Positions 1 through 64,000 of a stretch of 64,000 bases of DNA are shown here, piece by piece. Source of the DNA: Chloroflexota bacterium (GTDB lineage: Bacteria; Chloroflexota; Anaerolineae; J036; Brachytrichaceae); NCBI GenBank assembly GCA_030550095.1, contig JAUQQA010000005.1, positions 1-64,000 of the forward strand, given 5' to 3'. The translations under genes were made by a program, and so were the position numbers. How positions within the stretch are numbered: the stretch's first letter is position 1; the number at the start of each line of letters is the position of its first letter. A model generated the notes under the pieces. That model did no database searches. It saw only the letters and a list, made by a program, of their open reading frames with translations, and was not told the origin of the DNA.

Positions 1-88
1 ATTCCTGAGCGTGCCCCTGCGCAGCGATGCCGAGCGAGAGGGCTGCGCTGAAAAGGAAAGCGGCGACTTGCGTTCTTCTGCGGTTCAT
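1..88 (-). CDS. Secreted protein, N-terminal fragment
   Basis: Only the first 29 codons lie in the window; the gene runs off the left edge. The peptide starts MNRRRTQVAAFLFSAALS and ends near GHAQE. That is a positively charged N-terminus, a hydrophobic core and an Ala-X-Ala-like end, which is a typical Sec signal peptide. The start is supported by a GGAGG ribosome site 8-12 nt upstream (positions 96-100, read leftward). It is divergent from ffh. The mature domain is outside the window, so no function can be given. Confidence 0.6.
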   Translation of the reverse strand, partial: MNRRRTQVAAFLFSAALSLGIAAQGHAQE

Positions 89-170
89 GCTGTTTCCTCC
101 CACGCCCCAGAGTATGTAAGCGATCGCGGGCGCCTGCATGAAGATGCGCGAAGAAGGGTCTCAATGCGCC

Positions 171-176
171 TACAAT
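171..176 (+). promoter_or_regulatory. -10 box of ffh (leaderless type)
   Basis: TACAAT ends 8 nt before ATG 184, so transcription should start at or next to the start codon. No clear -35 hexamer is visible. Confidence 0.55.
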
Positions 177-183
177 CGGCGTG

Positions 184-1527
184 ATGTTCGACGCGCTGAC
201 CGATAAGCTGCAAGCGATCTTCGACCGCCTTAACCGCCGCGGTTACCTGAGCGAGCAAGACGTGGACGCCGCATTGCGCGAGGTGCGCGTGGCGCTGCTC
301 GAAGCCGACGTGAACTTTAAGGTGGTGAAGGACTTCCTCGCGCGCGTGCGCGAGCGCGCCGTCGGCGCCGAGGTGCACAAGAGCCTGACGCCCGGGCAAG
401 CCGTGATCAAGATCGTGCACGAGGAGCTGCTCAAAACGCTCGGCGAGGGCGGCAAGCTGGAGCTGGGCGGCCCGCCGCCGCGCGTGATCCTGTTGGTGGG
501 GTTGCAAGGCTCGGGCAAAACGACGACCGCCGCGAAGTTGGCGCTCTATCTGCGCAACCAGGGGCGCAAGCCGTTGCTCGTCGCCGCAGACGTGTATCGC
601 CCGGCTGCGATCACGCAACTGGAGACGCTCGGCAAGCAGCTCAACATCCCCGTGTTTGCCGAGGGCACGCAAACGCCCCCGCCAGACATCGCACAACACG
701 GCGTGCAGCGCGCAGTGCAGATCGCGGCTGATGTGGTGATCGTGGACACCGCCGGCCGCTTGCAGATTGACGAGGCGATGATGCAAGAGGTGGAGCAGGT
801 GAAGGCGCGCGTCAAGCCTGCCGAAGTGTTGCTCGTCGCCGATGCAATGACAGGTCAAGAAGCGGTGAACATCGCGGATGCGTTCAACAAACGCTTGGGG
901 CTGACGGGCTTGATCCTCACCAAGGTGGACGGCGACGCGCGCGGCGGCGCGGCAATCTCGATGCGCGCAGTGACGGGCGTGCCGATCAAGTTCCTCGGCA
1001 CCGGCGAGAAGCCCGATGCGCTTGAGCCGTTCCACCCTGATCGGCTTGCCTCACGCATCCTCGGCATGGGCGATGTGCTCACGTTGATCGAGCGCGCACA
1101 GCGCCAGTTCGACGAAGCCGAGGCAATGCGCACAGCAGAGAAGATGCTCGCTGCGCAGTTCGACCTCGAGGACTTTTTGCATCAATTGCGGCAGATGCGC
1201 AAGATGGGACCGCTCCACGAGCTGCTGGGCTTGATCCCAGGCACGCGCCAGATGTTGGCGCAGATCACGCCTGAGATGACCGAGCAGCGCCTGAAGCGCG
1301 TCGAGGCGATGATTTGCTCGATGACGCCCGAGGAGCGCCGCAATCCGGACATCCTCAACGCTTCGCGCAAGCGACGCATTGCGCGCGGCAGCGGCACAAC
1401 GGTGCAGGAGCTGAATCAAATGCTCAACCAGTTCCGCGAGGCGCAGCGCATGATGAAACAGCTAGCGGGCAACCCGCGCTTGCGCGCCTTGCTCGGCTTG
1501 GCGCAGCGCGCGCGTCCCAAGTCCTGA
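184..1527 (+). CDS. ffh: Signal recognition particle protein SRP54
   Basis: This GTPase binds 4.5S RNA and delivers ribosomes making membrane and secreted proteins to FtsY. The 447-residue length is normal. The order is a helical N domain, a G domain with the P-loop GLQGSGKTT near residue 106, DTAGRLQID and TKVDGDARGG, and a methionine-rich M domain ending in a basic tail. ATG 184 is chosen over GTG 181 because the upstream TACAAT predicts a transcript beginning at about 184 and there is no ribosome site. It converges on the prodomain gene, with 8 nt between the stops. Confidence 0.96.
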   Translation: MFDALTDKLQAIFDRLNRRGYLSEQDVDAALREVRVALLEADVNFKVVKDFLARVRERAVGAEVHKSLTPGQAVIKIVHEELLKTLGEGGKLELGGPPPRVILLVGLQGSGKTTTAAKLALYLRNQGRKPLLVAADVYRPAAITQLETLGKQLNIPVFAEGTQTPPPDIAQHGVQRAVQIAADVVIVDTAGRLQIDEAMMQEVEQVKARVKPAEVLLVADAMTGQEAVNIADAFNKRLGLTGLILTKVDGDARGGAAISMRAVTGVPIKFLGTGEKPDALEPFHPDRLASRILGMGDVLTLIERAQRQFDEAEAMRTAEKMLAAQFDLEDFLHQLRQMRKMGPLHELLGLIPGTRQMLAQITPEMTEQRLKRVEAMICSMTPEERRNPDILNASRKRRIARGSGTTVQELNQMLNQFREAQRMMKQLAGNPRLRALLGLAQRARPKS

Positions 1528-1535
1528 GGCAGGGA

Positions 1536-2003
1536 TCAACGCTTGGCGCGCGCGGTGATGAACTGCGGTTCGATGTTTTCGACCTCGGGGAGTCGGCATA
1601 GCGCATCGAGATTGCGCAGCGCAAGCGCGATGTTGCCGTTTGTGCTGCGCACCCAAGCTACGTGAGGCGCGTAGTCGGGCACGTCTTCGATCACGTAGCC
1701 AAGTTGGCGCAGTGTGGCAGCGTGCGCGCGCGCGTTGCTCCCCTCGTGGAAGCGCACGAATATGCGTCCTGTTGGCACAGCGATCGTGCCTTCGGCGATG
1801 TACACAGCGCACACGTCGTCGCGGTTGGGCGGGGTGCCGCGGTAAACGGCGAGTTGTTCCTCTTCGAGCATGAGGATGGGCAGGGCGTGTTTGGGCGCTG
1901 TGTTGAGCGGCTCTGCGTAGAGGTCGGCAGCGCGCCGATACGTGCGCTCGGGGTGAAGACGGCTCGCGCACACGTGCAGCGGAAACTCGCTCAGCGCGGG
2001 CAT
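1536..2003 (-). CDS. Stand-alone subtilisin-type prodomain protein
   Basis: This 155-residue protein has a C-terminal half that reads like the inhibitory propeptide of subtilases (the fervidolysin-type prodomain). It has a strand TGRIFVRFHEGS, a helix, then VIEDVPDYAPHVAW, a second helix and the closing motif EVENIEPQF. There is no protease domain, and none of the adjacent genes encodes one. The start is set at ATG 2003, because longer versions would run into ssrA and its promoter; TATCAT at 2022-2017 lies 14 nt upstream. No signal peptide is evident. It could be a protease inhibitor or intramolecular-chaperone homologue acting in trans. The fold assignment comes from motif reading only. Confidence 0.6.
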   Translation of the reverse strand: MPALSEFPLHVCASRLHPERTYRRAADLYAEPLNTAPKHALPILMLEEEQLAVYRGTPPNRDDVCAVYIAEGTIAVPTGRIFVRFHEGSNARAHAATLRQLGYVIEDVPDYAPHVAWVRSTNGNIALALRNLDALCRLPEVENIEPQFITARAKR

Positions 2004-2016
2004 TGCTAACGCTGCG

Positions 2017-2022
2017 ATGATA
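2017..2022 (-). promoter_or_regulatory. -10 box of the prodomain gene
   Basis: On the minus strand TATCAT ends 14 nt before ATG 2003. It is divergent from the ssrA promoter 11 nt away. Confidence 0.4.
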
Positions 2023-2032
2023 CAAGCGAAGC

Positions 2033-2038
2033 TATAAT
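2033..2038 (+). promoter_or_regulatory. -10 box of ssrA
   Basis: A perfect TATAAT lies 13 nt before the mature 5' end of tmRNA. The -35 region is weak. Confidence 0.65.
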
Positions 2039-2050
2039 ACGCAAGCCAAC

Positions 2051-2446
2051 GGGGATGATCGGTTTCGACGGACGTTGTCGTACCCGGGTGGCGAGCCGAG
2101 GTGCGCTCCTCGTAAATCAGCGCGCAGCACGGAAGTGCGAAGAAGATCAACTGGAATGCTGTCCCGATGGCGGCTTGATGCCGTCGGCAGCATCCGCAGC
2201 GAAGATGACTGCGGCGTCGCACATCGCCTCTCGCCGGCGGGTGATGATGCGGCGTGAGAAAGCCGGCGGGCGCTCCGCCGAGGCTCGTAGGCGGGTAAGC
2301 GCCGGCTGATCGCCAAACGCACGAGCTGGCGCGTGGTGAACCCTGTCGCTGGGGGTGCCGCGCGCGAGAACGAAACAGCGACTACGCTCGTAGGCACTCG
2401 AGGACGAGGCGTTACGGACCCGGGTTCGATTCCCGGCATCTCCACC
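2051..2446 (+). ncRNA. ssrA: tmRNA
   Basis: tmRNA rescues stalled ribosomes by acting first as tRNA-Ala and then as mRNA for a degradation tag. The 5' end is GGGGATGATCGGTTTCGACG, the universal tmRNA start. The 3' end has a T arm, GGGTTCGATTCCC, followed by CATCTCC, which pairs with the 5' GGGGATG to form the acceptor stem (one G-U pair). The discriminator A is followed by CC, and the full CCA is not encoded. Length is about 396 nt, normal for one-piece tmRNA. A TATAAT promoter and a strong terminator flank it. Confidence 0.95.
2137..2178 (+). other. tmRNA tag reading frame
   Basis: The resume codon is read as GCG at 2137. The frame gives A-KKINWNAVPMAA and stops at TGA 2176-2178. Thirteen residues is a normal tag length and the hydrophobic-Ala-Ala end fits ClpXP recognition, although Met replaces the usual Leu. 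The other frames lack a suitable stop and the AA end. Confidence 0.7.
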
Positions 2447-2461
2447 TTGCGAAAAAAGTTT

Positions 2462-2493
2462 AGCCCTCGTGCCCGCAAGGCACGAGGGCTTTT
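2462..2493 (+). terminator. Intrinsic terminator of ssrA
   Basis: A perfect 12-bp stem AGCCCTCGTGCC / GGCACGAGGGCT with loop CGCAA is followed by a T run. An A run on the other side (GAAAAAAG) makes it usable for the leftward fmdB-like transcript as well. Confidence 0.9.
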
Positions 2494-2505
2494 GTGTTGG
2501 GCGGC

Positions 2506-2739
2506 TCACCGTTTGCAAGTGCACCCGCTGCAGCCGCAGCCTGAGCTAGTGGGGGCAGGGGGCGCAAATTCGCCGCGGGGGATGTGCCCACCGACGCGGC
2601 TGTTGAAGCGCGAGAGCAAGCGCTGGGTGCGGCGCGTGCCGCATTGCGGGCAGGGCACGCGCTGCGCGGCTTCTCCCGAGCGCACGAGATGCTCGAAGAC
2701 AGCGCCGCACGCGCTACAGCGATACTCGTAGATCGCCAT
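2506..2739 (-). CDS. FmdB-family zinc ribbon protein
   Basis: A 77-residue protein beginning MAIYEYRCSACGAVFEHL with a second pair CPQCG, forming the CxxC...CxxC ribbon of the FmdB regulatory family. The C-terminus is Cys/Gly rich (GCGCSGCTCKR) and could bind another metal. The family is widespread and its biochemical role is poorly defined. The gene starts 3 nt after the stop of the sugar-binding protein gene, so it is probably the last gene of that leftward operon, which ends at the ssrA hairpin. Confidence 0.85.
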   Translation of the reverse strand: MAIYEYRCSACGAVFEHLVRSGEAAQRVPCPQCGTRRTQRLLSRFNSRVGGHIPRGEFAPPAPTSSGCGCSGCTCKR

Positions 2740-2742
2740 GCC

Positions 2743-3795
2743 TCAATCGCGCCAGTTGCCGGTCTCCCACTTCTTGAGGAAAACGTCCGCCTGCTCGGGC
2801 GTGGTGACGAGATCGAAGCCGGTGTCCACGAACGGCGGATACTCTTTCTTGTTCACCACGATATCGTAGAGGATGCCCACGGCGTCGTAGCCCCAGCCGT
2901 AGAACTTCTGCCCGATCAGCGCATGTACCAAGCCCTGCTTGAGCAAGCGCAGCTCGCTCTCCAGGATGTCCCATGCTACGGTCTTCATGCCGCGCTTGGC
3001 AGCCTCTTGGAACTTGGGCATGGCGTTGATGTCGCCGAAGAGAGGCCACGCGCCAGCCATGAAGTAGCCCGCAAGATCGGGGTTTGCCGTCAGGCGGTTC
3101 TCCACCACTTCGACGCCCTTCTGGATATCGTCGTAGCATGGGTCGGTGGCGACCCACTGCAGGCCGGCTGGGTCGGCAACCTCGCGGAAGGCTTTGATGC
3201 GCGCCTCGAGGTTCTGCGCGCCGGGCACGCCGGTGAGGATGGCGTAGGTCTTGTTGGCGCTATCCTTGAGCAGGTCCACCATGATCTCGGCGCCTTTGCG
3301 CGCGGCGGCTTCGTTGTCCAAGCTGTAGAAGGTGATGCGCTTGGAGTTGGGCGAGTCCGAGTCCCACGTGATCACAGGGATGCCCGAGTCCATGGCGCGG
3401 TCGATCACCGGCTTAAGCGCGTCGGGGTCGTTGCAAGAGATGCCCATGCCGTCCACCTTGCGCGCGATAGCTGCGTCGAGCAGCTCGGCTTGCTTTTGGG
3501 CGTCTGCCGTCTCTGGACCGACCCACTCCACGGTGATGCCGAGTTCTTTCGCTTTGTCCATCGCGCCGCGGCGCGCCACGTCGAACACGGGGTTGTTCAC
3601 CGCCTTGGGCGACCAGACGAAGGTCAGCGGCTTGGTGCCGGCTTGAGGCGCTTCGGTGGGTTGCTGGGGTTGTGGCTGCTGGGGTTGCTGCGGCGCAGCG
3701 GGTGGGGGTGCGGCGCAGCTTGCGAGCGCAACGGCGCCAGCGGTCAAACCAGCCGCGCGAAGAAACTCACGACGGGAAAGACGTTTGTTGGTCAT
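2743..3795 (-). CDS. Sugar ABC transporter substrate-binding lipoprotein (ribose/CUT2 type)
   Basis: This is the extracellular receptor of the importer encoded upstream. The 350-residue protein starts MTNKRLSRREFLRAAG, a twin-arginine motif followed by a hydrophobic stretch and the lipobox LASC, then a tether rich in Pro and Gln. The body is a periplasmic-binding-protein type I domain (PF13407-like), with AINNPVFDVARRGAMDKAKE-type N-terminal strands. The start is set by an AAGGAGGA ribosome site at 3803-3810. A 98-nt gap separates it from the permease gene. The sugar is not predictable. Confidence 0.88.
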   Translation of the reverse strand: MTNKRLSRREFLRAAGLTAGAVALASCAAPPPAAPQQPQQPQPQQPTEAPQAGTKPLTFVWSPKAVNNPVFDVARRGAMDKAKELGITVEWVGPETADAQKQAELLDAAIARKVDGMGISCNDPDALKPVIDRAMDSGIPVITWDSDSPNSKRITFYSLDNEAAARKGAEIMVDLLKDSANKTYAILTGVPGAQNLEARIKAFREVADPAGLQWVATDPCYDDIQKGVEVVENRLTANPDLAGYFMAGAWPLFGDINAMPKFQEAAKRGMKTVAWDILESELRLLKQGLVHALIGQKFYGWGYDAVGILYDIVVNKKEYPPFVDTGFDLVTTPEQADVFLKKWETGNWRD

Positions 3796-3893
3796 GGGTC
3801 TGTCCTCCTTGTGAATTGGCGTAACAACGGCGCGCAAGCGCACGCCGTTGCCTAGACTAGCGCAGGTTTAGGGATCGCGCAAGTGCGCGTGGT

Positions 3894-4919
3894 TTAGCTG
3901 CGTCGCTGGCGCAGGCGATCGATCAGCGCTGAGAGCAAGATGATGCCGCCGGTGAACGCCTGTTGCCAGTAGCTCTCCACGCGCAGCAGCACCAGCGCGT
4001 TGTTCAGCACGCCGATCAGCACTGCGCCAAGCACGGCGCCGAGCACCGTGCCGCGCCCACCTGCAAGGCTCACGCCGCCGATCACCGCCGAGGCGATCAC
4101 GTACAACTCGTAGCCGAGCGCTTGCGTTGGCGCAGAGACGCCCAGCCGCGCGACGACCAACACGCCGCCCACGCCAGCCAGCGCGCCGCACAACACATAG
4201 GTGAGCCATTTAATGCGGCTGACGGGTAAGCCAGTGAGCAGGGCGCTGGTCTCGTTGCCGCCAATGGCGTAGATATACGTGCCCCACACGTGGAACGCGA
4301 GGAACAACCCGACGATCACCGCGAGCGTTACCATGAACACCACAGGCACCGGCACAGGGCCGATGAACCCTTGTCCGAGGTTGGTGAACTCGATGGGGAA
4401 ATTGCGCACGGTTTGCCCGCTGGTCAGCCCGACGACGATGCCGCGCACCACGCCGAGCATGCCCAATGTGGCGATGAACGGCACGATGCGCAGCTTCACC
4501 ACCAAAAAGCCGTTGATCGCGCCGACCAAGGCGCCAGCGAGCACGCCGAGCGCAAACGCGACCGCTGGCGGCAGCCCGAAGCTGGGCAACTGGTAGGCAG
4601 TGGTTCCGCCGAGGCTCACCGCCATCGCCGCCACCAAGCCGCTGAACGCCATGGTGGAGCCGACCGAAAGGTCAATGCCACCAGCGATGATCACCAACGT
4701 CACGCCGAGCGCGGCGATCGCAATATCTGCGTTGTTGCGCAGGATGTTGAACAGGTTGCTCGGCGTGAGGAAGGCCTCGCTGCTTTGCGCGAGCACAAGC
4801 CCGAGCAGCAGCAGCAAGATGATGATGCTCGTCTCGGGGCGTTGTAGCACGCGCCGCCAGAGCGCGGGCGTGGGTTCTGCTTCTGGGCTTTTCTTCTCTG
4901 CAAGGACGGGAGTGCTCAT
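3894..4919 (-). CDS. Sugar ABC transporter permease (RbsC-like)
   Basis: A 341-residue integral membrane protein of the BPD_transp_2 family. The conserved segment GGIDLSVGSTMAFSGLV is the hallmark of ribose/xylose/galactose permeases, followed by multiple hydrophobic helices and a late GGRGTVLGAVLGAVLIG loop. The N-terminal 28 residues are hydrophilic and cytoplasmic. Its ATG overlaps the TGA of the ATPase gene in an ATGA junction, so translation is probably coupled. Confidence 0.93.
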   Translation of the reverse strand: MSTPVLAEKKSPEAEPTPALWRRVLQRPETSIIILLLLLGLVLAQSSEAFLTPSNLFNILRNNADIAIAALGVTLVIIAGGIDLSVGSTMAFSGLVAAMAVSLGGTTAYQLPSFGLPPAVAFALGVLAGALVGAINGFLVVKLRIVPFIATLGMLGVVRGIVVGLTSGQTVRNFPIEFTNLGQGFIGPVPVPVVFMVTLAVIVGLFLAFHVWGTYIYAIGGNETSALLTGLPVSRIKWLTYVLCGALAGVGGVLVVARLGVSAPTQALGYELYVIASAVIGGVSLAGGRGTVLGAVLGAVLIGVLNNALVLLRVESYWQQAFTGGIILLSALIDRLRQRRS

Positions 4920-6439
4920 CGGTTCACCACAGGCTCAAGCGTTTTGCCGCTCGCCAAGGCGAGCACGCGCTCTTGGGTGGCTTCGGCGCGCGAAAGCTCG
5001 CCGGCGAGCCGACCTTCGCACATGACCAAGATGCGGTCGCTCATCGCTAACACCTCGGGCAGCTCCGAGGAGATCATCAGGATCGCCATGCCGCGATGCG
5101 CGAGTTCGTCGATCAGCGCGTGGATCTCCGCCTTCGCGCCGACGTCAATCCCGCGCGTGGGTTCGTCGAGGATCAGCACCTTGAGCTGCGCGGCGAGCCA
5201 TTTCGCCAGCACCACTTTCTGCTGGTTGCCGCCAGAGAGCGCGTTGACGGGCAGATCCACGCGCGGTGGGCGCAGGTGCAGCTCCTGCGCAAAACGCATG
5301 GCGAGCGCATCCACCGCAGACCAGCGCACCACATGGCCGCCGAGCGCTAACTGGCGCAGCACGGCGAGCGCGGTGTTGTGCTTCACCGTCATGCCGAGCA
5401 CCAAGCCTTGCACCTTGCGATCTTCGGGCACGTAGCCGATGCCGAGGCGCAGCGCGTCCTGCGGGGAGCGGATGGTGACCGGCTTGCCGTGAAGGCGGAT
5501 CACGCCGCCGTCGAGCCGATCGGCGCCGAAGATCGCGCGCGCCACTTCTGTGCGTCCGGAGCCGACCAGCCCCGCCAGCCCCACCACTTCGCCAGCGCGC
5601 ACGTGGAACGAGATGTCGTGCAACACGCCACGCCGCCGCAGCCCTTGCACCTCGAGCACGACGTCGCCAGGTTGAGCGGGGCGCTTTGGATAGAGGTTCT
5701 CGATGGGGCGACCCACCATCAGCGCGATCATGCGCTCGTCGGTGGCTTCGTGGATCGGCAGTGCCCCAGCGTTGCGCCCATCGCGCAACACCACCACGCG
5801 GTCGCAGATGGCGCGCACCTCGTTGAGCCGGTGTGAGACGAACACCACGCCCAGCCCGCGCGCGCGCAGCCGATGCACGATCTCGAACAGGTGTTGCACC
5901 TCTTCGTCGGGCAGGGCGGATGTCGGCTCGTCCATCACGATCAGCTTGGCGTCGAGTGCCAGCGCCTTGGCGATCTCGGTGAGTTGCTGATAGGCCACCG
6001 AAAGCTCGCCAACTTTGCGGTTGGGGTCTAGGTTGTGGATGCCGAGTTGTTCGAGCAGGGCGCGCGTCTCGCGCTCACGTCGCGCGCGATCCACGAAGCC
6101 CAAGGCGCCGAGCACGCCGGGGCGCAACTGCGGATGATGCAGGAAGACGTTCTCGGCAACGGTCTGGTTCGGCGTGAGGTTAAGCTCTTGGTAAATCACC
6201 GCTACGCCGAGCCGTTGTGCGTCTGCCGGCGTGCGAATGATGACGGGCTGCCCGTCCCACAAGATCTCGCCAGCATCGCGCTGGTGCACACCAGCGAGAA
6301 TTTTGATGAGGGTGGATTTGCCGGCGCCGTTCTCGCCGATCAGCCCCACGACTTCGCCGCGGTCCACGTTGAAGTCCACACCGTCGAGCGCTTGGGTGCC
6401 GCCGAAGCGCTTGCGGATGCCGCGCATCTCGAGGAGCAT
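4916..6439 (-). CDS. Sugar ABC transporter ATP-binding protein (RbsA-like)
   Basis: A 507-residue protein with two ATPase domains, as in RbsA/MglA/XylG. The first domain has GENGAGKSTLIKILAG, LSVAYQQLTEIAKALAL and the Walker B segment VMDEPTS. The second has a degenerate P-loop (GLVGSGRTEVARAIFG), signature LSGGNQQKV and LILDEPTRGID. ATG 6439 is chosen because TACAAT at 6452-6447 predicts a transcript starting there and the product begins at the conserved MLLEMRGIRKRFGG. The longer reading frame upstream overlaps sppA and is not credible. It is first gene of the leftward importer operon. Confidence 0.94.
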   Translation of the reverse strand: MLLEMRGIRKRFGGTQALDGVDFNVDRGEVVGLIGENGAGKSTLIKILAGVHQRDAGEILWDGQPVIIRTPADAQRLGVAVIYQELNLTPNQTVAENVFLHHPQLRPGVLGALGFVDRARRERETRALLEQLGIHNLDPNRKVGELSVAYQQLTEIAKALALDAKLIVMDEPTSALPDEEVQHLFEIVHRLRARGLGVVFVSHRLNEVRAICDRVVVLRDGRNAGALPIHEATDERMIALMVGRPIENLYPKRPAQPGDVVLEVQGLRRRGVLHDISFHVRAGEVVGLAGLVGSGRTEVARAIFGADRLDGGVIRLHGKPVTIRSPQDALRLGIGYVPEDRKVQGLVLGMTVKHNTALAVLRQLALGGHVVRWSAVDALAMRFAQELHLRPPRVDLPVNALSGGNQQKVVLAKWLAAQLKVLILDEPTRGIDVGAKAEIHALIDELAHRGMAILMISSELPEVLAMSDRILVMCEGRLAGELSRAEATQERVLALASGKTLEPVVNR

Positions 6440-6446
6440 GACGTTG

Positions 6447-6452
6447 ATTGTA
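6447..6452 (-). promoter_or_regulatory. -10 box of the sugar ABC operon (leaderless type)
   Basis: On the minus strand TACAAT ends 8 nt before ATG 6439, so the operon mRNA probably begins at the start codon. Confidence 0.55.
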
Positions 6453-6471
6453 GAGTTGACGCGCGTTTTTG

Positions 6472-8211
6472 CTAGTGCACGGGCAACTCGAGCCAGGGTA
6501 ACACGCTCCAAGCGATGCTGCGTCGTAGCGCGGCGAGTGAGGTTGCGAGCGCGGCTGGCGAAGGGAGCAGCGTGCGCGTGGGCACGAGGGCGTGCAGATC
6601 GTAGAGCGGCGGGTCTGCGGGCAACCCAGCCAGTTGGCGCGCTTGTTCCACGGCGCTCGTGAAGTCGCCGAGCGCGTCCACCAGTTTGTGCGCATGCGCT
6701 TGTGCGCCGGTCCAAACGCGCCCGCCCGCGATCGCTTCAAGCTCGGCCTCGGCGATGGGGCGGTGTGTCGCCACGATGCGCTTGAAGTCTGCGTAGGCTT
6801 GGGCGACCTGCCGCTCGATCACCGCGCGGTGCGCCTCGTCGAGGGGGGCGGCGCTGGTGAAGAAATCGGCGTTGGCGCCGCGCTTGAGCACCGCGCGCCG
6901 AACCCCAAGGCGCTGCAACGCTGCTTCGACGTCGAAGCGCACAGCGAGCACGCCGATGCTGCCGGTGAGGGTGAGCGGCTGGGTGATGATGGATCGCGCT
7001 GGCGCAGCCACGTAGTAGCCACCCGAGGCGGCAATGCTGCTGAGATATGCCACGACGGGCTTGCGTCGGTTGACGCGCTGCACTTCGCGCGCGATGAGAT
7101 CGCTGGCGAGCGCTTCGCCGCCGTTAGAGTTGACCACCACCACAATCGCTGCGATGAGCGGATTCTGTTCCGCTGCGCGCAGCGCTTGGATCACAGCCGG
7201 CGCGCTAGCGATGCTGCGCCCGAACGCGGGAAGAGGGAGCGGCACGTTGCCCGGCACGATGGTGCCAGCGATGTGCACCACGCCAATGCCGCGCAAGGTG
7301 GGCGCGCGTTGGCGCAGCAACAGCGCCTTTTTCGCGGACTCAAGCGGCATGAGGCAGCGCGGCAGCGCTTCGGGTGGCGTGTTGTGTCCCAAGCGCGCCA
7401 GCAACGCGTGCGCCCAAGCAGGGCTTGGTGCTTGCGGCGCAGCCTTAGGCGGTTCGAGCAACGCCTCTAGCTCGTCCTCGTACGCCACTGCGTCAATCAA
7501 GCGCGCGGCAAGCGCCTCACGCGCGTTGAGCGGCGCGCCGTCAATCAGCGCGCGCACGGTAGGCTCGTCGAGGTTGCGCCCTTCGGCGATGCCACGCACC
7601 AGCTCGGCAAAGCGCGCCTCAAGCAGCCATTCCGCTTGCGCGCGTGATTCTGCGGAGAAGTCCGCGCGGGCGAACACATCGCCAGCAGATTTGAACGGCG
7701 AGACGCTCACCACTTCGGCGCGGATGCCAACCTGGGCGAGCGCATCGCGCAAGAAAAGGTATTCGCCCGCCACGCCGAGCACGTTCCATTGCCCGCTGGG
7801 CGGCATGAAGATGCGATCGCAAGCGCATGCAGCGTAGTACTGAAACGGACCGAACGTGGTTGCATAGGCGATCACCTGCTTGCCGGCGGCGCGCAAGCGC
7901 AAGATCGCAGCGCGCAGGCTTTGGAAGGTTGCGGCGCTTGCGGTGCACTCGAGCTTGATCACCACGCCGCGCACGCGCGGATCGTGTGCGATGCGCTCAA
8001 AGAGCGCAGCCAGCCGCTGCACAGTGAGCGGTCGTTCGCTGAGCGAGAAGCGGAACCAGCGCAGCCAACGCGCGGGAGAAGCCTCAGGGAGCACTTCTTC
8101 GAGGTTGCCCGCGAGTGTGATCAGCACGTAGGGGGTGATTGGGCGGCGCTTCCGCCGCGCGTTGCGCAGCGCGATCCACTGCGCCTGCACCCAGGCGCGT
8201 AACGGCCTCAT
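6472..8211 (-). CDS. sppA: Signal peptide peptidase SppA, long (67K) form
   Basis: A membrane serine protease that degrades cleaved signal peptides. The 579-residue protein has the two tandem S49 domains of the long form. The N-terminal domain contains the candidate general base Lys in SPFKSAGDVFAR. The C-terminal domain contains the nucleophile Ser in SSIAASGGYYVA, preceded by VVNSNGGEALASDLI. The N-terminus lacks a strong membrane helix, so membrane attachment is not obvious. The start is supported by TAGAAT at 8226-8221. It lies 32 nt upstream of the sugar ABC ATPase, which has its own promoter. Confidence 0.9.
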   Translation of the reverse strand: MRPLRAWVQAQWIALRNARRKRRPITPYVLITLAGNLEEVLPEASPARWLRWFRFSLSERPLTVQRLAALFERIAHDPRVRGVVIKLECTASAATFQSLRAAILRLRAAGKQVIAYATTFGPFQYYAACACDRIFMPPSGQWNVLGVAGEYLFLRDALAQVGIRAEVVSVSPFKSAGDVFARADFSAESRAQAEWLLEARFAELVRGIAEGRNLDEPTVRALIDGAPLNAREALAARLIDAVAYEDELEALLEPPKAAPQAPSPAWAHALLARLGHNTPPEALPRCLMPLESAKKALLLRQRAPTLRGIGVVHIAGTIVPGNVPLPLPAFGRSIASAPAVIQALRAAEQNPLIAAIVVVVNSNGGEALASDLIAREVQRVNRRKPVVAYLSSIAASGGYYVAAPARSIITQPLTLTGSIGVLAVRFDVEAALQRLGVRRAVLKRGANADFFTSAAPLDEAHRAVIERQVAQAYADFKRIVATHRPIAEAELEAIAGGRVWTGAQAHAHKLVDALGDFTSAVEQARQLAGLPADPPLYDLHALVPTRTLLPSPAALATSLAALRRSIAWSVLPWLELPVH

Positions 8212-8220
8212 ACGCGCAGC

Positions 8221-8226
8221 ATTCTA
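8221..8226 (-). promoter_or_regulatory. -10 box of sppA
   Basis: On the minus strand TAGAAT ends 10 nt before ATG 8211. It is divergent from the box at 8282-8287. Confidence 0.45.
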
Positions 8227-8281
8227 TGCGAAGGTGACGCAGAGCCGCGCTGAAAGATGAAACAAGCTTAAACCAAACAAG

Positions 8282-8287
8282 TACAAT
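8282..8287 (+). promoter_or_regulatory. -10 box of the metallo-hydrolase-fold gene
   Basis: TACAAT ends 9 nt before ATG 8296. Confidence 0.5.
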
Positions 8288-8295
8288 CCCGAACG

Positions 8296-8937
8296 ATGGA
8301 AATCACCTGGTACGGCCACGACTGCTTCCGCCTCGCCGAACGCGCCACGTTGACCATCGTCACAGACCCTTATGACGCCAGCGTGGGGTTGGAGCCGCCG
8401 AAGCTGCGCGCCGATGTGGTCACCATTAGCCGTCAGGACGCAGCCCATAGCAACCTCAGCGCTGTGATCGGTGCCCAGCGCGGCGACGTGCGCACGATTA
8501 GCGGACCGGGCGAATACGAGATCGGCGGCGTGTTCATCACAGGGATCAGCATGCGTCCCGAGAAGAAGTCGGCGGGCGCCCAGCGTTGCACGGTGTACGC
8601 CTTTCACTTTGACGGGCTCAACGTTGCCCATCTCGGCGGGCTTTCGTTCGTGCCCTCGCAAGCGCAAATTGATGCGCTCGAGACGGTGGATGTGCTGCTG
8701 GTGCCCATCGGCGGTGACAGCGAGCTCTCGCCGACCCAAGCCTCCGACGTGATCAGCATGATCGAACCCGGCATCGTGATCCCAATGGGCTACGGCGGCA
8801 AGGGAAGCAAAGACGCGCTCGCGCGCTTCCTCAAGGAGATGGGCGTCGCAGCGCCAAAGACGGTTGAGTCGCTCAAGATCACCAAGAGCCAAGTGCCTGA
8901 GGAGACCCAGGTGGTCTTGTTGGAGATGAAGCGCTGA
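8296..8937 (+). CDS. Beta-lactamase-fold protein (UlaG/COG2220-like), metal site altered
   Basis: A 213-residue protein. It opens MEITWYGHDCFRL, then TDPYDASVG and ADVVTIS, which is the ordered layout of the UlaG-like metallo-beta-lactamase superfamily. GPGEYEIGGVFITGI and a late GIVIPMGYGG strand follow. The usual HxHxDH metal motif should follow VVTIS, but the sequence there is RQDAAHSN, so most of the metal ligands appear lost. It may be a non-hydrolytic or differently metallated member. It is first of a tight rightward run, 4 nt before the next gene. Confidence 0.75.
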   Translation: MEITWYGHDCFRLAERATLTIVTDPYDASVGLEPPKLRADVVTISRQDAAHSNLSAVIGAQRGDVRTISGPGEYEIGGVFITGISMRPEKKSAGAQRCTVYAFHFDGLNVAHLGGLSFVPSQAQIDALETVDVLLVPIGGDSELSPTQASDVISMIEPGIVIPMGYGGKGSKDALARFLKEMGVAAPKTVESLKITKSQVPEETQVVLLEMKR

Positions 8938-8941
8938 AGCC

Positions 8942-9223
8942 ATGGTCCGCCTGGTGTTTAGCTGGAATGTGCGCCCCAACGAGGAGCAAGCCTATTACGA
9001 GTTCATCCTTCAAGAATTCGCCCCCAAGATCGCTGCGATGGGCATTCAAATCACCGAGGCTTGGCTCACGGTGTATGGCGAAGGGCCGCAAATCATCATG
9101 CCGGGCATCGCACCAAACCGCGACGCGCTCATGGCAGCGCTTGAGAGCGAAGAGTGGAAGGAGCTGGAGGCGCACTTGAAAAAGTTCGTCACAGATTACC
9201 GGCTACGGATCCTTGATGGTTAA
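8942..9223 (+). CDS. Small conserved-looking protein of unknown function
   Basis: A 93-residue protein starting [21 protein letters not shown]. The pattern of strand, helix ([21 protein letters not shown]), strand pair and C-terminal helix ([14 protein letters not shown]) resembles a dimeric ferredoxin-like alpha/beta barrel. That is a structural guess. No catalytic motif is visible. It sits 4 nt after the beta-lactamase-fold gene and 11 nt before glgC, so all three are probably cotranscribed. Confidence 0.75.
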
Positions 9224-9231
9224 GGAGGTGA
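9222..9231 (+). promoter_or_regulatory. Full-consensus ribosome binding site of glgC
   Basis: AAGGAGGTGA is a ten-base match to the 16S anti-Shine-Dalgarno end and ends 3 nt before ATG 9235. It overlaps the stop codon of the preceding gene. Confidence 0.85.
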
Positions 9232-9234
9232 GCG

Positions 9235-10518
9235 ATGGCAAAAAAGGTGGTTGCAATGATCCTCGCAGGCGGACGGGGAAGCCGCCTGAGCGTGTTGGCG
9301 AACAAGCGCGCTAAGCCGGCTGTCCCCTTTGCTGGAAAGTACCGCATCATTGACTTCACGCTCTCCAACTGCGTGAACAGCGGCATCTACACCGTCGGCG
9401 TGCTCACGCAATATCGCCCGCGTTCGTTGCAAGATCACATCCGCAACGGCGCGCCTTGGGACTTGGATCGCCTCAACGGCGGCGTTTGGATCTTGCAGCC
9501 TTACCTCGGCCGCATGAACACGCGCTCCGAGTGGTATGCCGGTACGGCGGATGCGATCTACCAGAACCTCGACTTCATCCGCGGCGCGCAAGCTGATGTG
9601 GTGCTGGTGCTCTCGGGCGACCACGTGTACAAGATGGACTACACCAAGCTGCTGCGCTTCCACGAGGACAACCAAGCGGAGGTCACCGTCTCCGCGCTCA
9701 GCGTAAGGGAAGAGGAAGCGCATCGCTTTGGCATCTTGCAAGCAGACGCGAAGTATCGCGTCTTTCACTTCGAGGAAAAGCCAAAGCAACCGAAGAGCAC
9801 GCTCGCCTCGATGGGGATTTACGTGTTCAACCGCGACGTGCTAGAAGAGGTGCTGATCCGCGACGCGCACGACGAAAGCTCGGAGCACGACTTCGGCAAA
9901 AACATCTTCCCCAAGCTGATCGAGGAAGAGCGCAAGGTGTTCGCGTATCCCTTCAACGACTTTGGCGGCTACTGGGTGGACGTGGGCACCATCCAGAGCT
10001 ACTGGGAGGCGCACATGGACTTGCTGCGCGATGACCCGCCGCTCGACCTGCTTGCGCGCGATTGGGTGATCCACACGCGCTCCGAGGAGCGCCCGCCCGT
10101 CAACATTCGCACCGGCGCGACGGTGAGCCACTCGCTGATCACCGACGGCTGCGTGATCGAGGGGTTTGTGGAGTACTCGGTGCTCTCGCCGGGCGTGCGC
10201 GTGGAGCGCGGCGCCGTCGTGCGCAACTCGATCATCATGACCGACGCCAAGATCGAAGCCGGCGCATATCTCGACCGCGTGATCGTGGACAAGAACGTGA
10301 TCATCGGGCGCGAGGCGGAGATCGGCAGAAGCTCTGATTTCACCGCAAACCCAGACGTGGGCTTGAGCACAGGCATCACCGTGATCGGCAAGAACACCAT
10401 CATCCCGCCGCGCATCAAGATCGGGCGCAATGTGGTGATCGGGAGCGACCTGAAGGACGACGACTTCCCCGACTTCATCCCCAGTGGCGCTAGCTTTAAG
10501 GTTGAAGCGCATGACTGA
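9235..10518 (+). CDS. glgC: Glucose-1-phosphate adenylyltransferase
   Basis: Makes ADP-glucose from ATP and glucose-1-phosphate for glycogen synthesis. The 427-residue protein begins with the nucleotide loop [20 protein letters not shown] and [13 protein letters not shown]. It has the catalytic-site segment [12 protein letters not shown] and [11 protein letters not shown]. The C-terminal left-handed beta-helix has hexapeptide-like repeats ending [12 protein letters not shown]. No other glycogen gene is in the window. Its 3' end overlaps the next gene by 8 nt. Confidence 0.95.
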
Positions 10519-10927
10519 GGCGCGCTTAGAGCATCTCGCGATCGCTGTCCAAGACTTGGACGCGGCTTTAGCCTTCTACCGCGACGCGCTTGGCTTGGCG
10601 GTGCAGCGCGTCGAAGATGTGCCGCAAGAGGGCGTGCGCGTGGCGTTCTTGCCGCTCGGCGAAAGCCACATCGAGCTGGTGCAGCCCACGCGCGACGACA
10701 CCGGCATCGCGCGTTGGATGAGCAAGCACGGCGGCGGCATGCACCACGTGTGCCTGGGTGTGTCCAACCTCGAGGCAGTGTTGGCGCGCTTGGCGGGCGC
10801 CGGCGTCGAGCTGATCAACCCCACGCCCGTGGTGCGCGCCGATGGCACGCGCTACGCCTTCATCCACCCGCGCAGCGCTTTCGGGGTGCTGGTGGAGCTG
10901 TACGAGAAACCCGCCTCAGCGAAGTGA
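10511..10927 (+). CDS. mce: Methylmalonyl-CoA epimerase
   Basis: Interconverts (R)- and (S)-methylmalonyl-CoA in propionyl-CoA metabolism. The 138-residue vicinal-oxygen-chelate protein has two beta-alpha-beta modules. It has LEHLAIAVQDLDAALAFYRDALGL, ESHIELVQP, the second-module HHVCLGVSNLEAVLARL and VLVELYEK. The His in LEHLAI, the His in GMHHVCLGV and the Glu in VLVELYE fit the metal ligands. The ATG lies inside the end of glgC, which implies translational coupling. It meets murE tail to tail with a 12-nt overlap. Confidence 0.9.
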   Translation: MTEARLEHLAIAVQDLDAALAFYRDALGLAVQRVEDVPQEGVRVAFLPLGESHIELVQPTRDDTGIARWMSKHGGGMHHVCLGVSNLEAVLARLAGAGVELINPTPVVRADGTRYAFIHPRSAFGVLVELYEKPASAK

Positions 10928-12463
10928 GCCAACAGGTGGCCCAAGCTCTGGCTTGATGCCACGAATGGCGAGGCGCATCGCCGCGCGGTCATCCCAGGCG
11001 TATTCCGTTGTGCCGAAGCACAACGATTGTTCGTGCCCCTTGCCACAGGCGACCACGGTGTCGCCAGCGCGCGCCATTTGACATGCCGCTAGGATCGCCG
11101 CGCCGCGGTCAGCGATCTCGATCACCTCGGCGCGTTTGGGTGTCGCAGCGGCAACGCCGCGCTGCATCTCAGCGAAGATCGCCTCGATCGGCTCGCGCCG
11201 TGGGTCCTCGGCTGTGAAGATCGCCACGTCGGCTAGCTCGGCTGCCGTGCGCCCCATCAAGAAACGCTTCTGCACATCGCGCTCACCTGCGCAACCGAAG
11301 ACCACGATCAGCCGCCCAGGTGTGAGCGGGCGCAACGTGAGCAGGCATTGCTCCAGCGCGTTGGGCGTGTGCGCGAAGTCCACGATGGCGAGGTAGTCTT
11401 GTCCTTCGTCAATGCGCTCCATGCGCCCTGGGATGCCGCGCACGGCTGCAACGCCTTCTGCAATAGCTGCTACGGGAATCTCAAGGGCGAAGGCAGCACC
11501 TGCTGCGGCGAGGATGTTCGAGACGTTGTAATCGCCGATGAGCGTGGTGCGCAGCGTGAGCGGCACCTGCGCGCCTGCGTGGCGAAACGCCACCGCCTCG
11601 ATGCGTCCCTGAGCGTGATCCACGCGAGGCGGGTAAAGCCACCAATCCGTGTAGCGACCGTTGGGCTGCGTCTCGCGCGAGTAGAAGATGCGCCGTTGGG
11701 CGGGCAGCTTGACCAGGTGGTTAAACGAAAAATCATCATCCACGTTGAGCACGTGTACTGGCGCCATCTCGAACAGGCGCGCTTTTGCCGCACGGTAGGC
11801 TTCGCGCGAGCCGTGCAGGTCTAGGTGATCGTGCGTGATGTTGGTGATCACCGCCACATCGAACTGGGTGCCGTCCACGCGGTGTTGTGCCAAGCCGTGT
11901 GAGGTGATCTCAAGCACGGCGTGCGTCATGCCTGCGTCGCGCATTTGCGCGAGATAGTGTTGCACTTCGTCGGCGTCGGGCGTGGTGGTGTGCAAGCCGG
12001 TGTCCAGCGTCTGCTCGCCGATCACCGCGTTCACCGTGCTGATCATCCCGGTGCGCAGCCCAGCGGCGCGCAAGATGCTGTAGATCAAATTCGTGGTGGT
12101 GGTTTTGCCGTCGGTGCCCGTGACGCCGATCACGGTCATTGCGCGCGAGGGAAAATCGTGCCACGCGCTGCACAGCCAGGCGAACGCTTCGCGCCCGTTC
12201 GCGGTGAGCGCGCAGGGCACGCCGCGGGCGCGGAGCGCAGCAAGTTGGTCAACGTCTTCGGCGACGATCGCTGCGGCGCCGCGCTGAAGGGCGTCTGCGA
12301 TGTAGGCGTGACCATCGCGCGCGACGCCGCGATACGCGACGAACACAGCCCCAGGCGTCACCTTGCGCGAATCAGCGACGACGGCGCGAACAAGCGGGTT
12401 TGCTTGGCTGCTGCCAAACGGCTCGAGCCGCGCCGCGCGCAGTAACGAGAGCCAATCTTTCAT
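10916..12463 (-). CDS. murE: UDP-MurNAc-tripeptide synthetase (MurE-type ligase)
   Basis: Adds the third-position diamino acid to UDP-MurNAc-Ala-Glu in peptidoglycan synthesis. The 515-residue length is normal. It has a Mur N-terminal domain, the ATP loop GVTGTDGKTTTTN, TTPDADEVQHYL, and VIDFAHTPNALEQ in the central domain. The C-terminal specificity motif reads EDPRREP. Diaminopimelate enzymes usually have DNPR at this place, so the diamino acid (DAP or ornithine) is left open. The start codon lies 1 nt after the stop of the TSUP gene, so it is second in a leftward pair. Confidence 0.92.
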   Translation of the reverse strand: MKDWLSLLRAARLEPFGSSQANPLVRAVVADSRKVTPGAVFVAYRGVARDGHAYIADALQRGAAAIVAEDVDQLAALRARGVPCALTANGREAFAWLCSAWHDFPSRAMTVIGVTGTDGKTTTTNLIYSILRAAGLRTGMISTVNAVIGEQTLDTGLHTTTPDADEVQHYLAQMRDAGMTHAVLEITSHGLAQHRVDGTQFDVAVITNITHDHLDLHGSREAYRAAKARLFEMAPVHVLNVDDDFSFNHLVKLPAQRRIFYSRETQPNGRYTDWWLYPPRVDHAQGRIEAVAFRHAGAQVPLTLRTTLIGDYNVSNILAAAGAAFALEIPVAAIAEGVAAVRGIPGRMERIDEGQDYLAIVDFAHTPNALEQCLLTLRPLTPGRLIVVFGCAGERDVQKRFLMGRTAAELADVAIFTAEDPRREPIEAIFAEMQRGVAAATPKRAEVIEIADRGAAILAACQMARAGDTVVACGKGHEQSLCFGTTEYAWDDRAAMRLAIRGIKPELGPPVGSLR

Positions 12464-12464
12464 C

Positions 12465-13253
12465 TCACAGCGCTCGCACGAAGAGATAAGCCGAGGCTGC
12501 TAGCCCCATCACGATCACGAACGCGCGCAAGTGATGCTGCGCGACGCGCTTCGCCAAGCGCGCACCCGCGTAGCCGCCAAGCAAGCCGCCTAGGCCCATC
12601 AACACAGCGAGCGGCCAATGCACAATGCCGCTCAGCGCGAAGAACAGCAGCGCAATGCCGTTGATCACGAACGCCAGCGCGGTCTTCAGCGCGTTCATGC
12701 GGTGGATGTCTTGCAGGCCCATCACGCTCAACGAGGCAAGCATGAGGATGCCGATGCCGGCGCCGAAGTAGCCGCCATAGGTTGCGACGAAGAGTTGGAA
12801 CAAGATGCCCCACACGCGCGCGCCAAGCGAGACGTGACCTTCATCAGCGCGGCGCATGGCTTCGATGCTGCGCGCAGCGAGGCGGTTGAAGAAGTCGCGC
12901 GCGGCGAAGATCGCCGTGGCGAACAGCACGAGCAGCGGCACGATCCGCCCAAACAGCGCTGGTGGCGTGCGCGTGAGCAGCAACGCACCGAGCAGCCCGC
13001 CGCCCAGGCTCGGCACGAAGAGCAACACCAGCAGGCGCACCAATGGCTTGAGGTCGCGCCGATAGGCCCACACGCTGCCGATCGTCCCAGGCCACAGCGC
13101 AGCGGTGTTGGTGGCGTTCGCCACGATGCGATCCACGCCGAACACCACCAAGGCGGGGAATGCGATCAACGTGCCACCGCCTGCGACGGCGTTGATCGCG
13201 CCGCCGATCACCGCAGCCAAAAACAAGAACACAAGCCCAAGCACGTCGTTCAT
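12465..13253 (-). CDS. TSUP family permease (TauE/SafE)
   Basis: A 262-residue membrane protein of the sulfite/organosulfonate exporter family (PF01925). It begins MNDVLGLVFLFLAAVIGGAI with NAVAGGGTLIAFPAL. Several further hydrophobic helices follow, including GGYFGAGIGILMLASL, the second internal copy of the Gly-rich family motif. Substrates in the family include sulfite, sulfoacetate and other small anions; none can be chosen here. It is cotranscribed with murE. Confidence 0.88.
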   Translation of the reverse strand: MNDVLGLVFLFLAAVIGGAINAVAGGGTLIAFPALVVFGVDRIVANATNTAALWPGTIGSVWAYRRDLKPLVRLLVLLFVPSLGGGLLGALLLTRTPPALFGRIVPLLVLFATAIFAARDFFNRLAARSIEAMRRADEGHVSLGARVWGILFQLFVATYGGYFGAGIGILMLASLSVMGLQDIHRMNALKTALAFVINGIALLFFALSGIVHWPLAVLMGLGGLLGGYAGARLAKRVAQHHLRAFVIVMGLAASAYLFVRAL

Positions 13254-13277
13254 AGGTGCTGCGATGAGCTGAGCGAT

Positions 13278-14384
13278 TCAGATCAAGAAGTGCCCGTTGC
13301 GGTAAAACACCTCGCCGTCTGCGCTGATCTCGGCTTCGTGCGCGCTGGCGATTAAGTCCCAATGCACTGCGCTTTGGTTCACCGAACCTGTGTCGGGGTA
13401 GCCAGCGCCGAGCGCGAGGTGGAACGTGCCGCCGATCTTCTCGTCGAACAGGATGTTGCGCGAGAAGCGCGTGATGTTGTAGTTGGTGCCGATGGCGAAC
13501 TCGCCGACGTAGCGCGCGCCGGGGTCGGTATTGAGCACTTGGTGCAAGAACGCTTCGTTCTTCTCGGCGTGTGCTTTCACCACGCGCCCATTCTCGAACC
13601 AAAGCTGAACGCCGCTCACTTCGCGCCCCTGGTAAATCGCTGGGTAACTGAAGCGCACCCAACCATTCACCGAGTCCTCGTGTGGACCAGTGAAGATCTC
13701 GCCATCGGGGAAGTTGCGCTTGCCTTGGCTGTTTTTCCACGTGCGCCCGCTGATGCGCACAGTGAGGTCCACGTCGGGACCTTGCAGGCGCAGCGTGTGC
13801 TTGTCCTTCAAGAAGTCAATGTAGCGCTGCTGCCGCTCGCCCACCTCGCGCCAACGCGCAACTGGATCGGGATCGTTGACCAAGCAGGCGTTGAACAGGA
13901 ACTCAGCATACTCAGCGAGGCTCATGTCGGCTTCCATGGCGTAGGCTTCGGTTGGGAACTGTGTGACGCACCAGTTGTAAGTGCCGGCGGCGCTGCGCTC
14001 GAGTCGGCGCTTCAGGATCGGGCTGAGCGCTTTTTGGTGGCGTTGCACCTTGGCGGGGTCCACGTTGGAGAGGCGGCGCGTGTTGGTCTCCGCGCCAATG
14101 CGCACGTAGGCATCGAAGTAGCCCTCCTCGACTGAAATGCGGTCCACAGGCGAGACGAAGTCGAGCTGTGCCTCTTGCGCGTACTCGTAGAAGATCTCCT
14201 GCGCGCCGGGCAGGTCGGCGCGCAAGAACGCATGTCCGCCTGCCTTGAGCACCTCGCGGTAAATCGCTAGCATCAACGGCGCAGCGACGGATTGGCTCCA
14301 GACATACACACACTGACCGGGTTTGACTTCAAGCGAGTAGTGCACGATCACCTGCGCCATCTTGTCGAAGCGGGGATCAAACAT
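13278..14384 (-). CDS. M29-family aminopeptidase
   Basis: A 368-residue metal-dependent leucyl-type aminopeptidase of the AmpS/T family. The N-terminal part has FDKMAQVIVHYSLEVKPGQ. The C-terminal catalytic half has NFPDGEIFTGPHEDSVNG, EKNEAFLHQVL, GEFAIGTNYNI, GTFHLALG and SAVHWDL, which supply the Glu, His and Asp residues of the paired-metal centre. ATG 14384 is fixed by TACAAT at 14396-14391, with the expected transcript start exactly on the codon. A much longer upstream reading frame overlaps the divergent subtilase gene and is not accepted. Confidence 0.92.
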   Translation of the reverse strand: MFDPRFDKMAQVIVHYSLEVKPGQCVYVWSQSVAAPLMLAIYREVLKAGGHAFLRADLPGAQEIFYEYAQEAQLDFVSPVDRISVEEGYFDAYVRIGAETNTRRLSNVDPAKVQRHQKALSPILKRRLERSAAGTYNWCVTQFPTEAYAMEADMSLAEYAEFLFNACLVNDPDPVARWREVGERQQRYIDFLKDKHTLRLQGPDVDLTVRISGRTWKNSQGKRNFPDGEIFTGPHEDSVNGWVRFSYPAIYQGREVSGVQLWFENGRVVKAHAEKNEAFLHQVLNTDPGARYVGEFAIGTNYNITRFSRNILFDEKIGGTFHLALGAGYPDTGSVNQSAVHWDLIASAHEAEISADGEVFYRNGHFLI

Positions 14385-14390
14385 GCTGCG

Positions 14391-14396
14391 ATTGTA
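14391..14396 (-). promoter_or_regulatory. -10 box of the aminopeptidase gene (leaderless type)
   Basis: On the minus strand TACAAT ends 7 nt before ATG 14384. Confidence 0.55.
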
Positions 14397-14414
14397 ACGT
14401 GAGGGGTTGTGTTC

Positions 14415-14420
14415 TATCAT
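14415..14420 (+). promoter_or_regulatory. -10 box of the subtilase gene
   Basis: TATCAT ends 10 nt before GTG 14430. It is divergent from the aminopeptidase promoter 18 nt away. Confidence 0.45.
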
Positions 14421-14429
14421 TGCGTTGCT

Positions 14430-16277
14430 GTGTCTAGTCGTTGGCTGAGGACGGTGGTGGTTGCGCTCGTGTGGGTGTGTGCTGGGGTTGGGCTGCCGAG
14501 CGCACACGCACAGGCACCGAAGAAGGTCAGCCCCCAACTTTGGCGCGCGGTGCAACAAGCGCCGCGCGATGTGCTTGTCACGGCGCAGGGGTATCCGGAC
14601 CTCTCGCGCGCGGTGCATCTGCCTGATAAGCCTGCGCGCACGCGCTTCGTCGTTGAAACGCTGATGCGCCATGCGGAACAAAGCCAAGCGGCATTGCGCG
14701 CCGCCTTGCGCGCGCGCGGCTTGCAGTTCGAGGTGTTGTGGGTGAGCAATCAGCTTCTCGTGCGCCGCGCCACGCTTGCGGATGTGCAGTGGCTGGCGCA
14801 GCGCGCAGATGTGGCGCGCTTGGACCTTGATGTGCCCGTGAAAGGGGTGCTCGCAACGCCACGGGCAATGGCGCGCCCTAGCGTGACCAACACCCCAACC
14901 TGGGGCGTGCAGCGTGTGCGTGCACCCGAGGTGTGGGCGCTCGGCTACCGCGGTCAGGGCATCGTGATCGCCAATCTCGACACGGGCGTGTACTGGGCGC
15001 ACACTTGGCTCAAGCCGAACTACCGCGGCTGGAACGGCACAACCGCCGTGCACGATTACCACTGGTTTGACGCCGCGCCTGAGGCAGGGCAGCTTCCTGC
15101 GGACGAGCCGACCGACCTCACCGGGCACGGCACGCACACCGTCGGCACATCCAACGGCGTCGGCGGCATCGGCGTTGCGCCTGAGGCGAAGTGGATCGCT
15201 TGCCGCAACATGGCGGGCGCGGCAGGCGTTGGCAGCGTGGCGCGTTACACCGCATGTTTCCAGTTCGCGCTCGCGCCGACCGACCGCAACGGCAATAACC
15301 CTAACCCAGACCTGGCAGCCGACATCACCAGCAACTCGTGGGCGTGCGATCCGGGCTATGGCGAAGAAGGATGCGACGTGCCTACCGCGCTAGTGACCCC
15401 CACGCAAGCGTTGCGCGCGGCAGGCATCATGGTGATTGCCGCAGCAGGCAACAGCGGTGGGCAAGGCTGTGGCAGTGTCAACCTCGCGCCCGCCACGCTC
15501 GACCAAGCTTTCAGCATTGGCGCGACAACTAGCGCCGACACCATCGCCAGTTTCAGCAGTCGTGGTCCTTCGACGCTTACAGGGCGCATCAAGCCCGATG
15601 TGGTCGCGCCTGGAGTCGGGGTGCTTTCGGCTTGGCACACGGGCGAGAGCGCGCAGATGTCGCTCAGCGGCACCAGCATGGCGACGCCGCACGTCGCAGG
15701 TGTTGCCGCGCTGGTGTGGAGCGCAGCGCCATGGCTGCGCGGTAACGTAGAGGGCACGGAGCAGTTGTTGCGTGCTACAGCCCGCCCGCTAACCACAACA
15801 GTGCAGACGTGCGGCGGCGTGCCGGGCACACAAGTGCCCAACAACACCTTCGGCTATGGCTTGGTGGATGCGCTGATGGCGGTGAGCTATACCCGCGCGT
15901 TGCGCAGCGAGGCGCCGTCCCTCGCGCCAGCGGGTGCGCCGATCACCTACACGGTCGTTTTGACCAACGTCGCGCCGTTCACGCGCGCAGGCGCGCTGGT
16001 CACGGCGACGTTGCCCACGGGCGCAATGCTGCTCGCTAGCGATCCCCCTGCGGCGCAGGTCGGGCAATTGGCGGTGTGGTCGCTCGGCGCGTTAGCGCCC
16101 AACGCGGTGATCACGCTCAGCTATGCCGTGCAAACCATGCAGAGCGGTTGGGTGAGCAATGCCCCGCTGTGGGTGCAATTTGCTGATCTGCCGGCGCCGG
16201 TGCCTGGTCGCAGCGCGCACACGTTCCTTGAGGCGAGGCGCTTTTGGTTGCCGCTGGTGTATGCGCAAATCCCCTAA
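14430..16277 (+). CDS. Secreted subtilisin-like serine protease (S8)
   Basis: A 615-residue extracellular protease. The signal peptide is MSSRWLRTVVVALVWVCAGV and ends near SAHA. A pro-region follows, then the catalytic domain with Asp184 in ANLDTGVY, His233 in LTGHGTHTVGT, the oxyanion Asn region AAAGNSG and Ser416 in SGTSMATPHVAG. A C-terminal DUF11-type beta domain (PITYTVVLTNVAPFTRAGAL) probably serves as a surface module. The GTG start is preferred because TATCAT sits 10 nt upstream; a GTG seven codons earlier would lie on the promoter. It overlaps the Rieske gene stop by 4 nt. Confidence 0.92.
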   Translation: MSSRWLRTVVVALVWVCAGVGLPSAHAQAPKKVSPQLWRAVQQAPRDVLVTAQGYPDLSRAVHLPDKPARTRFVVETLMRHAEQSQAALRAALRARGLQFEVLWVSNQLLVRRATLADVQWLAQRADVARLDLDVPVKGVLATPRAMARPSVTNTPTWGVQRVRAPEVWALGYRGQGIVIANLDTGVYWAHTWLKPNYRGWNGTTAVHDYHWFDAAPEAGQLPADEPTDLTGHGTHTVGTSNGVGGIGVAPEAKWIACRNMAGAAGVGSVARYTACFQFALAPTDRNGNNPNPDLAADITSNSWACDPGYGEEGCDVPTALVTPTQALRAAGIMVIAAAGNSGGQGCGSVNLAPATLDQAFSIGATTSADTIASFSSRGPSTLTGRIKPDVVAPGVGVLSAWHTGESAQMSLSGTSMATPHVAGVAALVWSAAPWLRGNVEGTEQLLRATARPLTTTVQTCGGVPGTQVPNNTFGYGLVDALMAVSYTRALRSEAPSLAPAGAPITYTVVLTNVAPFTRAGALVTATLPTGAMLLASDPPAAQVGQLAVWSLGALAPNAVITLSYAVQTMQSGWVSNAPLWVQFADLPAPVPGRSAHTFLEARRFWLPLVYAQIP

Positions 16278-16597
16278 AGCAGGCTTGCCTCGGGCATCTC
16301 GATCCAAACCTCGTCGCCCTGAATGACGACGCGGTAAATCGGGATCGGCTTGACGGCGGGAAACGTAGGCTTGCCCGTCTCAAGGTCAAACTTCGCGCCA
16401 TGACGTGGGCACACCACGCAGCGATCCTCGATGTATCCCTCTGCGAGCGGCCCGTCGTCGTGGGTGCAAATATCACCAAACGCGCGCACTTCGCCGTTGA
16501 CGCGCGTCAACGCAATCGGTGTCTCTTGGAGGATCAACGGCAAAATCTCGCCTTCTTTTACGTCCTCGACCTTTGCAGCAAACACAAGCGTACCCAT
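16274..16597 (-). CDS. Rieske [2Fe-2S] ferredoxin-like protein
   Basis: A 107-residue soluble electron carrier. The cluster ligands are Cys44-x-His46 in ICTHDDGPLAEG and Cys63-x2-His66 in VCPRHGAKFD. It ends in VWIEMPE-type strands typical of NirD/dioxygenase ferredoxins. No partner oxygenase or reductase is adjacent. ATG 16597 is fixed by a perfect TATAAT at 16610-16605, which places the transcript start at the start codon. Confidence 0.93.
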   Translation of the reverse strand: MGTLVFAAKVEDVKEGEILPLILQETPIALTRVNGEVRAFGDICTHDDGPLAEGYIEDRCVVCPRHGAKFDLETGKPTFPAVKPIPIYRVVIQGDEVWIEMPEASLL

Positions 16598-16604
16598 CGC
16601 GCAC

Positions 16605-16610
16605 ATTATA
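16605..16610 (-). promoter_or_regulatory. -10 box of the Rieske gene (leaderless type)
   Basis: On the minus strand a perfect TATAAT ends 8 nt before ATG 16597. Confidence 0.6.
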
Positions 16611-16662
16611 GGGTCGCAGCGGCGTGATAAGCGCTTGGCGATCTGCAGCATTTTGGTGTTAG

Positions 16663-16668
16663 CATAAT
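16663..16668 (+). promoter_or_regulatory. -10 box of the histidine kinase gene (leaderless type)
   Basis: CATAAT ends 7 nt before ATG 16675. Confidence 0.5.
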
Positions 16669-16674
16669 CGCACC

Positions 16675-18246
16675 ATGCTTGCCGATTACCGCGTGCGCCA
16701 GCGCGATTACTTGTTGCAAATCGTGCGCGCGCTGACCTCTCGCCTCAACCTCAACGAAGTATTGGGGCTGATCCTGCGTCAAACCACTGATTTGCTAGAT
16801 AGCCACGCGGCGTTGATTGCGTTGGTCGAAGAGGATGGGGTGTACCGTGTGCGTCAAGCCTACGGCATCGCCGAGCCACTTTTGGAGCAGATCAAGGCGC
16901 TGCCGCCGATGAAGGGAGACCTCAAGCGCGCGGTCCGAGAGCTTGAGCGGCAGTTGGTTGAATTGGCGTTTAGCTTCGGTTTGGGTCGCTGGCAAGTGAT
17001 TGCCATGCCGCTGATTTTGGGCAAGGATGAGTTCCTCGGCGCAATCTACGCCTTTCGCACGCGCGGCGTGAATTTCGGCGCAAACGAGTATCAGCTCCTG
17101 CGCAGCTTTGCAGACCAAGCTGCAATTGCAGTGAACAACGCGCGCCTTTACGAGCAGTTGATGCACGAAAAGCGCCGTCTCGATGCCATTTTGGAGTTCA
17201 GCGCCGATGGCATTGCCATTTTGGACAACGCGCACTACATCCAGATGTTCAACCGTGCCCTCTCGCGCATGCTTGGTGTCCCAGCAGAGCAGGCGTTGGG
17301 CAAACGCTTTGAAGAGATCGCTGTGTTGGTGAACAAACGCAGCGGCATGACGCTTGCCGAAGCAGAGGCTGGTGGGTGGCCGCTCGTGAGCGACGCCCCC
17401 GCCGTTCGGGTGGAAGGCGACCTACGTCGCGCCGACGGCAGCACGTTGAGCGTTGAAATGGCGTTCACCGCGCTGTTTAATGTGCACGGCAAATTGGTCA
17501 ACATCATCGTCGGCGTGCACGACCTTACCCGCTTTCGCCTTGCGGAGGAGATGAAGGCGACCTTCGTTGCGGCGGTTTCGCACGAGTTAAAGACCCCAGT
17601 GGCGTTAATCAAAGGCTACGCCAGCACGCTGCTGCGCACAGACGCGCAATGGAGCGAGCAAACATTGCGCGAAAGCCTTAAGGTCATCGAAGAGGAGGCC
17701 GACCGGCTGGGCGAACTGATTGACAACCTGCTAGACGCCTCGCGCGCGCAAGCTGGGCGCTTTCGCATCGCGCCGGTGGAGCTTGATCTCGCGGAGCTGA
17801 TCCCACGCGTGGTGCAGAAGTTTCAAACGCACGCACCGACGCATCAATTTTCGGTGCAGCTTGCCCCCGATTTGCCGCTCGTATATGCCGACGAAGCGCG
17901 CATCACGCAGGTGCTCAACAACTTGATTTCCAACGCCGTAAAGTATTCGCCTGTCGGCAGCTGCGTTTACGTGAGCGCGCACGCAACGCCCAACGAGGTG
18001 GTGATCAGCGTCCGCGACGAAGGACCAGGCATTCCTCCAGAGGAGCAGGCACGCATCTTCGAGCGTTTCTACCGCGGCGAAAACGCTGCCAGGCGCGGAG
18101 CACCTGGGACGGGCTTGGGGTTGTATCTCACGCGCATCATTGTTGAAGCCCACGGCGGCCGCATTTGGGTGGAAAGCGATGGCGTTCACGGTTCAACGTT
18201 TCACGTTGCTTTGCCGCGCACGCTCGCAGGCGAGGCGCAAATGTGA
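16675..18246 (+). CDS. GAF-PAS sensor histidine kinase, orphan
   Basis: A 523-residue cytoplasmic kinase. A GAF-like domain covers roughly residues 20-160, and a PAS domain roughly 170-290 (FSADGIAILDNAHYIQMFN). The HisKA box is SHELKTPVALIKGYASTLL with phospho-acceptor His303. The HATPase part has LNNLISNAVKYSP (N box), DEGPGIPPEEQARIFERF (G1/F) and GTGLGLYLTRIIVEAHGG (G2). There is no transmembrane segment. No response regulator gene is nearby, so its partner is unknown. The next gene downstream has its own ribosome site. Confidence 0.93.
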   Translation: MLADYRVRQRDYLLQIVRALTSRLNLNEVLGLILRQTTDLLDSHAALIALVEEDGVYRVRQAYGIAEPLLEQIKALPPMKGDLKRAVRELERQLVELAFSFGLGRWQVIAMPLILGKDEFLGAIYAFRTRGVNFGANEYQLLRSFADQAAIAVNNARLYEQLMHEKRRLDAILEFSADGIAILDNAHYIQMFNRALSRMLGVPAEQALGKRFEEIAVLVNKRSGMTLAEAEAGGWPLVSDAPAVRVEGDLRRADGSTLSVEMAFTALFNVHGKLVNIIVGVHDLTRFRLAEEMKATFVAAVSHELKTPVALIKGYASTLLRTDAQWSEQTLRESLKVIEEEADRLGELIDNLLDASRAQAGRFRIAPVELDLAELIPRVVQKFQTHAPTHQFSVQLAPDLPLVYADEARITQVLNNLISNAVKYSPVGSCVYVSAHATPNEVVISVRDEGPGIPPEEQARIFERFYRGENAARRGAPGTGLGLYLTRIIVEAHGGRIWVESDGVHGSTFHVALPRTLAGEAQM

Positions 18247-18325
18247 ATTTGCATTTTTTCCTTTGCGGATCGTCAAAAACGGAGTATGATGCTAGAAATC
18301 CAAATCGAGCTTGGAGGAAAGTGCC

Positions 18326-18862
18326 ATGACGAGCACAATGGCTGATATGGTAGCCTTCATCGAGAAACTCGGCAAAGAGAATAAGATCAACCCCAACCTC
18401 GCGGCGCAGCTTGTTAGCTCGGTGCGTCGCGTTGCGGAAGTTGAACCTGGGTGGGAACAAGTGGACGTGAAGCAGCTCAACGTGGATGAGCTGCTCACGC
18501 GGTTCGCGCAGGAGAAGGCCGACAGTTACGGGAAAAACAGCCTCGAGGAATACCAGCGTCGCTTCCGCCGTGTAGTGAGCATGTTCCTCGGTTATCTCAA
18601 CGATCCCGAGGGTTGGCGGCCTGAAATTCGTCGTGGTCGCCCGCCGAAGAGCAAGCCTGCGGCAGCCACTGCGAAGAAAGCGCGCCCAGCCGCAGCAACT
18701 GCGCGCGCTACAGCCCCCACAATGAACGGCGAGGTGCGCATGGTCGAGTATCCGTTCCCGCTGCGCCCCTCATTGGTGGTGAAGCTGAGCCTGCCTGCTG
18801 ACTTGCACAAGGCGGAGGTAGATCGCTTGAGCGCTTTTCTCCGCAGCTTGGCTGTGGACTAG
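18326..18862 (+). CDS. Conserved-looking protein with basic Ala/Lys-rich linker, unknown function
   Basis: A 178-residue protein in three parts. Residues 1-95 are helical (MADMVAFIEKLGKENKINPN to FRRVVSMFLGYLNDPEGW), somewhat like the SAM-like N-terminal domain of tyrosine recombinases. Residues 96-135 are a Pro/Ala/Lys linker. The C-terminus is a small module, VEYPFPLRPSLVVKLSLPAD...AFLRSLAVD. The ATG is set by a GGAGG site at 18313-18317. A possible -10 TATGAT is at 18285-18290. It may bind DNA, but nothing seen proves it. Confidence 0.75.
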   Translation: MTSTMADMVAFIEKLGKENKINPNLAAQLVSSVRRVAEVEPGWEQVDVKQLNVDELLTRFAQEKADSYGKNSLEEYQRRFRRVVSMFLGYLNDPEGWRPEIRRGRPPKSKPAAATAKKARPAAATARATAPTMNGEVRMVEYPFPLRPSLVVKLSLPADLHKAEVDRLSAFLRSLAVD

Positions 18863-18890
18863 GCGCGGCGCTAAAAGCCCAAACACAAGC

Positions 18891-18924
18891 CTGCCCGAGC
18901 AGTCGCCTCGGGCAGATGCTTTTT
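18891..18924 (+). terminator. Intrinsic terminator
   Basis: A 9-bp stem CTGCCCGAG / CTCGGGCAG with a 7-nt loop is followed, after GCAT-like bases, by five T. The T run overlaps the stop codon of the converging HD gene. Confidence 0.75.
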
Positions 18925-19843
18925 AGGCAGGCCGCAAGCGCCCGTTTTGGAGCATGGCGTTGCTCACGATGCGTTTCTCAAATGGCTGCTCGGGGTTGAC
19001 GGAGCAGATGTGCACCGTCACGTAGTGGCGCAGCGGCGTGGCGTTGATTTTCTTGATGAGCGTCTCCTCAACTTGGAAAATGCCCGCTGAGTTGCTCATC
19101 AGCACTTCTATCTCAACAGGGACTTCGGGCAGCGGGCAGCGGCGAATGTTGACTTCCTCAATGGCGAGCGCTGAAACAGCGTGAATGTCCAATTTGCCAA
19201 GGTCGAAGGGCATGCGCGCGCGCCCTTTGGTCATATCGCAACCGTCTGCAACGGCAACCACAGCCCCTTCCATGAACAACGGCGGCGGCGCCATGTCGTG
19301 GCACTGAATGGCGGAGAGGATGAAATCTTGGATCAGCGTGCGCTGCTCGGGATCGTCATAAACTTGCGCGAGCAAATCGTTGAGGATTGGCTGCGCCAAG
19401 ATCACGCCCATCAACTCATGCCCGACGCGGTGAGTGGCGTTGCCGATGTCGTGCAACATGACGCCACAAAGCACCACCGCGTGCGCATCGTCGAGATCGC
19501 CAACGCCTGAGTTCACCACGTCGAAAGGCGTGTTTGCTTCCGCAAGGAGCTGCATGATTTGCATGGCATACGCTGCTGTGACGCGCGCGTGGATCGGCCC
19601 ATGGTCGTTGTAATTCAGTTTGCCGACCGTGGTGTAGTTGGAGAGGTTCCAGTGCGCATCTACGCGAGGGTCGTTGAGCAGCGCGTTGTAGAGATATGCC
19701 GTGCGCGGCAGCGAGCGCGTAAGTTCGCGCACAGTGATGTCGGCGCGCATGGCGAGCTCGCCGTAATCATCGGGCAGTTGCGCGCGCAATTGCGCGACGT
19801 TGTTGGCGTGAGCAGAAGGGTGGGGGAGTCGAACGCGACTCAT
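18923..19843 (-). CDS. HD-domain metal-dependent phosphohydrolase
   Basis: A 306-residue protein. The HD-fold ligands are visible as NDHGPIHARV (first His), MLHDIGNATHRVGHE (His-Asp pair plus downstream His) and a late VADGCDMTKGRAR (Asp). These match HD hydrolases acting on nucleotides or phosphoesters. The C-terminal third (EVPVEIEVLMSNSAGIFQVEE) is an additional beta-rich region that could be sensory. The substrate is unknown. Its ATG overlaps the stop of the upstream Cys-rich gene in an ATGA junction. Confidence 0.87.
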   Translation of the reverse strand: MSRVRLPHPSAHANNVAQLRAQLPDDYGELAMRADITVRELTRSLPRTAYLYNALLNDPRVDAHWNLSNYTTVGKLNYNDHGPIHARVTAAYAMQIMQLLAEANTPFDVVNSGVGDLDDAHAVVLCGVMLHDIGNATHRVGHELMGVILAQPILNDLLAQVYDDPEQRTLIQDFILSAIQCHDMAPPPLFMEGAVVAVADGCDMTKGRARMPFDLGKLDIHAVSALAIEEVNIRRCPLPEVPVEIEVLMSNSAGIFQVEETLIKKINATPLRHYVTVHICSVNPEQPFEKRIVSNAMLQNGRLRPA

Positions 19844-20172
19844 GGCTCGTTGTGGTGATTGTCGAGAAATTGGCGCACTGCGCGACGGGCTTCGTCGAGG
19901 CGTTTGAATAACTCCTCATTGCTGCCGCGAAATCCTTGCAACGTGCGCTGGGCACAGCGCGTACACCCAAGGCTGGCGCGGTAGCTATCCAGGTCACAAG
20001 TCAGACAATTGCCAAGGCGGATCATCATGAGCGAAAAGGCGAGCACGTCTTCGCTGGTCTCGGGTTGCTGAGCGAGGTGTTCGATCAGATCACGCCAGGC
20101 TTGTCCTGGTCGCGCCTCGCGCAGCTCTGGGATCGAACGCGCTGGGAAAAGGATTTCGCTCTCGGGATACAT
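19840..20172 (-). CDS. Small protein with two CxxC pairs, unknown function
   Basis: A protein of 110 residues from ATG 20172. The central motif [18 protein letters not shown] gives two CxxC pairs 12 residues apart, which fits a zinc or iron-sulfur knuckle. It is followed by a charged helix ([19 protein letters not shown]). Alternative ATGs at 20214 or 20217 would add about 14 residues but fall on a TATGAT box at 20219-20214, so the shorter start is preferred. It is translationally coupled to the HD hydrolase downstream and may be its partner. Confidence 0.65.
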
Positions 20173-20272
20173 CGAACCGCTCAAGCAGGCTGAGATGCTT
20201 CGCTTGGTGCCCATCATACAACGGGTGTTTTGCTGCGAAGAAAGGCTTGAGCGCGTGAGCGTTGAGGTGGTG

Positions 20273-20278
20273 GATAAT
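20273..20278 (+). promoter_or_regulatory. -10 box of ruvB
   Basis: GATAAT ends 13 nt before ATG 20291. Confidence 0.4.
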
Positions 20279-20290
20279 CGAAGTGCACGC

Positions 20291-21325
20291 ATGGCTGACG
20301 AGCCTGTTGAGCGTTTGGTTTCCGGTCGGCTGCGCCCAGAAGATGACGGCGCGCTTGACCGCGCGCTGCGCCCGCGCACGCTGGACGAGCTGATCGGTCA
20401 GGATCAAATCCGCGACAACCTGCGCCTGATGATCCAAGCGGCGCGCGCCCGTGGCGAGGCGCTCGACCACGTGTTGTTCTACGGCCCGCCCGGCTTGGGC
20501 AAGACCACGCTCTCGCACATCATCGGTAACGAAATGCAAGCTAACGTGCGCGTGACGAGCGGCCCTGCCATTGAACGCCCTGGCGACCTCGCCGCGATCC
20601 TCACCAACCTGCGCGCGCGCGACGTGTTGTTCATTGACGAGATTCACCGCCTCAACCGTGCCGTCGAGGAGATCCTTTACCCCGCCATGGAGGACTACGC
20701 GGTGGACATCGTGATCGGCAAAGGGCCAGCGGCGCGCAGCGTGCGCTTGAAGCTTCCGCCGATCACGGTGGTGGGCGCCACCACCCGCTTGGCGCTGATC
20801 AGCGCGCCGTTGCGCGCGCGCTTCGGCGCGGTGTTTCGCGTGGACTTCTACCCCGTCGAGGCGCTGGCGCAGATCGTCGCGCGCGCGGCGCGCTTGTTGG
20901 AAACGCCCATCGATCTCGATGCGTTGCAGATCATCGCGCAACGTGCACGTGGCACGCCGCGCGTGGCGCTGCGTTTGTTCAAACGCGCGCGTGACTACGC
21001 CCAGGTGAAAGGCGAGGGGCGCATCACTGCGCCTCTGGCTGAAGAAGCGCTTGCGCTGCTCGGCGTTGATGCGCTCGGGCTAGACGAGCTGGATCGCCGC
21101 GTGCTGCGCGCGATCATCGAGAAATTCGGCGGCGGACCTGTTGGGCTGGAGACGCTCGCCGCAAGCGTCAGCGAGGAGAGCGACACCATCGCCGATGTGG
21201 TGGAGCCCTACTTGATGCAATTGGGCTTCATTGACCGCAGCGCGCGCGGGCGTAGCGCCACGCCGCGCGCCTATGAGCACCTCGGCATTCCGTACACGTC
21301 GCCTACCCAACCTAATCTGCTGTGA
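20291..21325 (+). CDS. ruvB: Holliday junction branch migration helicase RuvB
   Basis: The AAA+ motor that drives branch migration with RuvA. The 344-residue length is normal. It has [16 protein letters not shown], Walker [22 protein letters not shown], Walker [10 protein letters not shown], sensor 1 [18 protein letters not shown] with the arginine finger region, and a C-terminal winged helix ending EHLGIPY. RuvA and RuvC are not adjacent. ATG 20291 begins at the expected N-terminus; the longer frame upstream overlaps the divergent gene. No SOS palindrome is seen in its promoter. Confidence 0.96.
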
Positions 21326-21363
21326 AGCGTGCTGCGGGTGAGTGGGTATAGTCCACGCTCGCA

Positions 21364-22233
21364 ATGGCGCGATCTTCGTTCGTGCTCGAGTTGCCTGAGT
21401 CCGTGCGCGCGACACGTCGCCCTTTCTCATTTGATGGTGCTGCCTGCGAGGTGGGTGTGCTGTGCTTACACGGGTTCACGGGATCGCCCGCCGAGATGCG
21501 CCCGCTGGGAACGTTTCTGGCACAGCGCGGTTTTGCGGTTGAGGCGCCGTTGCTCCCGCGGCACGGCGGCATGCCTCATGAGCTGAAAGGCGTGCGACGC
21601 GCAGAGTGGATCGAGGCTGCACGCGCGGCGCTCGACGCGCTCCGTAAGCGCTACCATGCGGTGTTTGTGGCTGGGCTTTCGATGGGCGGATTGCTAGCGC
21701 TGCATCTTGCAGCGCACGACCCCAGCCCTGAGCTGCGCGGCGTGATCATCATGGCGGCGCCCGCTGCGATCAACGACCCGCGCGTGAAGTTGGTGCGCTT
21801 CGCGCGCTTCTTCGTGCCTTACTACTACCCCTTGAGGGGCGTGAACTTCAAAAACCCACACGTGCGCGCCGAGCTTGAAAAGCGCTTCGCGGCGTTCGGA
21901 CCTGTTGACCTAGACGACGCGCGCGTGCAGCGTGCAATCGTGGAAGGCGTGCGCATCCCCGTGGACGCGATCCATGAGCTGGTGCAGCTCAACGCTGAGG
22001 TAATGCGCGCCTTGCCAAACGTGCGCGTGCCAGCGCTCTTCCTACAAGGGCGGCGCGACCGCGTGGTGCATCCCGAGAGCGCGGAGCAGCTCGCCGCGCG
22101 CGTTGGCTCGGCGCAGCGCCGCGTGATCTGGTATGCCAACAGCGCGCATGAACTGCCGCTTGAGCCTGACGCACCACAGATGTTCGAAGACATCCTCGCG
22201 TTCATGCGCGAGCACATCCCTGCGCTGCCATGA
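21364..22233 (+). CDS. Alpha/beta hydrolase, carboxylesterase Est30-like
   Basis: A 289-residue esterase. The triad is readable. The nucleophile Ser is in GLSMGG, Asp is in FLQGRRDRVVHP and His is in YANSAHELPLE. The oxyanion loop is LCLHGFTGSPAEMRPLG. This combination matches monoacylglycerol lipase/Est30 family enzymes. TATAGT at 21347-21352 is a possible -10 box 12 nt upstream. The 3' end overlaps the DUF1980 gene by 4 nt. Confidence 0.88.
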   Translation: MARSSFVLELPESVRATRRPFSFDGAACEVGVLCLHGFTGSPAEMRPLGTFLAQRGFAVEAPLLPRHGGMPHELKGVRRAEWIEAARAALDALRKRYHAVFVAGLSMGGLLALHLAAHDPSPELRGVIIMAAPAAINDPRVKLVRFARFFVPYYYPLRGVNFKNPHVRAELEKRFAAFGPVDLDDARVQRAIVEGVRIPVDAIHELVQLNAEVMRALPNVRVPALFLQGRRDRVVHPESAEQLAARVGSAQRRVIWYANSAHELPLEPDAPQMFEDILAFMREHIPALP

Positions 22234-23006
22234 TGCGCAAGTACGCGATACCGCTGCGCGTGCTCGTGCTGCTCGCGTTGGCAGCGATGTTCTACGCCAA
22301 GCTCAGCAACGGCACGATCGCGTTTTACATCAACCAACGCTTCGCGTGGCTCTCGCTGCTGGCAGTGCTGTTGCTGGTGTTGTTTGCGCTCTCGCTGCTT
22401 TGGCAATGGAGTCAGCAGCGCCGTCGTGCATTGCCCACGCTGAACGCTGATGAGGATGAGGCAGAGCTCCTCATCCCGTTACGCTCGGCGCGTATTGAGG
22501 AGCGTCGCCTTAACGGTTGGGGCATTGCGTTGCTGCTGCTGCCCGCGGTCTTGGCGCTATTGTTTCCACCACGCCCGCTTGGTGCAGGTGCGGTGCAGAT
22601 GCGCGGCATTGGGTTGATCGCGCCTGATCGCCCCACCACAACCGTGCGCACCAGCACCGAGCCGAGCAACATCCTGGATTGGCTGCGCGCCTTCGCGCGC
22701 GAAAGCGACCCAGCAGCCTTTGCAGGGCGCGAGGTGGATGTGGTCGGCTTCGTGTATAAAGACCCGCGCGCGGCGGAAGACGAGTTTTGGGTGGCGCGCT
22801 TCATGGTGAGCTGCTGCGTCGCCGATGCGTCAGCGGTCGGCTTATTGGTGCGCAGCGCCGAAGCCGCACAGCTCCAAGCCGATGCGTGGGTGCGTGTGGT
22901 GGGGCGGTTCGGCGTGGGCACGTTCGCAGGTGAGCGCGTGCCGGTGATCTTCGCCGAGCGCGTTGAGCTGACCGAGCCCCCAGCGCAGCCATACCTCTAC
23001 CCCTAG
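22230..23006 (+). CDS. TIGR03943/DUF1980 (YcgQ-like) membrane protein
   Basis: A 258-residue protein. Two to three N-terminal hydrophobic helices (VLVLLALAAMFYAK, LLAVLLLVLFALSLLW, a third near residue 95) precede a soluble domain containing GREVDVVGFVYKD and the conserved MVSCCVADASAVG motif. It ends in an OB-like VVGRFGVGTF strand. Members are normally encoded beside a DUF318-type permease, which is absent here. It overlaps the esterase gene at ATGATG. Confidence 0.82.
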   Translation: MMRKYAIPLRVLVLLALAAMFYAKLSNGTIAFYINQRFAWLSLLAVLLLVLFALSLLWQWSQQRRRALPTLNADEDEAELLIPLRSARIEERRLNGWGIALLLLPAVLALLFPPRPLGAGAVQMRGIGLIAPDRPTTTVRTSTEPSNILDWLRAFARESDPAAFAGREVDVVGFVYKDPRAAEDEFWVARFMVSCCVADASAVGLLVRSAEAAQLQADAWVRVVGRFGVGTFAGERVPVIFAERVELTEPPAQPYLYP

Positions 23007-23010
23007 CACT

Positions 23011-23040
23011 TTGACCTCTCGACTGCAAAACTTGGATAAA
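23011..23040 (+). promoter_or_regulatory. Promoter of the branched-chain amino-acid binding protein gene
   Basis: TTGACC at 23011-23016 and GATAAA at 23035-23040 have 18-bp spacing. A second candidate -10, TATCCT, lies at 23048-23053. Confidence 0.55.
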
Positions 23041-23086
23041 ATCGTGCTATCCTGTAGCCGAAAGCTCAGGTCAAGGAGTGAGAACG

Positions 23087-24397
23087 ATGAAGAAACAACA
23101 GCTTGCTTTTCACATTGCGTTGGGCGCGACGTTAGCAGCGCTATTGGCTGCATGTGCGCAGCCAACACCAGCTCCACAGCAGCCAGAGCCGACGCAGCCG
23201 CCCGCGGCAGAGCCAACGCAGCCGCCCGCGGCAGAGCCGACGCAGCCGCCTGCTGCTGAGCCAACGCAGCCGCCCGCGGCAGGCAAGGGCAAGATCAAGA
23301 TCGCCACGCAAAGCCCGCTTTCGGGCGGTCAGGCAGCGCTGGGTGTCGGTATCCGCAACGGCGCTGAGCTGGGCTTGGCTGACATGGGCAAGATGCTCAC
23401 TGACCTCGGCTTTGAGGTGGAGCTAGCGCCCTTCGACGATCAAGCTAAGCCTGAGGTCGGCGCGGCGAACGCGAAGAACATCGCCTCAGACCCCGATATC
23501 CTCTGCGTGGTGGGTCACCTGAACTCAGGTGTGGCGCTTGCGTCGCTGCCGACTTATCGCGACGTGAGCCTGGCGATGGTCTCACCAGCAAACACCAACC
23601 CGAAGATCACCGAGAGCGGCTATCCGAATGCCTTCCGTGTTGTGGGTCGTGATGATGTGCAAGGCGCTGTGGGCGAGGAGTTTGCCCGCACTGAGATGGG
23701 CGTCAAGAGCGTGTACATCATCCACGACAAGACCGACTACGGTCAGGGCGTTGCGGAGTTCTTCCGCCAGCAAGCTGAGAAGAACGGCCTCCAAGTGCTT
23801 GGCTTTGAAGGCACAGAAGAGAAGTCGAACTTTGAGTCCATCCTGACGCCGATCCTCGCGGCGAACCCTGACCTGATCTACTTCGGCGGCATCTACGACC
23901 AGGCAGCGCCGCTGTTCCGCCAAGCGCGCGACCGTGGCATCACGGCGAAGTTCCTGGGTCCTGATGGCTTGGACTCGCCGGAGTTGCTCAAGCTGGCGGG
24001 CGATGCAGTGAAGGGCATGTACTACACTTCGGTGGCTGCCCCAGTCAGCCAGTTCCCCGACGCTGCAAAGTTTGCTGAGGACTACAAGGCGAAGTACAAC
24101 GAGGATGCGCCGCCCTTCTCGGCACAAGCCTACGACGCGATGGGCATCTGCATCCGCGCGATCAAGGACGCCGCTGAGAAGAACGGCGGCAACAAGCCCA
24201 CGCGCGAGCAGGTGTTGCAGGCGATCCGCGAGGGTGGCGAGTACAAGGGCATCACCGGCACCTACAAGTTCAACGCGAAGGGCGACCCCGAAAAGGCGGT
24301 GTACTTCGTGTTGCAGGTGAGCGAGGAGGACGGCGATCCCGCGGTGGTTTGGAACAAGAACGCGGTGGTGAAGAAGCTGGAGATCCCAGCGCCATAA
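23087..24397 (+). CDS. livK: Branched-chain amino-acid ABC transporter binding lipoprotein
   Basis: The extracellular receptor of the importer encoded downstream. From ATG 23087 (AAGGAG site at 23073-23078) it has a hydrophobic signal with lipobox LLAAC. A tether of four EPTQPPAA repeats follows, then a type I periplasmic-binding fold: KIKIATQSPLSGGQAALG, PTYRDVSLAMVSPANTNP, GVKSVYIIHDKTDYGQG and FSAQAYDAMGI. This is the Leu/Ile/Val-binding (Peripla_BP_6) family, though some members bind other amino acids or amides. A terminator lies between it and livH, which would give more receptor than permease. Confidence 0.92.
   Translation: MKKQQLAFHIALGATLAALLAACAQPTPAPQQPEPTQPPAAEPTQPPAAEPTQPPAAEPTQPPAAGKGKIKIATQSPLSGGQAALGVGIRNGAELGLADMGKMLTDLGFEVELAPFDDQAKPEVGAANAKNIASDPDILCVVGHLNSGVALASLPTYRDVSLAMVSPANTNPKITESGYPNAFRVVGRDDVQGAVGEEFARTEMGVKSVYIIHDKTDYGQGVAEFFRQQAEKNGLQVLGFEGTEEKSNFESILTPILAANPDLIYFGGIYDQAAPLFRQARDRGITAKFLGPDGLDSPELLKLAGDAVKGMYYTSVAAPVSQFPDAAKFAEDYKAKYNEDAPPFSAQAYDAMGICIRAIKDAAEKNGGNKPTREQVLQAIREGGEYKGITGTYKFNAKGDPEKAVYFVLQVSEEDGDPAVVWNKNAVVKKLEIPAP
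23186..23281 (+). repeat. 24-bp tandem repeat, four copies, encoding EPTQPPAA
   Basis: Four in-frame units begin at 23186, 23210, 23234 and 23258, with only synonymous differences between copies. They encode a flexible Pro-rich tether between the lipid anchor and the binding domain. Confidence 0.95.
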
Positions 24398-24430
24398 GCC
24401 CGCGTTTTGTGTAGCCTGTTACTCCGCGCA

Positions 24431-24469
24431 CGAGCGGGGGAGTGCACGCCGCTCCCCCGCTCGGTTTTG
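24431..24469 (+). terminator. Intrinsic terminator between livK and livH
   Basis: A perfect 12-bp stem CGAGCGGGGGAG / CTCCCCCGCTCG with a 9-nt loop is followed by GTTTTGT. It probably terminates most livK transcripts and lets some read through. Confidence 0.85.
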
Positions 24470-24522
24470 TATTAGACTCAGCCCACTAAACCGAGGAATC
24501 CAGCCTGCAAGACGAGAAACCT

Positions 24523-25695
24523 ATGGCGGTTGCTGCTATTCCAACCCCTATTGTGCGGCGCACCCTGCGCATGACGCTTGCCAGCGTGTTCGGCCCGCTG
24601 GGACAAGTGTTCTTGTTCGTTGTAGGGAGCGCTGTGGTGCTCAGCGTGGTCACTGTGCTGATTGCAGTGTTGCTGCGCGGCACACGCACCGATGTGGATC
24701 TGGTGCAAGCGACGCTCGTGATCCTGCCACAGGTGCTGATTGACGGCCTGGTGCGTGGCTTCCTTTTCGCCACCATCGCGTTGGGCTACACCATGGTGTA
24801 TGGTGTGCTCGAGTTCATTAACTTCGCGCACGGCGAGATCTTCATGGTCGGCGCGTTTGCTGGCGCGGCGTTTGGCTCGGTTCTAGCTTCCTCAGGCGTG
24901 CTCAGCGCTCTGCCTGTCCCGCTCTACGTGGTGGTTGCTGTGCTCGTAGGGATGGCGGTGAGTGGCTTGCTGGCGGTGAGCATCGAGCGCGTCGCCTATC
25001 GCCCGCTGCGCGGCGCGCCGCGTCTTGTGCCGTTGATCTCAGCGATCGGTGTATCGTTGCTGCTGCAAGACGCCGTGCGCCTGATCGCGAACCTGAGCGG
25101 ACTGGGCTTCAACGCGCGCTTCCAGACGCCGAACTTCGGCCCGCCGATACGCCTTGCAGAGATCCCTGTTTCGCCTGATCGCGCGATCCCGTTGATCCTC
25201 GACGTGCGCGCGTTGACGTTCATCATTGCAGCGATCTTGATGTTGATCGGGTTGAACTACCTCGTCAACGCCACCAAATTGGGCACAGCGATCCGCGCCG
25301 TGGCGCAGGATCGCCCTACAGCGAGCTTGATGGGGATCAACGTGAACCAGATCATCGCGCTCACGTTCCTGATCGGCGGCGCGCTAGGCGGCGCAGCAGG
25401 AGTGCTGTTTGGCATTCGCGTTGGCACCGTGAACCCCTATGTGGGCTTTTTGCCCGGGCTGAAGGCGTTCACGGCAGCGGTGCTTGGTGGCATTGGCAAC
25501 ATCCCCGGCGCCATGGTGGGCGGCATTGTGCTTGGTTTCCTCGAGGCGTTCGTCGCCTCGTATCTCTCGCTCATGACCGCGGGCGCGTTCTCAGGCGCAA
25601 GCTACGCGGACATCGTTGCGTTCGGTATCTTGATCCTCATCCTCATCTTCAAGCCATCGGGCTTGCTAGGTGAGGCCGTCTCCCAGAAGGTGTGA
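24523..25695 (+). CDS. livH: Branched-chain amino-acid ABC permease LivH
   Basis: A 390-residue membrane protein. The family motif region GYTMVYGVLEFINFAHGEIFM is intact, followed by AYRPLRGAPRLVPLISAIGV, an internal loop GTAIRAVAQDRPTASLMGI with the EAA-like coupling helix, and GIGNIPGAMVGG. The N-terminus carries about 60 extra residues with one more hydrophobic segment than typical LivH (about 300 aa). It ends in IFKPSGLLGE. livM starts 3 nt later. Confidence 0.94.
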   Translation: MAVAAIPTPIVRRTLRMTLASVFGPLGQVFLFVVGSAVVLSVVTVLIAVLLRGTRTDVDLVQATLVILPQVLIDGLVRGFLFATIALGYTMVYGVLEFINFAHGEIFMVGAFAGAAFGSVLASSGVLSALPVPLYVVVAVLVGMAVSGLLAVSIERVAYRPLRGAPRLVPLISAIGVSLLLQDAVRLIANLSGLGFNARFQTPNFGPPIRLAEIPVSPDRAIPLILDVRALTFIIAAILMLIGLNYLVNATKLGTAIRAVAQDRPTASLMGINVNQIIALTFLIGGALGGAAGVLFGIRVGTVNPYVGFLPGLKAFTAAVLGGIGNIPGAMVGGIVLGFLEAFVASYLSLMTAGAFSGASYADIVAFGILILILIFKPSGLLGEAVSQKV

Positions 25696-25698
25696 GCC

Positions 25699-27027
25699 AT
25701 GAGCAAGAGCGCGACTCTTCCCCAAGCGATCGCAACGCAGTTCAATCGCGGTCCCCTGGCGTATGCAGCGCTCACGCTTTACGTGCTGGTCACGAGCGCG
25801 CTGCTGCTCGCCAACACGCGCACTAGCTTGCTCACCGATATCATCTTCGTGTTGTTCTTGTTCGGCTTGCTGTTGATCTACCGCGCGCGCGTGGTGGGAG
25901 GCTATAAGCTAGCGTTGGCTGCGGCGTTGTTGCTGGGCGTGTTGCCATACTTTGGCACGCAGAACGCCTTCTACGTCGAGTTGGCGATCCAAGCCGCGAT
26001 CTTCGTCACGTTGGCGTTGGGTTTGAACGTCGTCGTGGGCTTTGCGGGGCTGCTTGACCTTGGCTACGTGGCGTTCTTCGCGGTGGGCGCCTACCTTTGG
26101 GGTGTCCTGAGCACACCGCAGATCGCGCAGATCGCGCCTGGCGCCTCGCCGGTAAGCCCTTCGATGTTCTATCTCTTCCTCGCGGTGGGGTTGCTCGTGG
26201 GGACGATCTTCGGCATCCTGTTGGGCTTCCCCGTGTTGCGCCTGCGCGGCGACTACCTGGCGATCGTGACGTTGGGACTGGGCGAGGTGATCCGCGTGTT
26301 GGCGGTGAACCTCGACCGACCAGTCAACATCACCAACGGCTCGCAGGGCATTAAGGACATCGCGCGCCCGCCTTTGCCCGAAGTGCTGCGCGCGATCTTG
26401 CCCGGCTTGGGTGACGCGCAGATCTACCAAATCTTCATCTACCTCATGGCGCTGCTGGTGTTGGGGGTGACGGTGTTGGTGGTGTATCGGCTAAAGAACT
26501 CGCGCATCGGGCGCGCCTGGGAAGCAATCCGCGAAGATGACGTGGCAGCGGTGGCAATGGGTATCCCGATCGTGCGCATGAAGCTGCTCGCGTTTGCTGT
26601 GGGCGCCTCGTTTGCTGGCGCGATGGGCGTGCTGTTCGCGGCAAAGCAGCAGTTCATCAACCCGCCGACGTTCGACCTGCTGCGCTCGATCGGCATCTTG
26701 GCGATGGTGATCCTCGGCGGCATGGGGAGCATCCCGGGCGCAATGCTCGGCGGCGCGCTCGTCACGTTGCTCGACCTTCAGCTTTTGCCGCGCATCGCCA
26801 TGGAGCTTTCCGCGCTGAAACGTCAAGGCATCGGCATCCCAGATTGGTTTGACCCTGCGCAATATCAGCGCGCGCTCTTCGGCTTGTTGCTGATCTTGAT
26901 GATGATCTTCCGCCCCGCAGGCGTCCTGCCCGATGAACGCCGGCGCGAGGAATTACGCGAAGGCGAGGCGGAGACCTCCGCTGAAGTTGAACCAGCAGCA
27001 CAATCTCGAGCAGCATCCACTTCTTGA
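25699..27027 (+). CDS. livM: Branched-chain amino-acid ABC permease LivM
   Basis: A 442-residue second permease subunit. The family core is GLNVVVGFAGLLDLGYVAFFAVGAY, then LRLRGDYLAIVTLGLGEVIR, GRAWEAIREDDVAAVAMGI (coupling helix) and GGMGSIPGAMLGGAL. It ends FRPAGVLPDERRREE followed by an acidic, Ala-rich tail. The extra N-terminal 90 residues contain two or three additional hydrophobic segments. It lies between livH (3-nt gap) and livG (13-nt gap). Confidence 0.94.
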   Translation: MSKSATLPQAIATQFNRGPLAYAALTLYVLVTSALLLANTRTSLLTDIIFVLFLFGLLLIYRARVVGGYKLALAAALLLGVLPYFGTQNAFYVELAIQAAIFVTLALGLNVVVGFAGLLDLGYVAFFAVGAYLWGVLSTPQIAQIAPGASPVSPSMFYLFLAVGLLVGTIFGILLGFPVLRLRGDYLAIVTLGLGEVIRVLAVNLDRPVNITNGSQGIKDIARPPLPEVLRAILPGLGDAQIYQIFIYLMALLVLGVTVLVVYRLKNSRIGRAWEAIREDDVAAVAMGIPIVRMKLLAFAVGASFAGAMGVLFAAKQQFINPPTFDLLRSIGILAMVILGGMGSIPGAMLGGALVTLLDLQLLPRIAMELSALKRQGIGIPDWFDPAQYQRALFGLLLILMMIFRPAGVLPDERRREELREGEAETSAEVEPAAQSRAASTS

Positions 27028-27040
27028 GTGAGGTGTTACC

Positions 27041-27826
27041 GTGGCGCTGTTAGAAGCAGAAAACATCACCAAGGTCTTCGGCGGCTTGATGGCGGTCAAC
27101 AGCGTTTCGCTCACTGTCGAGAAGGGCAGCATCGTCAGCGTGATCGGTCCCAACGGCGCTGGCAAGACCACATTCTTTAACGTGCTCACGGGCATCTACA
27201 AGCCCGACGGCGGCACGATCACCTTCGACGGAGAATCCATCGTCGGCTTGCGCCCCGACCAGATCACGCAGCGCGGCATCGCGCGCACCTTCCAGAACAT
27301 CCGCCTCTTCGGCAACATGACCGCGCTGGAGAACGTGATGGTGGGCATGCACAGCCGCTTGCGCTCAGGCGTTTGGGGCGCCATTTTCCAAACACCTGCG
27401 ACGCGCACAGAGGAAAAGCGCGCCCGCCAGCGCGCCCGTGAGTTGCTCGCGTTTGTGGGGTTAGAGCGGCGCATGGACGAGCTGGCGAAAAACCTGCCCT
27501 ACGGCGACCAGCGCCGCTTGGAGATCGCGCGCGCGCTCGCCACGCAGCCGAAGCTGATCTTGCTCGACGAGCCAACCGCAGGCATGAACCCTCAGGAGAC
27601 CGCTGAGGCCACTGAGCTTATCCGCCGCCTGCGCGATGAGTTGGGCATCACGGTGATCTTGATCGAGCACGACATGCGCGTGGTGATGACGATCTCAGAG
27701 CGCATCACCGTCTTGGACTACGGGTCGAAGATCGCCGAGGGCAAGCCCGAGGAGATCCGCACCAACCCGCGCGTCATTGAGGCGTATCTCGGGCGCGGTG
27801 CCGTCGTCGAGGCACAAATGGGATGA
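27041..27826 (+). CDS. livG: Branched-chain amino-acid ABC ATPase LivG
   Basis: A 261-residue ATPase. Walker A is GPNGAGKTTFFN, the Q-loop region is GIARTFQNIRLFGNMTALENV, the signature segment is NLPYGDQRRLEIARAL and Walker B is LILLDEPTAGMNPQE. It has the LivG-specific C-terminus with EGKPEEIRTNPRVIEAYLG. The GTG start is preceded by a GAGGTG ribosome site. Confidence 0.95.
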   Translation: MALLEAENITKVFGGLMAVNSVSLTVEKGSIVSVIGPNGAGKTTFFNVLTGIYKPDGGTITFDGESIVGLRPDQITQRGIARTFQNIRLFGNMTALENVMVGMHSRLRSGVWGAIFQTPATRTEEKRARQRARELLAFVGLERRMDELAKNLPYGDQRRLEIARALATQPKLILLDEPTAGMNPQETAEATELIRRLRDELGITVILIEHDMRVVMTISERITVLDYGSKIAEGKPEEIRTNPRVIEAYLGRGAVVEAQMG

Positions 27827-27838
27827 AGGAGGCGACCC

Positions 27839-28552
27839 ATGGCGCTGCTGGAGCTGAAAAACGTGCACACCTACTACGGCAACATTCACGCGCTAAAGGG
27901 CGTTTCGTTCTCTGTGGAGAAAGGCGAGATCGTCACGCTGATCGGCGCGAACGGCGCTGGCAAAAGCACCACCCTGCGCACCATCTCTGGCTTGCTCACA
28001 CCACGCCAGGGCGAGATTTGGTTTGAAGGTCAGCGCATTGACCGCTTGCCGCCGCACGAGATCGTCGCGCGCGGCGTGTTGCAATCGCCAGAGGGACGGC
28101 GCATTTTCCCCCGGCTCACCGTCCGCGAGAACCTTGAGATGGGCGCCTATCAACGCAAAGACAAAGAAGGCATCGCCCAGGACATGGAGCGCGTGTTTGC
28201 GCTCTTCCCGCGCCTCAAGGAGCGCCTTAACCAGAAAGGCGGCACACTCTCCGGCGGCGAGCAGCAGATGTTGGCGATCGGACGTGCGCTGATGGGGCGC
28301 CCCCGCGTGTTGCTGCTCGACGAGCCTTCGATGGGATTGGCGCCCGTGCTCGTCGAGCAAATCTTCGACATCATCCGCGAGATTAACCAGCAGGGCACGA
28401 CCATCTTGTTGGTAGAGCAGAACGCTCGGCTTGCGCTCAGCATTGCGCATCGCGGCTACGTGCTGGAGACGGGGCGCATCGTGCTCAGCGGCACAGGACA
28501 AGAGTTGGCAAACAACCCGCAGGTCAAAGCAGCTTACCTCGGCGAACACTGA
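27839..28552 (+). CDS. livF: Branched-chain amino-acid ABC ATPase LivF
   Basis: A 237-residue ATPase. Walker A is GANGAGKSTTLR, then PEGRRIFPRLTVRENLEMGA, signature LSGGEQQMLAIGRALM and Walker B LLLDEPSMGLAP. The ending NNPQVKAAYLGEH is typical of LivF. A GGAGG ribosome site precedes the ATG. It completes the five-gene importer; plsY starts 2 nt after its stop. Confidence 0.95.
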   Translation: MALLELKNVHTYYGNIHALKGVSFSVEKGEIVTLIGANGAGKSTTLRTISGLLTPRQGEIWFEGQRIDRLPPHEIVARGVLQSPEGRRIFPRLTVRENLEMGAYQRKDKEGIAQDMERVFALFPRLKERLNQKGGTLSGGEQQMLAIGRALMGRPRVLLLDEPSMGLAPVLVEQIFDIIREINQQGTTILLVEQNARLALSIAHRGYVLETGRIVLSGTGQELANNPQVKAAYLGEH

Positions 28553-28554
28553 AC

Positions 28555-29205
28555 ATGAGTGCTCTCCTTGTGAGTGTGCTCAGCGGCGTAGCTGGCTACC
28601 TTGTCGGCTCAATCCCTTTCGGTTGGATCATCGTCAAGTTGACCAAGGGGATTGATGTGCGGCAGGTGGGCAGTGGGCGCACTGGCGGCACCAACGTCTT
28701 TCGTGCTGCGGGCCCTGTGGCCGGAGTGGCGACTGCTGTGCTGGACGTGCTAAAAGGCGTGGTCGCGGTGCTAGTGGTGCGCGCGGTGAGCGGCGAGACG
28801 GGCGGCTGGGCAGAAGCGCTCACGGGGTTTGGTGTGGTGTTGGGACACAACGCCTCGCTGTTCTTGGGCTTCCGCGGCGGTGCGGGCGGCGCGACGGCAG
28901 TGGGGACGAGCATCGCGCTCTGGGCGCCAAGCGGCGTGCTTGCGCTGTTGGTCGGCTCGTTTGTGCTTTTCGTGGTCGGCTACGCTTCTGTGGCTTCGAT
29001 GCTTGCAGGGAGCATCGTCGCCATTGGCTCGACCGTCGGCGCGTTGATTGGCGCGTGCCCGCCGTCTTATGCGGCATATGGCTGGGGTGTGCTTGCGTTG
29101 ATCCTGATCGCGCTGCGCCCAAACATTCAACGCTTGCGCGCAGGGACGGAGCGCCGCGTTCATTGGTTCAGCCGGCGCAGCTCTGCAGAGGGGCAGGTGG
29201 GATGA
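28555..29205 (+). CDS. plsY: Glycerol-3-phosphate acyltransferase PlsY
   Basis: Transfers an acyl group from acyl-phosphate to glycerol-3-phosphate, the first step of phospholipid synthesis. The 216-residue membrane protein has the three PlsY motifs: GSIPFGWIIVKL, then GSGRTGGTNVFRAAG, then VLGHNASLFLGFRGGAGGAT. The second and third differ slightly from the common GSGNxGATN and GGKG forms. Spacing of 2 nt after livF suggests cotranscription with the importer, an arrangement with no obvious metabolic logic. Confidence 0.9.
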   Translation: MSALLVSVLSGVAGYLVGSIPFGWIIVKLTKGIDVRQVGSGRTGGTNVFRAAGPVAGVATAVLDVLKGVVAVLVVRAVSGETGGWAEALTGFGVVLGHNASLFLGFRGGAGGATAVGTSIALWAPSGVLALLVGSFVLFVVGYASVASMLAGSIVAIGSTVGALIGACPPSYAAYGWGVLALILIALRPNIQRLRAGTERRVHWFSRRSSAEGQVG

Positions 29206-29276
29206 GCATGCTGCTCAGCCGCCGGCTTTCGTTTTTGACGCCGGCGCTTAATCTTCTCTTTACGGTGCGCCGCTAA
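29202..29276 (+). CDS. Possible 24-residue peptide after plsY
   Basis: ATG 29202 overlaps the plsY TGA in an ATGA junction, and the frame runs 24 codons (MSMLLSRRLSF... ending LLFTVRR) to TAA. Translational coupling makes expression possible. An inverted repeat CGCCGGC/GCCGGCG lies inside, so this may be only a terminator-like structure. There is no recognisable homologue. Confidence 0.2.
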   Translation: MSMLLSRRLSFLTPALNLLFTVRR

Positions 29277-29288
29277 AGTCTCGTAGCA

Positions 29289-29723
29289 ATGCCAAAACTG
29301 CGCGTCCTGATTTTGTGCACTGCGAACTCAGCGCGCTCGCAAATGGCGGAGGGAGTTCTGCGTTGGCTCTCCGGCGGTCAAGTGGATGTTTTCAGTGCAG
29401 GCACGCGACCTAGCCGTGTGCATCCCTTCGCCATTCAAGCCATGCGAGAAATTGGGGTTGACATCAGCGGCCATCGCTCGAAGGGGGTAGAGGAATTTTG
29501 GGGCCAACCGTTCGACTACGTGATCACTGTATGTGATGCTGCTGCTGAGGTATGCCCGGCTTTCCCTGGACCTGCGCGGCGCATCCATTGGAGTTTCCCC
29601 GACCCAGCAGCAGTGGAAGACGAAGCGGAGCGCATGGCTGCTTTTCGAACGGTGCGCGATGGGTTGATCGAGCGTTTTCGCGCGTTTTTGAGCGAGCTTG
29701 GCATCCCCGCAGTGGCGGCTTAA
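29289..29723 (+). CDS. Low-molecular-weight phosphatase family arsenate reductase-like protein
   Basis: A 144-residue protein. The N-terminal P-loop LCTANSARSQMAEG is the C-x5-R-S signature with nucleophile Cys, and the following GVDISGHRSKGV matches arsenate reductases of the thioredoxin-coupled class. The region VITVCDAAAEVCPAFPG supplies two further cysteines for disulfide relay, and WSFPDPA the general-acid Asp. No ars operon genes are adjacent, so a protein-phosphotyrosine role cannot be excluded. TAAAGT near 29274-29279 is a possible -10 box. Confidence 0.82.
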   Translation: MPKLRVLILCTANSARSQMAEGVLRWLSGGQVDVFSAGTRPSRVHPFAIQAMREIGVDISGHRSKGVEEFWGQPFDYVITVCDAAAEVCPAFPGPARRIHWSFPDPAAVEDEAERMAAFRTVRDGLIERFRAFLSELGIPAVAA

Positions 29724-30799
29724 TTGCTTCGCTCTGGGAAGAACAAGCCCGTGTGCTTGTAATTCACGCACACCCGCGTGATGAACGCGGTAAGCTCGAT
29801 GAGCTTTTTGTCGCTTTCGGCTTTCTCGAGCCAAAGGTTTAAGACGTGCGCGCGCTGCACTAGCTTGTCGAGCACGTCGTGGACGACAGTGGTATCCACG
29901 CCGCTGCGGTTGGCGATGCGGCTGATCAGGCTTTGCTTATGCTGCTTGATGAACGCATCGGCACGCTTAAAGCGGCTGAAGAGTTGACGGCGGTTGAGTC
30001 GCGTTGGCTGCTTGCGGAAGATGAGCTTGAGGTCAATGTCCACGTAGCCCGTTGCTTTGGCGTAGTAGTGGCGTGTGTTTGCCTTCATAAACTGTGCGAC
30101 GGTGAGTTTGACCTCTTGATACGGCTCGATCATCCACGTGGGGTTTACCTCTACCAAGATCGGCTGTCGCCCTAACTCGGCAACGATGCGCTCGGTGTAC
30201 TCTAGCTTTGCGAGTGCGCGCGGGTAATTGCGATACACCTTGCGCCAATTCGAGCGCGGCGTGAGCCAAACTGTAAAGGTTTCGGCAAAATCTTCGTCGG
30301 GATGTTTTTGTGCGTAGTAATCCCCATTGGGGTTCACATAGCTCCTGCTCCATGGATTGTAATCGTAATCATCTCCCTCTGGATAGGTGTAGAAGAAATG
30401 CCCTTGCACGTCAAAAAGCTCGCGGAAGTCTTTGCGTCGGTAGAGCTTGTAGGCATAGCAGAAGGCGTGCCCGCACTCATGACGCAGCAAGTCGAAAATA
30501 TCAGCATCGCTATAGCGCCAACCGCGAAACTCCTCGTTGAGGTCTTTAAGCAGCGGGTCAAAATCATAAAACCCAAGCGCGATAATGGGCTGACCTGCGA
30601 CACAGCCATAGCCCGTTGAGATGTAAAAGATCGGGTCCAGCTTGGTGATCCCAGCGCGGCGCAGCTCATGTTTGACGATGGGGATGGCTTGCGAAAAAAT
30701 TGTCCCCTCAAAGCGCAGATCGAGGTCGCAAATTGGGGTGTTCAGCAGTTCAAGCTTTTTTGTATCTGTCGAAAAAAGTAGAGCCTGGGAGCGCCGCAT
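29720..30799 (-). CDS. Putative zinc metallopeptidase-like protein
   Basis: A 359-residue protein from ATG 30799. Residues 107-111 form HECGH, matching the HExxH zincin motif with Cys in the third position. Downstream HPDEDFAETF (Glu173) offers a third ligand, as in the putative zinc-binding metallopeptidase families. The middle is rich in Tyr and Asp. The basic C-terminal third is predicted helical. There is no signal peptide. Codon use is visibly more AT-rich than the neighbours and its promoter region is A/T-rich, suggesting later acquisition. A TAAAAT box lies at 30822-30817. It overlaps the arsC-like gene tail to tail by 4 nt. Confidence 0.65.
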   Translation of the reverse strand: MRRSQALLFSTDTKKLELLNTPICDLDLRFEGTIFSQAIPIVKHELRRAGITKLDPIFYISTGYGCVAGQPIIALGFYDFDPLLKDLNEEFRGWRYSDADIFDLLRHECGHAFCYAYKLYRRKDFRELFDVQGHFFYTYPEGDDYDYNPWSRSYVNPNGDYYAQKHPDEDFAETFTVWLTPRSNWRKVYRNYPRALAKLEYTERIVAELGRQPILVEVNPTWMIEPYQEVKLTVAQFMKANTRHYYAKATGYVDIDLKLIFRKQPTRLNRRQLFSRFKRADAFIKQHKQSLISRIANRSGVDTTVVHDVLDKLVQRAHVLNLWLEKAESDKKLIELTAFITRVCVNYKHTGLFFPERSN

Positions 30800-30858
30800 T
30801 TTTGTTTTCCGCTTATATTTTAGCACGGCTCTTGCGCAGAAGCCGCTCTTGCGTTATG

Positions 30859-30864
30859 TATAAT
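30859..30864 (+). promoter_or_regulatory. Candidate -10 box upstream of cdaA
   Basis: A perfect TATAAT lies 64 nt before ATG 30928. A second box, TAGAAT at 30900-30905, is closer. The leader between them contains an unused GGAGGA motif. Confidence 0.4.
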
Positions 30865-30927
30865 CATCCAGGAGGAAGCTAGCGCAGCAGTGTTGGCGAT
30901 AGAATCGAGCATAGCTGAGGGCGAGGC

Positions 30928-31752
30928 ATGGTTGAGCTGCTCTGGCTCCTGCAACGGCTCACGCCGCTAGCGCTGCTGGACATCGCCTTGGTGGCGCTGT
31001 TGTTTTTCGGCGTGTTGCTGCTGGTGCGCGCGACGCAGGCGATCTCAGTGCTGCGCGGCTTGGTGATCCTCGGTGTGATCAGCCTTGCGCTGGGTGGCAG
31101 CTCGCAATTGCCTGCGTTTAATCTTGTCATGCGCACAGTGCTGCCTGCGCTGCTGGTAGCAATCCCTGTGATCTTTCAACCAGAGCTGCGGCGTGCCTTG
31201 GAGCGGCTCGGTCGTTTTAACGAGGTGCTCACTGCCCCTCGGCGCAGCGAGACCGAAATTGTGGTGCACAAGGTGAGCGAAGCGGCGCGGCGCCTTGCTA
31301 ACAAGCGCCATGGAGCGTTGATCGTGTTGGAGCGCGAGACAGGTTTGCAACACCTCATTGACTCCGGCGTGAGACTCGACGCGGAGCTCTCGCCCGAGCT
31401 GCTGTTGGCAATCTTTGACCCGCACTCGCCGCTGCACGACGGCGGTGTGATCATCCGCCAGGGACGAGTTGCCGCTGCTGGTTGTGTGCTCCCGCTCACC
31501 ACCTCGACGCCTGAGGATGTGCGCATTGGCTTGCGCCATCGCGCTGGCATCGGCGTGACGGAGGGCAGCGACGCAGTCGCGATCATCGTCTCCGAGGAGC
31601 GCGGCACGATCAGCCTGGCGCACAGCGGGCGCCTGATTCGCCGGATTGACCCTGCACATCTTGAGAGCGCCCTCATCGCGCTGATACAACCTGCGCTGCC
31701 ACGCGCAACCTCGTTGCTGGGTCTGTTTCGCCAAGAACGCGATCGCCCATGA
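30928..31752 (+). CDS. cdaA: Diadenylate cyclase CdaA
   Basis: Makes c-di-AMP from two ATP, a second messenger controlling potassium and cell-wall homeostasis. The 274-residue protein has three N-terminal membrane helices (about residues 14-80) and the DAC domain. The catalytic motif usually written DGA reads DGG at 171-173 (LHDGGVII), and the RHR motif is intact at 203-205 (GLRHRAGIG). The usual partner gene cdaR (ybbR) is not adjacent. The 3' end overlaps the GH4-like gene in ATGA. Confidence 0.92.
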   Translation: MVELLWLLQRLTPLALLDIALVALLFFGVLLLVRATQAISVLRGLVILGVISLALGGSSQLPAFNLVMRTVLPALLVAIPVIFQPELRRALERLGRFNEVLTAPRRSETEIVVHKVSEAARRLANKRHGALIVLERETGLQHLIDSGVRLDAELSPELLLAIFDPHSPLHDGGVIIRQGRVAAAGCVLPLTTSTPEDVRIGLRHRAGIGVTEGSDAVAIIVSEERGTISLAHSGRLIRRIDPAHLESALIALIQPALPRATSLLGLFRQERDRP

Positions 31753-33092
31753 GTCCCGCCCCTTCCCCACTGCAAACGCACATCGTCTTTCTCGGTGCAG
31801 GCAGTGCTAGCTTCGGACCCACCCTGTTAGGCGACTTATTTGCCGAGGCAGAGGCGCTGCGCGGCAGCACTGTGTGGCTTGTGGACGCGAACGCGGAGGC
31901 AGCGGAAACCATGCTGCGCTATGCGCAACGCATCAACGCTGCCCTCGATTCGCCGTTTGTGCTGCGCGCGACCACTGATCGGCGCGAGGCGTTGCTAGGG
32001 GCTGCTGCTGTGATCGTCTCCGTTGCTGTTGACCGACTAGAAACGTGGAAGTTGGATTGGCAAATTCCTTTGCGGCATGGTGTGCGGCACGTCCTCGGCG
32101 AGAACGCGGGCCCAGGCGGCTTGAGCCACGCGCTGCGCAGCATTCCTTTGGTGCTTGATATTGCGCGTGATGTCGAGCAACGAGCGCCGCGCGCTTGGGT
32201 GATCCTCCTCACCAATCCGCTCAGCCGCGTGGCCATGGCGTTGGATCGCTACACGCGCGTGCGTTGGGTAGGGCTGTCTCGTTCGATCGATGAGGGCTAT
32301 CTCTTGGTCAATCGCGCGCTTGGGCTTGTGCCCGAGACGGGCGATCGTGTCGCTGATCTCCTCGCGGCGCGTCAGCGGCTGCGCATCACCGCGGCTGGGC
32401 TGAACCGCTTCACCTTCATCCTCGATGTGCGCGATGCACAAACGGGTGCAGATTTGTATCCAGCGTTGCGCGCGCGCTTGGCGCACATGCCGCCAGATTT
32501 TGCGCCGCTCTCGCGTCGCCTGTTGGACCTCTTCGGCTTGTTCTGCGCGGTGGGCGACGAACATGCTGGCGAATACGTCGGCTTTGCAGCCGAGGTGTTG
32601 CCGTTGCGCGGCTTTGATTTCACTGGCTACGCGCGTCGGCGCGAGAGCTTGTGGTCGCAGATTCGTGCAGTTGCGGAAGGCAGCGCGCCCTTGGCGCTTG
32701 CGCGCGCGGTGCAGCGCAGCAGCGTGCGCGTGGTGCCGGTTCTCTTGGCGTTGCTGCACAGCGCGAACCAGTACGAGGATGCGGTGAACATCCGCAACGG
32801 CGGTTGCATCAGCAATTTGCCTGAGGATGCCATTGTTGAGGTGCCAGCGCTCGTGAGCGCAACCGGCGCGCACGGTGTGCATGTGGGCGCGTTGCCGCGT
32901 GCCCTTGCGTCGGTCATGCGCCGCGAGGTGGACATTCAAGCGCTGGTTGTCGAAGCGGCGGTGCATGGCGACAGAAACGCAGCGCTCCAGGCGCTATTGC
33001 TGGACCCCCACGTCCATAGTTACGCGCAGGCGGCGCATTTGCTGGACGATCTGCTGCGCGCCCATGCGCGTCATCTGCCGCAGTTCGCTTGA
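31749..33092 (+). CDS. Glycoside hydrolase family 4-like protein with altered metal motif
   Basis: A 447-residue protein of the NAD- and Mn-dependent GH4 family. The Rossmann start is VFLGAGSASFGPTLLGDL. ILLTNPLSRV and GDEHAGEYVGF follow, and the late segment GCISNLPEDAIVEVPALV is diagnostic. The metal motif CHx that should follow VGL reads SRS (177-179), so the Mn-ligand Cys and neighbouring His are both replaced. The protein may be inactive as a glycosidase or act on another substrate. Translation is coupled to cdaA. Confidence 0.8.
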   Translation: MSPAPSPLQTHIVFLGAGSASFGPTLLGDLFAEAEALRGSTVWLVDANAEAAETMLRYAQRINAALDSPFVLRATTDRREALLGAAAVIVSVAVDRLETWKLDWQIPLRHGVRHVLGENAGPGGLSHALRSIPLVLDIARDVEQRAPRAWVILLTNPLSRVAMALDRYTRVRWVGLSRSIDEGYLLVNRALGLVPETGDRVADLLAARQRLRITAAGLNRFTFILDVRDAQTGADLYPALRARLAHMPPDFAPLSRRLLDLFGLFCAVGDEHAGEYVGFAAEVLPLRGFDFTGYARRRESLWSQIRAVAEGSAPLALARAVQRSSVRVVPVLLALLHSANQYEDAVNIRNGGCISNLPEDAIVEVPALVSATGAHGVHVGALPRALASVMRREVDIQALVVEAAVHGDRNAALQALLLDPHVHSYAQAAHLLDDLLRAHARHLPQFA

Positions 33093-34409
33093 TCACAAGC
33101 GGTTGCCATCGGTGCTTACCTCCGCGCAGCCCACCAGCTTGATCGCAGCGATGAGGTTGTCGGTGAAGGTGTTGGCTGTGATGGCGCTTTGGCGCACGCG
33201 TTCAAAGAGCACGCCGATGCGGTTGTCGTGGAACGTGTTGCCGCTCACGCGCAAGGCGCGGCAGCGTGCGCCGGCGTAATTGGCACCGCGCTCTGTCCAG
33301 ACGTGCACGCCGCAATCGTTGTGCAAAAACTGGTTGTTCACAACGACGGTCTCGAAGGTTTCCGCGCCCTCTGGGAAGAACTGGCGAAACAGCCCTGCGC
33401 CGCGGTTGGCGTCGTCGTTCACCCAGAGTTGCACGCCTTCGCCGTTGCGCTCAAAGAGATTATCGCGGATGGTGTTGTGGTGTCCGTGCTCGATGGCGAT
33501 GCCTGCGGTGCGGTTGCCGCGGATGCGGTTGTGCTCGACAAGGCTTTCGCTCGACCAGCCGAGCCAGAAGCCATAGTTGCAGAAATCAGCGCGGTTGTTG
33601 CGAAACACGTTGCGCTGCGAGAACGTTGCCTCGAAGCCGATGTTGGGGCTAAAGCTGACGTCGTTTTGCTCAAACACGTTGTCGTTGCAGGGCACTTTGA
33701 TCTGGTCGCGGTGGAATCCGCCGAGGAAGACGCCATCGCCGCTGGCGCGCAGACGGTTGCGGCGCACGACGTTGCGCGAGGAATCGCACATGATCACGAG
33801 TGCGGCTGCGTCAGCGCCGATGTGAGCGTGTTGCGGCTCACGCGAGGGCTCATACGCGCGGCAGCAGAAATCCGCGAGGTTGTCCTCGATCGCGTTATCA
33901 GAAGACTCGAAGAGCAAGATGCCCGCGCCGCTGTTGTAGCTCGCGTTGTTGCGCCGCAGCGTCACTTGCCGGCAACCGTAGAGCAGAATACCGTTCTGCT
34001 GATGCTGCACGTCGTTGTCCTGCACAGCGCTGCTCGAAACGCCCGAGAGGAAGATCGCGCCGCCGTAGGCGTCTTCGCGCCCGCGCCAAACATCCAAAAA
34101 GACCTCAAGCGCGGGCAGCTCATGCGTGCCGCGGATGGTACAGCGCTCGATGAGCAACGCTTCACATGCGTTTGCATAGATGGCGTGATAGAAGCCGACG
34201 ATGTGCAGGTTGCGGACGGTGACGTTGCGCCTGCGATTGAGGGTGAGGCCGTGCCCTTCGCGCAGCGTGCTGACGACCCACGCACCGTTGCCGTCGAGCA
34301 CGAGATCGTCCGCGCCAACGGTGATCCCATTGGGCAACCAATACACGCCTGGCTGAAGCGTCACATCACGCGTGATCACCATGCCGTCCTCAGGTACGAT
34401 GAGCGCCAT
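33093..34409 (-). CDS. Right-handed parallel beta-helix protein (NosD-like)
   Basis: A protein of 438 residues built of repeated strand turns with Asn ladders (NVTVRNLHIVG, AVQDNDVQHQQNGILLYG, NAIEDNLADF, NVFRNNRADF, NTIRDNLFERNGEGVQL). This is the PbH1 repeat pattern of pectate-lyase-like and NosD proteins. There is no signal peptide and no recognisable catalytic set. ATG 34409 is used; TAAGAT at 34423-34418 fits a short-leader promoter. It ends one base after the converging GH4-like gene, so a role in carbohydrate processing is plausible but unproven. Confidence 0.82.
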   Translation of the reverse strand: MALIVPEDGMVITRDVTLQPGVYWLPNGITVGADDLVLDGNGAWVVSTLREGHGLTLNRRRNVTVRNLHIVGFYHAIYANACEALLIERCTIRGTHELPALEVFLDVWRGREDAYGGAIFLSGVSSSAVQDNDVQHQQNGILLYGCRQVTLRRNNASYNSGAGILLFESSDNAIEDNLADFCCRAYEPSREPQHAHIGADAAALVIMCDSSRNVVRRNRLRASGDGVFLGGFHRDQIKVPCNDNVFEQNDVSFSPNIGFEATFSQRNVFRNNRADFCNYGFWLGWSSESLVEHNRIRGNRTAGIAIEHGHHNTIRDNLFERNGEGVQLWVNDDANRGAGLFRQFFPEGAETFETVVVNNQFLHNDCGVHVWTERGANYAGARCRALRVSGNTFHDNRIGVLFERVRQSAITANTFTDNLIAAIKLVGCAEVSTDGNRL

Positions 34410-34441
34410 CAACAGCGATCTTAAGGTCGCTTGTGATCGCC

Positions 34442-35200
34442 ATGTCGAATCACTGGCTCAGCTCTGATCGCGCGCCTCTGGTGATTGCGCATCGCGGCGC
34501 CAGCGCATACGCGCCCGAGAACACTTTGGCAGCGTTTCGGCTCGCAATGGAACAGGGCGCCGACGGCGCAGAGCTCGATGTGACGCTCTCCGCCGATGGC
34601 GCGGTGGTGGTGATCCACGACGACACCGTGGATCGCACGACGAACGGCACGGGGCGCGTCGCTACGATGACGCTAGCGGCGCTGCGCGCTCTCGATGCTG
34701 GCAAAGGTGAACGCATCCCAACGCTTGCTGAGGTGCTAGAGGTCACCGCACAGCACCCACGCCCGTTCTTGCTCAACATTGAACTGAAGGCACGCTGGTT
34801 TTCAGGTGAAGCGGCATTGGTGCGCGCCGTGGCGGCGGAGGTTCGCGCAGCGCAGAGTGCGGAGCGGGTTTTGTTTTCGTCGTTCAGCCCGTGGGTGATG
34901 CGGCGCTTAGCGCAACATGTGCCCGAGGTGCCGCGCGCGTGGCTGTATCACCGCGCCATGCCGCGCTGGATGCGCGCGCTTGGCTTGCGGGTCGCGGGCA
35001 AGCTAGCGTTCGAGCATCCCGAGCATTGGCTTGTGACGCCTGCGCTGGTGCGGCGTTGCACGCGTGCAGGGCGCGGCGTGAACACGTGGACAGTGAACGA
35101 CGAGGTGCGCGCGGTGATGCTGATGCGGCTCGGCGTGCGCGGCTTGATTGGCGACGATGTGCCGTTGCTGCTGCGTGCGCGTGAGAGGTATCGCGGGTAA
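34442..35200 (+). CDS. Glycerophosphodiester phosphodiesterase
   Basis: Hydrolyses glycerophosphodiesters to glycerol-3-phosphate and an alcohol. The 252-residue protein has the GDPD signature IAHRGASAYAPENTLAAF (His, Arg, Glu), DGAELDVTLSADG (metal Glu and Asp), VIHDDTVDRTTNGTG (His) and the closing VNTWTVND (Trp). There is no signal peptide. ATG 34442 is preferred over GTG 34433, because the conserved core starts only 15 residues later. It is divergent from the beta-helix gene. Confidence 0.93.
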   Translation: MSNHWLSSDRAPLVIAHRGASAYAPENTLAAFRLAMEQGADGAELDVTLSADGAVVVIHDDTVDRTTNGTGRVATMTLAALRALDAGKGERIPTLAEVLEVTAQHPRPFLLNIELKARWFSGEAALVRAVAAEVRAAQSAERVLFSSFSPWVMRRLAQHVPEVPRAWLYHRAMPRWMRALGLRVAGKLAFEHPEHWLVTPALVRRCTRAGRGVNTWTVNDEVRAVMLMRLGVRGLIGDDVPLLLRARERYRG

Positions 35201-35238
35201 AAACAAACGGTGCGGCTTGTGGGCTTTGCAGCCGCACC
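35199..35238 (-). terminator. Intrinsic terminator of tRNA-Ser
   Basis: Read on the minus strand, GGTGCGGCT / AGCCGCACC forms a 9-bp stem with a 12-nt loop and is followed by GTTTGTTTTT. Confidence 0.8.
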
Positions 35239-35248
35239 GCACTTCCAG

Positions 35249-35335
35249 CGGAGAGGACAGGATTTGAACCTGCGAGGCCTCATCGGCCCACGCGCTCTCC
35301 AGGCGCGCGCATTAACCGGGCTATGCTACCTCTCC
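35249..35335 (-). tRNA. tRNA-Ser (GGA anticodon)
   Basis: The minus strand folds as a class II tRNA. The acceptor stem is GGAGAGG / CCTCTCC with discriminator G, as expected for serine. The anticodon loop CTGGAGA gives GGA. A long variable arm and the T arm GGTTCAAATCC follow. The 3' CCA is not encoded. Confidence 0.96.
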
Positions 35336-35406
35336 GTGGCGGCTTCTATTTTAGCAAATTCTCGTCGGTTGTGAAGGGTGGTTTTAGGGCTGCATCAAAG
35401 AGGGGC

Positions 35407-35442
35407 TATCCCACATCCCGTGTGGGATAACGTGTGGGATAA
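35407..35442 (+). promoter_or_regulatory. Inverted plus direct repeat upstream of the J-domain gene
   Basis: TATCCCACA (35407-35415) faces TGTGGGATA (35421-35429) across 5 nt, and a further direct copy TGTGGGATAA follows at 35433-35442. The last copy occupies the expected -35 region of the promoter at 35460, which suits a repressor or activator site. Confidence 0.5.
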
Positions 35443-35459
35443 ATCTACCCTTGTGCAGG

Positions 35460-35465
35460 TACAAT
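35460..35465 (+). promoter_or_regulatory. -10 box of the J-domain gene
   Basis: TACAAT ends 14 nt before ATG 35479. The region immediately upstream carries the repeated TGTGGGATAA site. Confidence 0.5.
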
Positions 35466-35478
35466 CGTGCTCGGTTCG

Positions 35479-35985
35479 ATGGCGCTCAAGGATTACTACG
35501 CGATCATCCAAGTGCGCGCAGATGCCGACCCAGCGGTGATCACCGCAGCCTATCGCGCGTTGGCGGCGAAGTATCACCCCGACCGCAATCCAAGCCCAGA
35601 GGCAACGCGCATGATGCAGGAGCTGAACGAAGCCTACGAGGTGCTCAGCGACGAACGCGCGCGCGAAGCCTATGACCGCAAGCGGCGGCTGGAGGCACAC
35701 CTCAACGGCAACCGCACCGAGCCAAGCACTGCGTCGGCACCTGCCCTAAGCGAACTTGCCGCGCGTGAGCGCCTGGAGCGCGCCCTGCGGCGCATCCGCG
35801 AGATCCAAGAGCGCGCCCTCGAGCAGATCCGCCAAGTGCAAGAGCGCAGCAACATCCAGGTGCGCGACATCCAAGAGCGCGCCGCGCAGCAGATCAACGA
35901 AGTCCGCGAACGTGCCGCGCAGCAAATCCTCGAGATTCAAATGCGCGCCCTGGAGCAAATCCGCGCCATCCAAGAGACGCTGTGA
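35479..35985 (+). CDS. J-domain protein with hendecad-repeat tail
   Basis: A 168-residue protein. Residues 1-70 are a DnaJ domain (KDYYAIIQVRADADPAVI, the HPD tripeptide in KYHPDRNP, and ELNEAYEVLSDERAREAYD), so it should stimulate a DnaK ATPase. There is no Gly/Phe region, zinc finger or substrate-binding domain. Instead, residues 106-168 are a regular 11-residue repeat of the form IxxIQERAxQQ, about six copies, predicted as a right-handed or hendecad coiled coil. ATG 35479 is preferred over GTG 35467, which lies at the expected transcript start. It overlaps the nitroreductase gene by 4 nt. Confidence 0.85.
   Translation: MALKDYYAIIQVRADADPAVITAAYRALAAKYHPDRNPSPEATRMMQELNEAYEVLSDERAREAYDRKRRLEAHLNGNRTEPSTASAPALSELAARERLERALRRIREIQERALEQIRQVQERSNIQVRDIQERAAQQINEVRERAAQQILEIQMRALEQIRAIQETL
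35794..35982 (+). repeat. 33-bp tandem repeat encoding 11-residue units
   Basis: Units start at residues 106, 117, 128, 139, 150 and 161 (IREIQERALEQ, IRQVQERSNIQ, VRDIQERAAQQ, INEVRERAAQQ, ILEIQMRALEQ, then a partial IRAIQETL). A weaker copy may precede them at residue 95. Copies differ enough to be old and selected. Confidence 0.9.
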
Positions 35986-36764
35986 GCGCTCCAAATTTAC
36001 ACAACCCCGTCATCGCCCAGATCCACCAACACGCCTCGGTGCGCCGTTACAAACCCGACCCCGTGCCGCGTGCGTGGATCGAGGCCATTGTCGCAGCAGG
36101 GCAGCGCGCGGCGACCTCCTCAAACCTGCAAGCCTATAGCGTCGTCGCCGTGACCGACCCCGAAGTGCGACGCGAGGCGGCGCATTGGTGCGGCGACCAG
36201 GCGCACGTCGCCGAAGCGCCTGTCTTCCTCGTGTGGTGTGCTGACCTCAGCCGCCTCGACCGTGTATGCGCACTGCGCGGCGTGCAACAGGTGACTGAGT
36301 ACGTGGAGAACTTTTTGGTTGCCGTGGTGGACGTGGCGTTGGCGATGCAAAACGCTGCGTTGGCGGCGGAGTCACTCGGTTTGGGCACGTGTTACATCGG
36401 CGGCATCCGCAATCACCCGCGCGAGATCATCCGGCTGCTCGGCTTGCCGCGCCTTACCTTTCCTGTGGCGGGCATGACGATAGGATTCCCAGCGGTGCAA
36501 CCGCAACCGCGCCCGCGCTTGCCGCTGCGCGCCGTGCTGCATTGGGAGCGCTACGACCGCAGCGAGGAGGACGAGGCGCTGCGCGAATACGACCGCGTCA
36601 TGGCGGCGACAGGCATCTACGAAAGGCGCCAAATTCCCGTTCCCGGCAAACCTGATCAGCTTGAAGATTACGGCTGGCTCGAGCACACTGCGCGGCGCGT
36701 CTCCCAAGCGGTGCGCACTCACCTGCGCGCGATCCTAGAAGAGCAGGGGTTTGCGCTGCGGTAA
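35982..36764 (+). CDS. Nitroreductase family FMN oxidoreductase (NfsA-like)
   Basis: A 260-residue protein from GTG 35982. Flavin-binding features include SVRRYKPDPVPRAWIEAIVAAGQRAATSSNLQAYS, VDVALAMQNAALAAESLGLGTCYIGG and LPRLTFPVAGMTIGFP. The layout and length fit NADPH-dependent NfsA/FRP-type reductases of the nitroreductase superfamily. The physiological substrate is unknown. The GTG overlaps the J-domain stop (GTGA), so both are probably translated from one mRNA. Confidence 0.9.
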   Translation: MSAPNLHNPVIAQIHQHASVRRYKPDPVPRAWIEAIVAAGQRAATSSNLQAYSVVAVTDPEVRREAAHWCGDQAHVAEAPVFLVWCADLSRLDRVCALRGVQQVTEYVENFLVAVVDVALAMQNAALAAESLGLGTCYIGGIRNHPREIIRLLGLPRLTFPVAGMTIGFPAVQPQPRPRLPLRAVLHWERYDRSEEDEALREYDRVMAATGIYERRQIPVPGKPDQLEDYGWLEHTARRVSQAVRTHLRAILEEQGFALR

Positions 36765-36833
36765 ATGCGCAGCAGGCGCCCGCGCGCTCAGGGCACGCCA
36801 GACGCCTGCTGCTTGCAATCCGCAGATCCGCGT

Positions 36834-37400
36834 TTACTTCTCCGGTTGGAGCAAGCCGTAGCCACCCTTCTTGCGTCGGTAGGCGACCTTGATGCGACCG
36901 TCGTCTTGGTGCACAAAGACGAAGAAGTCGTGCCCAAGCAGCTCCATTTGCTCAATGGCTTCTTCCACGCTCATTGGGACGACCTCAAAGGTCTTGATGC
37001 GCACGAGCTTCGGCTCAGGCTCAGCGGGAGGCGCTTCAATGGGCAGCGGTTCTGCCTCGAGCAGCTGCTGATCCACTTCGGGGAGAGCCGCGCCGTTGCG
37101 CTTGCGGTCAATGCGCCGCCCCTTGTAGCGAGCGATGCGCTGGTACATCTTGTCGAGCGCGGCGTCGAAGGCGGCGAACGGGTCAGGGTTGCGCTCCTCC
37201 ACGCGCAGGAGCGTGCGCCCACGGCGGATGGTCAGCTCAACGGACTTGAGGGCGTCGCGCTTGCTGCTTTCGCGTGTGAACTCCACATGTACGTCCTCGA
37301 TGCCCGGGAAGTAGCGGTCGAGCTTAGCGGCTTTGGAGCGCACATACTTCTCGAGCCGCTGGCTGACGATCATGCTGTGGCCGTGGATGTTGATCTGCAT
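36834..37400 (-). CDS. hpf: Ribosome hibernation promoting factor, long form
   Basis: Binds the 30S decoding region and dimerises 70S into inactive 100S particles. The 188-residue protein has an N-terminal HPF/RaiA domain (INIHGHSMIVSQRLEKYVRSK, DVHVEFTRES) with a Pro/Glu-rich linker. The C-terminal dimerisation domain is KLVRIKTFEVVPMSVEEAIEQMELLGHDFFVF. The start is set by GGAGGAAGTGCC directly before ATG 37400. Between it and the nitroreductase gene is a 10-bp inverted repeat (36769-36812) without a T run. Confidence 0.95.
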   Translation of the reverse strand: MQINIHGHSMIVSQRLEKYVRSKAAKLDRYFPGIEDVHVEFTRESSKRDALKSVELTIRRGRTLLRVEERNPDPFAAFDAALDKMYQRIARYKGRRIDRKRNGAALPEVDQQLLEAEPLPIEAPPAEPEPKLVRIKTFEVVPMSVEEAIEQMELLGHDFFVFVHQDDGRIKVAYRRKKGGYGLLQPEK

Positions 37401-37466
37401 GGCACTTCCTCCAAATACCGACAATCCCTTACAGCGCGGCGTTGCGCTATGGTTGGAATTGTGCCG

Positions 37467-38150
37467 CTAACCGCGTGCGCGCGCAAGTGTGAGCGCGCTC
37501 ACCTGCGCAGCGCCTGCGGCGTAGAGCGCTTCCGCGCACGCGCGCAGCGTCGCGCCTGTGGTGTACACATCATCCACGAGCAAGATTGGTTTTGCGTTGA
37601 CGAGGCGCGGATCGGCGACGAACGCGCCCTGCACGTTGGCTTGGCGTTGTGCGTCGTCCGCGATCTGCGCCTGTTGTGCAGTGTTGCGCACGCGGCGCAA
37701 GGCGCGCGGTGTGACGGCGTAGCCGAGTTGCGCGCCAAGCCGGCGCGCGAGCAGGGTGCTTTGGTTGTAGCCGCGCTCGCGTTCGCGCCTTGGGTGCAGC
37801 GGCACGGGCACAAGCACCCACGGGAGGGCGTCAGGCATCACCGCTTGCCATGCGCGCGCCATTGGATCGGCAAACGCCTCGGCGAGCTGCGGCGTTGCCT
37901 CGTACTTGAAGGCGTGGATCGCTGTGATGAGCGTTGTGGCATAGCGCGCCGCCGAGCATACGAGGAGGGAGCGTTCGCCCTCAAGCGCGAGCGTGCGTTG
38001 CGCCTCAGAGGGCGCTAGCCAGACGGCTTGGGCGCGGCACGTGCTGCACCACCAACTCCCGGTAAATGCGCCGCAGCCGCAACAGCGCGGCGGATAAAGC
38101 AGGTCGAGCAGCGCCACCCACAGGCGGCGGAGCGCCGACGCAGCGTTCAC
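37467..38150 (-). CDS. comF: ComF-family phosphoribosyltransferase-like protein
   Basis: A 227-residue protein linked in other bacteria to DNA uptake and repair. The N-terminal zinc knuckle CCGCGAFTGSWWCSTC is followed by a type I PRTase fold: LVPVPLHPRRERERGYNQS, LLARRLGAQL and the PRPP loop ILLVDDVYTTGAT. The GTG start overlaps the TGA of the small membrane-protein gene (GTGA), so the two form an operon. Confidence 0.92.
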   Translation of the reverse strand: MNAASALRRLWVALLDLLYPPRCCGCGAFTGSWWCSTCRAQAVWLAPSEAQRTLALEGERSLLVCSAARYATTLITAIHAFKYEATPQLAEAFADPMARAWQAVMPDALPWVLVPVPLHPRRERERGYNQSTLLARRLGAQLGYAVTPRALRRVRNTAQQAQIADDAQRQANVQGAFVADPRLVNAKPILLVDDVYTTGATLRACAEALYAAGAAQVSALTLARARG

Positions 38151-38299
38151 GAGACCAACTGCCCGAGGAAGTCAACCAGCGTCGGTCCAAGCATGACGGC
38201 GATCGCGATCAGCACGATGGAGAAGAGAATCAAGATGAGCGCGAAGTCAATCAAGCTGCCGCGACCGCTTTCACCGCTCGGGGGACGTAGCGTTGGCAT
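38147..38299 (-). CDS. 50-residue Flp-pilin-like single-span membrane protein
   Basis: The short frame gives MPTLRPPSGESGRGSLIDFA followed by a 19-residue hydrophobic helix and ends in LVDFLGQLVS. The arrangement (short Gly/Ser leader, charged residue, long hydrophobic helix, Gly-Pro break) resembles Flp/Fap-type prepilins, although the usual Glu-Tyr pair would be Asp-Phe here. TACAAT at 38311-38306 puts the transcript start exactly on the ATG. Coupling to comF hints at a competence or pilus role. A generic small membrane protein is the alternative. Confidence 0.65.
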   Translation of the reverse strand: MPTLRPPSGESGRGSLIDFALILILFSIVLIAIAVMLGPTLVDFLGQLVS

Positions 38300-38305
38300 A
38301 CCGCG

Positions 38306-38311
38306 ATTGTA
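38306..38311 (-). promoter_or_regulatory. -10 box of the pilin-like/comF operon (leaderless type)
   Basis: On the minus strand TACAAT ends 7 nt before ATG 38299. Confidence 0.55.
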
Positions 38312-38332
38312 TCGAAACTAGCCACTTAGTGC

Positions 38333-38360
38333 TTGACAAGGCAACTGCGAATTCTATCAT
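38333..38360 (+). promoter_or_regulatory. Sigma-70-type promoter of sigA
   Basis: A perfect TTGACA at 38333-38338 and TATCAT at 38355-38360 with 16-bp spacing. The transcript start is about 38367, roughly 14 nt before GTG 38381. Confidence 0.8.
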
Positions 38361-38380
38361 ATGTGCAGGTGAGGCTGTGA

Positions 38381-39823
38381 GTGGCTCATCCTGCGCCAAG
38401 GATTGAACGAATGCGCAGGCGATTCTCACTTGCCTCTCAGCAAGGAATACTAGAACGAAAAGGGATGATCGCTGTGACAAAGAGCACGAAGCGAAGCCGA
38501 ACCACAACCAAAGCGCGCCGGAAGACGGAGAAGCGACGCCAGCAACCGCAAGAAAGCACTGCGCTTGAGAGTTCAAAGCCAACCGCGGCGAAGCCAGCGG
38601 AAGAGGCGCTCTCGCCGGAGAGCATCGCTTCGGCGAGCACCATCGAAGCTTCGGTGGTGGAGGAGCTGAGCATCGAAGAACAGCTCATCAACATCGGCCG
38701 CGAGAAAGGCTACGTCACCTACGAGGACATCCTTACGCTGTTCCCTGATGCAGAGAAGAACCTCGACCAGCTCGAGGAGCTGAGCAACGCGCTCACCGAT
38801 GCTGGTATCCCCATCCTCTCCAGCGAAGATGAGGTCATGGAAGCGTTGGAGGATGAGGAGGAAGAGGAGGACGAATTCGGCGAGCGCAACAACGAGAACC
38901 TCCTCGAAGCCATTGAAGCAGACGACACCATCGGGCTTTACCTGAAGGAGATCGGGCGCGTGCCGCTGTTGACGGCGCCCCAGGAAGTGGACCTCGCGCA
39001 ACGCATGGAGCGCGGGCGTGAGGCACGCGAGCTGCTCCTGACGACCGATCCCTCACCAGAACAGCGACAACTCCTCGAGGCGCTCGTGCAAGATGGGCTT
39101 GCCGCGCGCGAGCACCTCATCAACGCCAACTCACGCCTTGTGATCAGCGTTGCCAAAAAATACATCGGGCGCGGCGTTCCCTTCCTTGATCTCATCCAAG
39201 AGGGCAACATCGGCTTGATCCGCGCTGCGAAGAAGTTCGATTGGCGCCGCGGGCACAAATTCAGCACCTACGCCACCTGGTGGATCCGCCAAGCCGTCAC
39301 GCGCGCTATTGCGGACCAAGGGCGCACCATCCGCGTCCCGGTGCACATGGGCGACCAGATCAACCGATTGTTGCGCGTGAATCACCAGCTCACGCAAGAG
39401 CTTGGGCGCGACCCGACCGTGCATGAGCTGGCGGAGGCAATGGGTGTGACGGTGCGCAAGGCAGAGCAAATGATCCAGGTGGCGCGCCGCCCGATCAGCC
39501 TAGAAACGCCCACCGACGACGAGGAGGAAAGCGTGCTGGGCGATTTCATCCCGGACGAGGAAAGCCCTGCGCCCGCAGAGGTGGTGACGAACCAACTGCT
39601 GCGCGAAAAGCTCATGGAGATCTTGAGCACGCTGCCGCCGCGCGAGGTGCGCGTGCTGCAATTGCGCTACGGTCTGCTGGATGGCGAGACCTACACGCTG
39701 GAGGAGGTTGGTCGCAAGCTCGGCATCACGCGCGAGCGCGTACGCCAAATTGAAGCACAAGCGCTTAGCCGCTTGCGCCTGCCCGCCAACATGCGCCACC
39801 TGCGCGACTTTATGCGCGAGTGA
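38381..39823 (+). CDS. sigA: Primary RNA polymerase sigma factor (RpoD/SigA)
   Basis: A 480-residue protein. A basic N-terminal extension precedes a 1.1-like segment ([20 protein letters not shown]) and a very acidic stretch. Region 1.2 is [17 protein letters not shown]. Region 2 has [40 protein letters not shown] and [18 protein letters not shown]. Region 3 follows, then region 4 with [34 protein letters not shown]. The GTG start is supported by GGTGAGG upstream; ATG 38411 or 38465 would remove part of the basic tail. Confidence 0.95.
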
Positions 39824-39847
39824 AAACGCCCGAGGCGACGGCGCGCG

Positions 39848-39879
39848 CAGCGACCCTGAGAGGGGGTCGCTGATTTTTT
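39848..39879 (+). terminator. Intrinsic terminator of sigA
   Basis: A 9-bp stem CAGCGACCC / GGGTCGCTG with a 7-nt loop is followed by ATTTTTTG. Confidence 0.9.
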
Positions 39880-39929
39880 GTCTAGAGCAGGCAACGGAGG
39901 AAAGCCGCTGCGCTATCCTTACGGTGCAC

Positions 39930-41015
39930 ATGAGCAACGAGGCAGCGATCTCCCTTCTCGCCGTAGGCACCGCGCTCCCCCCACATGTGGTTTGGCAAGC
40001 AGAAGCCGCAGCGTTCGCCTTGCGCCATTTCGGTGGGCGCCTTGCTAGGCATCGCCAACTGCTCTCCATCTTCCCAAACACACGCATCGCCAAGCGGCAT
40101 TTTGTCGTGCCGCTCCACTGGTTTGAGACGCCGCACCACGGCTTAAAAGAGCGCAACGACATTTATCTGCGCACCGCAGAGGCGTTGAGCCTCGCGGCTG
40201 CCCGCCAAGCGCTGGCACGGGCGAACCTCGCGCCAGAGGCGGTGGACCTCGTGGTGTTCGTCTCCACCACCGGGCTTGCCACGCCGAGCCTCGATGCGCG
40301 CCTGATCGAGTGTTTGGGGATGCGGCGTACCACGCGGCGCCTGCCCATTTGGGGGTTGGGGTGTGCTGGAGGTGTGGCGGGCTTGGCACGTGCAGCGGAG
40401 TTCACACGTGCACACCCAGGCACCACCGCGTTGCTCGTTGCCGTGGAGACGAGCAGCCTCACGTTTCAGTTTGAGGATTACTCAAAGAAGAACTTTGTAG
40501 CGTCGGCGCTCTTTGCCGATGGCGCAGCAGCAGCCGTGCTCACCAGCGATCCAGCGCGCCAAGGTCGGCTGCGCTACATCGGCGCATACTCCATGCTCTT
40601 CCCCAACAGCGCGCATGTGATGGGGTGGGATGTGCTCGACAGTGGTTTTTCGGTGGTGTTCGCGCCAGAGATCCCAGCGCGCATTGCGCGCGATCTTCAG
40701 CCTGTCGTCGCTGCGTGCTTGGCAGCGCACAACCAACCGCGCGAGGCGGTGCGCTACTATGCGCTTCATCCTGGCGGCGCGCGTGTGCTTGACGCCTACG
40801 CTGAAGCGTTTGACCTCACTGCGGAGGACCTGCGCGCTGCGCATGACGTGTTGCGCGAGTATGGCAACATGAGTTCGCCAACGGTGTTGTTTGTGCTAGA
40901 ACGCTTGTTGCGCGAGCCTGCGCTGGAGCCAGGCGCCTTAGTGCTGATGGGCGCGCTCGGTCCGGGCTTCAGTGCGGAGCTGGCGCTGTTTCAAGTGCAG
41001 GATGCTTCGCAATGA
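39930..41015 (+). CDS. Type III polyketide synthase (chalcone synthase superfamily)
   Basis: Condenses malonyl-CoA units onto an acyl-CoA starter to give resorcinol- or pyrone-type products. The 361-residue protein has the full catalytic triad: Cys145 in WGLGCAGGVAGL, His280 in YYALHPGGARVLD and Asn313 in REYGNMSSPTVLF. The fold markers VFVSTTGLATPSLDA and LVLMGALGPGFSAE are intact. The start is supported by TATCCT at 39914-39919. The gene overlaps an AI-2E-type permease. The isoprenylcysteine methyltransferase often found beside bacterial homologues is absent. The product cannot be predicted. Confidence 0.92.
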   Translation: MSNEAAISLLAVGTALPPHVVWQAEAAAFALRHFGGRLARHRQLLSIFPNTRIAKRHFVVPLHWFETPHHGLKERNDIYLRTAEALSLAAARQALARANLAPEAVDLVVFVSTTGLATPSLDARLIECLGMRRTTRRLPIWGLGCAGGVAGLARAAEFTRAHPGTTALLVAVETSSLTFQFEDYSKKNFVASALFADGAAAAVLTSDPARQGRLRYIGAYSMLFPNSAHVMGWDVLDSGFSVVFAPEIPARIARDLQPVVAACLAAHNQPREAVRYYALHPGGARVLDAYAEAFDLTAEDLRAAHDVLREYGNMSSPTVLFVLERLLREPALEPGALVLMGALGPGFSAELALFQVQDASQ

Positions 41016-42274
41016 GCAACGCTCGCCTAATGCGCCTTGCATTGATCCTGGCGATCATCGCGTTGTCGCTGTTCATCGTCGAACGCTTGTGGGCGTTTGG
41101 ACAGTGGATCAGCACGGTGATCTCCATGGTGGCAAGCGCCTGGTTTCTGGCGTTCCTCGTGAAGCCGCCGATTCAAGCGTTGACCAACGGCTTAGTGCCG
41201 CGCCGTGTGGTCGCGTGGGCGCGTCGGCGTTACGGCGAGGAGGCAGCGCATAAGCTGAGCTTAATTCGGTTGCCGCTTGGCGTTGCGATTGTCATTGTGT
41301 ATTTGGTGGTGCTGATGTTGGCGGCGGGCGCGGCTGCAGTGGCGACCGTGACGCTGATCCCACAAGCCGCAGACCTCATCCGTCGCACGCCAGAGTTCCT
41401 CAACCTGGTCGTTAGCGAGGCGCAGCGCAACTGGCCTGAGATCGCGGCTCGCCTTGGGCTAGAGGCAAGTGTGTTGGAGCAGGTGTTGGCGTCGTTGGAG
41501 TTGCCGCGCCAGCTCACCCAGGCGGCGGGCGCGGCTGCGTCGCAAGTGCTGAACATCGCAGCGGGCACGGCATCGGCGATTGGGCAAGTCGTGTTGGTGG
41601 TGGTGCTTAGCCTGTTCATCGTGGTTGAGGATCGCTTGCTTAAGGAGCAGCTTTTTGCGCTCTTGCCGTCACACACGCACGAAACCACGCAGGCCCTCTT
41701 CGACGCCGTGGATCGCGCCTTCAGCGGCTACCTGCGCGCTCAGGTGATCGGTGCGGCGTTGCGTAGCCTCTTCACGCTGCTTGTGTTTAGCGTCTTTCAG
41801 GTGAGCTTTGGGTTTGTGGTGGCGTTTGCGTTTGGTTTGCTCTCGTTCGTCCCGCTGATCGGTGGGCCGATCGGCGTGATCATCGTGCTGGTGGTGAGCT
41901 TGATCGTGCGCCCAGAGGCAGCACTGGTGGTGACGTTGCTGGTGTTCGCGTGGGATCAGGTGGTGGCTTACGCCATCTTGCCGCGCCTAGTGCGCCTCAC
42001 GGTGGGTGTGCCGAGCCTTGTGGCGCTGATCGCGATCGCGCTTGGTGTGCAGCTACTCGGCTTTTGGGGGCTGATCTTCGGCGTGCCGATCGTTGGCGCG
42101 ATCTACGCCGTGGTGTTCGAGTTTTGGCTGCCGCGTCGTCGTGGTGTCGTGGCGTCCGCGGTCGCTACACAGCCTATGCCTGAGGCAAGCGCCAACGTGT
42201 CGGCGTCGCCTGCATCCTCAATGCCAGAGCGCGCGTCGGGCAAGGCTACGGGCGAGGTCTTGGCGCCTGAGTAA
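41012..42274 (+). CDS. AI-2E family transporter
   Basis: A 420-residue membrane protein of the PF01594 family. It has two N-terminal helices, a large amphipathic region (DLIRRTPEFLNLVVSEAQRN), then the conserved FSGYLRAQVIGAALRSLFTL, LSFVPLIGGPIGVI and a C-terminal helix with GVQLLGFWGLIFGVPIVG. The hydrophilic Ala-rich tail is unusual. Family members export small molecules or act as Na+/H+ antiporters. The ATGA overlap with the polyketide synthase suggests it might export that product, which is inference from position. Confidence 0.9.
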   Translation: MSNARLMRLALILAIIALSLFIVERLWAFGQWISTVISMVASAWFLAFLVKPPIQALTNGLVPRRVVAWARRRYGEEAAHKLSLIRLPLGVAIVIVYLVVLMLAAGAAAVATVTLIPQAADLIRRTPEFLNLVVSEAQRNWPEIAARLGLEASVLEQVLASLELPRQLTQAAGAAASQVLNIAAGTASAIGQVVLVVVLSLFIVVEDRLLKEQLFALLPSHTHETTQALFDAVDRAFSGYLRAQVIGAALRSLFTLLVFSVFQVSFGFVVAFAFGLLSFVPLIGGPIGVIIVLVVSLIVRPEAALVVTLLVFAWDQVVAYAILPRLVRLTVGVPSLVALIAIALGVQLLGFWGLIFGVPIVGAIYAVVFEFWLPRRRGVVASAVATQPMPEASANVSASPASSMPERASGKATGEVLAPE

Positions 42275-42328
42275 CACGTGGCTCTCATCAAAGCGCGTGT
42301 TGCGCGCGAGCTGAGTACGATCGCAGCG

Positions 42329-42976
42329 ATGAACCTGTTTAACCCACGAAAGGACCGAGAAGAAGCGCTGAAGCGCGCGGGGCGGTTGCCGCCTGGGCAG
42401 GCGCTCACCGAGAAATTCCCTGTCTTGCACTACGGTCCAGTGCCGCAATACGACATGAGCAAGTGGACGTTCCGCATCTTCGGCGAGGTGGAAGAGCCGA
42501 AAGAGTGGACGTGGGAGGAGTTCCTCAAGTTGCCCATGCGTGAGGTGACGATGGACATCCACTGCGTCACGCGCTGGAGCAAGTTCGACACGCGCTGGAA
42601 GGGCGTGTGGCTGCCAGACTTGATCGAGCAGGGCATCATCAAGCTCAAGCCGACCGCGCGCTACGTGATCGAGCACTGCGAGTTCGGCTTCACCACCAAC
42701 CTCGACCTGCAACATTTCCTCAAGCCCACCACGCTCCTCGCCATCGAGTATGACGGCAAGCCGCTCGAGCCGGAACACGGCTACCCATTGCGCGTTGTGG
42801 TGGGCGCGCCCGTGGATAACCCGCGCGACCCCGACACGCGCTACTTCTGGAAGGGCGGCAAGTGGTTGCGCGCTTTGGAGTTCAGCGCGGTGGATAAGCC
42901 GGGCTTTTGGGAGCAGGCGGGCTATCACAACATCGCGCGCGTGTGGTCAGAGGAGCGCTACGAGCGCGGCTGGTGA
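42329..42976 (+). CDS. Sulfite oxidase-family molybdopterin oxidoreductase
   Basis: A 215-residue soluble molybdopterin domain of the sulfite oxidase/MsrP superfamily. The molybdenum-ligand Cys79 is in MDIHCVTRWSKFD. The core continues WKGVWLPDLIE, EHCEFGFTTNLDLQ, EHGYPLRVVVG and YFWKGGKWLRALEF. There is no signal peptide and no haem or dimerisation domain, so it is the compact cytoplasmic form. ATG 42329 begins the conserved part and TACGAT lies 8 nt before it. No membrane haem partner (MsrQ) is adjacent. Confidence 0.9.
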   Translation: MNLFNPRKDREEALKRAGRLPPGQALTEKFPVLHYGPVPQYDMSKWTFRIFGEVEEPKEWTWEEFLKLPMREVTMDIHCVTRWSKFDTRWKGVWLPDLIEQGIIKLKPTARYVIEHCEFGFTTNLDLQHFLKPTTLLAIEYDGKPLEPEHGYPLRVVVGAPVDNPRDPDTRYFWKGGKWLRALEFSAVDKPGFWEQAGYHNIARVWSEERYERGW

Positions 42977-43009
42977 GGCAGTGCGCGTGTTTCGACGGGA
43001 ACGTCATCC

Positions 43010-44011
43010 ATGTCGCAGTCACACGTCTTCGTCACGCGGCGCATCCCACAGCCAGCGTTGGACCTGCTGCGTGAGCACTTCTCGGTGAGCGTTTGGGACG
43101 ACCTCGCGCCTGTGCCGCGCGAGGTGTTGCTGCGCGAAGCTGCGCAAGCCGAGGGGCTGCTCACCATGCTGAGCGACCGCGTGGATGCGACGTTGTTGGC
43201 GGCAGCGCCGCGATTGCGCGTCGTGGCGAACATGGCGGTGGGCTACGACAACGTGGACGTGCACGCGCTCACGCAGCGCGGCGTGCTCCTCACTAACACG
43301 CCAGATGTGCTCACCGAGGCGACGGCTGATTTGGCGTGGGCATTGCTCCTAGCGGCAGCGCGGCGCGTGGTCGAAGGGCACAAGGTGGTGGAAGCGGGGC
43401 GCTGGGAGACGTGGCATCCGTTCTACATGCTGGGGCAAGAGGTGTACGGTGCGACGCTAGGCGTGGTTGGCGCAGGGCGAATCGGTGCGGCGGTGATGCG
43501 GCGCGCGCTTGCGTTTCACATGCGTGTGCAGTATTACAGCCGAAGGCGCGTGCCGCAGCTCGAAGCTGCATTGGGCGCAACGCACTGCCCGTTTGACGAG
43601 CTGCTGCGCTCTTCGGATTTCATCGTGGTCACTGTGCCGCTCACAGAAGAGACGCGCGGCATGTTCGGCGCGCGCGAGTTCGCGCTGATGAAGGACACGG
43701 CGGTGTTTGTCAACGTCGCGCGGGGTGGGGTGGTGAACGAAGAAGCGCTGCTCGAAGCGCTTCGGCGTGGGCGACCGTGGGCGGCTGGCTTAGACGTGTT
43801 CGCCGTGGAACCAACGCCAAAGGACAACCCGTTGCTTGCCCTGCCGAACGTCGTGGCGACGCCGCACATCGGCAGCGCTACGTTGCGCACGCGCACGGCA
43901 ATGGCGATGCTCGCGGCGCGCAACCTCGTCGCCGTGTTGCACGGGCAGCCGCCGCTCACGCCAGTGAACGTCGAGGTGCTCGCGGCGCGCACATCGAACC
44001 CAGGCGCGTGA
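43010..44011 (+). CDS. D-2-hydroxyacid dehydrogenase (glyoxylate/hydroxypyruvate reductase-like)
   Basis: A 333-residue NAD(P)-dependent dehydrogenase. The N-terminal substrate domain has VANMAVGYDNVDV. The cofactor loop is GVVGAGRIGAAVMRRA, the catalytic Arg is in VNVARGGVVNEEALLEAL, Glu is in FAVEPTPKDNPL and His is in TPHIGSATLRTR. This motif set fits D-glycerate dehydrogenase/glyoxylate reductase. It starts 33 nt after the molybdopterin gene and converges on the beta-propeller gene. Confidence 0.92.
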   Translation: MSQSHVFVTRRIPQPALDLLREHFSVSVWDDLAPVPREVLLREAAQAEGLLTMLSDRVDATLLAAAPRLRVVANMAVGYDNVDVHALTQRGVLLTNTPDVLTEATADLAWALLLAAARRVVEGHKVVEAGRWETWHPFYMLGQEVYGATLGVVGAGRIGAAVMRRALAFHMRVQYYSRRRVPQLEAALGATHCPFDELLRSSDFIVVTVPLTEETRGMFGAREFALMKDTAVFVNVARGGVVNEEALLEALRRGRPWAAGLDVFAVEPTPKDNPLLALPNVVATPHIGSATLRTRTAMAMLAARNLVAVLHGQPPLTPVNVEVLAARTSNPGA

Positions 44012-44026
44012 AGCGCATCGGGCGCT

Positions 44027-45286
44027 TCACTGCTGGCTCCAAAATGCGATCATCCCTTGGGCGATCGGCTGTGGTGGCCCAAGGCGCCGATCGGCAGGCA
44101 CCACGCAGATCCAGGGCTGAGGCGCTTGATGTGGTGCTTCGGGCGTATGCAGCATCATCGGCAGCACGAGCGCGCTGCCGTCGGGCGACCAAAGGCGATG
44201 GCTGAGCGCAAATTGATCGAAGAACGGCAAAAATTCGTCCGCGAACACGTCGGTCGGCATGAAAGTGCAGACGAGATGCTGCGTCTCGCGCGCGAGGTCG
44301 GCTACCCACAGGTTCAGGTGGGTGTAGTTGAACACGAAATTCTCTTCTGCCTCGTTCATGCAGAATCCGCCCGCGCGCGCGAGCTGTTGTGGATCGGCGA
44401 GCGCTTCTTCGAGCAGCGTCTCGCGGCTTCTCGCAATGGTGAAGTAGGCGATGCGATCGCCGACGGGCGACCAGAAGAAGGCAAGCACGAGGTCATCGGC
44501 GATGAGGTGTTGGGCGCGCGTGCGCATGTCCACCACACGCAGCGGCCCGTAGGCAAGGCGCACTGGCTCGGTCGGGCAGATGTAAGCGAGCTGATCGCGC
44601 GTTGGGCTCCAGGTGAGCGCGGCGATGCCTAAGTGCGCGATGATGGTGCGCGTTTGCTCTTCGAGGTCATCCACGGCAAGATACATCTCCCCGTCGTTGC
44701 CGATCTCGCCGAAGGCAAGATAACGTCCGCTGCGCGAGAACCCCGGCGCGCGGAACATCCCCGGCTTCGAGACCAATCGGATGCGCGGGCGCGAGTCGTC
44801 GAATGGGTCGAGCAGGTGGACGAACGCGTCTTGGCTCTCCATGCCGCCGTGGATTAGCAGTTGTTGGCCGTCGGCGCTCCAGTCCCAGAAGAAGGGGCGG
44901 CCGCTTGCGAGTAGGCGCACCTTGCGCGCGCGCCAATCCACGAGGCGTAGTTTGAACGGCTTATCGCTGATGGTGTCCTCTGCGTTGAGATGCGCGGTGA
45001 TGAAACTGAGGTGATCGCCGCTCGGCGACCAAAAGAGGTGGAGCGGCACCTCGTTAGCTCGGCTGAAGAGCGGGCGCAGCGGCGCCTGCGCGCGGTCTTC
45101 CACCACAAACAGCGTCGCGCCCTCCTCGGAGAAGCCGATGGTGGCGATGTGCTGACCATCTGGCGACCAAGTGGGGAAGCGAAAGATGTGCGTGCCCTCC
45201 GTGAGCACACGCTGCATGCGACCGTCGGGCGCGATGGTCGCTACGTTATCCTCCAGGTCCACAAAGACGATGCGGTTCACGCGCAT
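44027..45286 (-). CDS. TolB/WD40-like beta-propeller protein
   Basis: A 419-residue protein made of PD40-type blades, each with a W-S-P-D/S-G core: FPTWSPDGQHIATI, LFWSPSGDHLSFI, WDWSADGQQLLIH, PGFSRSGRYLAFG, ALTWSPTRDQLAYI, FFWSPVGDRIAYF and LWSPDGSALVLPM. Seven blades are countable. There is no signal peptide and no catalytic domain, so it looks like a binding scaffold. ATG 45286 is chosen because CATAAT at 45314-45309 lies upstream and the longer frame would overlap the ATPase gene. Confidence 0.82.
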   Translation of the reverse strand: MRVNRIVFVDLEDNVATIAPDGRMQRVLTEGTHIFRFPTWSPDGQHIATIGFSEEGATLFVVEDRAQAPLRPLFSRANEVPLHLFWSPSGDHLSFITAHLNAEDTISDKPFKLRLVDWRARKVRLLASGRPFFWDWSADGQQLLIHGGMESQDAFVHLLDPFDDSRPRIRLVSKPGMFRAPGFSRSGRYLAFGEIGNDGEMYLAVDDLEEQTRTIIAHLGIAALTWSPTRDQLAYICPTEPVRLAYGPLRVVDMRTRAQHLIADDLVLAFFWSPVGDRIAYFTIARSRETLLEEALADPQQLARAGGFCMNEAEENFVFNYTHLNLWVADLARETQHLVCTFMPTDVFADEFLPFFDQFALSHRLWSPDGSALVLPMMLHTPEAPHQAPQPWICVVPADRRLGPPQPIAQGMIAFWSQQ

Positions 45287-45309
45287 GAAGTGCGCAAAGC
45301 GCGCCTTGA

Positions 45310-47619
45310 TTATGCCGCAACAGGTCGCGTTTTGCGTGAAATGAGCGGCGCGTGCGGTGTGCCGTAACGCAGCAAGCGCAAGCCGTTGAGCGTCACTAGC
45401 AGCGAGGCACCCACATCCGCAAGCACCGCAAGCCACAACGTGCTCATGCCAGCAAGCGCGAGCGCGAAGAAAGCTAGCTTAAGCCCCACGCTGAAGGCGA
45501 TGTTGAAGCGCACGGTTCGCAGTGCGGCGCGGCTGAGGCGATAAGCAAACGGGAGCTGCGAGAGGTCATCTTTCATCAGCACCACGTCTGCTGCTTCCAT
45601 GGCTTGCGCAGTGCCCGCGCCGCCCATGGCAATGCCGACGTCGGCAGCGGCGAGCGCTGGCGCGTCGTTGATGCCGTCGCCGACCATGGCGATGGTGGCG
45701 CCGCGCGGCTGCTGTGCGCGCAGGGCACGTAGCGTGTTAACCTTGTCCTCAGGGAGCAGCTCAGCGTGGATTTCGTCCACCTCGCCGACTTGTTGCGCGA
45801 TGTGCTGTGCAGCGCCGAGCGTGTCGCCCGTGAGCATGACCATGCGCTGAATGCCAGCGGCGCGCAAGTCGCGCAAGGCTTCGCGGCTGCTCTCGCGCAC
45901 GGTGTCAGCGACGGCGATGTAGCCTGCGTAGCGCCCATCAACGCCCACCATGAGCGTGGTGTGGCCATTTGCAGCGAGCGCGCGCGTCTCTGAGCACACT
46001 GCTTCGCTGTGCGGGAAGAGTCGGTCGAACAAAGCGTGGCTCCCTACGACGACCTCATGCCCATTCACGCGCCCACGCACGCCTTCGCCCACACGTGCCA
46101 CAACGGACTCCGCGGGCGCATAGCGCGGCTTCTCGAGCGCGGCCACCACAGCGCGCGCCAGCGGGTGTTCGCTGCGCTGCTCGACGGCGCCAGCGAGCGC
46201 GAGCACGTCTTCGCAGCGCTCACACCAGCCCTCAGGGTTGGTGCAGTCCACGGCGCGCACGCGCGTGACGCGCGGCGCTCCAAGCGTGAGGGTGCCGGTC
46301 TTATCGAAGGCGATCGCACGCGCGCGCGCAAGCGCCTCGACCACAGCGCTGCCCTTGAGCAACACCCCGCGCTGCGCTGCGCGCGCCATGGCGCTGATGA
46401 GCGTGACGGGCGTGCTGATCACCAGCGCGCATGGACACGCAATCACAAGCAACTCCAGCGCGCGGTAGAACCAACCTTGTGTGCCGTCTGGCGCGTTCCA
46501 GAATGGCTGCCCAAGCACCAACGGCGGCACAGTCGCCACCAACACAGCAATGCCGACCACAGCAGGCGTGTAGTAGTGCGCGAAACGATCCACGGTTTTC
46601 TGGAGCGGCGCCTTAGAGAGCTGCGCCTGTTCGATCAAGCGCGCAATGCGCGCGAGCGTGCTCTCCGCAGCGACGCGCGTCACTTCGATGGTGATCGCAG
46701 CTGCGCCGTTCAGGCTGCCCGCGAGCACCACATCGCCAACGCGCTTGGGCACAGGCAAGCTCTCACCAGTGATCGCGGACTGATCCACTTCGGTCTCTCC
46801 CTCGACGATCACGCCGTCAAGACCGATGCGCTCGCCTGGGCGCACCACGACGCGCTCACCGACGGCGACCTCAGCGATCGGGACGCGATGCTCCTCGATG
46901 CCGCAGAAGGGGCATGGGCCGCCCTCGTAGCCGTCCTTGCCGAGATGCTCGCGGCAGTCCATGCAAGGGCGCAACACCGCCACATGGTCCGGCGCTAGCG
47001 CCATGAGGCTTTCGATAGCGTGGCGCGCGCGTTGCGTGGTGTAGCCCTCGAATGCCTCGCCGATGGCGAAGAGCACCATCACTAGCCCCGCCTCGCTGTA
47101 GGCGCCGATCACCACGGCGCCGATCGCGGCAAGCGTCATGAGCAAGTTGATAGTGATCGTGCGTGTGACCCAAAGCGCGCGGATGCCGCTGCGCGCGATG
47201 GGGAAGCCGGCAACAGCAAGCGCGCCCAGCGCCAGCACATCTCCCACCAACGACTTGGGCGCAAGGTTCAGCAAGGGCAGCCCTTCGTTAAGGATCAAGG
47301 CGGGCACGATCAGCAAGACGCCGAGCGCAGCGAGCGCGGTCTCGCGCCGCGAGAGCAAGTACCGCACGAAGCCAAAAGCGCCAGCGAACGAAGTCGGCGC
47401 TGAGGGCGATGCCTCTGCGTGGCTTACGTCGTAGCCAAGCGCGCGCACGCGTGCCGCAACCGCCGCTTCGCTCACGTCGCCCTCGACCACCAACAAACCG
47501 CTTTGCGGGTTCAAGGCGCACGTGACGACGCCTTCGAGTTCGCCGACGCCGCGCTCGATGGATTGAGCGCATGCGGCACAGTCAATGCCGCTCACGCGCA
47601 GAGTGTGGCGCCGATGCAT
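45310..47619 (-). CDS. Heavy-metal translocating P1B-type ATPase with Cys-rich insert
   Basis: Exports soft or transition metal ions using ATP. The 769-residue protein has an N-terminal HMA domain with GIDCAACAQS, the transport motif CPCAL (IACPCALVIS), phosphorylation site DKTGTLT, SEHPLARAV, TGD and GDGINDAPALAAADVGIAMG. A four-cysteine insert, C219-x2-C222 and C236-x2-C239 with His225, lies between the second helix pair and the actuator domain. The overall sequence is closest to Zn/Cd/Pb exporters (ZntA/CadA). TATAAT at 47631-47626 predicts a transcript starting at the ATG. Confidence 0.92.
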   Translation of the reverse strand: MHRRHTLRVSGIDCAACAQSIERGVGELEGVVTCALNPQSGLLVVEGDVSEAAVAARVRALGYDVSHAEASPSAPTSFAGAFGFVRYLLSRRETALAALGVLLIVPALILNEGLPLLNLAPKSLVGDVLALGALAVAGFPIARSGIRALWVTRTITINLLMTLAAIGAVVIGAYSEAGLVMVLFAIGEAFEGYTTQRARHAIESLMALAPDHVAVLRPCMDCREHLGKDGYEGGPCPFCGIEEHRVPIAEVAVGERVVVRPGERIGLDGVIVEGETEVDQSAITGESLPVPKRVGDVVLAGSLNGAAAITIEVTRVAAESTLARIARLIEQAQLSKAPLQKTVDRFAHYYTPAVVGIAVLVATVPPLVLGQPFWNAPDGTQGWFYRALELLVIACPCALVISTPVTLISAMARAAQRGVLLKGSAVVEALARARAIAFDKTGTLTLGAPRVTRVRAVDCTNPEGWCERCEDVLALAGAVEQRSEHPLARAVVAALEKPRYAPAESVVARVGEGVRGRVNGHEVVVGSHALFDRLFPHSEAVCSETRALAANGHTTLMVGVDGRYAGYIAVADTVRESSREALRDLRAAGIQRMVMLTGDTLGAAQHIAQQVGEVDEIHAELLPEDKVNTLRALRAQQPRGATIAMVGDGINDAPALAAADVGIAMGGAGTAQAMEAADVVLMKDDLSQLPFAYRLSRAALRTVRFNIAFSVGLKLAFFALALAGMSTLWLAVLADVGASLLVTLNGLRLLRYGTPHAPLISRKTRPVAA

Positions 47620-47625
47620 GGCGCG

Positions 47626-47631
47626 ATTATA
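47626..47631 (-). promoter_or_regulatory. -10 box of the metal ATPase gene (leaderless type)
   Basis: On the minus strand a perfect TATAAT ends 7 nt before ATG 47619, inside the last codons of lexA. Confidence 0.55.
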
Positions 47632-48277
47632 CAACACGCCGGATCACGCACTCCACGCGTCCTAAGATGCGCGCGTGTTGCGCGTCCACGTAGAAGGGTT
47701 GCAGGGTGGGGTTTTCGGGTTTGAGCTTGAGCCGCCGCCCTTCGCGGTAAATGCGCTTGAGGGTGGATTCGTTGCGGTCGGTGAGGAAGACGGCGACGAG
47801 ATCGCCGTTTTTCACTTCGTCGGCGCTCTCCACGCGGCGCAAGATCACGATGTCACCGTCGTTGATCAGCGCGTCAATCATCGAGTCGCCGCGCACCTCG
47901 AGCGCGTATAAGCCTTTCGTCGTGCTCACGAGGCTGCGGGCGATCGGGATCACGTGTTCAGCAGCGGCGAGCGCGTCGGCGTCGGGGGTTGGTGCAGGCG
48001 CGCTGGCGACGATCTGCCCCACCAGCGGCACGTTCACAACGGCTTCTGTGCTGTGCGTGGGGAGCTTTTCGCGCAGCACCACGCCGCGCGAGCAGCGCGC
48101 GTAGCGGTTGAGGCGCTGGGCGCGTTCCAGCGCGCGCAGGTGATAGCTCACTATCGAGGTCGAGCTAAAACCAACGCCGCGTTGGATCTCGCGGATCGTT
48201 GGCGGCACACCGTGCGCCTCGATGTAGTCTTGGATGAACGCCAAGATGCGCTGCTGCGGCTCAGAGAGCGTGCTCAT
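47627..48277 (-). CDS. lexA: SOS repressor LexA, Ala-Ser cleavage site
   Basis: Represses the SOS regulon until RecA triggers self-cleavage. The 216-residue protein has the winged-helix DNA-binding domain (PPTIREIQRGVGFSSTSIVSYHL) and the S24 protease domain with Ser132 (RGDSMIDALINDGDIVI) and Lys174 (STLKRIYREG). The loop that should carry the scissile Ala-Gly reads VPLVGQIVASAPAP, giving Ala91-Ser92. The promoter has consensus boxes and an internal GAAC-N4-GTTC palindrome. Confidence 0.93.
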   Translation of the reverse strand: MSTLSEPQQRILAFIQDYIEAHGVPPTIREIQRGVGFSSTSIVSYHLRALERAQRLNRYARCSRGVVLREKLPTHSTEAVVNVPLVGQIVASAPAPTPDADALAAAEHVIPIARSLVSTTKGLYALEVRGDSMIDALINDGDIVILRRVESADEVKNGDLVAVFLTDRNESTLKRIYREGRRLKLKPENPTLQPFYVDAQHARILGRVECVIRRVV

Positions 48278-48295
48278 GCGTCAATACCGCCTTGG

Positions 48296-48324
48296 ATGAT
48301 AGTTGAACGCGCGTTCTATGTCAA
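48296..48324 (-). promoter_or_regulatory. lexA promoter
   Basis: On the minus strand TTGACA (48324-48319) and TATCAT (48301-48296) are separated by exactly 17 bp. The ATG is 19 nt further on. Confidence 0.8.
48305..48316. promoter_or_regulatory. Candidate SOS box (LexA operator)
   Basis: GAACGCGCGTTC is a perfect 12-bp palindrome that fits the Gram-positive-type GAAC-N4-GTTC consensus. It lies wholly inside the lexA promoter spacer, ideal for autorepression. Confidence 0.75.
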
Positions 48325-49413
48325 GGTGCTCGCGCTTGCGTCGCAGCGCACCTCATGCCCGATGGCAGCGGAGCGATAGATCGCGTCAATGATGCGCAAG
48401 CCGATCAAGCCGTGTTCGCCGGGCGATTCGGGGGTTTGACCGCTCAAGCAGCAATCCACAAAGTGATGCACGGCAAGGCGGTGGCCGCTCACGTTGCTTT
48501 GAAGGCGGGGGATGATCGCGGCGGGTTGATCGCCAACGTACTTGAACAGCGCCACTGTTTCGCCATTGGGGGCAGCGCTGTAGAAGTTCGCGCCTGCTTC
48601 GCTGCCGAAAAGGCGCACGTAGTAGGCGTCTTGTTGTGGCTCGCGGTGCGTAGCCCAGGCGCTTTCAAATTGCAGCACGGCGCCGTTGGCGAAGCGGACA
48701 AATCCGAAGCCGCTGTCGTCCACGTCGAAGTGCTCAGGTTTGAGGTGGCGCGGCTTAGTCTTTTGCCCGCGCTGCCCGAATTCGGCAAACGCCGCGCCGC
48801 TCACGCTGACGGGCTGCGGGTAATCCATCAACCACAACGCGAGGTCGAGCACATGCACGCCGAGGTCGATCAGCGCGCCGCCGCCCGCGCGTTCTTTTTG
48901 GGTGAACCAGGCGCCGTGGGTTGGGATCCAACCTTCGCGCAGCCAGCCTGCTTTCGCGGCGTAGATGTGACCAAACTCGCCCGCGCGTGCTAGTTGCTTC
49001 AGCCAAACGATCTCAGGGCGGTAGCGGTGGTTGTAGCACACCATCAGCGTTTTGCCTGCCGCTCGTGCAGCAGCGATGATGCGCTCGCCTGCCTGGACGG
49101 AGTGAGCAAGCGGTTTCTCCATCAGCACGTGCTTGCCCTGTTGGAACGCCTCAAGCGCGACGGGTTCGTGCAGCCAGTTGGGCAGCGCGATGCTCACGGC
49201 GTCGATCTCTTTCGAGGCGAGCACTTGGTGGTAATCGGTGAAGCGTCGGCTCGGCGGCACGTTAAAGCGATCGCCGCGCTCGTGCAGCAGCGCCTCGTTG
49301 ATGTCGCAGATCGCCACAAGCTCACATTGGGGGTGGGTCTGGTAGCCCTCGATGTGGTTCCACCCCACGCCGACGCCGATCACCGCTGCGCGCAGCTTGG
49401 ACTCACCAGGCAT
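48316..49413 (-). CDS. Gfo/Idh/MocA family oxidoreductase
   Basis: A 365-residue NAD(P)-dependent sugar-type dehydrogenase. The Rossmann motif is VIGVGVGWNH, followed by the catalytic Lys segment LMEKPLAHS, YNHRYRPEIVWLK and DLGVHVLDLALWLM. The C-terminal beta-sheet domain is intact. The substrate is unknown. ATG 49413 is preferred to a TTG seven codons upstream. It follows gcvPA by 17 nt, so it may be in that operon, although no functional link is evident. Its stop lies over the lexA -35 region. Confidence 0.87.
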   Translation of the reverse strand: MPGESKLRAAVIGVGVGWNHIEGYQTHPQCELVAICDINEALLHERGDRFNVPPSRRFTDYHQVLASKEIDAVSIALPNWLHEPVALEAFQQGKHVLMEKPLAHSVQAGERIIAAARAAGKTLMVCYNHRYRPEIVWLKQLARAGEFGHIYAAKAGWLREGWIPTHGAWFTQKERAGGGALIDLGVHVLDLALWLMDYPQPVSVSGAAFAEFGQRGQKTKPRHLKPEHFDVDDSGFGFVRFANGAVLQFESAWATHREPQQDAYYVRLFGSEAGANFYSAAPNGETVALFKYVGDQPAAIIPRLQSNVSGHRLAVHHFVDCCLSGQTPESPGEHGLIGLRIIDAIYRSAAIGHEVRCDASASTLT

Positions 49414-49430
49414 AGGTGTCCGTTGGAACG

Positions 49431-50756
49431 TCAAGCCATCTTGCTGAGCGCCTCCACCAGCGCGTCAATCTCCTCACGGGTGTTTGTCTCGGTGCAGCAG
49501 AGCAACATGTGGTTGGCGAGGTGGGGGTAGTCTCGTCCCAAGTCGTAGCCGCCGATGATGTCGTATTCGTCGAGCAAGAACTCGTTGATCTCTTTCACGC
49601 TGGTGGGGCACTTCACCACAAACTCGTGGAAGAAGGGCTTCTCGCGCCACACTTCAAAGCCCTTGATCTGCGCGATCTGTTCGGCAGCGTAATGGGCTTT
49701 GTGGTAGCACAGGCGCGCGACCTGTCGCAAACCTTGCTTGCCCATCACGCTGAGGTACACGCTCGCTGCGAGCGCCATTAGCCCTTGGTTGGTGCAGATG
49801 TTGCTGGTGGCTTTCTCGCGGCGGATGTCCTGTTCGCGCGTCTTGAGCGTGAGCACGTAGCCGCGCTTGCCCTCCTTGTCCACTGTCTCGCCGACGATGC
49901 GCCCAGGGATGCGACGCATGTACTCGCGCTTGGTGCAGAAGAAACCGAGGTACGGTCCGCCGAAGCTGAGCGGGATGCCGAGCGGTTGCCCTTCGCCCAC
50001 GACGACATCGGCGCCGTACTCCGAGGGGGGCTTGAGCAGACCAAGCGCGATGGGGTTGGTGACCACGACGAACAGCCCGCCCATGGCGTGCAAGCGCTGC
50101 GCCAAGCCGTCGAGCGCTTCAATTTGCCCAAAGAAGTTCGGCGTTTGCGCGCACAGGCACGCCGTCTCTAGATCGGCTTGCTCAGCGAGCGCGTAGAGGT
50201 CGCCCTCGATGATCTGCACGTTGGGTCTAAACTGCAAGTAGGTGTGCAGCACGCGCCGATAGTGCGGGTGAATGGCATCGGAGACGAGCACTTTGTTGCG
50301 CTGCGTGGCTGCCATGCTCATCAGCACGGCTTCGGCAAAGGCGGTGGCGCCGTCGTAGTGCGAAGCGGTGCTGATCTCCATGCCCGTCAGCGCGCTCATC
50401 ATGCTTTGGAACTCGAAGATCGCTTGCAGCGTCCCTTGGCTCACTTCGGGCTGGTATGGCGTGTATGACGTGAAGAACTCGCCGCGGCGGATGATGTGGT
50501 CAACCACGCTGGGGATGTAGTGGTTGTACGCGCCCGCGCCGAGGAAGCAAGCGTGATGATGCATGTCGGCATTTGCGTCGGCGAGCGCGTTTAGCTCCCA
50601 CATCACTTCCATCTCGGTGACTGGCTCGGGCAAGTTGAGCTTGGGGAAGCGGAACTTCTCGGGGACTGCGCTGAACAACTCTTCGATGCTGGAAACGCCG
50701 ATGGTCTCCAGCATGGCGCGGCGTTCCGCGTCGGTGTGAGGGATGTACGTGCTCAT
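49431..50756 (-). CDS. gcvPA: Glycine dehydrogenase (decarboxylating) subunit 1
   Basis: N-terminal half of the split P-protein of the glycine cleavage system. The 441-residue length is normal. Markers are YIPHTDAERRAMLETIGV, FLGAGAYNHYIPSVVDHI, FTSYTPYQPEVSQGTLQ, SHYDGATAFAEA and the C-terminal TSNICTNQGLMALAASVYL. The PLP lysine is on subunit 2 (gcvPB), which is not in the window. It starts 15 nt after gcvH. Confidence 0.95.
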   Translation of the reverse strand: MSTYIPHTDAERRAMLETIGVSSIEELFSAVPEKFRFPKLNLPEPVTEMEVMWELNALADANADMHHHACFLGAGAYNHYIPSVVDHIIRRGEFFTSYTPYQPEVSQGTLQAIFEFQSMMSALTGMEISTASHYDGATAFAEAVLMSMAATQRNKVLVSDAIHPHYRRVLHTYLQFRPNVQIIEGDLYALAEQADLETACLCAQTPNFFGQIEALDGLAQRLHAMGGLFVVVTNPIALGLLKPPSEYGADVVVGEGQPLGIPLSFGGPYLGFFCTKREYMRRIPGRIVGETVDKEGKRGYVLTLKTREQDIRREKATSNICTNQGLMALAASVYLSVMGKQGLRQVARLCYHKAHYAAEQIAQIKGFEVWREKPFFHEFVVKCPTSVKEINEFLLDEYDIIGGYDLGRDYPHLANHMLLCCTETNTREEIDALVEALSKMA

Positions 50757-50771
50757 GGCATGGATGGGCTT

Positions 50772-51173
50772 TCAGTGGCGCGCCTCTTCTTCTTGCAGGA
50801 AAGCGGCATAAGCCTCAGCGTCCATCAGCGCGTTAAGCGCGTTGGGGTCGTCGGGCTTGATGCGGAAGAGCCAACCAGCGCCGTAGGGGTCTTTGTTCAC
50901 AATCTCGGGCGAGCGTTCAGCGTCGTGGTTCACGGCGGTGATCGTGCCGCTGATCGGCGCGTACACGTCCGAGGCGGACTTGACCGACTCAACCACAGCG
51001 ACGGCTTCACCCGCTTTGACCACGCGCCCTTCTTGGGGCAGCTCGACGTAAACCAAATCGTTCATCTGTTGTTGCGCGTGGTCGGTGATGCCGCACACCA
51101 CTTCATCGCCTTCTGCGCGTGCCCATTCGTGTGTTTTGAGATAGCGAGCGTTGGGGTCAATCTTCGAGGTCAT
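50772..51173 (-). CDS. gcvH: Glycine cleavage system H protein
   Basis: Carries the aminomethyl intermediate on lipoyl-lysine. The 133-residue protein has [20 protein letters not shown], then the lipoylation site [16 protein letters not shown] with Lys65, and ends [27 protein letters not shown] at 51196-51191 is a possible -10 box 18 nt before the ATG. gcvT and gcvPB are not adjacent, and no glycine riboswitch is visible upstream. Confidence 0.95.
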
Positions 51174-51211
51174 AGGCGTTCCGAGCGCGGATGATACCGC
51201 AGCTTGGCGGC

Positions 51212-51242
51212 AAAAAAGCGCTGCCCGGGGAGAGCAGCGCTT
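51212..51242 (-). terminator. Intrinsic terminator of thiN-thiB
   Basis: On the minus strand AGCGCTGC pairs with GCAGCGCT across a 9-nt loop, followed by TTTTTTG. It separates the thiamine operon from gcvH. Confidence 0.85.
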
Positions 51243-51270
51243 GGTGTTGCAGTGGTTGCTTTGGTTTGGC

Positions 51271-52368
51271 TTAGCGCAGCACGATCTCCGTCCAGCGCTC
51301 GATCCACTGCTCGCGCCCTTCGTGGATTTGCTGCGGCGAGAGCGTGAGCGGGTTGGCGGGCGGTTGCCCGAACTTGAGGAACACCTCTGGCAGTTGCGCC
51401 TCGGGCAAGACGGGATACACGAACATTTGCAGCGGGATGTCCTCTTGGAATGTGCGGCTGAGCATGAAGTCCACCCACTTCTCCGCGAGGGCGCGCTTCT
51501 TTGTGCCTTTCAAGATGCCCACGAACTCAATCTGCTCAAAAGCTGTGCCCTCGACGTTGCCCGTGGGCGGCTCGGTGAACTTGCCTTCGCTGAACACCAC
51601 TTCAGCGGCAGGGCTGGTGGCGTAGGAGACGACGAGCGGGCGCGGGCCTTTGCCGCTGCTACCGCTGAACTGCGTGAAGTATGCGTCCTCCCAATCGGGG
51701 CTGACGTACACGTCGTTGGCGCGCAGGTCCGCCCAGAACTGCGTCCAAGGGTAATCGCTGCCTTCAGGGAAGGCGGCGATTGTCGCCATGAGGAACGCTA
51801 GCCCTGGCGATGACGTTGCAGGGTTTTGCACCACGAGCAAGCCTTTGTAGCGCGGGTTGGCGAGGTCGCGCAGTGAACGAGGTGGCTCGAGGTTGCGCGC
51901 GCTGAAGTACGCTTTGTCATAGTTCACCATCACGTGCCCGTAGTCCACAGGCAGCAGGCGGTTGGTCTTGTCGAGCTTAAAGCGCTCGGGGATGGCGGCG
52001 AGCATCGGCGAGTTGTACGGCTCGAAGATGTCGGCGTCGAGCGCGCGGCTCATGAAGGTGTTGTCCACGCCGTAGAACACATCCGCGAGCGGCGCGTCTT
52101 TGCTGAGGATGGCTTTGTTCAGCGCGCTGCCTGTGTCGCCCGATTCGAGGATTTGCACCTTCACGTTGTTGGCTTGCTCGAACTGCCGGATGACGTTTTC
52201 GCTGACGTTGAAACTATCATGCGACATGATCACCAGCGTCTCTGGCTCGGCGCTGGGCGCGCCCGTGGTCGGGGCGGTTGTCGCAGTTGGGGGTGGCGCC
52301 TGCACTGCGCAGGCGCTCAGCAACGCCAAAGCGCTCAACAACGCAACACGGTTGAACGATCGCATCAT
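51271..52368 (-). CDS. thiB: Thiamine ABC transporter substrate-binding lipoprotein
   Basis: A 365-residue receptor. From ATG 52368 (AAAGGAG site at 52383-52377) it has a hydrophobic signal with lipobox LLSAC and a Thr/Pro/Ala linker. The type II binding fold of the ThiB family follows: [66 protein letters not shown] and PLQMFVYPV. Position after thiN behind a TPP riboswitch supports thiamine as ligand. No permease or ATPase gene follows, so these subunits must lie elsewhere. Confidence 0.92.
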
Positions 52369-52412
52369 GGCTTTCACTCCTTTAGAAGACTTGTTGACTT
52401 GTCAAACTTGCC

Positions 52413-53081
52413 TCATGCTGCTTGCTGCTCGCGCATCACGCACAGCAACATGCCGTGCCGCACATGCACGCGCGCCGTCTCGCTGAGCAAGACGTTGCTC
52501 ACGCCGCGCGCAGGACCGAAAAAGAGCGGCTCGTCGCGCAGCGGATACTCCAATCCTTCGGTGGTGATGCCGTGCACATCGCCGCCAAGCGGCAACAGCG
52601 AGACGAGATCGCCCGGCGCGCCGCGCAGCGTGAGCGTGGTGGGCGCCTCGCGCGCGTCAATCAACATTGCGCGCTCGGGGCCGTGCGCGAGGACGACAGA
52701 CCAACCCCGTAGTGCAGGCATGGCAAGCAACAGCATGTTGGCGAGCGCGTGATCCAGCCGCCCGCCGAGGGCGCCGAGCACGACGATCGCCTCGGGGCGC
52801 GGCGTGAGCTGCGTAGCGAGCAACAGCGCAAGCTCGAGGTCGGTTTCGTTTTTGCGCGTGGGGTGGCGGTGGAGCTGTGTGCCTTGAGCTTGCAGCGCGC
52901 GCACCACGTCCTCGGGCAGCGAGTCGAAGTCGCCGACTACGTGATGCGGGCTGAGGTTCAGCGCGAGCGCGGCGCGCGTGCCGCCGTCGGCGCAGATCAG
53001 CACGTCGCCTTCGCGTAGCCAACGCTGAACATCGGCTCGGCTCGGCGGTTCGCCGTTTGCGATGATGATTGCGCGTGCCAT
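52413..53081 (-). CDS. thiN: Thiamine pyrophosphokinase
   Basis: Makes thiamine pyrophosphate from thiamine and ATP. The 222-residue protein has ANGEPPSRADVQRWL, ICADGGTRAAL, the catalytic VGDFDSLP, RKNETDLELALLLA and GALGGRLDHALANML, followed by the C-terminal beta-sandwich. The ATG directly abuts the T run of a riboswitch-controlled terminator. With thiB it forms a salvage operon: capture thiamine, then pyrophosphorylate it. Confidence 0.96.
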   Translation of the reverse strand: MARAIIIANGEPPSRADVQRWLREGDVLICADGGTRAALALNLSPHHVVGDFDSLPEDVVRALQAQGTQLHRHPTRKNETDLELALLLATQLTPRPEAIVVLGALGGRLDHALANMLLLAMPALRGWSVVLAHGPERAMLIDAREAPTTLTLRGAPGDLVSLLPLGGDVHGITTEGLEYPLRDEPLFFGPARGVSNVLLSETARVHVRHGMLLCVMREQQAA

Positions 53082-53082
53082 G

Positions 53083-53119
53083 AAAAAACGCCTCCGCGGG
53101 TCAAGCCGCGCAGGCGTTT
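53083..53119 (-). terminator. Riboswitch-controlled terminator before thiN
   Basis: On the minus strand AACGCCTGCGCGG / CCGCGGAGGCGTT forms a stem of about 13 bp (one mismatch) with loop CTTGAC, followed by TTTTTT. The T run ends just before ATG 53081, so it can act both as terminator and by hiding the start. Confidence 0.88.
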
Positions 53120-53162
53120 GGTGAAACAGGTGAGCAGCGCCGATGAAGGACGGCGCGACGCT

Positions 53163-53258
53163 ATGTTCCCTACGCTGGCATGACCCAGATCAGGTTCAGC
53201 GGGTCGGCGCCGGATAACTGGGCGCCCTCTCAGCCCGCGTCCGCGGACTCCCCGTTGT
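53163..53258 (-). promoter_or_regulatory. TPP riboswitch (THI element)
   Basis: On the minus strand the conserved blocks appear in order: CGGGGAGTCC, GGCTGAGAGG, a P3 extension, GACCCGCTGAACCTGATCTGG and CATGCCAGCGTAGGGAAC. These match the THI-box consensus CTGAGA...ACCC...GAACCTGAT..GG...ACCAGCG.AGGGA. It precedes the terminator at 53083-53119 and thiN, the expected arrangement for TPP-dependent attenuation. Confidence 0.96.
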
Positions 53259-53267
53259 TCGACTTCG

Positions 53268-53273
53268 ATTATA
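53268..53273 (-). promoter_or_regulatory. -10 box of the riboswitch transcript
   Basis: On the minus strand a perfect TATAAT is placed 10-15 nt before the riboswitch core. It lies only 10 nt from the leuA stop codon. Confidence 0.6.
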
Positions 53274-53282
53274 TGCGCATAT

Positions 53283-54896
53283 TCACGCTGTGGCGGGCGC
53301 TGGTTCGGCAGCGCTGGTTTGGCTGCGTCGCAGCCGACGCAAACCCTTGTTGATCGCGGCGAGATAGGCTTTGCCGCTGGCGACGAGCGTATCGGTATCC
53401 GCGCTGCGCCCGCTGAAGATGTATTTGCGCCCTTCGGCGTCGGTCATCTCAACGCGGATGGTGACGTTGGCGATGGCGTCAATGCCTTCCGTCACGGCGT
53501 GCACGTGGAACTCCACCAACTTGGCGTTGGCGCCTGTGATGCGGTTGATGCAGTTGCACACGGCGTTGACGGGGCCGTTGCCCACGGCGGCATCTTGGTG
53601 CGGCTCGCCTTCTGCGTCAATGAGGCGCACGCTTGCGACGGGTGTGCTGCCGGTGCCAGTCGCCACCTGCAGCTCATCGAGTTGGAAAAGGTCGTTGCCG
53701 AGAGCCTCAAACTGATCGGTGAGCAGCGCCTCGATGTCGGCGTCGCTGACGACCTTTTTCTTGTCGCACAGCACCTTGAAGCGCTCAAACGCCTTCTCCA
53801 GCTCCTCGCGCGTGAGGTCGTAGCCCATTTGCTTGAGACGCTCGGCGAAGGCATGGCGCCCGCTGTGCTTGCCCAGCACGAGGTTCGTGCTGTTCCATCC
53901 CACATCCTCGGGGCGCATGATCTCGTAGGTGAGCGGGTTCTTCAACATGCCGTCTTGGTGAATGCCGGCTTCGTGGGCGAAGGCGTTTGCGCCGACGATG
54001 GCTTTGTTGGGCTGGACGGGGATGGAAGTTAGGCTGCTCACCATCTTGCTGGTGCGCACGAGCTGCGTGGTGTCAATGTTGGTGTAAAGCCCGCCGAAGA
54101 ACTGCGAGCGCGTCTTGAGCGCCATCACCACTTCCTCAAGGCTGGTGTTGCCGGCGCGCTCGCCAATGCCGTTGATCGTCACTTCGGCTTGGCGCGCGCC
54201 CGCCATTAAGCCAGCGAGTGTGTTTGCCGTCGCCAAGCCAAGGTCGTTGTGGCAGTGCACGCTGACGATCACCTTGCCCTCTTTGATGCCAGGCACGTGC
54301 TCGACGATGCCAGCGATTAGCTGACCGTACTCTTGCGGCGTGCAGTAGCCGACTGTGTCAGGGATGTTGAGCGTGGTGGCGCCGGCTTCTACCGCGACCT
54401 TGAGCACTTCCCACAGAAATTCGGGGTCGCTGCGACCAGCGTCCTCGGGTGAGAACTCCACGTCTTCGCACAGGCTGCGCGCATAGCTCACCATCTCGCC
54501 GACCTGCTCGATGCACTCGCTGCGGCTGATGCGCAGCTTGTACTGCAGGTGAATGTCGCTGGTGGCGAGGAAGGTGTGGATGCGCGGGCGCTTTGCCCAC
54601 TGCACTGCTGCCCAGGCGGCGTCAATGTCCTTCTTGTTGGCGCGCGCTAGGCTTGCGATCACAGGCGCGTTGTCGAGCTGCCCCACCTCTTGGGCGATCT
54701 TGGTCACGGCTTCGAAGTCGCCTGGCGAGGCGATGGCGAATCCCGCTTCGATGATGTCCACCCCCAGCCGCGCGAGCTGGCGCGCAATCTCCAGCTTCTC
54801 CGCGAGGTTCAACGTTGCGCCGGGGGATTGCTCGCCGTCGCGCAGGGTGGTGTCGAAAATCAACACGCGCTTGGGGTCTAGGTTTTTGAAGTGCAT
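53283..54896 (-). CDS. leuA: 2-isopropylmalate synthase
   Basis: First committed step of leucine synthesis, joining acetyl-CoA and 2-oxoisovalerate. The 537-residue protein starts [20 protein letters not shown], with the HMGL-like barrel motif [29 protein letters not shown] (metal His-x-His) and [21 protein letters not shown]-terminal LeuA regulatory domain (leucine feedback) ends the protein. GGAGAGGAA precedes the ATG. It is the last gene of the ilv operon; no terminator is seen before the TPP promoter. Confidence 0.95.
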
Positions 54897-54915
54897 GGCG
54901 TTCCTCTCCCGTTGC

Positions 54916-56466
54916 TCACAGATGCTGTTGGATAAGCGTGTGTGGTTTTGCGCGCTGCGCCTGCGCCACGATCTGCCCCTCTGCCAACACGGCGCGATGC
55001 GTGATGCAAGGCAGCACGTCTTCAGCATGGTGCGAGACCATCAAAAGGGTGGTGTGCTGCGCAAGTGCCGTGAGCAGCGCGGCAAGTTCCGCGCGCGTGC
55101 TTGCGTCCAGCCCATCGAGGGCTTCGTCGAGGATGAGGAGCTGGGGCTGGTTCACCAACGCGCGCGCCAGCAGCACTTTGCGCGCTTGCCCGTAGCTCAT
55201 CGCCAAGAGGCTGCGCCGCGCGAGCGCCTGCAACCCGAGCTGTTCGATCACGGCGTGCACGCGCTGGCGCTGCGCACGCGTGAGCGGCTGCAACCAGCCC
55301 ACGCTGGCGAAGAAGCCGCTGGCGATCACTTGCTCGGCGGTGAGGTCAACCGCGTAGCGCGCTTGAAATTCGCACGAGACGTAGCCGATGCGCTGCTTGA
55401 TCGCCCACACGTTGCGCAGTGGCGCGCCGTTGAAGCGCTCGATTGTGCCGCGGGCGGGCGCGATCTCGCCGAGGATCAAGCGCAGCAGCGTGCTTTTGCC
55501 GACGCCGTTGTCGCCCACAAGCAGCCAGTGCTCGCCCGCGTTGATGCGCCACGTGAGATCATGCAGCACGAGCGGCTCGCCGCTATCTGGCGCAGCGCCG
55601 ACGTTAGTGAGCTTGATCACGAACGGTTGAGAGTCACGCGCGGCGTCGTCGAGCGGCTGCCATGCCTCGCGTTGCGGCGAGCGTGTGCGCGAGGGCAGGA
55701 CGACGTGTGTGCCGATGCGCGCGATGCGCCCCTCGCGCAGCTCAAGCGTGCGGTTCACAGCGGCTGGGATTTCGTGCGGGCGGTGCGTGGTGATCACCAA
55801 CTGCGTGCCTTGCGCAGCGAGCTGCTGAAGCACATCGAGCAAGGCGTGGCGTGTGCGTGCGTCTAGCCCGACACCGATCTCGTCGAGCAGCAGCACGTCG
55901 GGCTGGCGGATGATCGCGCGCGCGATCAGGGCGCGCCGGAGTTGCCCTTGTGAGAGGCGATCGAACGGCGCATCAGCAAGGTGCACGATGCCGACTTGCT
56001 CAAGCGCGCGCAGGACGGCTGTCCATTCGCTCGGGGTGGGTGTGCGCGTGATCACTTCTGTGCCAAGCAAGCCGGTGAACACAAGCTGCGCGGTGGTCAT
56101 GCGCGCGCCGAAGTCGTCGCCGTGGCGCCGTGCAAGGCGCAAGTAGCGCTGTTGTTGCTCAGCGCTGACGAGCGCCATGCGCTGCGTCGCGCCGATGGGC
56201 GAGCGCGTTGGTTCGCCGTCGAAGGCGTATTCGCGCTTGCCGCTGTTTGGCGCCGGCCAAATCTCGCCGCGCACAAGGCGCAAAAACGTGCTCTTGCCAG
56301 CGCCGTTGGGTCCGAGCACAGCCCAGTGCTCGCCGCGATGGAGCGCCCACGTGATGTTGTGCAACACCCAGCGCCCCTCGAGCATCACGTGCACGCGCTC
56401 GAGACGCACAACGGGTGAGCCAGCGCTCGAAACGGAGGACGGCGTTGCCCCACTGTGCCCCGACAT
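54916..56466 (-). CDS. Double-domain ABC ATPase (ModF-like)
   Basis: A 516-residue protein with two ATPase domains and no membrane part. Domain 1 has [17 protein letters not shown], signature [14 protein letters not shown] and [11 protein letters not shown] (Glu replaced within the usual DEP). Domain 2 has [17 protein letters not shown], signature [14 protein letters not shown] and [11 protein letters not shown]. This layout is that of ModF/PhrA. Neither substrate-binding protein nor permease is nearby, and it sits between ilvC (5-nt gap) and leuA (19-nt gap). A role linked to branched-chain amino acids is positional inference only. Confidence 0.85.
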
Positions 56467-56471
56467 GCGCG

Positions 56472-58039
<1,568 letters not shown>

Positions 58040-58049
58040 GGCTGCTCCC

Positions 58050-59792
58050 TCACTTCAAGAAGTCCATCCCGCCACCTAGGGCTGCTGGCTGAATGATCGG
58101 GCGGCGCGTCATCTCGTTCAACGACTTGCCGGGCTGCACCATCGGGAAGACGTTGGTCTCCTTCTCCACCTGGAACTCGATCAGCACGGGGCCTTCGTGT
58201 TCGCGCGCGATGCGGATCGCCTCACGGGCTTCGGAGCGCGTGCGCGCGCGCAAGCCGCAGATGCCGTAGGCTTCGGCAAGCTTCACGAAGTCTGGCGTCC
58301 ACATCTCGACCGCGGAGTAGCGCTTGTTGTGCATCAGCTCCTGCCACTGGCGCACCATGCCAAGGTAGTTGTTGTTGATGACGGCGATTTTGATGTCGAG
58401 CTTCTCCTGCACGATGGTGGCGAGCTCGGGAATGCTCATTTGGAAGCCGCCGTCGCCCACAATCGCCCACACTTCGTCCTGCGGGCGGCCGAGCTTGGCG
58501 CCGACCGCAGCGGGCACGCCAAAGCCCATTGCCCCCAAGCCGCCGCTGGTGATGAGCTGGTTCTTGCGCTTGTGCAGGAAGTATTGCGTTTCCCACATTT
58601 GATGTTGACCGACGTCGGTGCACACGGTGCACTCGCCGTTGGTCTCCTCCCAGATCATGCGCATCACGTGCGGCGCCAGCAGCGTGTGATCGGGGAACTC
58701 GACCTGCATGATGTCGTGCGCCTGCGTGTCGGCGCGCCACTCGTTGATTTGCTCCAACCAGGCGGGGTAGCTGCGTTTCTCGATCATCGGCGTCAGCTGA
58801 CGGAGCACGTCTTTCAGATTGCCCACGATGCCCACATCTGCGGGCACGTTCTTGTTGATCTCCGCCGGGTCAATGTCCACGTGGATCACGCGCGCGTTCT
58901 TGGCGTAGGTCTTCAGGTTGCCCGTCACGCGGTCGTCGAAGCGCATGCCGAGCGCGATCAGAAGGTCGGCGTTGGCGATCGCCATGTTGACGTAGGCCTC
59001 GCCGTGCATGCCCATCATGCGCAGGTTGAGCGGGTGATCTTCGCTCAGCACGCCGATGCCCAAGAGCGTCGTGGCGACGGGGATGCCGCTCTTCTCGACG
59101 AACTCGCGGAATTCCTCGTGTGCGTTGGCGTGCTTGATGCCTTGCCCGGCGAGGATGATCGGGCGGCGCGCGTTGTCAATGAGTTCTTTGGCGCGTTGCA
59201 GCAGCAGCGGCAAGTTCTGCTTGCCCATTGGCTTCACGGCGCGGTAGCCGCGCAGCTTGACTTCGGTGATAGGCTCGTAGTCGGTCATCTTCTGCTGCAC
59301 GTCCTTGCAGATATCCACAAGCACAGGTCCAGGGCGACCAGTGCGCGCGATGTAAAACGCCTCTGCCAACACCTGCGGCAATTCCTCGACGTTCATGACG
59401 AGATAGTTGTGCTTGGTGATCGGCAGCGTCACGCCCGTCACGTCGGTCTCTTGGAACGCGTCGGTGCCGACGAGGTGCGAAGCGACTTGACCCGTAATGG
59501 CGACTACTGCCGAGGAGTCCATCATGGCGTTTGCCAAGCCCGTGACGAGGTTGAGCGCGCCGGGACCTGAGGTTGCCATGCACACGCCGACTTTGCCCGT
59601 GGCGCGGAAGTAAGCGTCGGCGGCGAAGGCGGCGTTCTCCTCATGACGCACAAGCACGTGCCGAATGCGATCCTGGTAATCCACGAGCGCGTCGTAGGTG
59701 GGCAAGATCGCGCCCCCAGGGTAACCGAACACGACCTCAACGCCTTGCTGAAGCAACGATTCCCAAATGATTTGAGCGCCTGTTAACTTCAT
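58050..59792 (-). CDS. ilvB: Acetolactate synthase large subunit
   Basis: Thiamine-pyrophosphate enzyme that starts valine, leucine and isoleucine synthesis. The 580-residue protein starts MKLTGAQIIWESLLQQGVEV, with GYPGGAILPTYDAL, the catalytic Glu in VRHEENAAFAADAY, the FAD region GMHGEAYVNMAI and the TPP/Mg motif GDGGFQMSIPELATI...NNNYLGMV. An AAAGGAG site precedes the ATG. It is the first structural gene after the attenuator, so flux control and TPP supply (thiN) are encoded side by side. Confidence 0.96.
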   Translation of the reverse strand: MKLTGAQIIWESLLQQGVEVVFGYPGGAILPTYDALVDYQDRIRHVLVRHEENAAFAADAYFRATGKVGVCMATSGPGALNLVTGLANAMMDSSAVVAITGQVASHLVGTDAFQETDVTGVTLPITKHNYLVMNVEELPQVLAEAFYIARTGRPGPVLVDICKDVQQKMTDYEPITEVKLRGYRAVKPMGKQNLPLLLQRAKELIDNARRPIILAGQGIKHANAHEEFREFVEKSGIPVATTLLGIGVLSEDHPLNLRMMGMHGEAYVNMAIANADLLIALGMRFDDRVTGNLKTYAKNARVIHVDIDPAEINKNVPADVGIVGNLKDVLRQLTPMIEKRSYPAWLEQINEWRADTQAHDIMQVEFPDHTLLAPHVMRMIWEETNGECTVCTDVGQHQMWETQYFLHKRKNQLITSGGLGAMGFGVPAAVGAKLGRPQDEVWAIVGDGGFQMSIPELATIVQEKLDIKIAVINNNYLGMVRQWQELMHNKRYSAVEMWTPDFVKLAEAYGICGLRARTRSEAREAIRIAREHEGPVLIEFQVEKETNVFPMVQPGKSLNEMTRRPIIQPAALGGGMDFLK

Positions 59793-59853
59793 GGTGAACT
59801 CCTTTCTCCCATCCGCATGAACGTCTTGCCTTCATGGCGTGCGAGAGGTAACG

Positions 59854-59879
59854 AAAAAGCCCTCCCGTTTAGGAGGGCT
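59854..59879 (-). terminator. Attenuator terminator (3:4 hairpin) before ilvB
   Basis: On the minus strand AGCCCTCC / GGAGGGCT forms an 8-bp stem with loop TAAACG, followed by TTTTT. It lies 62 nt before ilvB ATG and competes with the antiterminator. Confidence 0.93.
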
Positions 59880-59950
59880 TCTTCCAGTCGCGCGCTGCTC
59901 ACGCCTGGCACGTCGCCATCCTAAACGGGCGTTGGTCCTCGCCGCTAAGG
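59854..59950 (-). promoter_or_regulatory. Transcription attenuator of the ilv-leu operon
   Basis: Three mutually exclusive pairings are readable on the minus strand. Segment 1 (59950-59942, CCTTAGCGG) can pair with segment 2 (59927-59919), 8 of 9 positions. Segment 2 (59929-59919, CCCGTTTAGGA) is a perfect 11-nt complement of segment 3 (59874-59864, TCCTAAACGGG). Segment 3 also forms the terminator with segment 4. A ribosome stalled on the Leu/Val codons just upstream would cover segment 1 and favour 2:3, allowing transcription. Confidence 0.9.
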
Positions 59951-59994
59951 ACGAGGAGCGCAAGGACGACGACGACCAAGAGCAAGCTGTTCAT
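59899..59994 (-). CDS. ilv operon leader peptide
   Basis: A 31-codon frame begins ATG at 59994 and ends TGA at 59901-59899. Codons 4-16 encode LLLVVVVLALLVL: seven Leu and five Val in thirteen residues. The tail is SGEDQRPFRMATCQA. This composition, position 100 nt before ilvB, and overlap with attenuator segments 1 and 2 identify it as the sensor of charged tRNA-Leu and tRNA-Val. Isoleucine codons are absent. The 5' leader is about 7 nt long. Confidence 0.93.
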   Translation of the reverse strand: MNSLLLVVVVLALLVLSGEDQRPFRMATCQA

Positions 59995-60007
59995 GAAAGC
60001 TGCGCGC

Positions 60008-60036
60008 TTTATACAAGCTCCGCCAGGTCCTGTCAA
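60008..60036 (-). promoter_or_regulatory. Promoter of the ilv-leu operon
   Basis: On the minus strand TTGACA (60036-60031) and TATAAA (60013-60008) are separated by 17 bp. The predicted start is about 60001. Confidence 0.85.
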
Positions 60037-60049
60037 CCGTTAAAATCAG

Positions 60050-60066
60050 CGCCTGTCATACAGGCG
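60050..60066. promoter_or_regulatory. Palindromic candidate operator for the GntR/FadR regulator
   Basis: CGCCTG-TCATA-CAGGCG is a perfect inverted repeat with core GT-N3-AC, the core of FadR-subfamily operators. It overlaps the expected start of the regulator gene and lies 14 bp beyond the ilv -35 box. Confidence 0.6.
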
Positions 60067-60072
60067 GTTCCT

Positions 60073-60801
60073 ATGGGCACAGATCATGAAACGACCTCGC
60101 TTGTTGCGCGCGTGGCGGCGCAGATTGTGGAGCGCTTGGTGCATGACAAGGCACGCCCAGGCGACGTGTTGCCCGCAGAGGCGAAGCTCTCGGCTGAGTT
60201 CAACGTCAGCCGCACGGTGGTGCGCGAGGCGCTGCGCTTTTTGGCAGGGCGCGGCTTCCTCACAATCGTCAATGGGCGTGGCGCGGTGGTGCAGCCGCTG
60301 AGCGAGACGTCGCTGAACGCTTACTTCACCCAAGCCGTTGCCATCGAGCAGGTTTCTTTGCGCGAGGTGATGGAGGTGCGAAAGCCGCTCGAGGTGCAGT
60401 GCGCGCGCCTCGCCGCGCAACGCCGAACGCTGGACCAACTCGACGCCATGCAATCGCTGGTGCAACAGATGCGCCGCAGCATCGGCAACCCCGACCGCTA
60501 CGTTGAGCTCGACCGTGCGCTGCATCGCGCGATCGCCGAAGCGACAGGCAACGTGTTGTTGGCGCATCTCGTCGGCGCGCTGCGCGACGCGATCAACGTG
60601 CAAACGCACGAGATGCTCTACCGTCGCCGCGACCGCCAGCAGCTCGAGCGCGTACACGCGCTGCACGAAGCCATCGTCACCGAGATCGGCTATCGCAATC
60701 CTGATGCCGCTGCGCGCGCGATGGACGTGCACTTCAGCGAGGCGCTCATGTTCCTTGTGCAGCGCCAAGAAGAACAACGCCACGCGCCGCGTCGGCTATG
60801 A
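60073..60801 (+). CDS. GntR-family transcriptional regulator, FadR subfamily
   Basis: A 242-residue regulator. The N-terminal winged helix has ERLVHDKARPGDVLPAEAKL and SRTVVREALRFLAGRGFL. The C-terminal FCD domain has VMEVRKPLEVQCARLAAQR, ELDRALHRAIAEATGN, HALHEAIV and AMDVHFSEAL; its His and Asp residues suit metal binding. Effectors of the subfamily are small organic acids. ATG 60073 is chosen because the longer frame runs through the ilv leader. A TAAAAT box is at 60041-60046. Divergence from ilvB makes that operon a possible target. Confidence 0.9.
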   Translation: MGTDHETTSLVARVAAQIVERLVHDKARPGDVLPAEAKLSAEFNVSRTVVREALRFLAGRGFLTIVNGRGAVVQPLSETSLNAYFTQAVAIEQVSLREVMEVRKPLEVQCARLAAQRRTLDQLDAMQSLVQQMRRSIGNPDRYVELDRALHRAIAEATGNVLLAHLVGALRDAINVQTHEMLYRRRDRQQLERVHALHEAIVTEIGYRNPDAAARAMDVHFSEALMFLVQRQEEQRHAPRRL

Positions 60802-60846
60802 GGGCGAGGAAAGCTTGCTAGAATGCAATCGAGGGCGTTGACGCCA

Positions 60847-61571
60847 ATGAGCAGGCAGCTAGAGCTTTTCGAGAAAGAGAAGACAGCACAAGCGAAGAGC
60901 GCCTGAAGGGATCACCACAAGCCAACTCATCTTCACAGCTTATGTTGGAACAAGCGAGGACCTGTTCCCCAAGATTCTTGCGCTTCATGTGCCAAGAGGC
61001 GCAGTCGTTGCCGATGTGACGTTTGGGAAGGGCATCTTCTGGAAACATGTGCCGAGAGATCACTACCGCTTGCTTCCTTCCGATATAACCACCGGGGTTG
61101 ACTGTCGAAATCTGCCCTATGCGGATGAGAGCATTGACTGCGTCGTTCTTGATCCGCCTTACATGGAGGGGTTATTTCGTCGTACTGAGGCGCAGCTTGC
61201 TGGCTCTGGAAGCTACGCTGCTTTTCGGGCAACTTACTCCAATGGTGAAGCTGTGGCTAGGGGGCCCAAGTACCATCAAGCGGTTCTCGACCCCTATTTC
61301 AAGGCTGGGCGTGAGGCGTATCGCGTGCTTCGTCCTCAAGGAGTGCTGATTGTCAAGTGGTCAAGATGAAGTGAGCGCAAATCGCCAGCATCTCACCCAT
61401 GTTGAGATCATCAACGATTACCAGTCAATAGGGTTCTACGCTAAGGATTTGTTTGTGTTGGTGCGCCCCAACCGCCCAGCAGTCAGTCGCATGAAGAAGC
61501 AGGTGCATGCTCGCAAAAATCATTCCTATTTCATCGTGTTCGTCAAAGAAAGTTCAAGGAAGGCAACATGA
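60847..61571 (+). pseudogene. DNA methyltransferase (N6A/N4C type), two frameshifts
   Basis: Three consecutive frames together encode one methyltransferase. Frame A starts at ATG 60847 (MSRQLELFEKEKTAQAKSA) and stops at about 60906. Frame B, readable from about 60903, continues LIFTAYVGTSEDLFPKILAL, motif I ADVTFGKGIFW, and the catalytic DPPY (VVLDPPYMEG), ending GVLIVKWSR at 61369. Frame C continues [20 protein letters not shown] and ends SYFIVFVKE...KAT. Each junction needs removal of one base; at the second, AAGTGGTCAAG should read AAGTGTCAAG. The island is more AT-rich than its surroundings. It is either decayed or affected by sequence errors. Confidence 0.8.
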
Positions 61572-62151
61572 CTTTCATCGAGGAATGGCAAATCACGCTT
61601 GATCAACTCGATTCAATCCTGCGTGAGCGCCCCAGCTTGAGAGGAATGCTCCTTGGGTTTGTGGCAGAATACAAATTGACAGAGATATGGTTTGCTGGAA
61701 ATCCTGAGATTAAAAATTTGCAGCGTTTTGACAATCATGTAAGACGGGAACAAGGGGACTTCGGATTCGTTTACAAAGGCGTACCCATAGTTGTGCAGGT
61801 CAAATCGCTCCAGCGAGGCTCAATCAAGAAAACCAAAGAGGGCTTTAAGGCGCGTTTCCAACGCGATGCAAGCGACCGCAGGAACATCCTGCTTCCCAAT
61901 GGGCAAACGGTAGAGACCACTTGTTTGCAGGTGAGCAGCTTCGACTTGCTGGCAGTGAACCTGTTCGATGCTCTGAATCGTTGGGAGTTTGCTTTCGCCT
62001 GCCGCGCTGGAGAGGATATGATGCACAAGTGCGTGAGTGGTTGCTGGCGACGACGATGACGCTTCAGTACCCATTGCGCTCTCCCTTCCAGAGTGATCCT
62101 TTCTCGCTTCTTGACCGCATCGCTGCGGAGAAAAACCGCGCGCGCAGCTAG
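61568..62151 (+). pseudogene. Restriction endonuclease-like gene with frameshift
   Basis: The start overlaps the methyltransferase end (ATGA). Frame one runs to 62059 and contains a nuclease-like core GDFGFVYKGVPIVVQVKSL, resembling PD-(D/E)xK enzymes with Gln in place of Glu. Near 61995 the reading should shift to the frame giving LPRWRGYDAQVREWLLATTM and SDPFSLLDRIAAEKNRARS, which ends at 62151. One base appears to be missing. With the frameshifted methyltransferase it forms a probable type II restriction-modification remnant. Confidence 0.65.
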
Positions 62152-62156
62152 CCCCC

Positions 62157-62162
62157 TATAAT
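62157..62162 (+). promoter_or_regulatory. -10 box of the sugar transferase gene
   Basis: A perfect TATAAT ends 13 nt before ATG 62175. Confidence 0.5.
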
Positions 62163-62174
62163 CACCTGCTGACC

Positions 62175-63632
62175 ATGCAACACGCGCTTGCGCAGCCTAC
62201 GACGACGCAAACCATTACGCAACGTCGGCGCCTTCAGACGTGGATCACGCTCTCGCTGGTGGTGCTGGATGCGCTCAGCGTGGTGCTCGGGTTCTACGCG
62301 GCGTATTGGTTGCGCCTTGCGTTGCCGTTCCCGACCGAGGCGCAAAACGTCCCGCCGTTCGTGGCGTTCTTGCCTTTGCTTGCTGTGCAGGTGGGCGCGA
62401 TCCTCGGCGCTTTCTTTTTCGCGCGCATGTATCACCGTCAGCGCATTCGCTATGGCGCTGATGATCTTGCCGCGATCTTCTCGGCAGTTTCGATCGGCAC
62501 GTTGGCGAGCATCGCCTTCGCCACCTTCTGGCGCAACCCGCAGTTTGAGATCACCGACGCGCCGCGCGTGATGATCATCTACGCCTGGTTGTTGACGATC
62601 GCCATCGCAGTGGTATTGCGCGCAGCGCATATGCAGGTGCAGCGCGCGCTCCACGCGCGCGGCATGGGGCGCACGCGCGTGGTAGTGGTGGGCAGTGGTG
62701 AGCCTGCGCATACGGTGTTGCATCGCTTGCTCAGCATGCCGCGCCTCGGCTACGACGTGCTCGGGTTGGTGCCGTGGAACGGCTATCGCCCCGAGCTGCC
62801 CGTGAATCTCTTGGGCGGGTTGGAAGACCTCGCGGCACTGGTGCGCAGCGGCGTGGTGGACGAGGTGATCATCGCCTTGCCCGAAGCCGATAGCGAGACA
62901 TTGCTGCGCATCATCGAGCACTGCGACCGCAGCACGATCAGCATCAAGGTTCTGCCCGACCAGTTCCAGATCATGGCGGGTCAGCTCAGCATTAGCGAGT
63001 TGGGGGGCTTGCCGCTGCTCAACATGCGCGATGTCGCCTTGCGTGGCTGGAAGGTGACGCTCAAGCGGGCAATGGACATCGTGGGCAGCGCGGTGGGGTT
63101 GGTGTTGCTCTCGCCGCTGATGTTCCTCATCGCGCTGCTGATCAAGATTGATTCGCCGGGGCCAGCGCTGTTCTCGCAGGAGCGCATGGGGCTTGACGGC
63201 AAGCGGTTCTACATGCTGAAGTTCCGCACCATGCGCGTAGATGCAGAGAAAGACGGCCCAGGCTGGACGCGCAAAGACGACCCGCGCCGCACGCGCGTCG
63301 GCGCTATCTTGCGCCGCACCAACCTCGACGAGTTGCCGCAGTTGATCAACGTCCTGCTCGGTGAGATGAGCTTGGTCGGTCCGCGCCCCGAGCGCCCCAT
63401 CTACGTCGAGGAGTTCCGCAAGCGCATCCCGCGCTACATGGAGCGTCACCGCGAGAAGGCAGGCATGACCGGCTGGGCGCAAGTCAACGGCTTGCGCGGC
63501 GATACCTCCATCGAGGAGCGCACGAAGTACGACCTCTGGTACATCGAGAACTGGTCGGTTTGGCTCGACATCAAGATCATCTTGCTTACCATCTGGCAAG
63601 CGCTCACTGGGCGCAGCGAGAACGCCTACTGA
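62175..63632 (+). CDS. Undecaprenyl-phosphate sugar phosphotransferase (WcaJ-like)
   Basis: Starts exopolysaccharide synthesis by moving a sugar-1-phosphate to undecaprenyl phosphate. The 485-residue protein has four N-terminal membrane helices and a CoA-binding-like Rossmann domain ([19 protein letters not shown]). A re-entrant helix ([20 protein letters not shown]) precedes the catalytic bacterial-transferase domain: [57 protein letters not shown] and [17 protein letters not shown]. The following gene, truncated at the window end, may belong to the same polysaccharide locus. Confidence 0.94.
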
Positions 63633-63664
63633 AATAGCACGAGCCTTTGTGGGGTCGGCGCTGC

Positions 63665-63670
63665 TACAAT
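63665..63670 (+). promoter_or_regulatory. -10 box of the last gene
   Basis: TACAAT ends 10 nt before GTG 63680. Confidence 0.45.
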
Positions 63671-63679
63671 CCGCGCAGC

Positions 63680-64000
63680 GTGTCTGAGCTGATTCGATTG
63701 CTTGAGCGTCTCTCGCAGCTTGCGGTCGTGCCCTTGTTGGCGGTGCTGGCGCTTGCTGTGTTGGCGGTGGCGGTGGTGCACAACTGGCGCATCGCGCTCC
63801 CTGCGATGGTGGTGCACTACGTTGCTGTTGCGGCGTTGCTCGTGCGCGTGATTGACCCCGCCGTAGTGCTCATCGAGCTTGTCGCTGGCATCGTCACGTG
63901 CATCGCGCTGATCGTAGCGTCGGTAGGTGCTGATAATCTCCAACGCGCGGTGGGCGTCCCAAGCGCGGCGGAGCGCTTGCAACAACCGAACTGGGTGCAA
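63680..64000 (+). CDS. Membrane protein, N-terminal fragment
   Basis: A frame opens at GTG 63680 and remains open through 107 codons to the window edge. It begins MSELIRLLERLSQLAVVPLL and contains three hydrophobic helices: VVPLLAVLALAVLAVAVVH, ALPAMVVHYVAVAALLV and VVLIELVAGIVTCIALIVAS. A hydrophilic stretch follows (NLQRAVGVPSAAERLQQPN). A typical short-leader TACAAT promoter precedes it. No family is recognisable from the fragment. Confidence 0.65.
   Translation, partial: MSELIRLLERLSQLAVVPLLAVLALAVLAVAVVHNWRIALPAMVVHYVAVAALLVRVIDPAVVLIELVAGIVTCIALIVASVGADNLQRAVGVPSAAERLQQPNWVQ

Follow-up and report, generated by a model that had tools for sequence, protein, structure and literature searches.

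A J-domain protein with a conserved and narrowly distributed hendecad tail in Chloroflexota

The J-domain gene and its neighbourhood

The window, i.e. the whole stretch of 64,000 nucleotides that was analyzed, carries on its forward strand an open reading frame (35479..35985, ATG to TGA) coding for a 168-aa protein in which a J domain is joined to a tail of 11-residue repeats. The J domain (PF00226, E=1.3e-21) spans residues 5-66 (35491..35676, forward strand), with the HPD motif at positions 33-35. It is followed by a fast-evolving linker (residues 67-94; 35677..35760, forward strand; dN/dS 0.40 in eight g7 genomes of the family), of which residues 78-88 are predicted to be disordered (pLDDT<50). 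The tail, residues 95-168 (35761..35982, forward strand), consists of seven units delimited by periodicity and register, and AlphaFold2 places it in a single helix of residues 90-167. The units read ARERLERALRR (95-105, weak), IREIQERALEQ (106-116), IRQVQERSNIQ (117-127), VRDIQERAAQQ (128-138), INEVRERAAQQ (139-149), ILEIQMRALEQ (150-160), and IRAIQETL (161-168, a partial unit of 8 residues).

The stop codon of the J gene shares a 4-nt overlap (GTGA, 35982-35985) with a nitroreductase-family gene on the same strand (35982..36764). Among the genera of the host's family, termed g1 to g8 here, this overlap recurs in genomes G015 (g1; GTGA) and G012 (g5; ATGA); in g7, the nitroreductase gene is not located beside the J gene. 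The overlap suggests coupled translation of the two genes in g1 and g5, and by extension their products may be functionally linked. A gene for ribosome hibernation promoting factor (HPF, S30AE family) lies on the reverse strand at 36834..37406; HPF and ComFC genes are found in convergent orientation near the J gene in g1, g5, and g7. The shared neighbourhood supports orthology of the J genes of these three genera, but is no evidence of a shared pathway, because HPF and ComFC are encoded on the opposite strand and are not neighbours of the J genes with the second type of tail described below. In genome G014, labelled g1, the HPF and ComFC genes and a pyrophosphatase gene are present, with a gap that holds trpE- and trpG-like genes (L104 6399-9748; names based on reading of the translations, not on a family search); neither a J gene nor a remnant of one was found in this gap.

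The genome of the host comprises 2.35 Mb and is 97% complete. Three of its proteins match the query at E<=0.001, namely the J-hendecad protein itself, a 378-aa frame, which by our reading would be canonical DnaJ, and a 294-aa frame, which appears to be CbpA-like. Five HSP70-family matches were obtained, three of them strong (G000 C3, C62, and C55); we read the strong ones as a complete DnaK gene and a second one that is split over two contig ends adjoining canonical dnaJ.

Classification of the protein

DnaJ was the only Pfam match above cut-off in the 168-aa protein, and neither the Pfam scan nor direct reading of the sequence revealed a G/F-rich stretch, a zinc finger, or a DnaJ C-terminal domain. 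A J domain with HPD but without G/F, zinc, and C-terminal substrate domains is what defines the class C (type III) J-domain proteins, and by its domain composition the protein falls within this class. Y25, H33, P34, D35, N37, and other residues of the J domain are invariant in 18 of 18 homologues. Outside the J domain, no Pfam or NCBIfam family was matched above cut-off. Assignments to canonical DnaJ (DnaJ_bact, score 76.7 vs. an NCBIfam cut-off of 377.2), to the curved DNA-binding protein CbpA (62.8 vs. 403), to TopJ (75.9 vs. 300), and to HscB (20.7 vs. 46.75) were rejected.

The original prediction, made from the DNA letters alone, of a J domain with HPD joined to a hendecad tail is thus borne out by the PF00226 match, the register, and the lag and Fourier tests reported below. 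Its "about six copies" were correct as to the 11-residue units but not as to their count, which is seven if the weak first and the 8-residue last unit are included. The predicted lack of a G/F or zinc-finger region held, and so did the statement that no named family is known to have such an architecture: only the general DnaJ family passes the Pfam and NCBIfam cut-offs, and no open-access paper was found that combines a hendecad with a J domain or DnaJ. Likewise, no description of a class C J protein with a hendecad tail was found in the open-access PMC literature, the coverage of which mostly excludes subscription journals, nor one of a J domain with a right-handed coiled coil. Judged by their listing, the open-access papers joining DnaJ with an 11-residue repeat concern alpha-synuclein or amyloidogenic proteins. 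The original prediction is supported in part: the oligomer, the straight or right-handed coil, and the targeting of DnaK to a membrane or filament that it raised are hypothetical.

Periodicity and register of the tail

Residue identity within the tail was 0.48 at lag 11; in 1000 shuffles, no lag from 5 to 29 gave more than 0.36. At a period of 3.667, the Fourier power reached 146.6 (shuffle maximum, 91.6); the heptad period of 3.5 had a power of 2.1. A chance origin of the repeat was rejected on both measures. The Fourier peak at 3.65 by itself cannot tell a period of 18/5 from one of 11/3; however, because the identity peaks fall at lags 11, 22, and 33, the period is 11/3 rather than 18/5. 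The tail, an 11-residue sequence repeat that is predicted to be helical, is a putative hendecad coiled coil. Units within the protein share 53% identity, whereas position-matched units of relatives in different genera are 98% (L004/G015), 71% (L005/G012), 64% (L006/G020), and 60% (L010/G017) identical. Since the units match position by position across genera better than they match each other within the protein, a recent expansion of the repeat was rejected.

In the type of tail present in the window protein (type I), position a is occupied by I/V/L in 97% and position d in 86% of the units, h is mostly A/S/T, and e is Gln in 83%. The stripe formed by d, h, and a is narrow and is flanked by near-invariant Gln residues at e and k.

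Homologues and their two tail types

J-hendecad proteins are encoded in 18 of the 28 genomes of the host's family. They were detected in all genomes of g7 (9/9) and g5 (1/1) and in part of those of g4 (4/5), g1 (2/3), and g8 (2/3), and were absent from the genomes of g2 (0/4), g3 (0/2), and g6 (0/1). Among named relatives, the closest one detected is Thermoflexales bacterium SKYG100, with 90% identity across 168 residues; Thermoflexales belong to Chloroflexota. Degenerate or variable-period tails, an outcome that the original prediction had named as speaking against it, were not seen: all 18 homologues possess seven hendecads, with a best Fourier period of 3.64-3.67, i.e. the 11/3 period.

The tails fall into two types. 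Type I (12 proteins, in g1, g5, and g7) follows the motif IxxIQERAxQQ, with I/V at a and d, Q at e, R at g, A/S/T at h, and Q at k. Type II (6 proteins, in g4 and g8) is rich in Ala, Glu, and Arg, with A at a, E at b, W/Y/F or R at e, and R at g and j. Arg at g and Ala at h are common to both, but a comparison of the two tail profiles gave no detectable sequence similarity. The share of charged residues (K/R/D/E) is 53% in type II (two proteins computed) and 35-39% in type I (three proteins computed). Type II tails moreover carry a 33-residue super-repeat, with a lag-33 identity of 0.44-0.60. In L018 (1777-2031), for example, it is made up of three hendecads, of which two have an aromatic residue at e and the third has Ile at c, so that the hydrophobic pattern of the type II tail shifts once per three units. 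When a single clade was tested in the J-domain tree, p-AU was 0.156 for all 18 proteins and 0.449 for type II; the J domains of all homologues may or may not form one clade, and the same holds for a single origin of types I and II.

A search for the J-plus-hendecad architecture across Chloroflexota, as proposed in the original prediction, recovered full-length members, among the matches listed, only in the host's family. The J-plus-tail profile, applied to 396 genomes of the class with the best 8 candidates per genome scored, had matches in 149 genomes, and among those listed only the 18 proteins of the host's family matched end to end. With the type I tail profile alone (best 13 candidates per genome), 6 of 400 genomes of the phylum were matched, all of the host's family, and with the type II full-length profile at E<=1e-32 (best 8 per genome), 1 of 400. 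A pattern scan of genome contigs, an insensitive search that also took in phyla other than Chloroflexota, yielded three loci, of which only L022 has a hendecad tail. Eleven J-domain loci were found on viral contigs, and in the seven whose frames were read no hendecad tail was recognized by eye. On the viral contig L120 (~3001-3201) lies a 170-aa frame for a short J protein whose tail is long, charged, and probably helical; neither G/F nor a C-terminal domain, nor by eye an 11-residue repeat, was observed in this protein.

Selection on the tail

In eight g7 genomes (28 pairs), Nei-Gojobori dN/dS was pooled by region: the J domain gave 0.046, the linker 0.397, and the tail 0.035, and the coil of ATP synthase subunit b from these genomes gave 0.045. 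G017, the remaining g7 genome, has a linker and C-terminus of different length and was for this reason excluded from the pools. The g1 pair gave 0.022 for the J domain, 0.016 for the tail, and 0.008 for the ATP synthase b coil; the value of its linker was not measurable due to saturation of synonymous sites. These ratios reject neutral evolution of the tail; its rate is as low as that of the J domain and of the ATP synthase b coil, and the tail is therefore functional.

Resolved by helix position, pN was 0.058 for the stripe a/d/h, 0.029 for the polar positions, and 0 for the Gln flanks e/k, with not a single nonsynonymous change in 13 columns. The stripe did not differ significantly from the rest (permutation p=0.056), and constraint extends to every face of the helix. 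The invariance of the Gln flanks suggests specific packing.

Predicted structure and profile matches

The AlphaFold2 model (18 sequences) comprises the J domain, disorder at residues 78-88, and one 78-residue helix (90-167) with block pLDDT values of mostly 91-93; pTM was 0.40. Disorder across residues 95-168, the other outcome said to count against the original prediction, was therefore not seen, as the monomer is a confident helix there. For a type II relative, a helix of residues 88-176 was predicted, with blocks averaging 92-97 along most of it. Both are monomer models, in which a coil and a membrane helix look alike. A Foldseek search of the PDB with the model returned J-domain structures. 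The best match of the tail profile to a solved structure was the designed helical bundle 4uos (E=1.5e-5), the score of which adds up from weak segments, none of them significant by itself. Weak matches were obtained to CCT-alpha (4mvd, E=0.0026), the peptide 1peh (0.014), and apolipoprotein A-I (~0.6). The Pfam Apolipoprotein model matches 12 of the 18 members (best E 3.9e-5); the window protein scores 13.3 bits with Apolipoprotein A1/A4/E (PF01442), below the gathering cut-off of 90 bits. In mean hydrophobicity and moment the tail closely resembles the CCT-alpha piece, though these measures do not separate a membrane helix from a coil.

Possible function of the hendecad tail

The J-hendecad architecture is real, conserved, and narrowly distributed, and the mechanism outlined here is plausible. 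We see about an even chance that the gene product is a class C J-domain co-chaperone with a hendecad rod which self-associates, or pairs with another coil, and so displays J domains to DnaK. The action of J domains on DnaK is established for the J-domain family, and the J domain of the window protein, being intact, would stimulate ATP hydrolysis by one of the two DnaK proteins of the cell. Through a flexible linker of ~25 residues it would be connected with a straight ~77-residue helix, which at 0.15 nm per residue would measure ~11.5 nm. The interface of the coil would be made up of the Ile/Val stripe at a and d, the small residues at h, and the near-invariant Gln residues at k and e, and the tail would associate into a rod or bundle that lacks left-handed twist. 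Several J domains would then be displayed together, and DnaK recruited to whatever the rod belongs to. To our knowledge, the way in which bacterial class C J proteins are directed to their clients is mostly unknown; in the J-hendecad protein, the whole targeting part would be a single repeated helix.

Most likely, the tail packs against itself or another coil; this is favoured over a lipid surface because Gln at e and k is near-invariant and because every face is constrained. Subunit b of F-type ATP synthase and the E-G stalks of the A/V-type enzymes, which are hendecad right-handed coiled coils and, as far as we know, lack a J domain, share the 11-residue period, and the constraint on the J-hendecad tail is similar to that on b. 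The E and G subunits are described as rich in Ala, Glu, and Arg (PMC6131620), like the type II tail, a likeness of composition and period and not of family membership; according to the same paper, the stalk hendecads tolerate substitution while the pattern is kept. Some findings argue against a coil. Gln occupies e in 83% of the type I units, though this position is usually hydrophobic in hendecad coils (PMC6131620). The stripe a/d/h varies a little more than the remaining positions, where a plain two-stranded coil would lead one to expect less change, and the weak matches of the tail profile, which besides the designed bundle, a point in favour of a coil, include membrane-binding 11-mer helices, speak against a simple coil.

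These matches bear on the main rival, which we consider rather unlikely: the tail, as an amphipathic helix of 11-mer units comparable to domain M of CCT-alpha, apolipoproteins, and perilipins, would lie on a membrane or lipid surface and recruit DnaK to the membrane. Targeting of lipid droplets by 11-mer helices is known (PMC4807253) and counts in its favour. The tail shares with the helices of CCT-alpha, apolipoprotein A-I, and perilipin the 11-residue amphipathic units, and with the CCT-alpha piece the hydrophobicity and moment; profile matches extend to CCT-alpha (4mvd, 1peh) and apolipoprotein A-I, and to the Pfam Apolipoprotein model in 12/18 proteins. The stripe is bordered by Arg residues at b and g, with acids at f and c, a wheel layout which we take to be class A-like. 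However, lipid helices usually allow drift of polar residues, whereas the polar face of the tail is as constrained as its stripe; the Ile/Ala stripe (d, h, a) is narrow with near-invariant Gln flanks, and with 13.3 bits against a curated cut-off of 90, the window protein falls far short of an apolipoprotein assignment. Constraint on all faces would also be expected if the helix were embraced by another protein, as in a docking helix for one client or scaffold with a long coil of its own, which would make the J protein a dedicated adaptor and not a self-assembling rod. This seems unlikely to us. In its favour, a search of the host's own genome turned up no other protein with a tail of this kind, so that any docking partner would differ in sequence; the type II tail profile had six matches across the 28 family genomes, all of them J proteins. 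Against it, no operon is conserved across both tail types, which occur in different neighbourhoods, and in g7 even the coupled nitroreductase gene lies elsewhere.

The constant number of seven units in all 18 proteins, despite the sequence difference between types I and II, and the high charge of type II (53%) would suit a monomeric single helix acting as spacer or ruler. Nevertheless, we regard such a role as quite improbable, because the continuous Ile/Val stripe of type I and its charge of only 35-39% are poor features for an isolated soluble helix, and the residue-level constraint exceeds the needs of a spacer. Returning to the associating rod, every member retains seven hendecads although the residues are wholly replaced between genera (Ile/Gln in type I, Ala/Arg/aromatic in type II), which raises the tentative idea, in our estimate rather unlikely, that selection acts on rod geometry and length. 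The tail would then be a fixed-length multivalent scaffold for J domains or a DnaK-recruiting fibre, its function defined by assembly and not by a client-binding site. As two natural versions with equal numbers of units exist, a tail swap would directly test geometry against residue identity in J-protein function.

Other J-domain proteins of Chloroflexota

Of 29 further Chloroflexota J proteins, 27 were read (L057 and L058 were left out), and many share the type of J domain but differ in the C-terminal part. The charged helical tails of two proteins (L047 of G109 and L054 of G132) lack the 11/3 period, with peaks at 3.35 and 3.31, respectively; a third J protein with a helical tail (L056, G109) was left out of period scoring. 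Several of the 27 are J proteins of the Q-V-x-P-x-A-E-P-E-V-I type, which are often short and have a J domain very similar to that of the window protein and a variable C-terminal module; in place of hendecads, this part holds a cyclophilin, a B-box-like module, or hydrophobic segments. A class-wide set (L050, L051, L043, L044, L049, and L059-L061) combines near-identical J domains with differing C-terminal modules: cyclophilin in L050, a B-box-like zinc finger (below cut-off) in L051, and, judging from the sequence, hydrophobic and probably membrane segments in L043, L044, and L049; L061 shows weak FtsK-gamma-like and S25-like matches. It looks as if the Chloroflexota J domain has been joined to many modules. 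In one survey, genomes with multiple dnaK genes made up a larger share of Chloroflexi, 54.5% of 55 genomes, than of any other group (PMC11019930), and an expanded set of J proteins in Chloroflexota may help explain the division of DnaK paralogues. Genome G021 (g7) encodes a second J protein (L021 1231-1725, reverse strand) with the same type of J domain and, in place of a hendecad tail, a hydrophobic, probably membrane-spanning C-terminus.

Follow-up and report, generated by a model that had tools for sequence, protein, structure and literature searches.

Leader-peptide attenuation is best known from Proteobacteria and Actinobacteria, with some cases in Firmicutes. A short reading frame rich in Leu and Val codons ahead of a branched-chain amino acid (BCAA) operon in a bacterium assigned to Chloroflexota raises the question of whether this type of control operates there, and how widely. 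The frame lies on the minus strand of a 64,000-nucleotide (nt) stretch of contig JAUQQA010000005.1, the whole of which is called the window below. A first-pass annotation had taken it for a classical Leu/Val attenuator in what looked like a Chloroflexota genome. The host was recognized correctly: relatives by IlvB are labeled Candidatus Roseilinea, Thermoflexales, and Anaerolineae, phylum Chloroflexota. The attenuator reading is supported at the sequence level by the frame and its codons, the RNA pairings, the terminator, the promoter, the operon, conservation, and co-evolution. We give a probability of about 0.9 to classical ribosome-mediated transcription attenuation of ilvBNC-ABC-leuA by charged tRNA-Leu and tRNA-Val. 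The features are listed in Table 1.

Table 1. Positions of the features discussed in the text. Coordinates are those of the window, except for the last line, which refers to another contig (C4) of the same genome.
Feature	Position	Strand	Evidence
-35 element, TTGACA	60031..60036	-	Read from sequence
-10 element, TATAAA	60008..60013	-	17 bp from -35
Leader peptide frame, 31 codons + TGA, MNSLLLVVVVLALLVLSGEDQRPFRMATCQA	59899..59994	-	L/V/I-rich in 25/25 family and 49/60 class loci
Region 1, Val/Leu codon run GTCGTCGTCGTCCTT, 5' arm of predicted protector (anti-antiterminator) hairpin	59963..59980	-	RNAfold
Small hairpin nested in protector	59936..59957	-	Fold
Region 2, antiterminator strand CCCGTTTAGGAtGGC	59915..59929	-	Fold, complementarity, family alignment
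Region 3, terminator 5' arm + loop GCCcTCCTAAACGGG, pairs with region 2	59864..59878	-	Fold, complementarity
Intrinsic terminator, GCCCTCC-TAAACG-GGAGGGC then TTTTT	59854..59878	-	Sequence, fold
ilvB, acetolactate synthase large subunit	58053..59792	-	TIGR00118, 729.5 bits (cut-off 538)
ilvN, acetolactate synthase small subunit	57530..58039	-	TIGR00119, NF008864 above cut-off
ilvC, ketol-acid reductoisomerase	56475..57494	-	NF004017 above cut-off
Double ABC ATPase, ModF-like	54919..56466	-	NF008186 (ModF) best, below cut-off; PF00005 twice
leuA, 2-isopropylmalate synthase	53286..54899	-	NF002086, TIGR00973 above cut-off
TPP riboswitch, after leuA	53150-53264	-	
Palindrome GCCTGTATGACAGGC, candidate operator of a GntR-type regulator	60051..60065	.	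Family conservation, copies elsewhere
Divergent GntR/FCD transcription factor gene	60073..60801	+	PF00392 and PF07729
T-box-like element upstream of trpE (L252)	C4:21411-21701		E 1e-11, 56.6 bits, below gathering score of 93

Leader frame and alternative RNA structures before ilvB

The ilv promoter reads as sigma-70-type and has the consensus elements and 17-bp spacing first described. TTGACA lies 16 to 18 bp from a -10 in 24 of the 25 family loci introduced below, and strong promoters of the form TTGACA-17-TATAxT lie upstream of the leader. The leader frame likewise has the length and composition claimed for it: residues 4 to 16 comprise seven Leu, five Val, and one Ala, and the stop codon is at 59901-59899 (minus strand). 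The frame makes up most of a promoter-to-terminator transcript of about 150 nt. ilvB begins at 59792 with AAAGGAG ahead of it, and profile matches bear out the operon ilvBNC-ABC-leuA, whose genes are the makers of Val, Leu, and Ile precursors. The ModF-like double ABC ATPase gene sits inside this BCAA operon, with ilvC on one side and leuA on the other. The TPP riboswitch is flanked by leuA and, on its other side, by genes for a thiamine diphosphokinase and a thiamine ABC transporter binding protein.

Folding of the minus-strand leader with RNAfold, together with a scan of stall positions, gave alternative, mutually exclusive pairings, as had been proposed. The arms of the U-tailed terminator are GCCCTCC (59878-59872) and GGAGGGC (59865-59859), with TTTTT at 59858-59854. 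The antiterminator match of 11 nt is exact (CCCGTTTAGGA at 59929-59919, complementary to TCCTAAACGGG at 59874-59864), and the pairing is longer than had been claimed: after one mismatch (T59918/C59875), GGC (59917-59915) pairs with GCC (59878-59876), for a total of 11 bp, one mismatch, and 3 bp (59929-59915 with 59878-59864). The calculated energy of this duplex is -26.5 kcal/mol, against a mean of -13.4 (standard deviation, 2.4) for dinucleotide-shuffled leaders, none of which was as low in 2,000 shuffles.

When the leader was folded without the terminator, the codon run (59980-59963) paired with 59922-59904 in a long hairpin, the predicted protector. Because 59922-59904 overlaps the antiterminator strand (59929-59915), the protector excludes the antiterminator. 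The small hairpin nested within it (arms 59957-59950 and 59943-59936) has GCTCC...GGAGC-type arms that, by inspection, covary in the family alignment. Compared with synonymous recodings, the protector was better at P values of ≤0.05 in 9 of the 25 family loci (median z, -1.2); against synonymous codons, the predicted hairpin has only moderate support. A pseudoknot of the leader loop GUCCU with AGGAY was considered and dropped, since the nested protector fold explains the conserved bases without it.

With these elements, a slowed ribosome would very probably turn the operon on by way of the Leu/Val frame and a switchable hairpin. RNA polymerase would start shortly 5' of the leader ATG. If Leu and Val were plentiful, the ribosome would reach the stop codon and either cover region 2 or let it pair with the Val-codon run; with region 2 occupied, the U-tailed terminator would form and transcription would end before ilvB. 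If Leu or Val were short, the ribosome would stall in the codon run and mask region 1, and the 14-bp pairing of region 2 (one mismatch) with the terminator's 5' arm and loop would then allow read-through. Translation of the leader, stalling, read-through, and the response to amino acids are what we infer from this arrangement.

We modeled stalling by equilibrium folding, without kinetics, letting the ribosome hide everything up to 12 nt beyond its codon. On the window's own leader, the probability of the antiterminator was 0.67 to 0.99 with the ribosome at codons 12 to 17, and that of the terminator was 1.00 once the ribosome stood at codon 19 or beyond. The same crude model did not favor the antiterminator for stalls at Val codons 9 and 10. 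When the ribosome was placed on the stop codon, the terminator won in 77 of 78 loci; with the ribosome stalled in the codon run, equilibrium folding put the antiterminator ahead in only 31 of the 78.

Conservation and co-evolution of leader and terminator

IlvB was found in 25 of the 28 genomes of the family sample (in the genome collection, the order consists of the same 28 genomes). All 25 ilvB loci of this Candidatus Roseilinea lineage have an L/V/I-rich leader, CGTTTAGGAYGGCG or a variant of it, and a U-tailed terminator. The leader of L014 has no ATG and would start at TTG, and in two family genomes (L025 and L026) the leader is shorter, with its stop ahead of region 2.

The class survey covered 60 ilvB upstream regions, each about 3 kb long and mostly drawn from separate Anaerolineae genera. 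We looked for a short frame in which 9 or more of 13 codons are L/V/I, with a terminator behind it. Leader and terminator were present in 49 of the 60 loci on the sense strand and in none of the 60 on the antisense strand. The leader is located directly before ilvB or about 1.3 to 2.5 kb upstream, and at some of the distant-leader loci ilvD lies in between (ilvD-like C termini are visible in the frames). Judging from these loci, the same design precedes ilvB itself or heads an ilv transcription unit further upstream in most of Anaerolineae. The leader frame and the complementarity, the loss of which in relatives the first-pass annotation had named as evidence against an attenuator, are thus conserved in both family and class. 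The 59 regions examined from other Chloroflexota classes yielded about ten leaders of this kind, spread over several lineages; at one of these loci (G276) the leader is MVAHFVSLILLVLVLLLSLIGGWSKRV.

At the loci where both leader and terminator were called, the antiterminator was better than shuffles (P ≤ 0.05) in 22 of 24 family loci, 31 of 45 class loci, and 6 of 9 others. Because the spacers are too variable for safe alignment, we used a swap test instead of a per-pair covariation count. Across 60 loci, one or a few per lineage, a locus's own leader and terminator paired with a mean energy of -17.3 kcal/mol versus -13.0 kcal/mol for swapped partners (z = -12.6; 0 of 10,000 permutations). Kinship alone should not yield this result, since swapping breaks only pairs that changed together. 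By this test, leader and terminator co-evolve. In 55 of the 60 loci, the distance from the start of the codon run to the start of the antiterminator strand is 46 to 73 nt.

It had also been suggested that the leader is almost without a 5' untranslated region. In the window, 13 nt separate the -10 (60008) from the leader ATG (59994), and from the position of the -10, RNA polymerase would start about 5 to 8 nt 5' of the ATG. This distance is 11 to 13 nt in eleven family loci, 16 to 43 nt in most of the other family loci, and usually 20 to 55 nt in class loci. From these spacings, near-leaderless initiation would belong to part of the Roseilinea lineage; the suggestion holds for about half of the family but not as a general feature. 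Among 68 loci with a good promoter, a Shine-Dalgarno-like sequence precedes the leader in only 15.

Other controls and rival explanations

The palindrome in the window lies 14 bp upstream of the -35 and 7 bp before the divergent GntR/FCD gene. Palindromes of the type CCTRTnnGAYAGG are found 14 to 15 bp upstream of the -35 in 14 of the 25 family loci; L025, at which no promoter was called, also has one. They are absent from four family genera, in which the attenuator is kept. Elsewhere in the window's own genome, there is an exact copy upstream of ilvD and a copy with 1 mismatch upstream of leuC, and in neither of these two upstream regions was an L/V/I leader with a terminator found. It is a fair guess that a GntR-type BCAA regulator acts through the palindrome on this candidate regulon as a second layer of control, one that the first-pass annotation overlooked. 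A third exact match (on C13) was taken as chance; it falls within or close to a SorC-type regulator gene that has a dehydrogenase subunit as its neighbor.

The window leader gave no match to Rfam models at the gathering score, the T-box model (RF00230) included, and a lenient search returned only sub-threshold matches, the best being Phe_leader at 26.3 bits versus 55. There were also no Rfam matches in 16 further loci without a leader (11 from Anaerolineae) or in four leader-bearing loci from other Chloroflexota classes. T-boxes above the gathering score were found upstream of ilvB in 11 loci of other Chloroflexota lineages (L198, L201, L205, L208, L212, L215, L220, L221, L222, L227, and L228). 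The window's own genome has three T-box matches, one of them directly upstream of trpE; scanned alone, the trpE element gave no match at the gathering score. For Dehalococcoides, an earlier study described T-boxes at trpE (PMC2494555). From the T-box matches and the ilvB leader in one genome, the lineage would have both systems, with the ribosome-read one serving ilv.

The frame might encode a small hydrophobic membrane protein working as such, followed by the ordinary terminator of a small gene; the peptide is strongly hydrophobic, and leaders of 20 to 50 residues occur throughout the class. However, length, start, and C terminus differ between loci, whereas the L/V/I run is kept, and so is its spacing of about 46 to 73 nt from the antiterminator. 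Conservation is at the level of nucleotides (CGTTTAGGAYGGCG) and not of residues, and those nucleotides co-evolve with the terminator. The runs consist of the pathway's three end products, with few Phe, Met, or Trp, and the frame is found ahead of ilv genes, all of which makes a membrane protein highly improbable. We also regard it as very unlikely that the terminator is the expression platform of a metabolite riboswitch, a T-box, or a ppGpp riboswitch and that the frame is accidental. The T-boxes before ilvB in other Chloroflexota lineages, and those in the same genome, would fit such an element, but the leader matched no Rfam model at the gathering score, the transcript is mostly leader frame, and the L/V/I frame is kept at every family locus and at most class loci.

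Control of the terminator chiefly through a protein or Rho-linked effects, with leader translation providing only coupling, has been proposed for certain leu and ilv leaders of Actinobacteria, and changing codons in a similar-looking ilvB leader of Streptomyces coelicolor brought no response (both PMC1262725). The GntR-type gene and the conserved palindrome at the promoter also speak for this kind of control. Yet the palindrome lies upstream of the promoter and is missing in family members that keep the attenuator, and the antiterminator and terminator, which co-evolve, suffice for a codon-dependent switch; we find a mainly protein- or Rho-based control very improbable.

Relation to known attenuators

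The attenuators of ilvBN, ilvGMEDA, and leu in Escherichia coli work by the same principle and with the same controlling amino acids. They are cited in PMC10272879 and PMC5794164; by Rfam models, the window has no sequence similarity to them. The attenuator of ilvBNC in Corynebacterium glutamicum (IlvL; ilvB-II motif, PMC10272879; mutational study, PMC11857589) likewise places a BCAA-codon leader, an antiterminator, and a terminator ahead of ilvBNC, and it has a protector such as is predicted for the window. There, too, the mRNA has next to no sequence before the leader: transcription begins a single nucleotide from its start codon (PMC11857589); a near-leaderless start also appears in the title of Morbach 2000, cited in PMC10272879. 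The C. glutamicum leader has 15 codons (MTIIRLVVVTARRLP), whereas the window leader has 31. The window differs further in its 14-bp antiterminator with one mismatch, its phylum, the presence of ABC-leuA in the operon, and the lack of a match to Rfam models.

The Leu-rich attenuator peptide of Staphylococcus aureus ilvD (PMC5794164) is similar in that leader control of an ilv-leu operon is combined with a DNA-binding regulator; that regulator is CodY, whereas the window's would be of GntR type, and the phylum differs. The ilvB-OMG motif (41 representatives from "various bacterial phyla," PMC10272879) is likewise an ilvB-associated RNA with an upstream frame rich in BCAA codons. Its leaders are also rich in Thr, and window-type leaders are not; the two may overlap.

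The mechanism is thus already known from ilv and leu attenuators, and what is likely new is an unrecorded phylum-scale family whose distribution is unusually broad and well supported. The searchable literature contained no description in Chloroflexota; it left out Lopatovskaya 2010 (Mol Biol 44:128), the comparative study in which Chloroflexota cases would most probably be listed. A survey from 2010 had leader peptides only in Proteobacteria and Actinobacteria, plus its own find in Firmicutes (PMC2965389); later cases include S. aureus (PMC5794164) and Leptospira and the ilvB-OMG motif (PMC10272879). That a case in Chloroflexota extends the known range, as had been proposed, is likely, but "a complete case" was too modest for a system found class-wide (49 of 60 loci).

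Taking the results together, we lean slightly toward a joint reading in which the attenuator stands in place of the T-boxes of other Chloroflexota and coexists with T-boxes that serve other pathways of that cell. For the Roseilinea lineage, this reading would add Val codons that serve as the protector arm, a near-leaderless leader start, and a GntR-type regulator acting on ilv, ilvD, and leuC. A system spread over a whole Chloroflexota class amounts to many natural variants of one switch. Within a single phylum, and within a single cell, leaders and T-boxes would share out the same job, and the replacement of leader by T-box, or the reverse, can be studied on a tree. The class alignment could seed an Rfam family and the annotation of such leaders.

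A different short frame, e.g., MKNLCLHRIRVVVLGVGVFIPSPVWREPAS, was seen at Acidobacteriota ilvB loci (L076, L078, L080, L083, L090, and L095). A terminator lies behind it in some of these loci, and it is possibly part of a separate leader-peptide attenuator.
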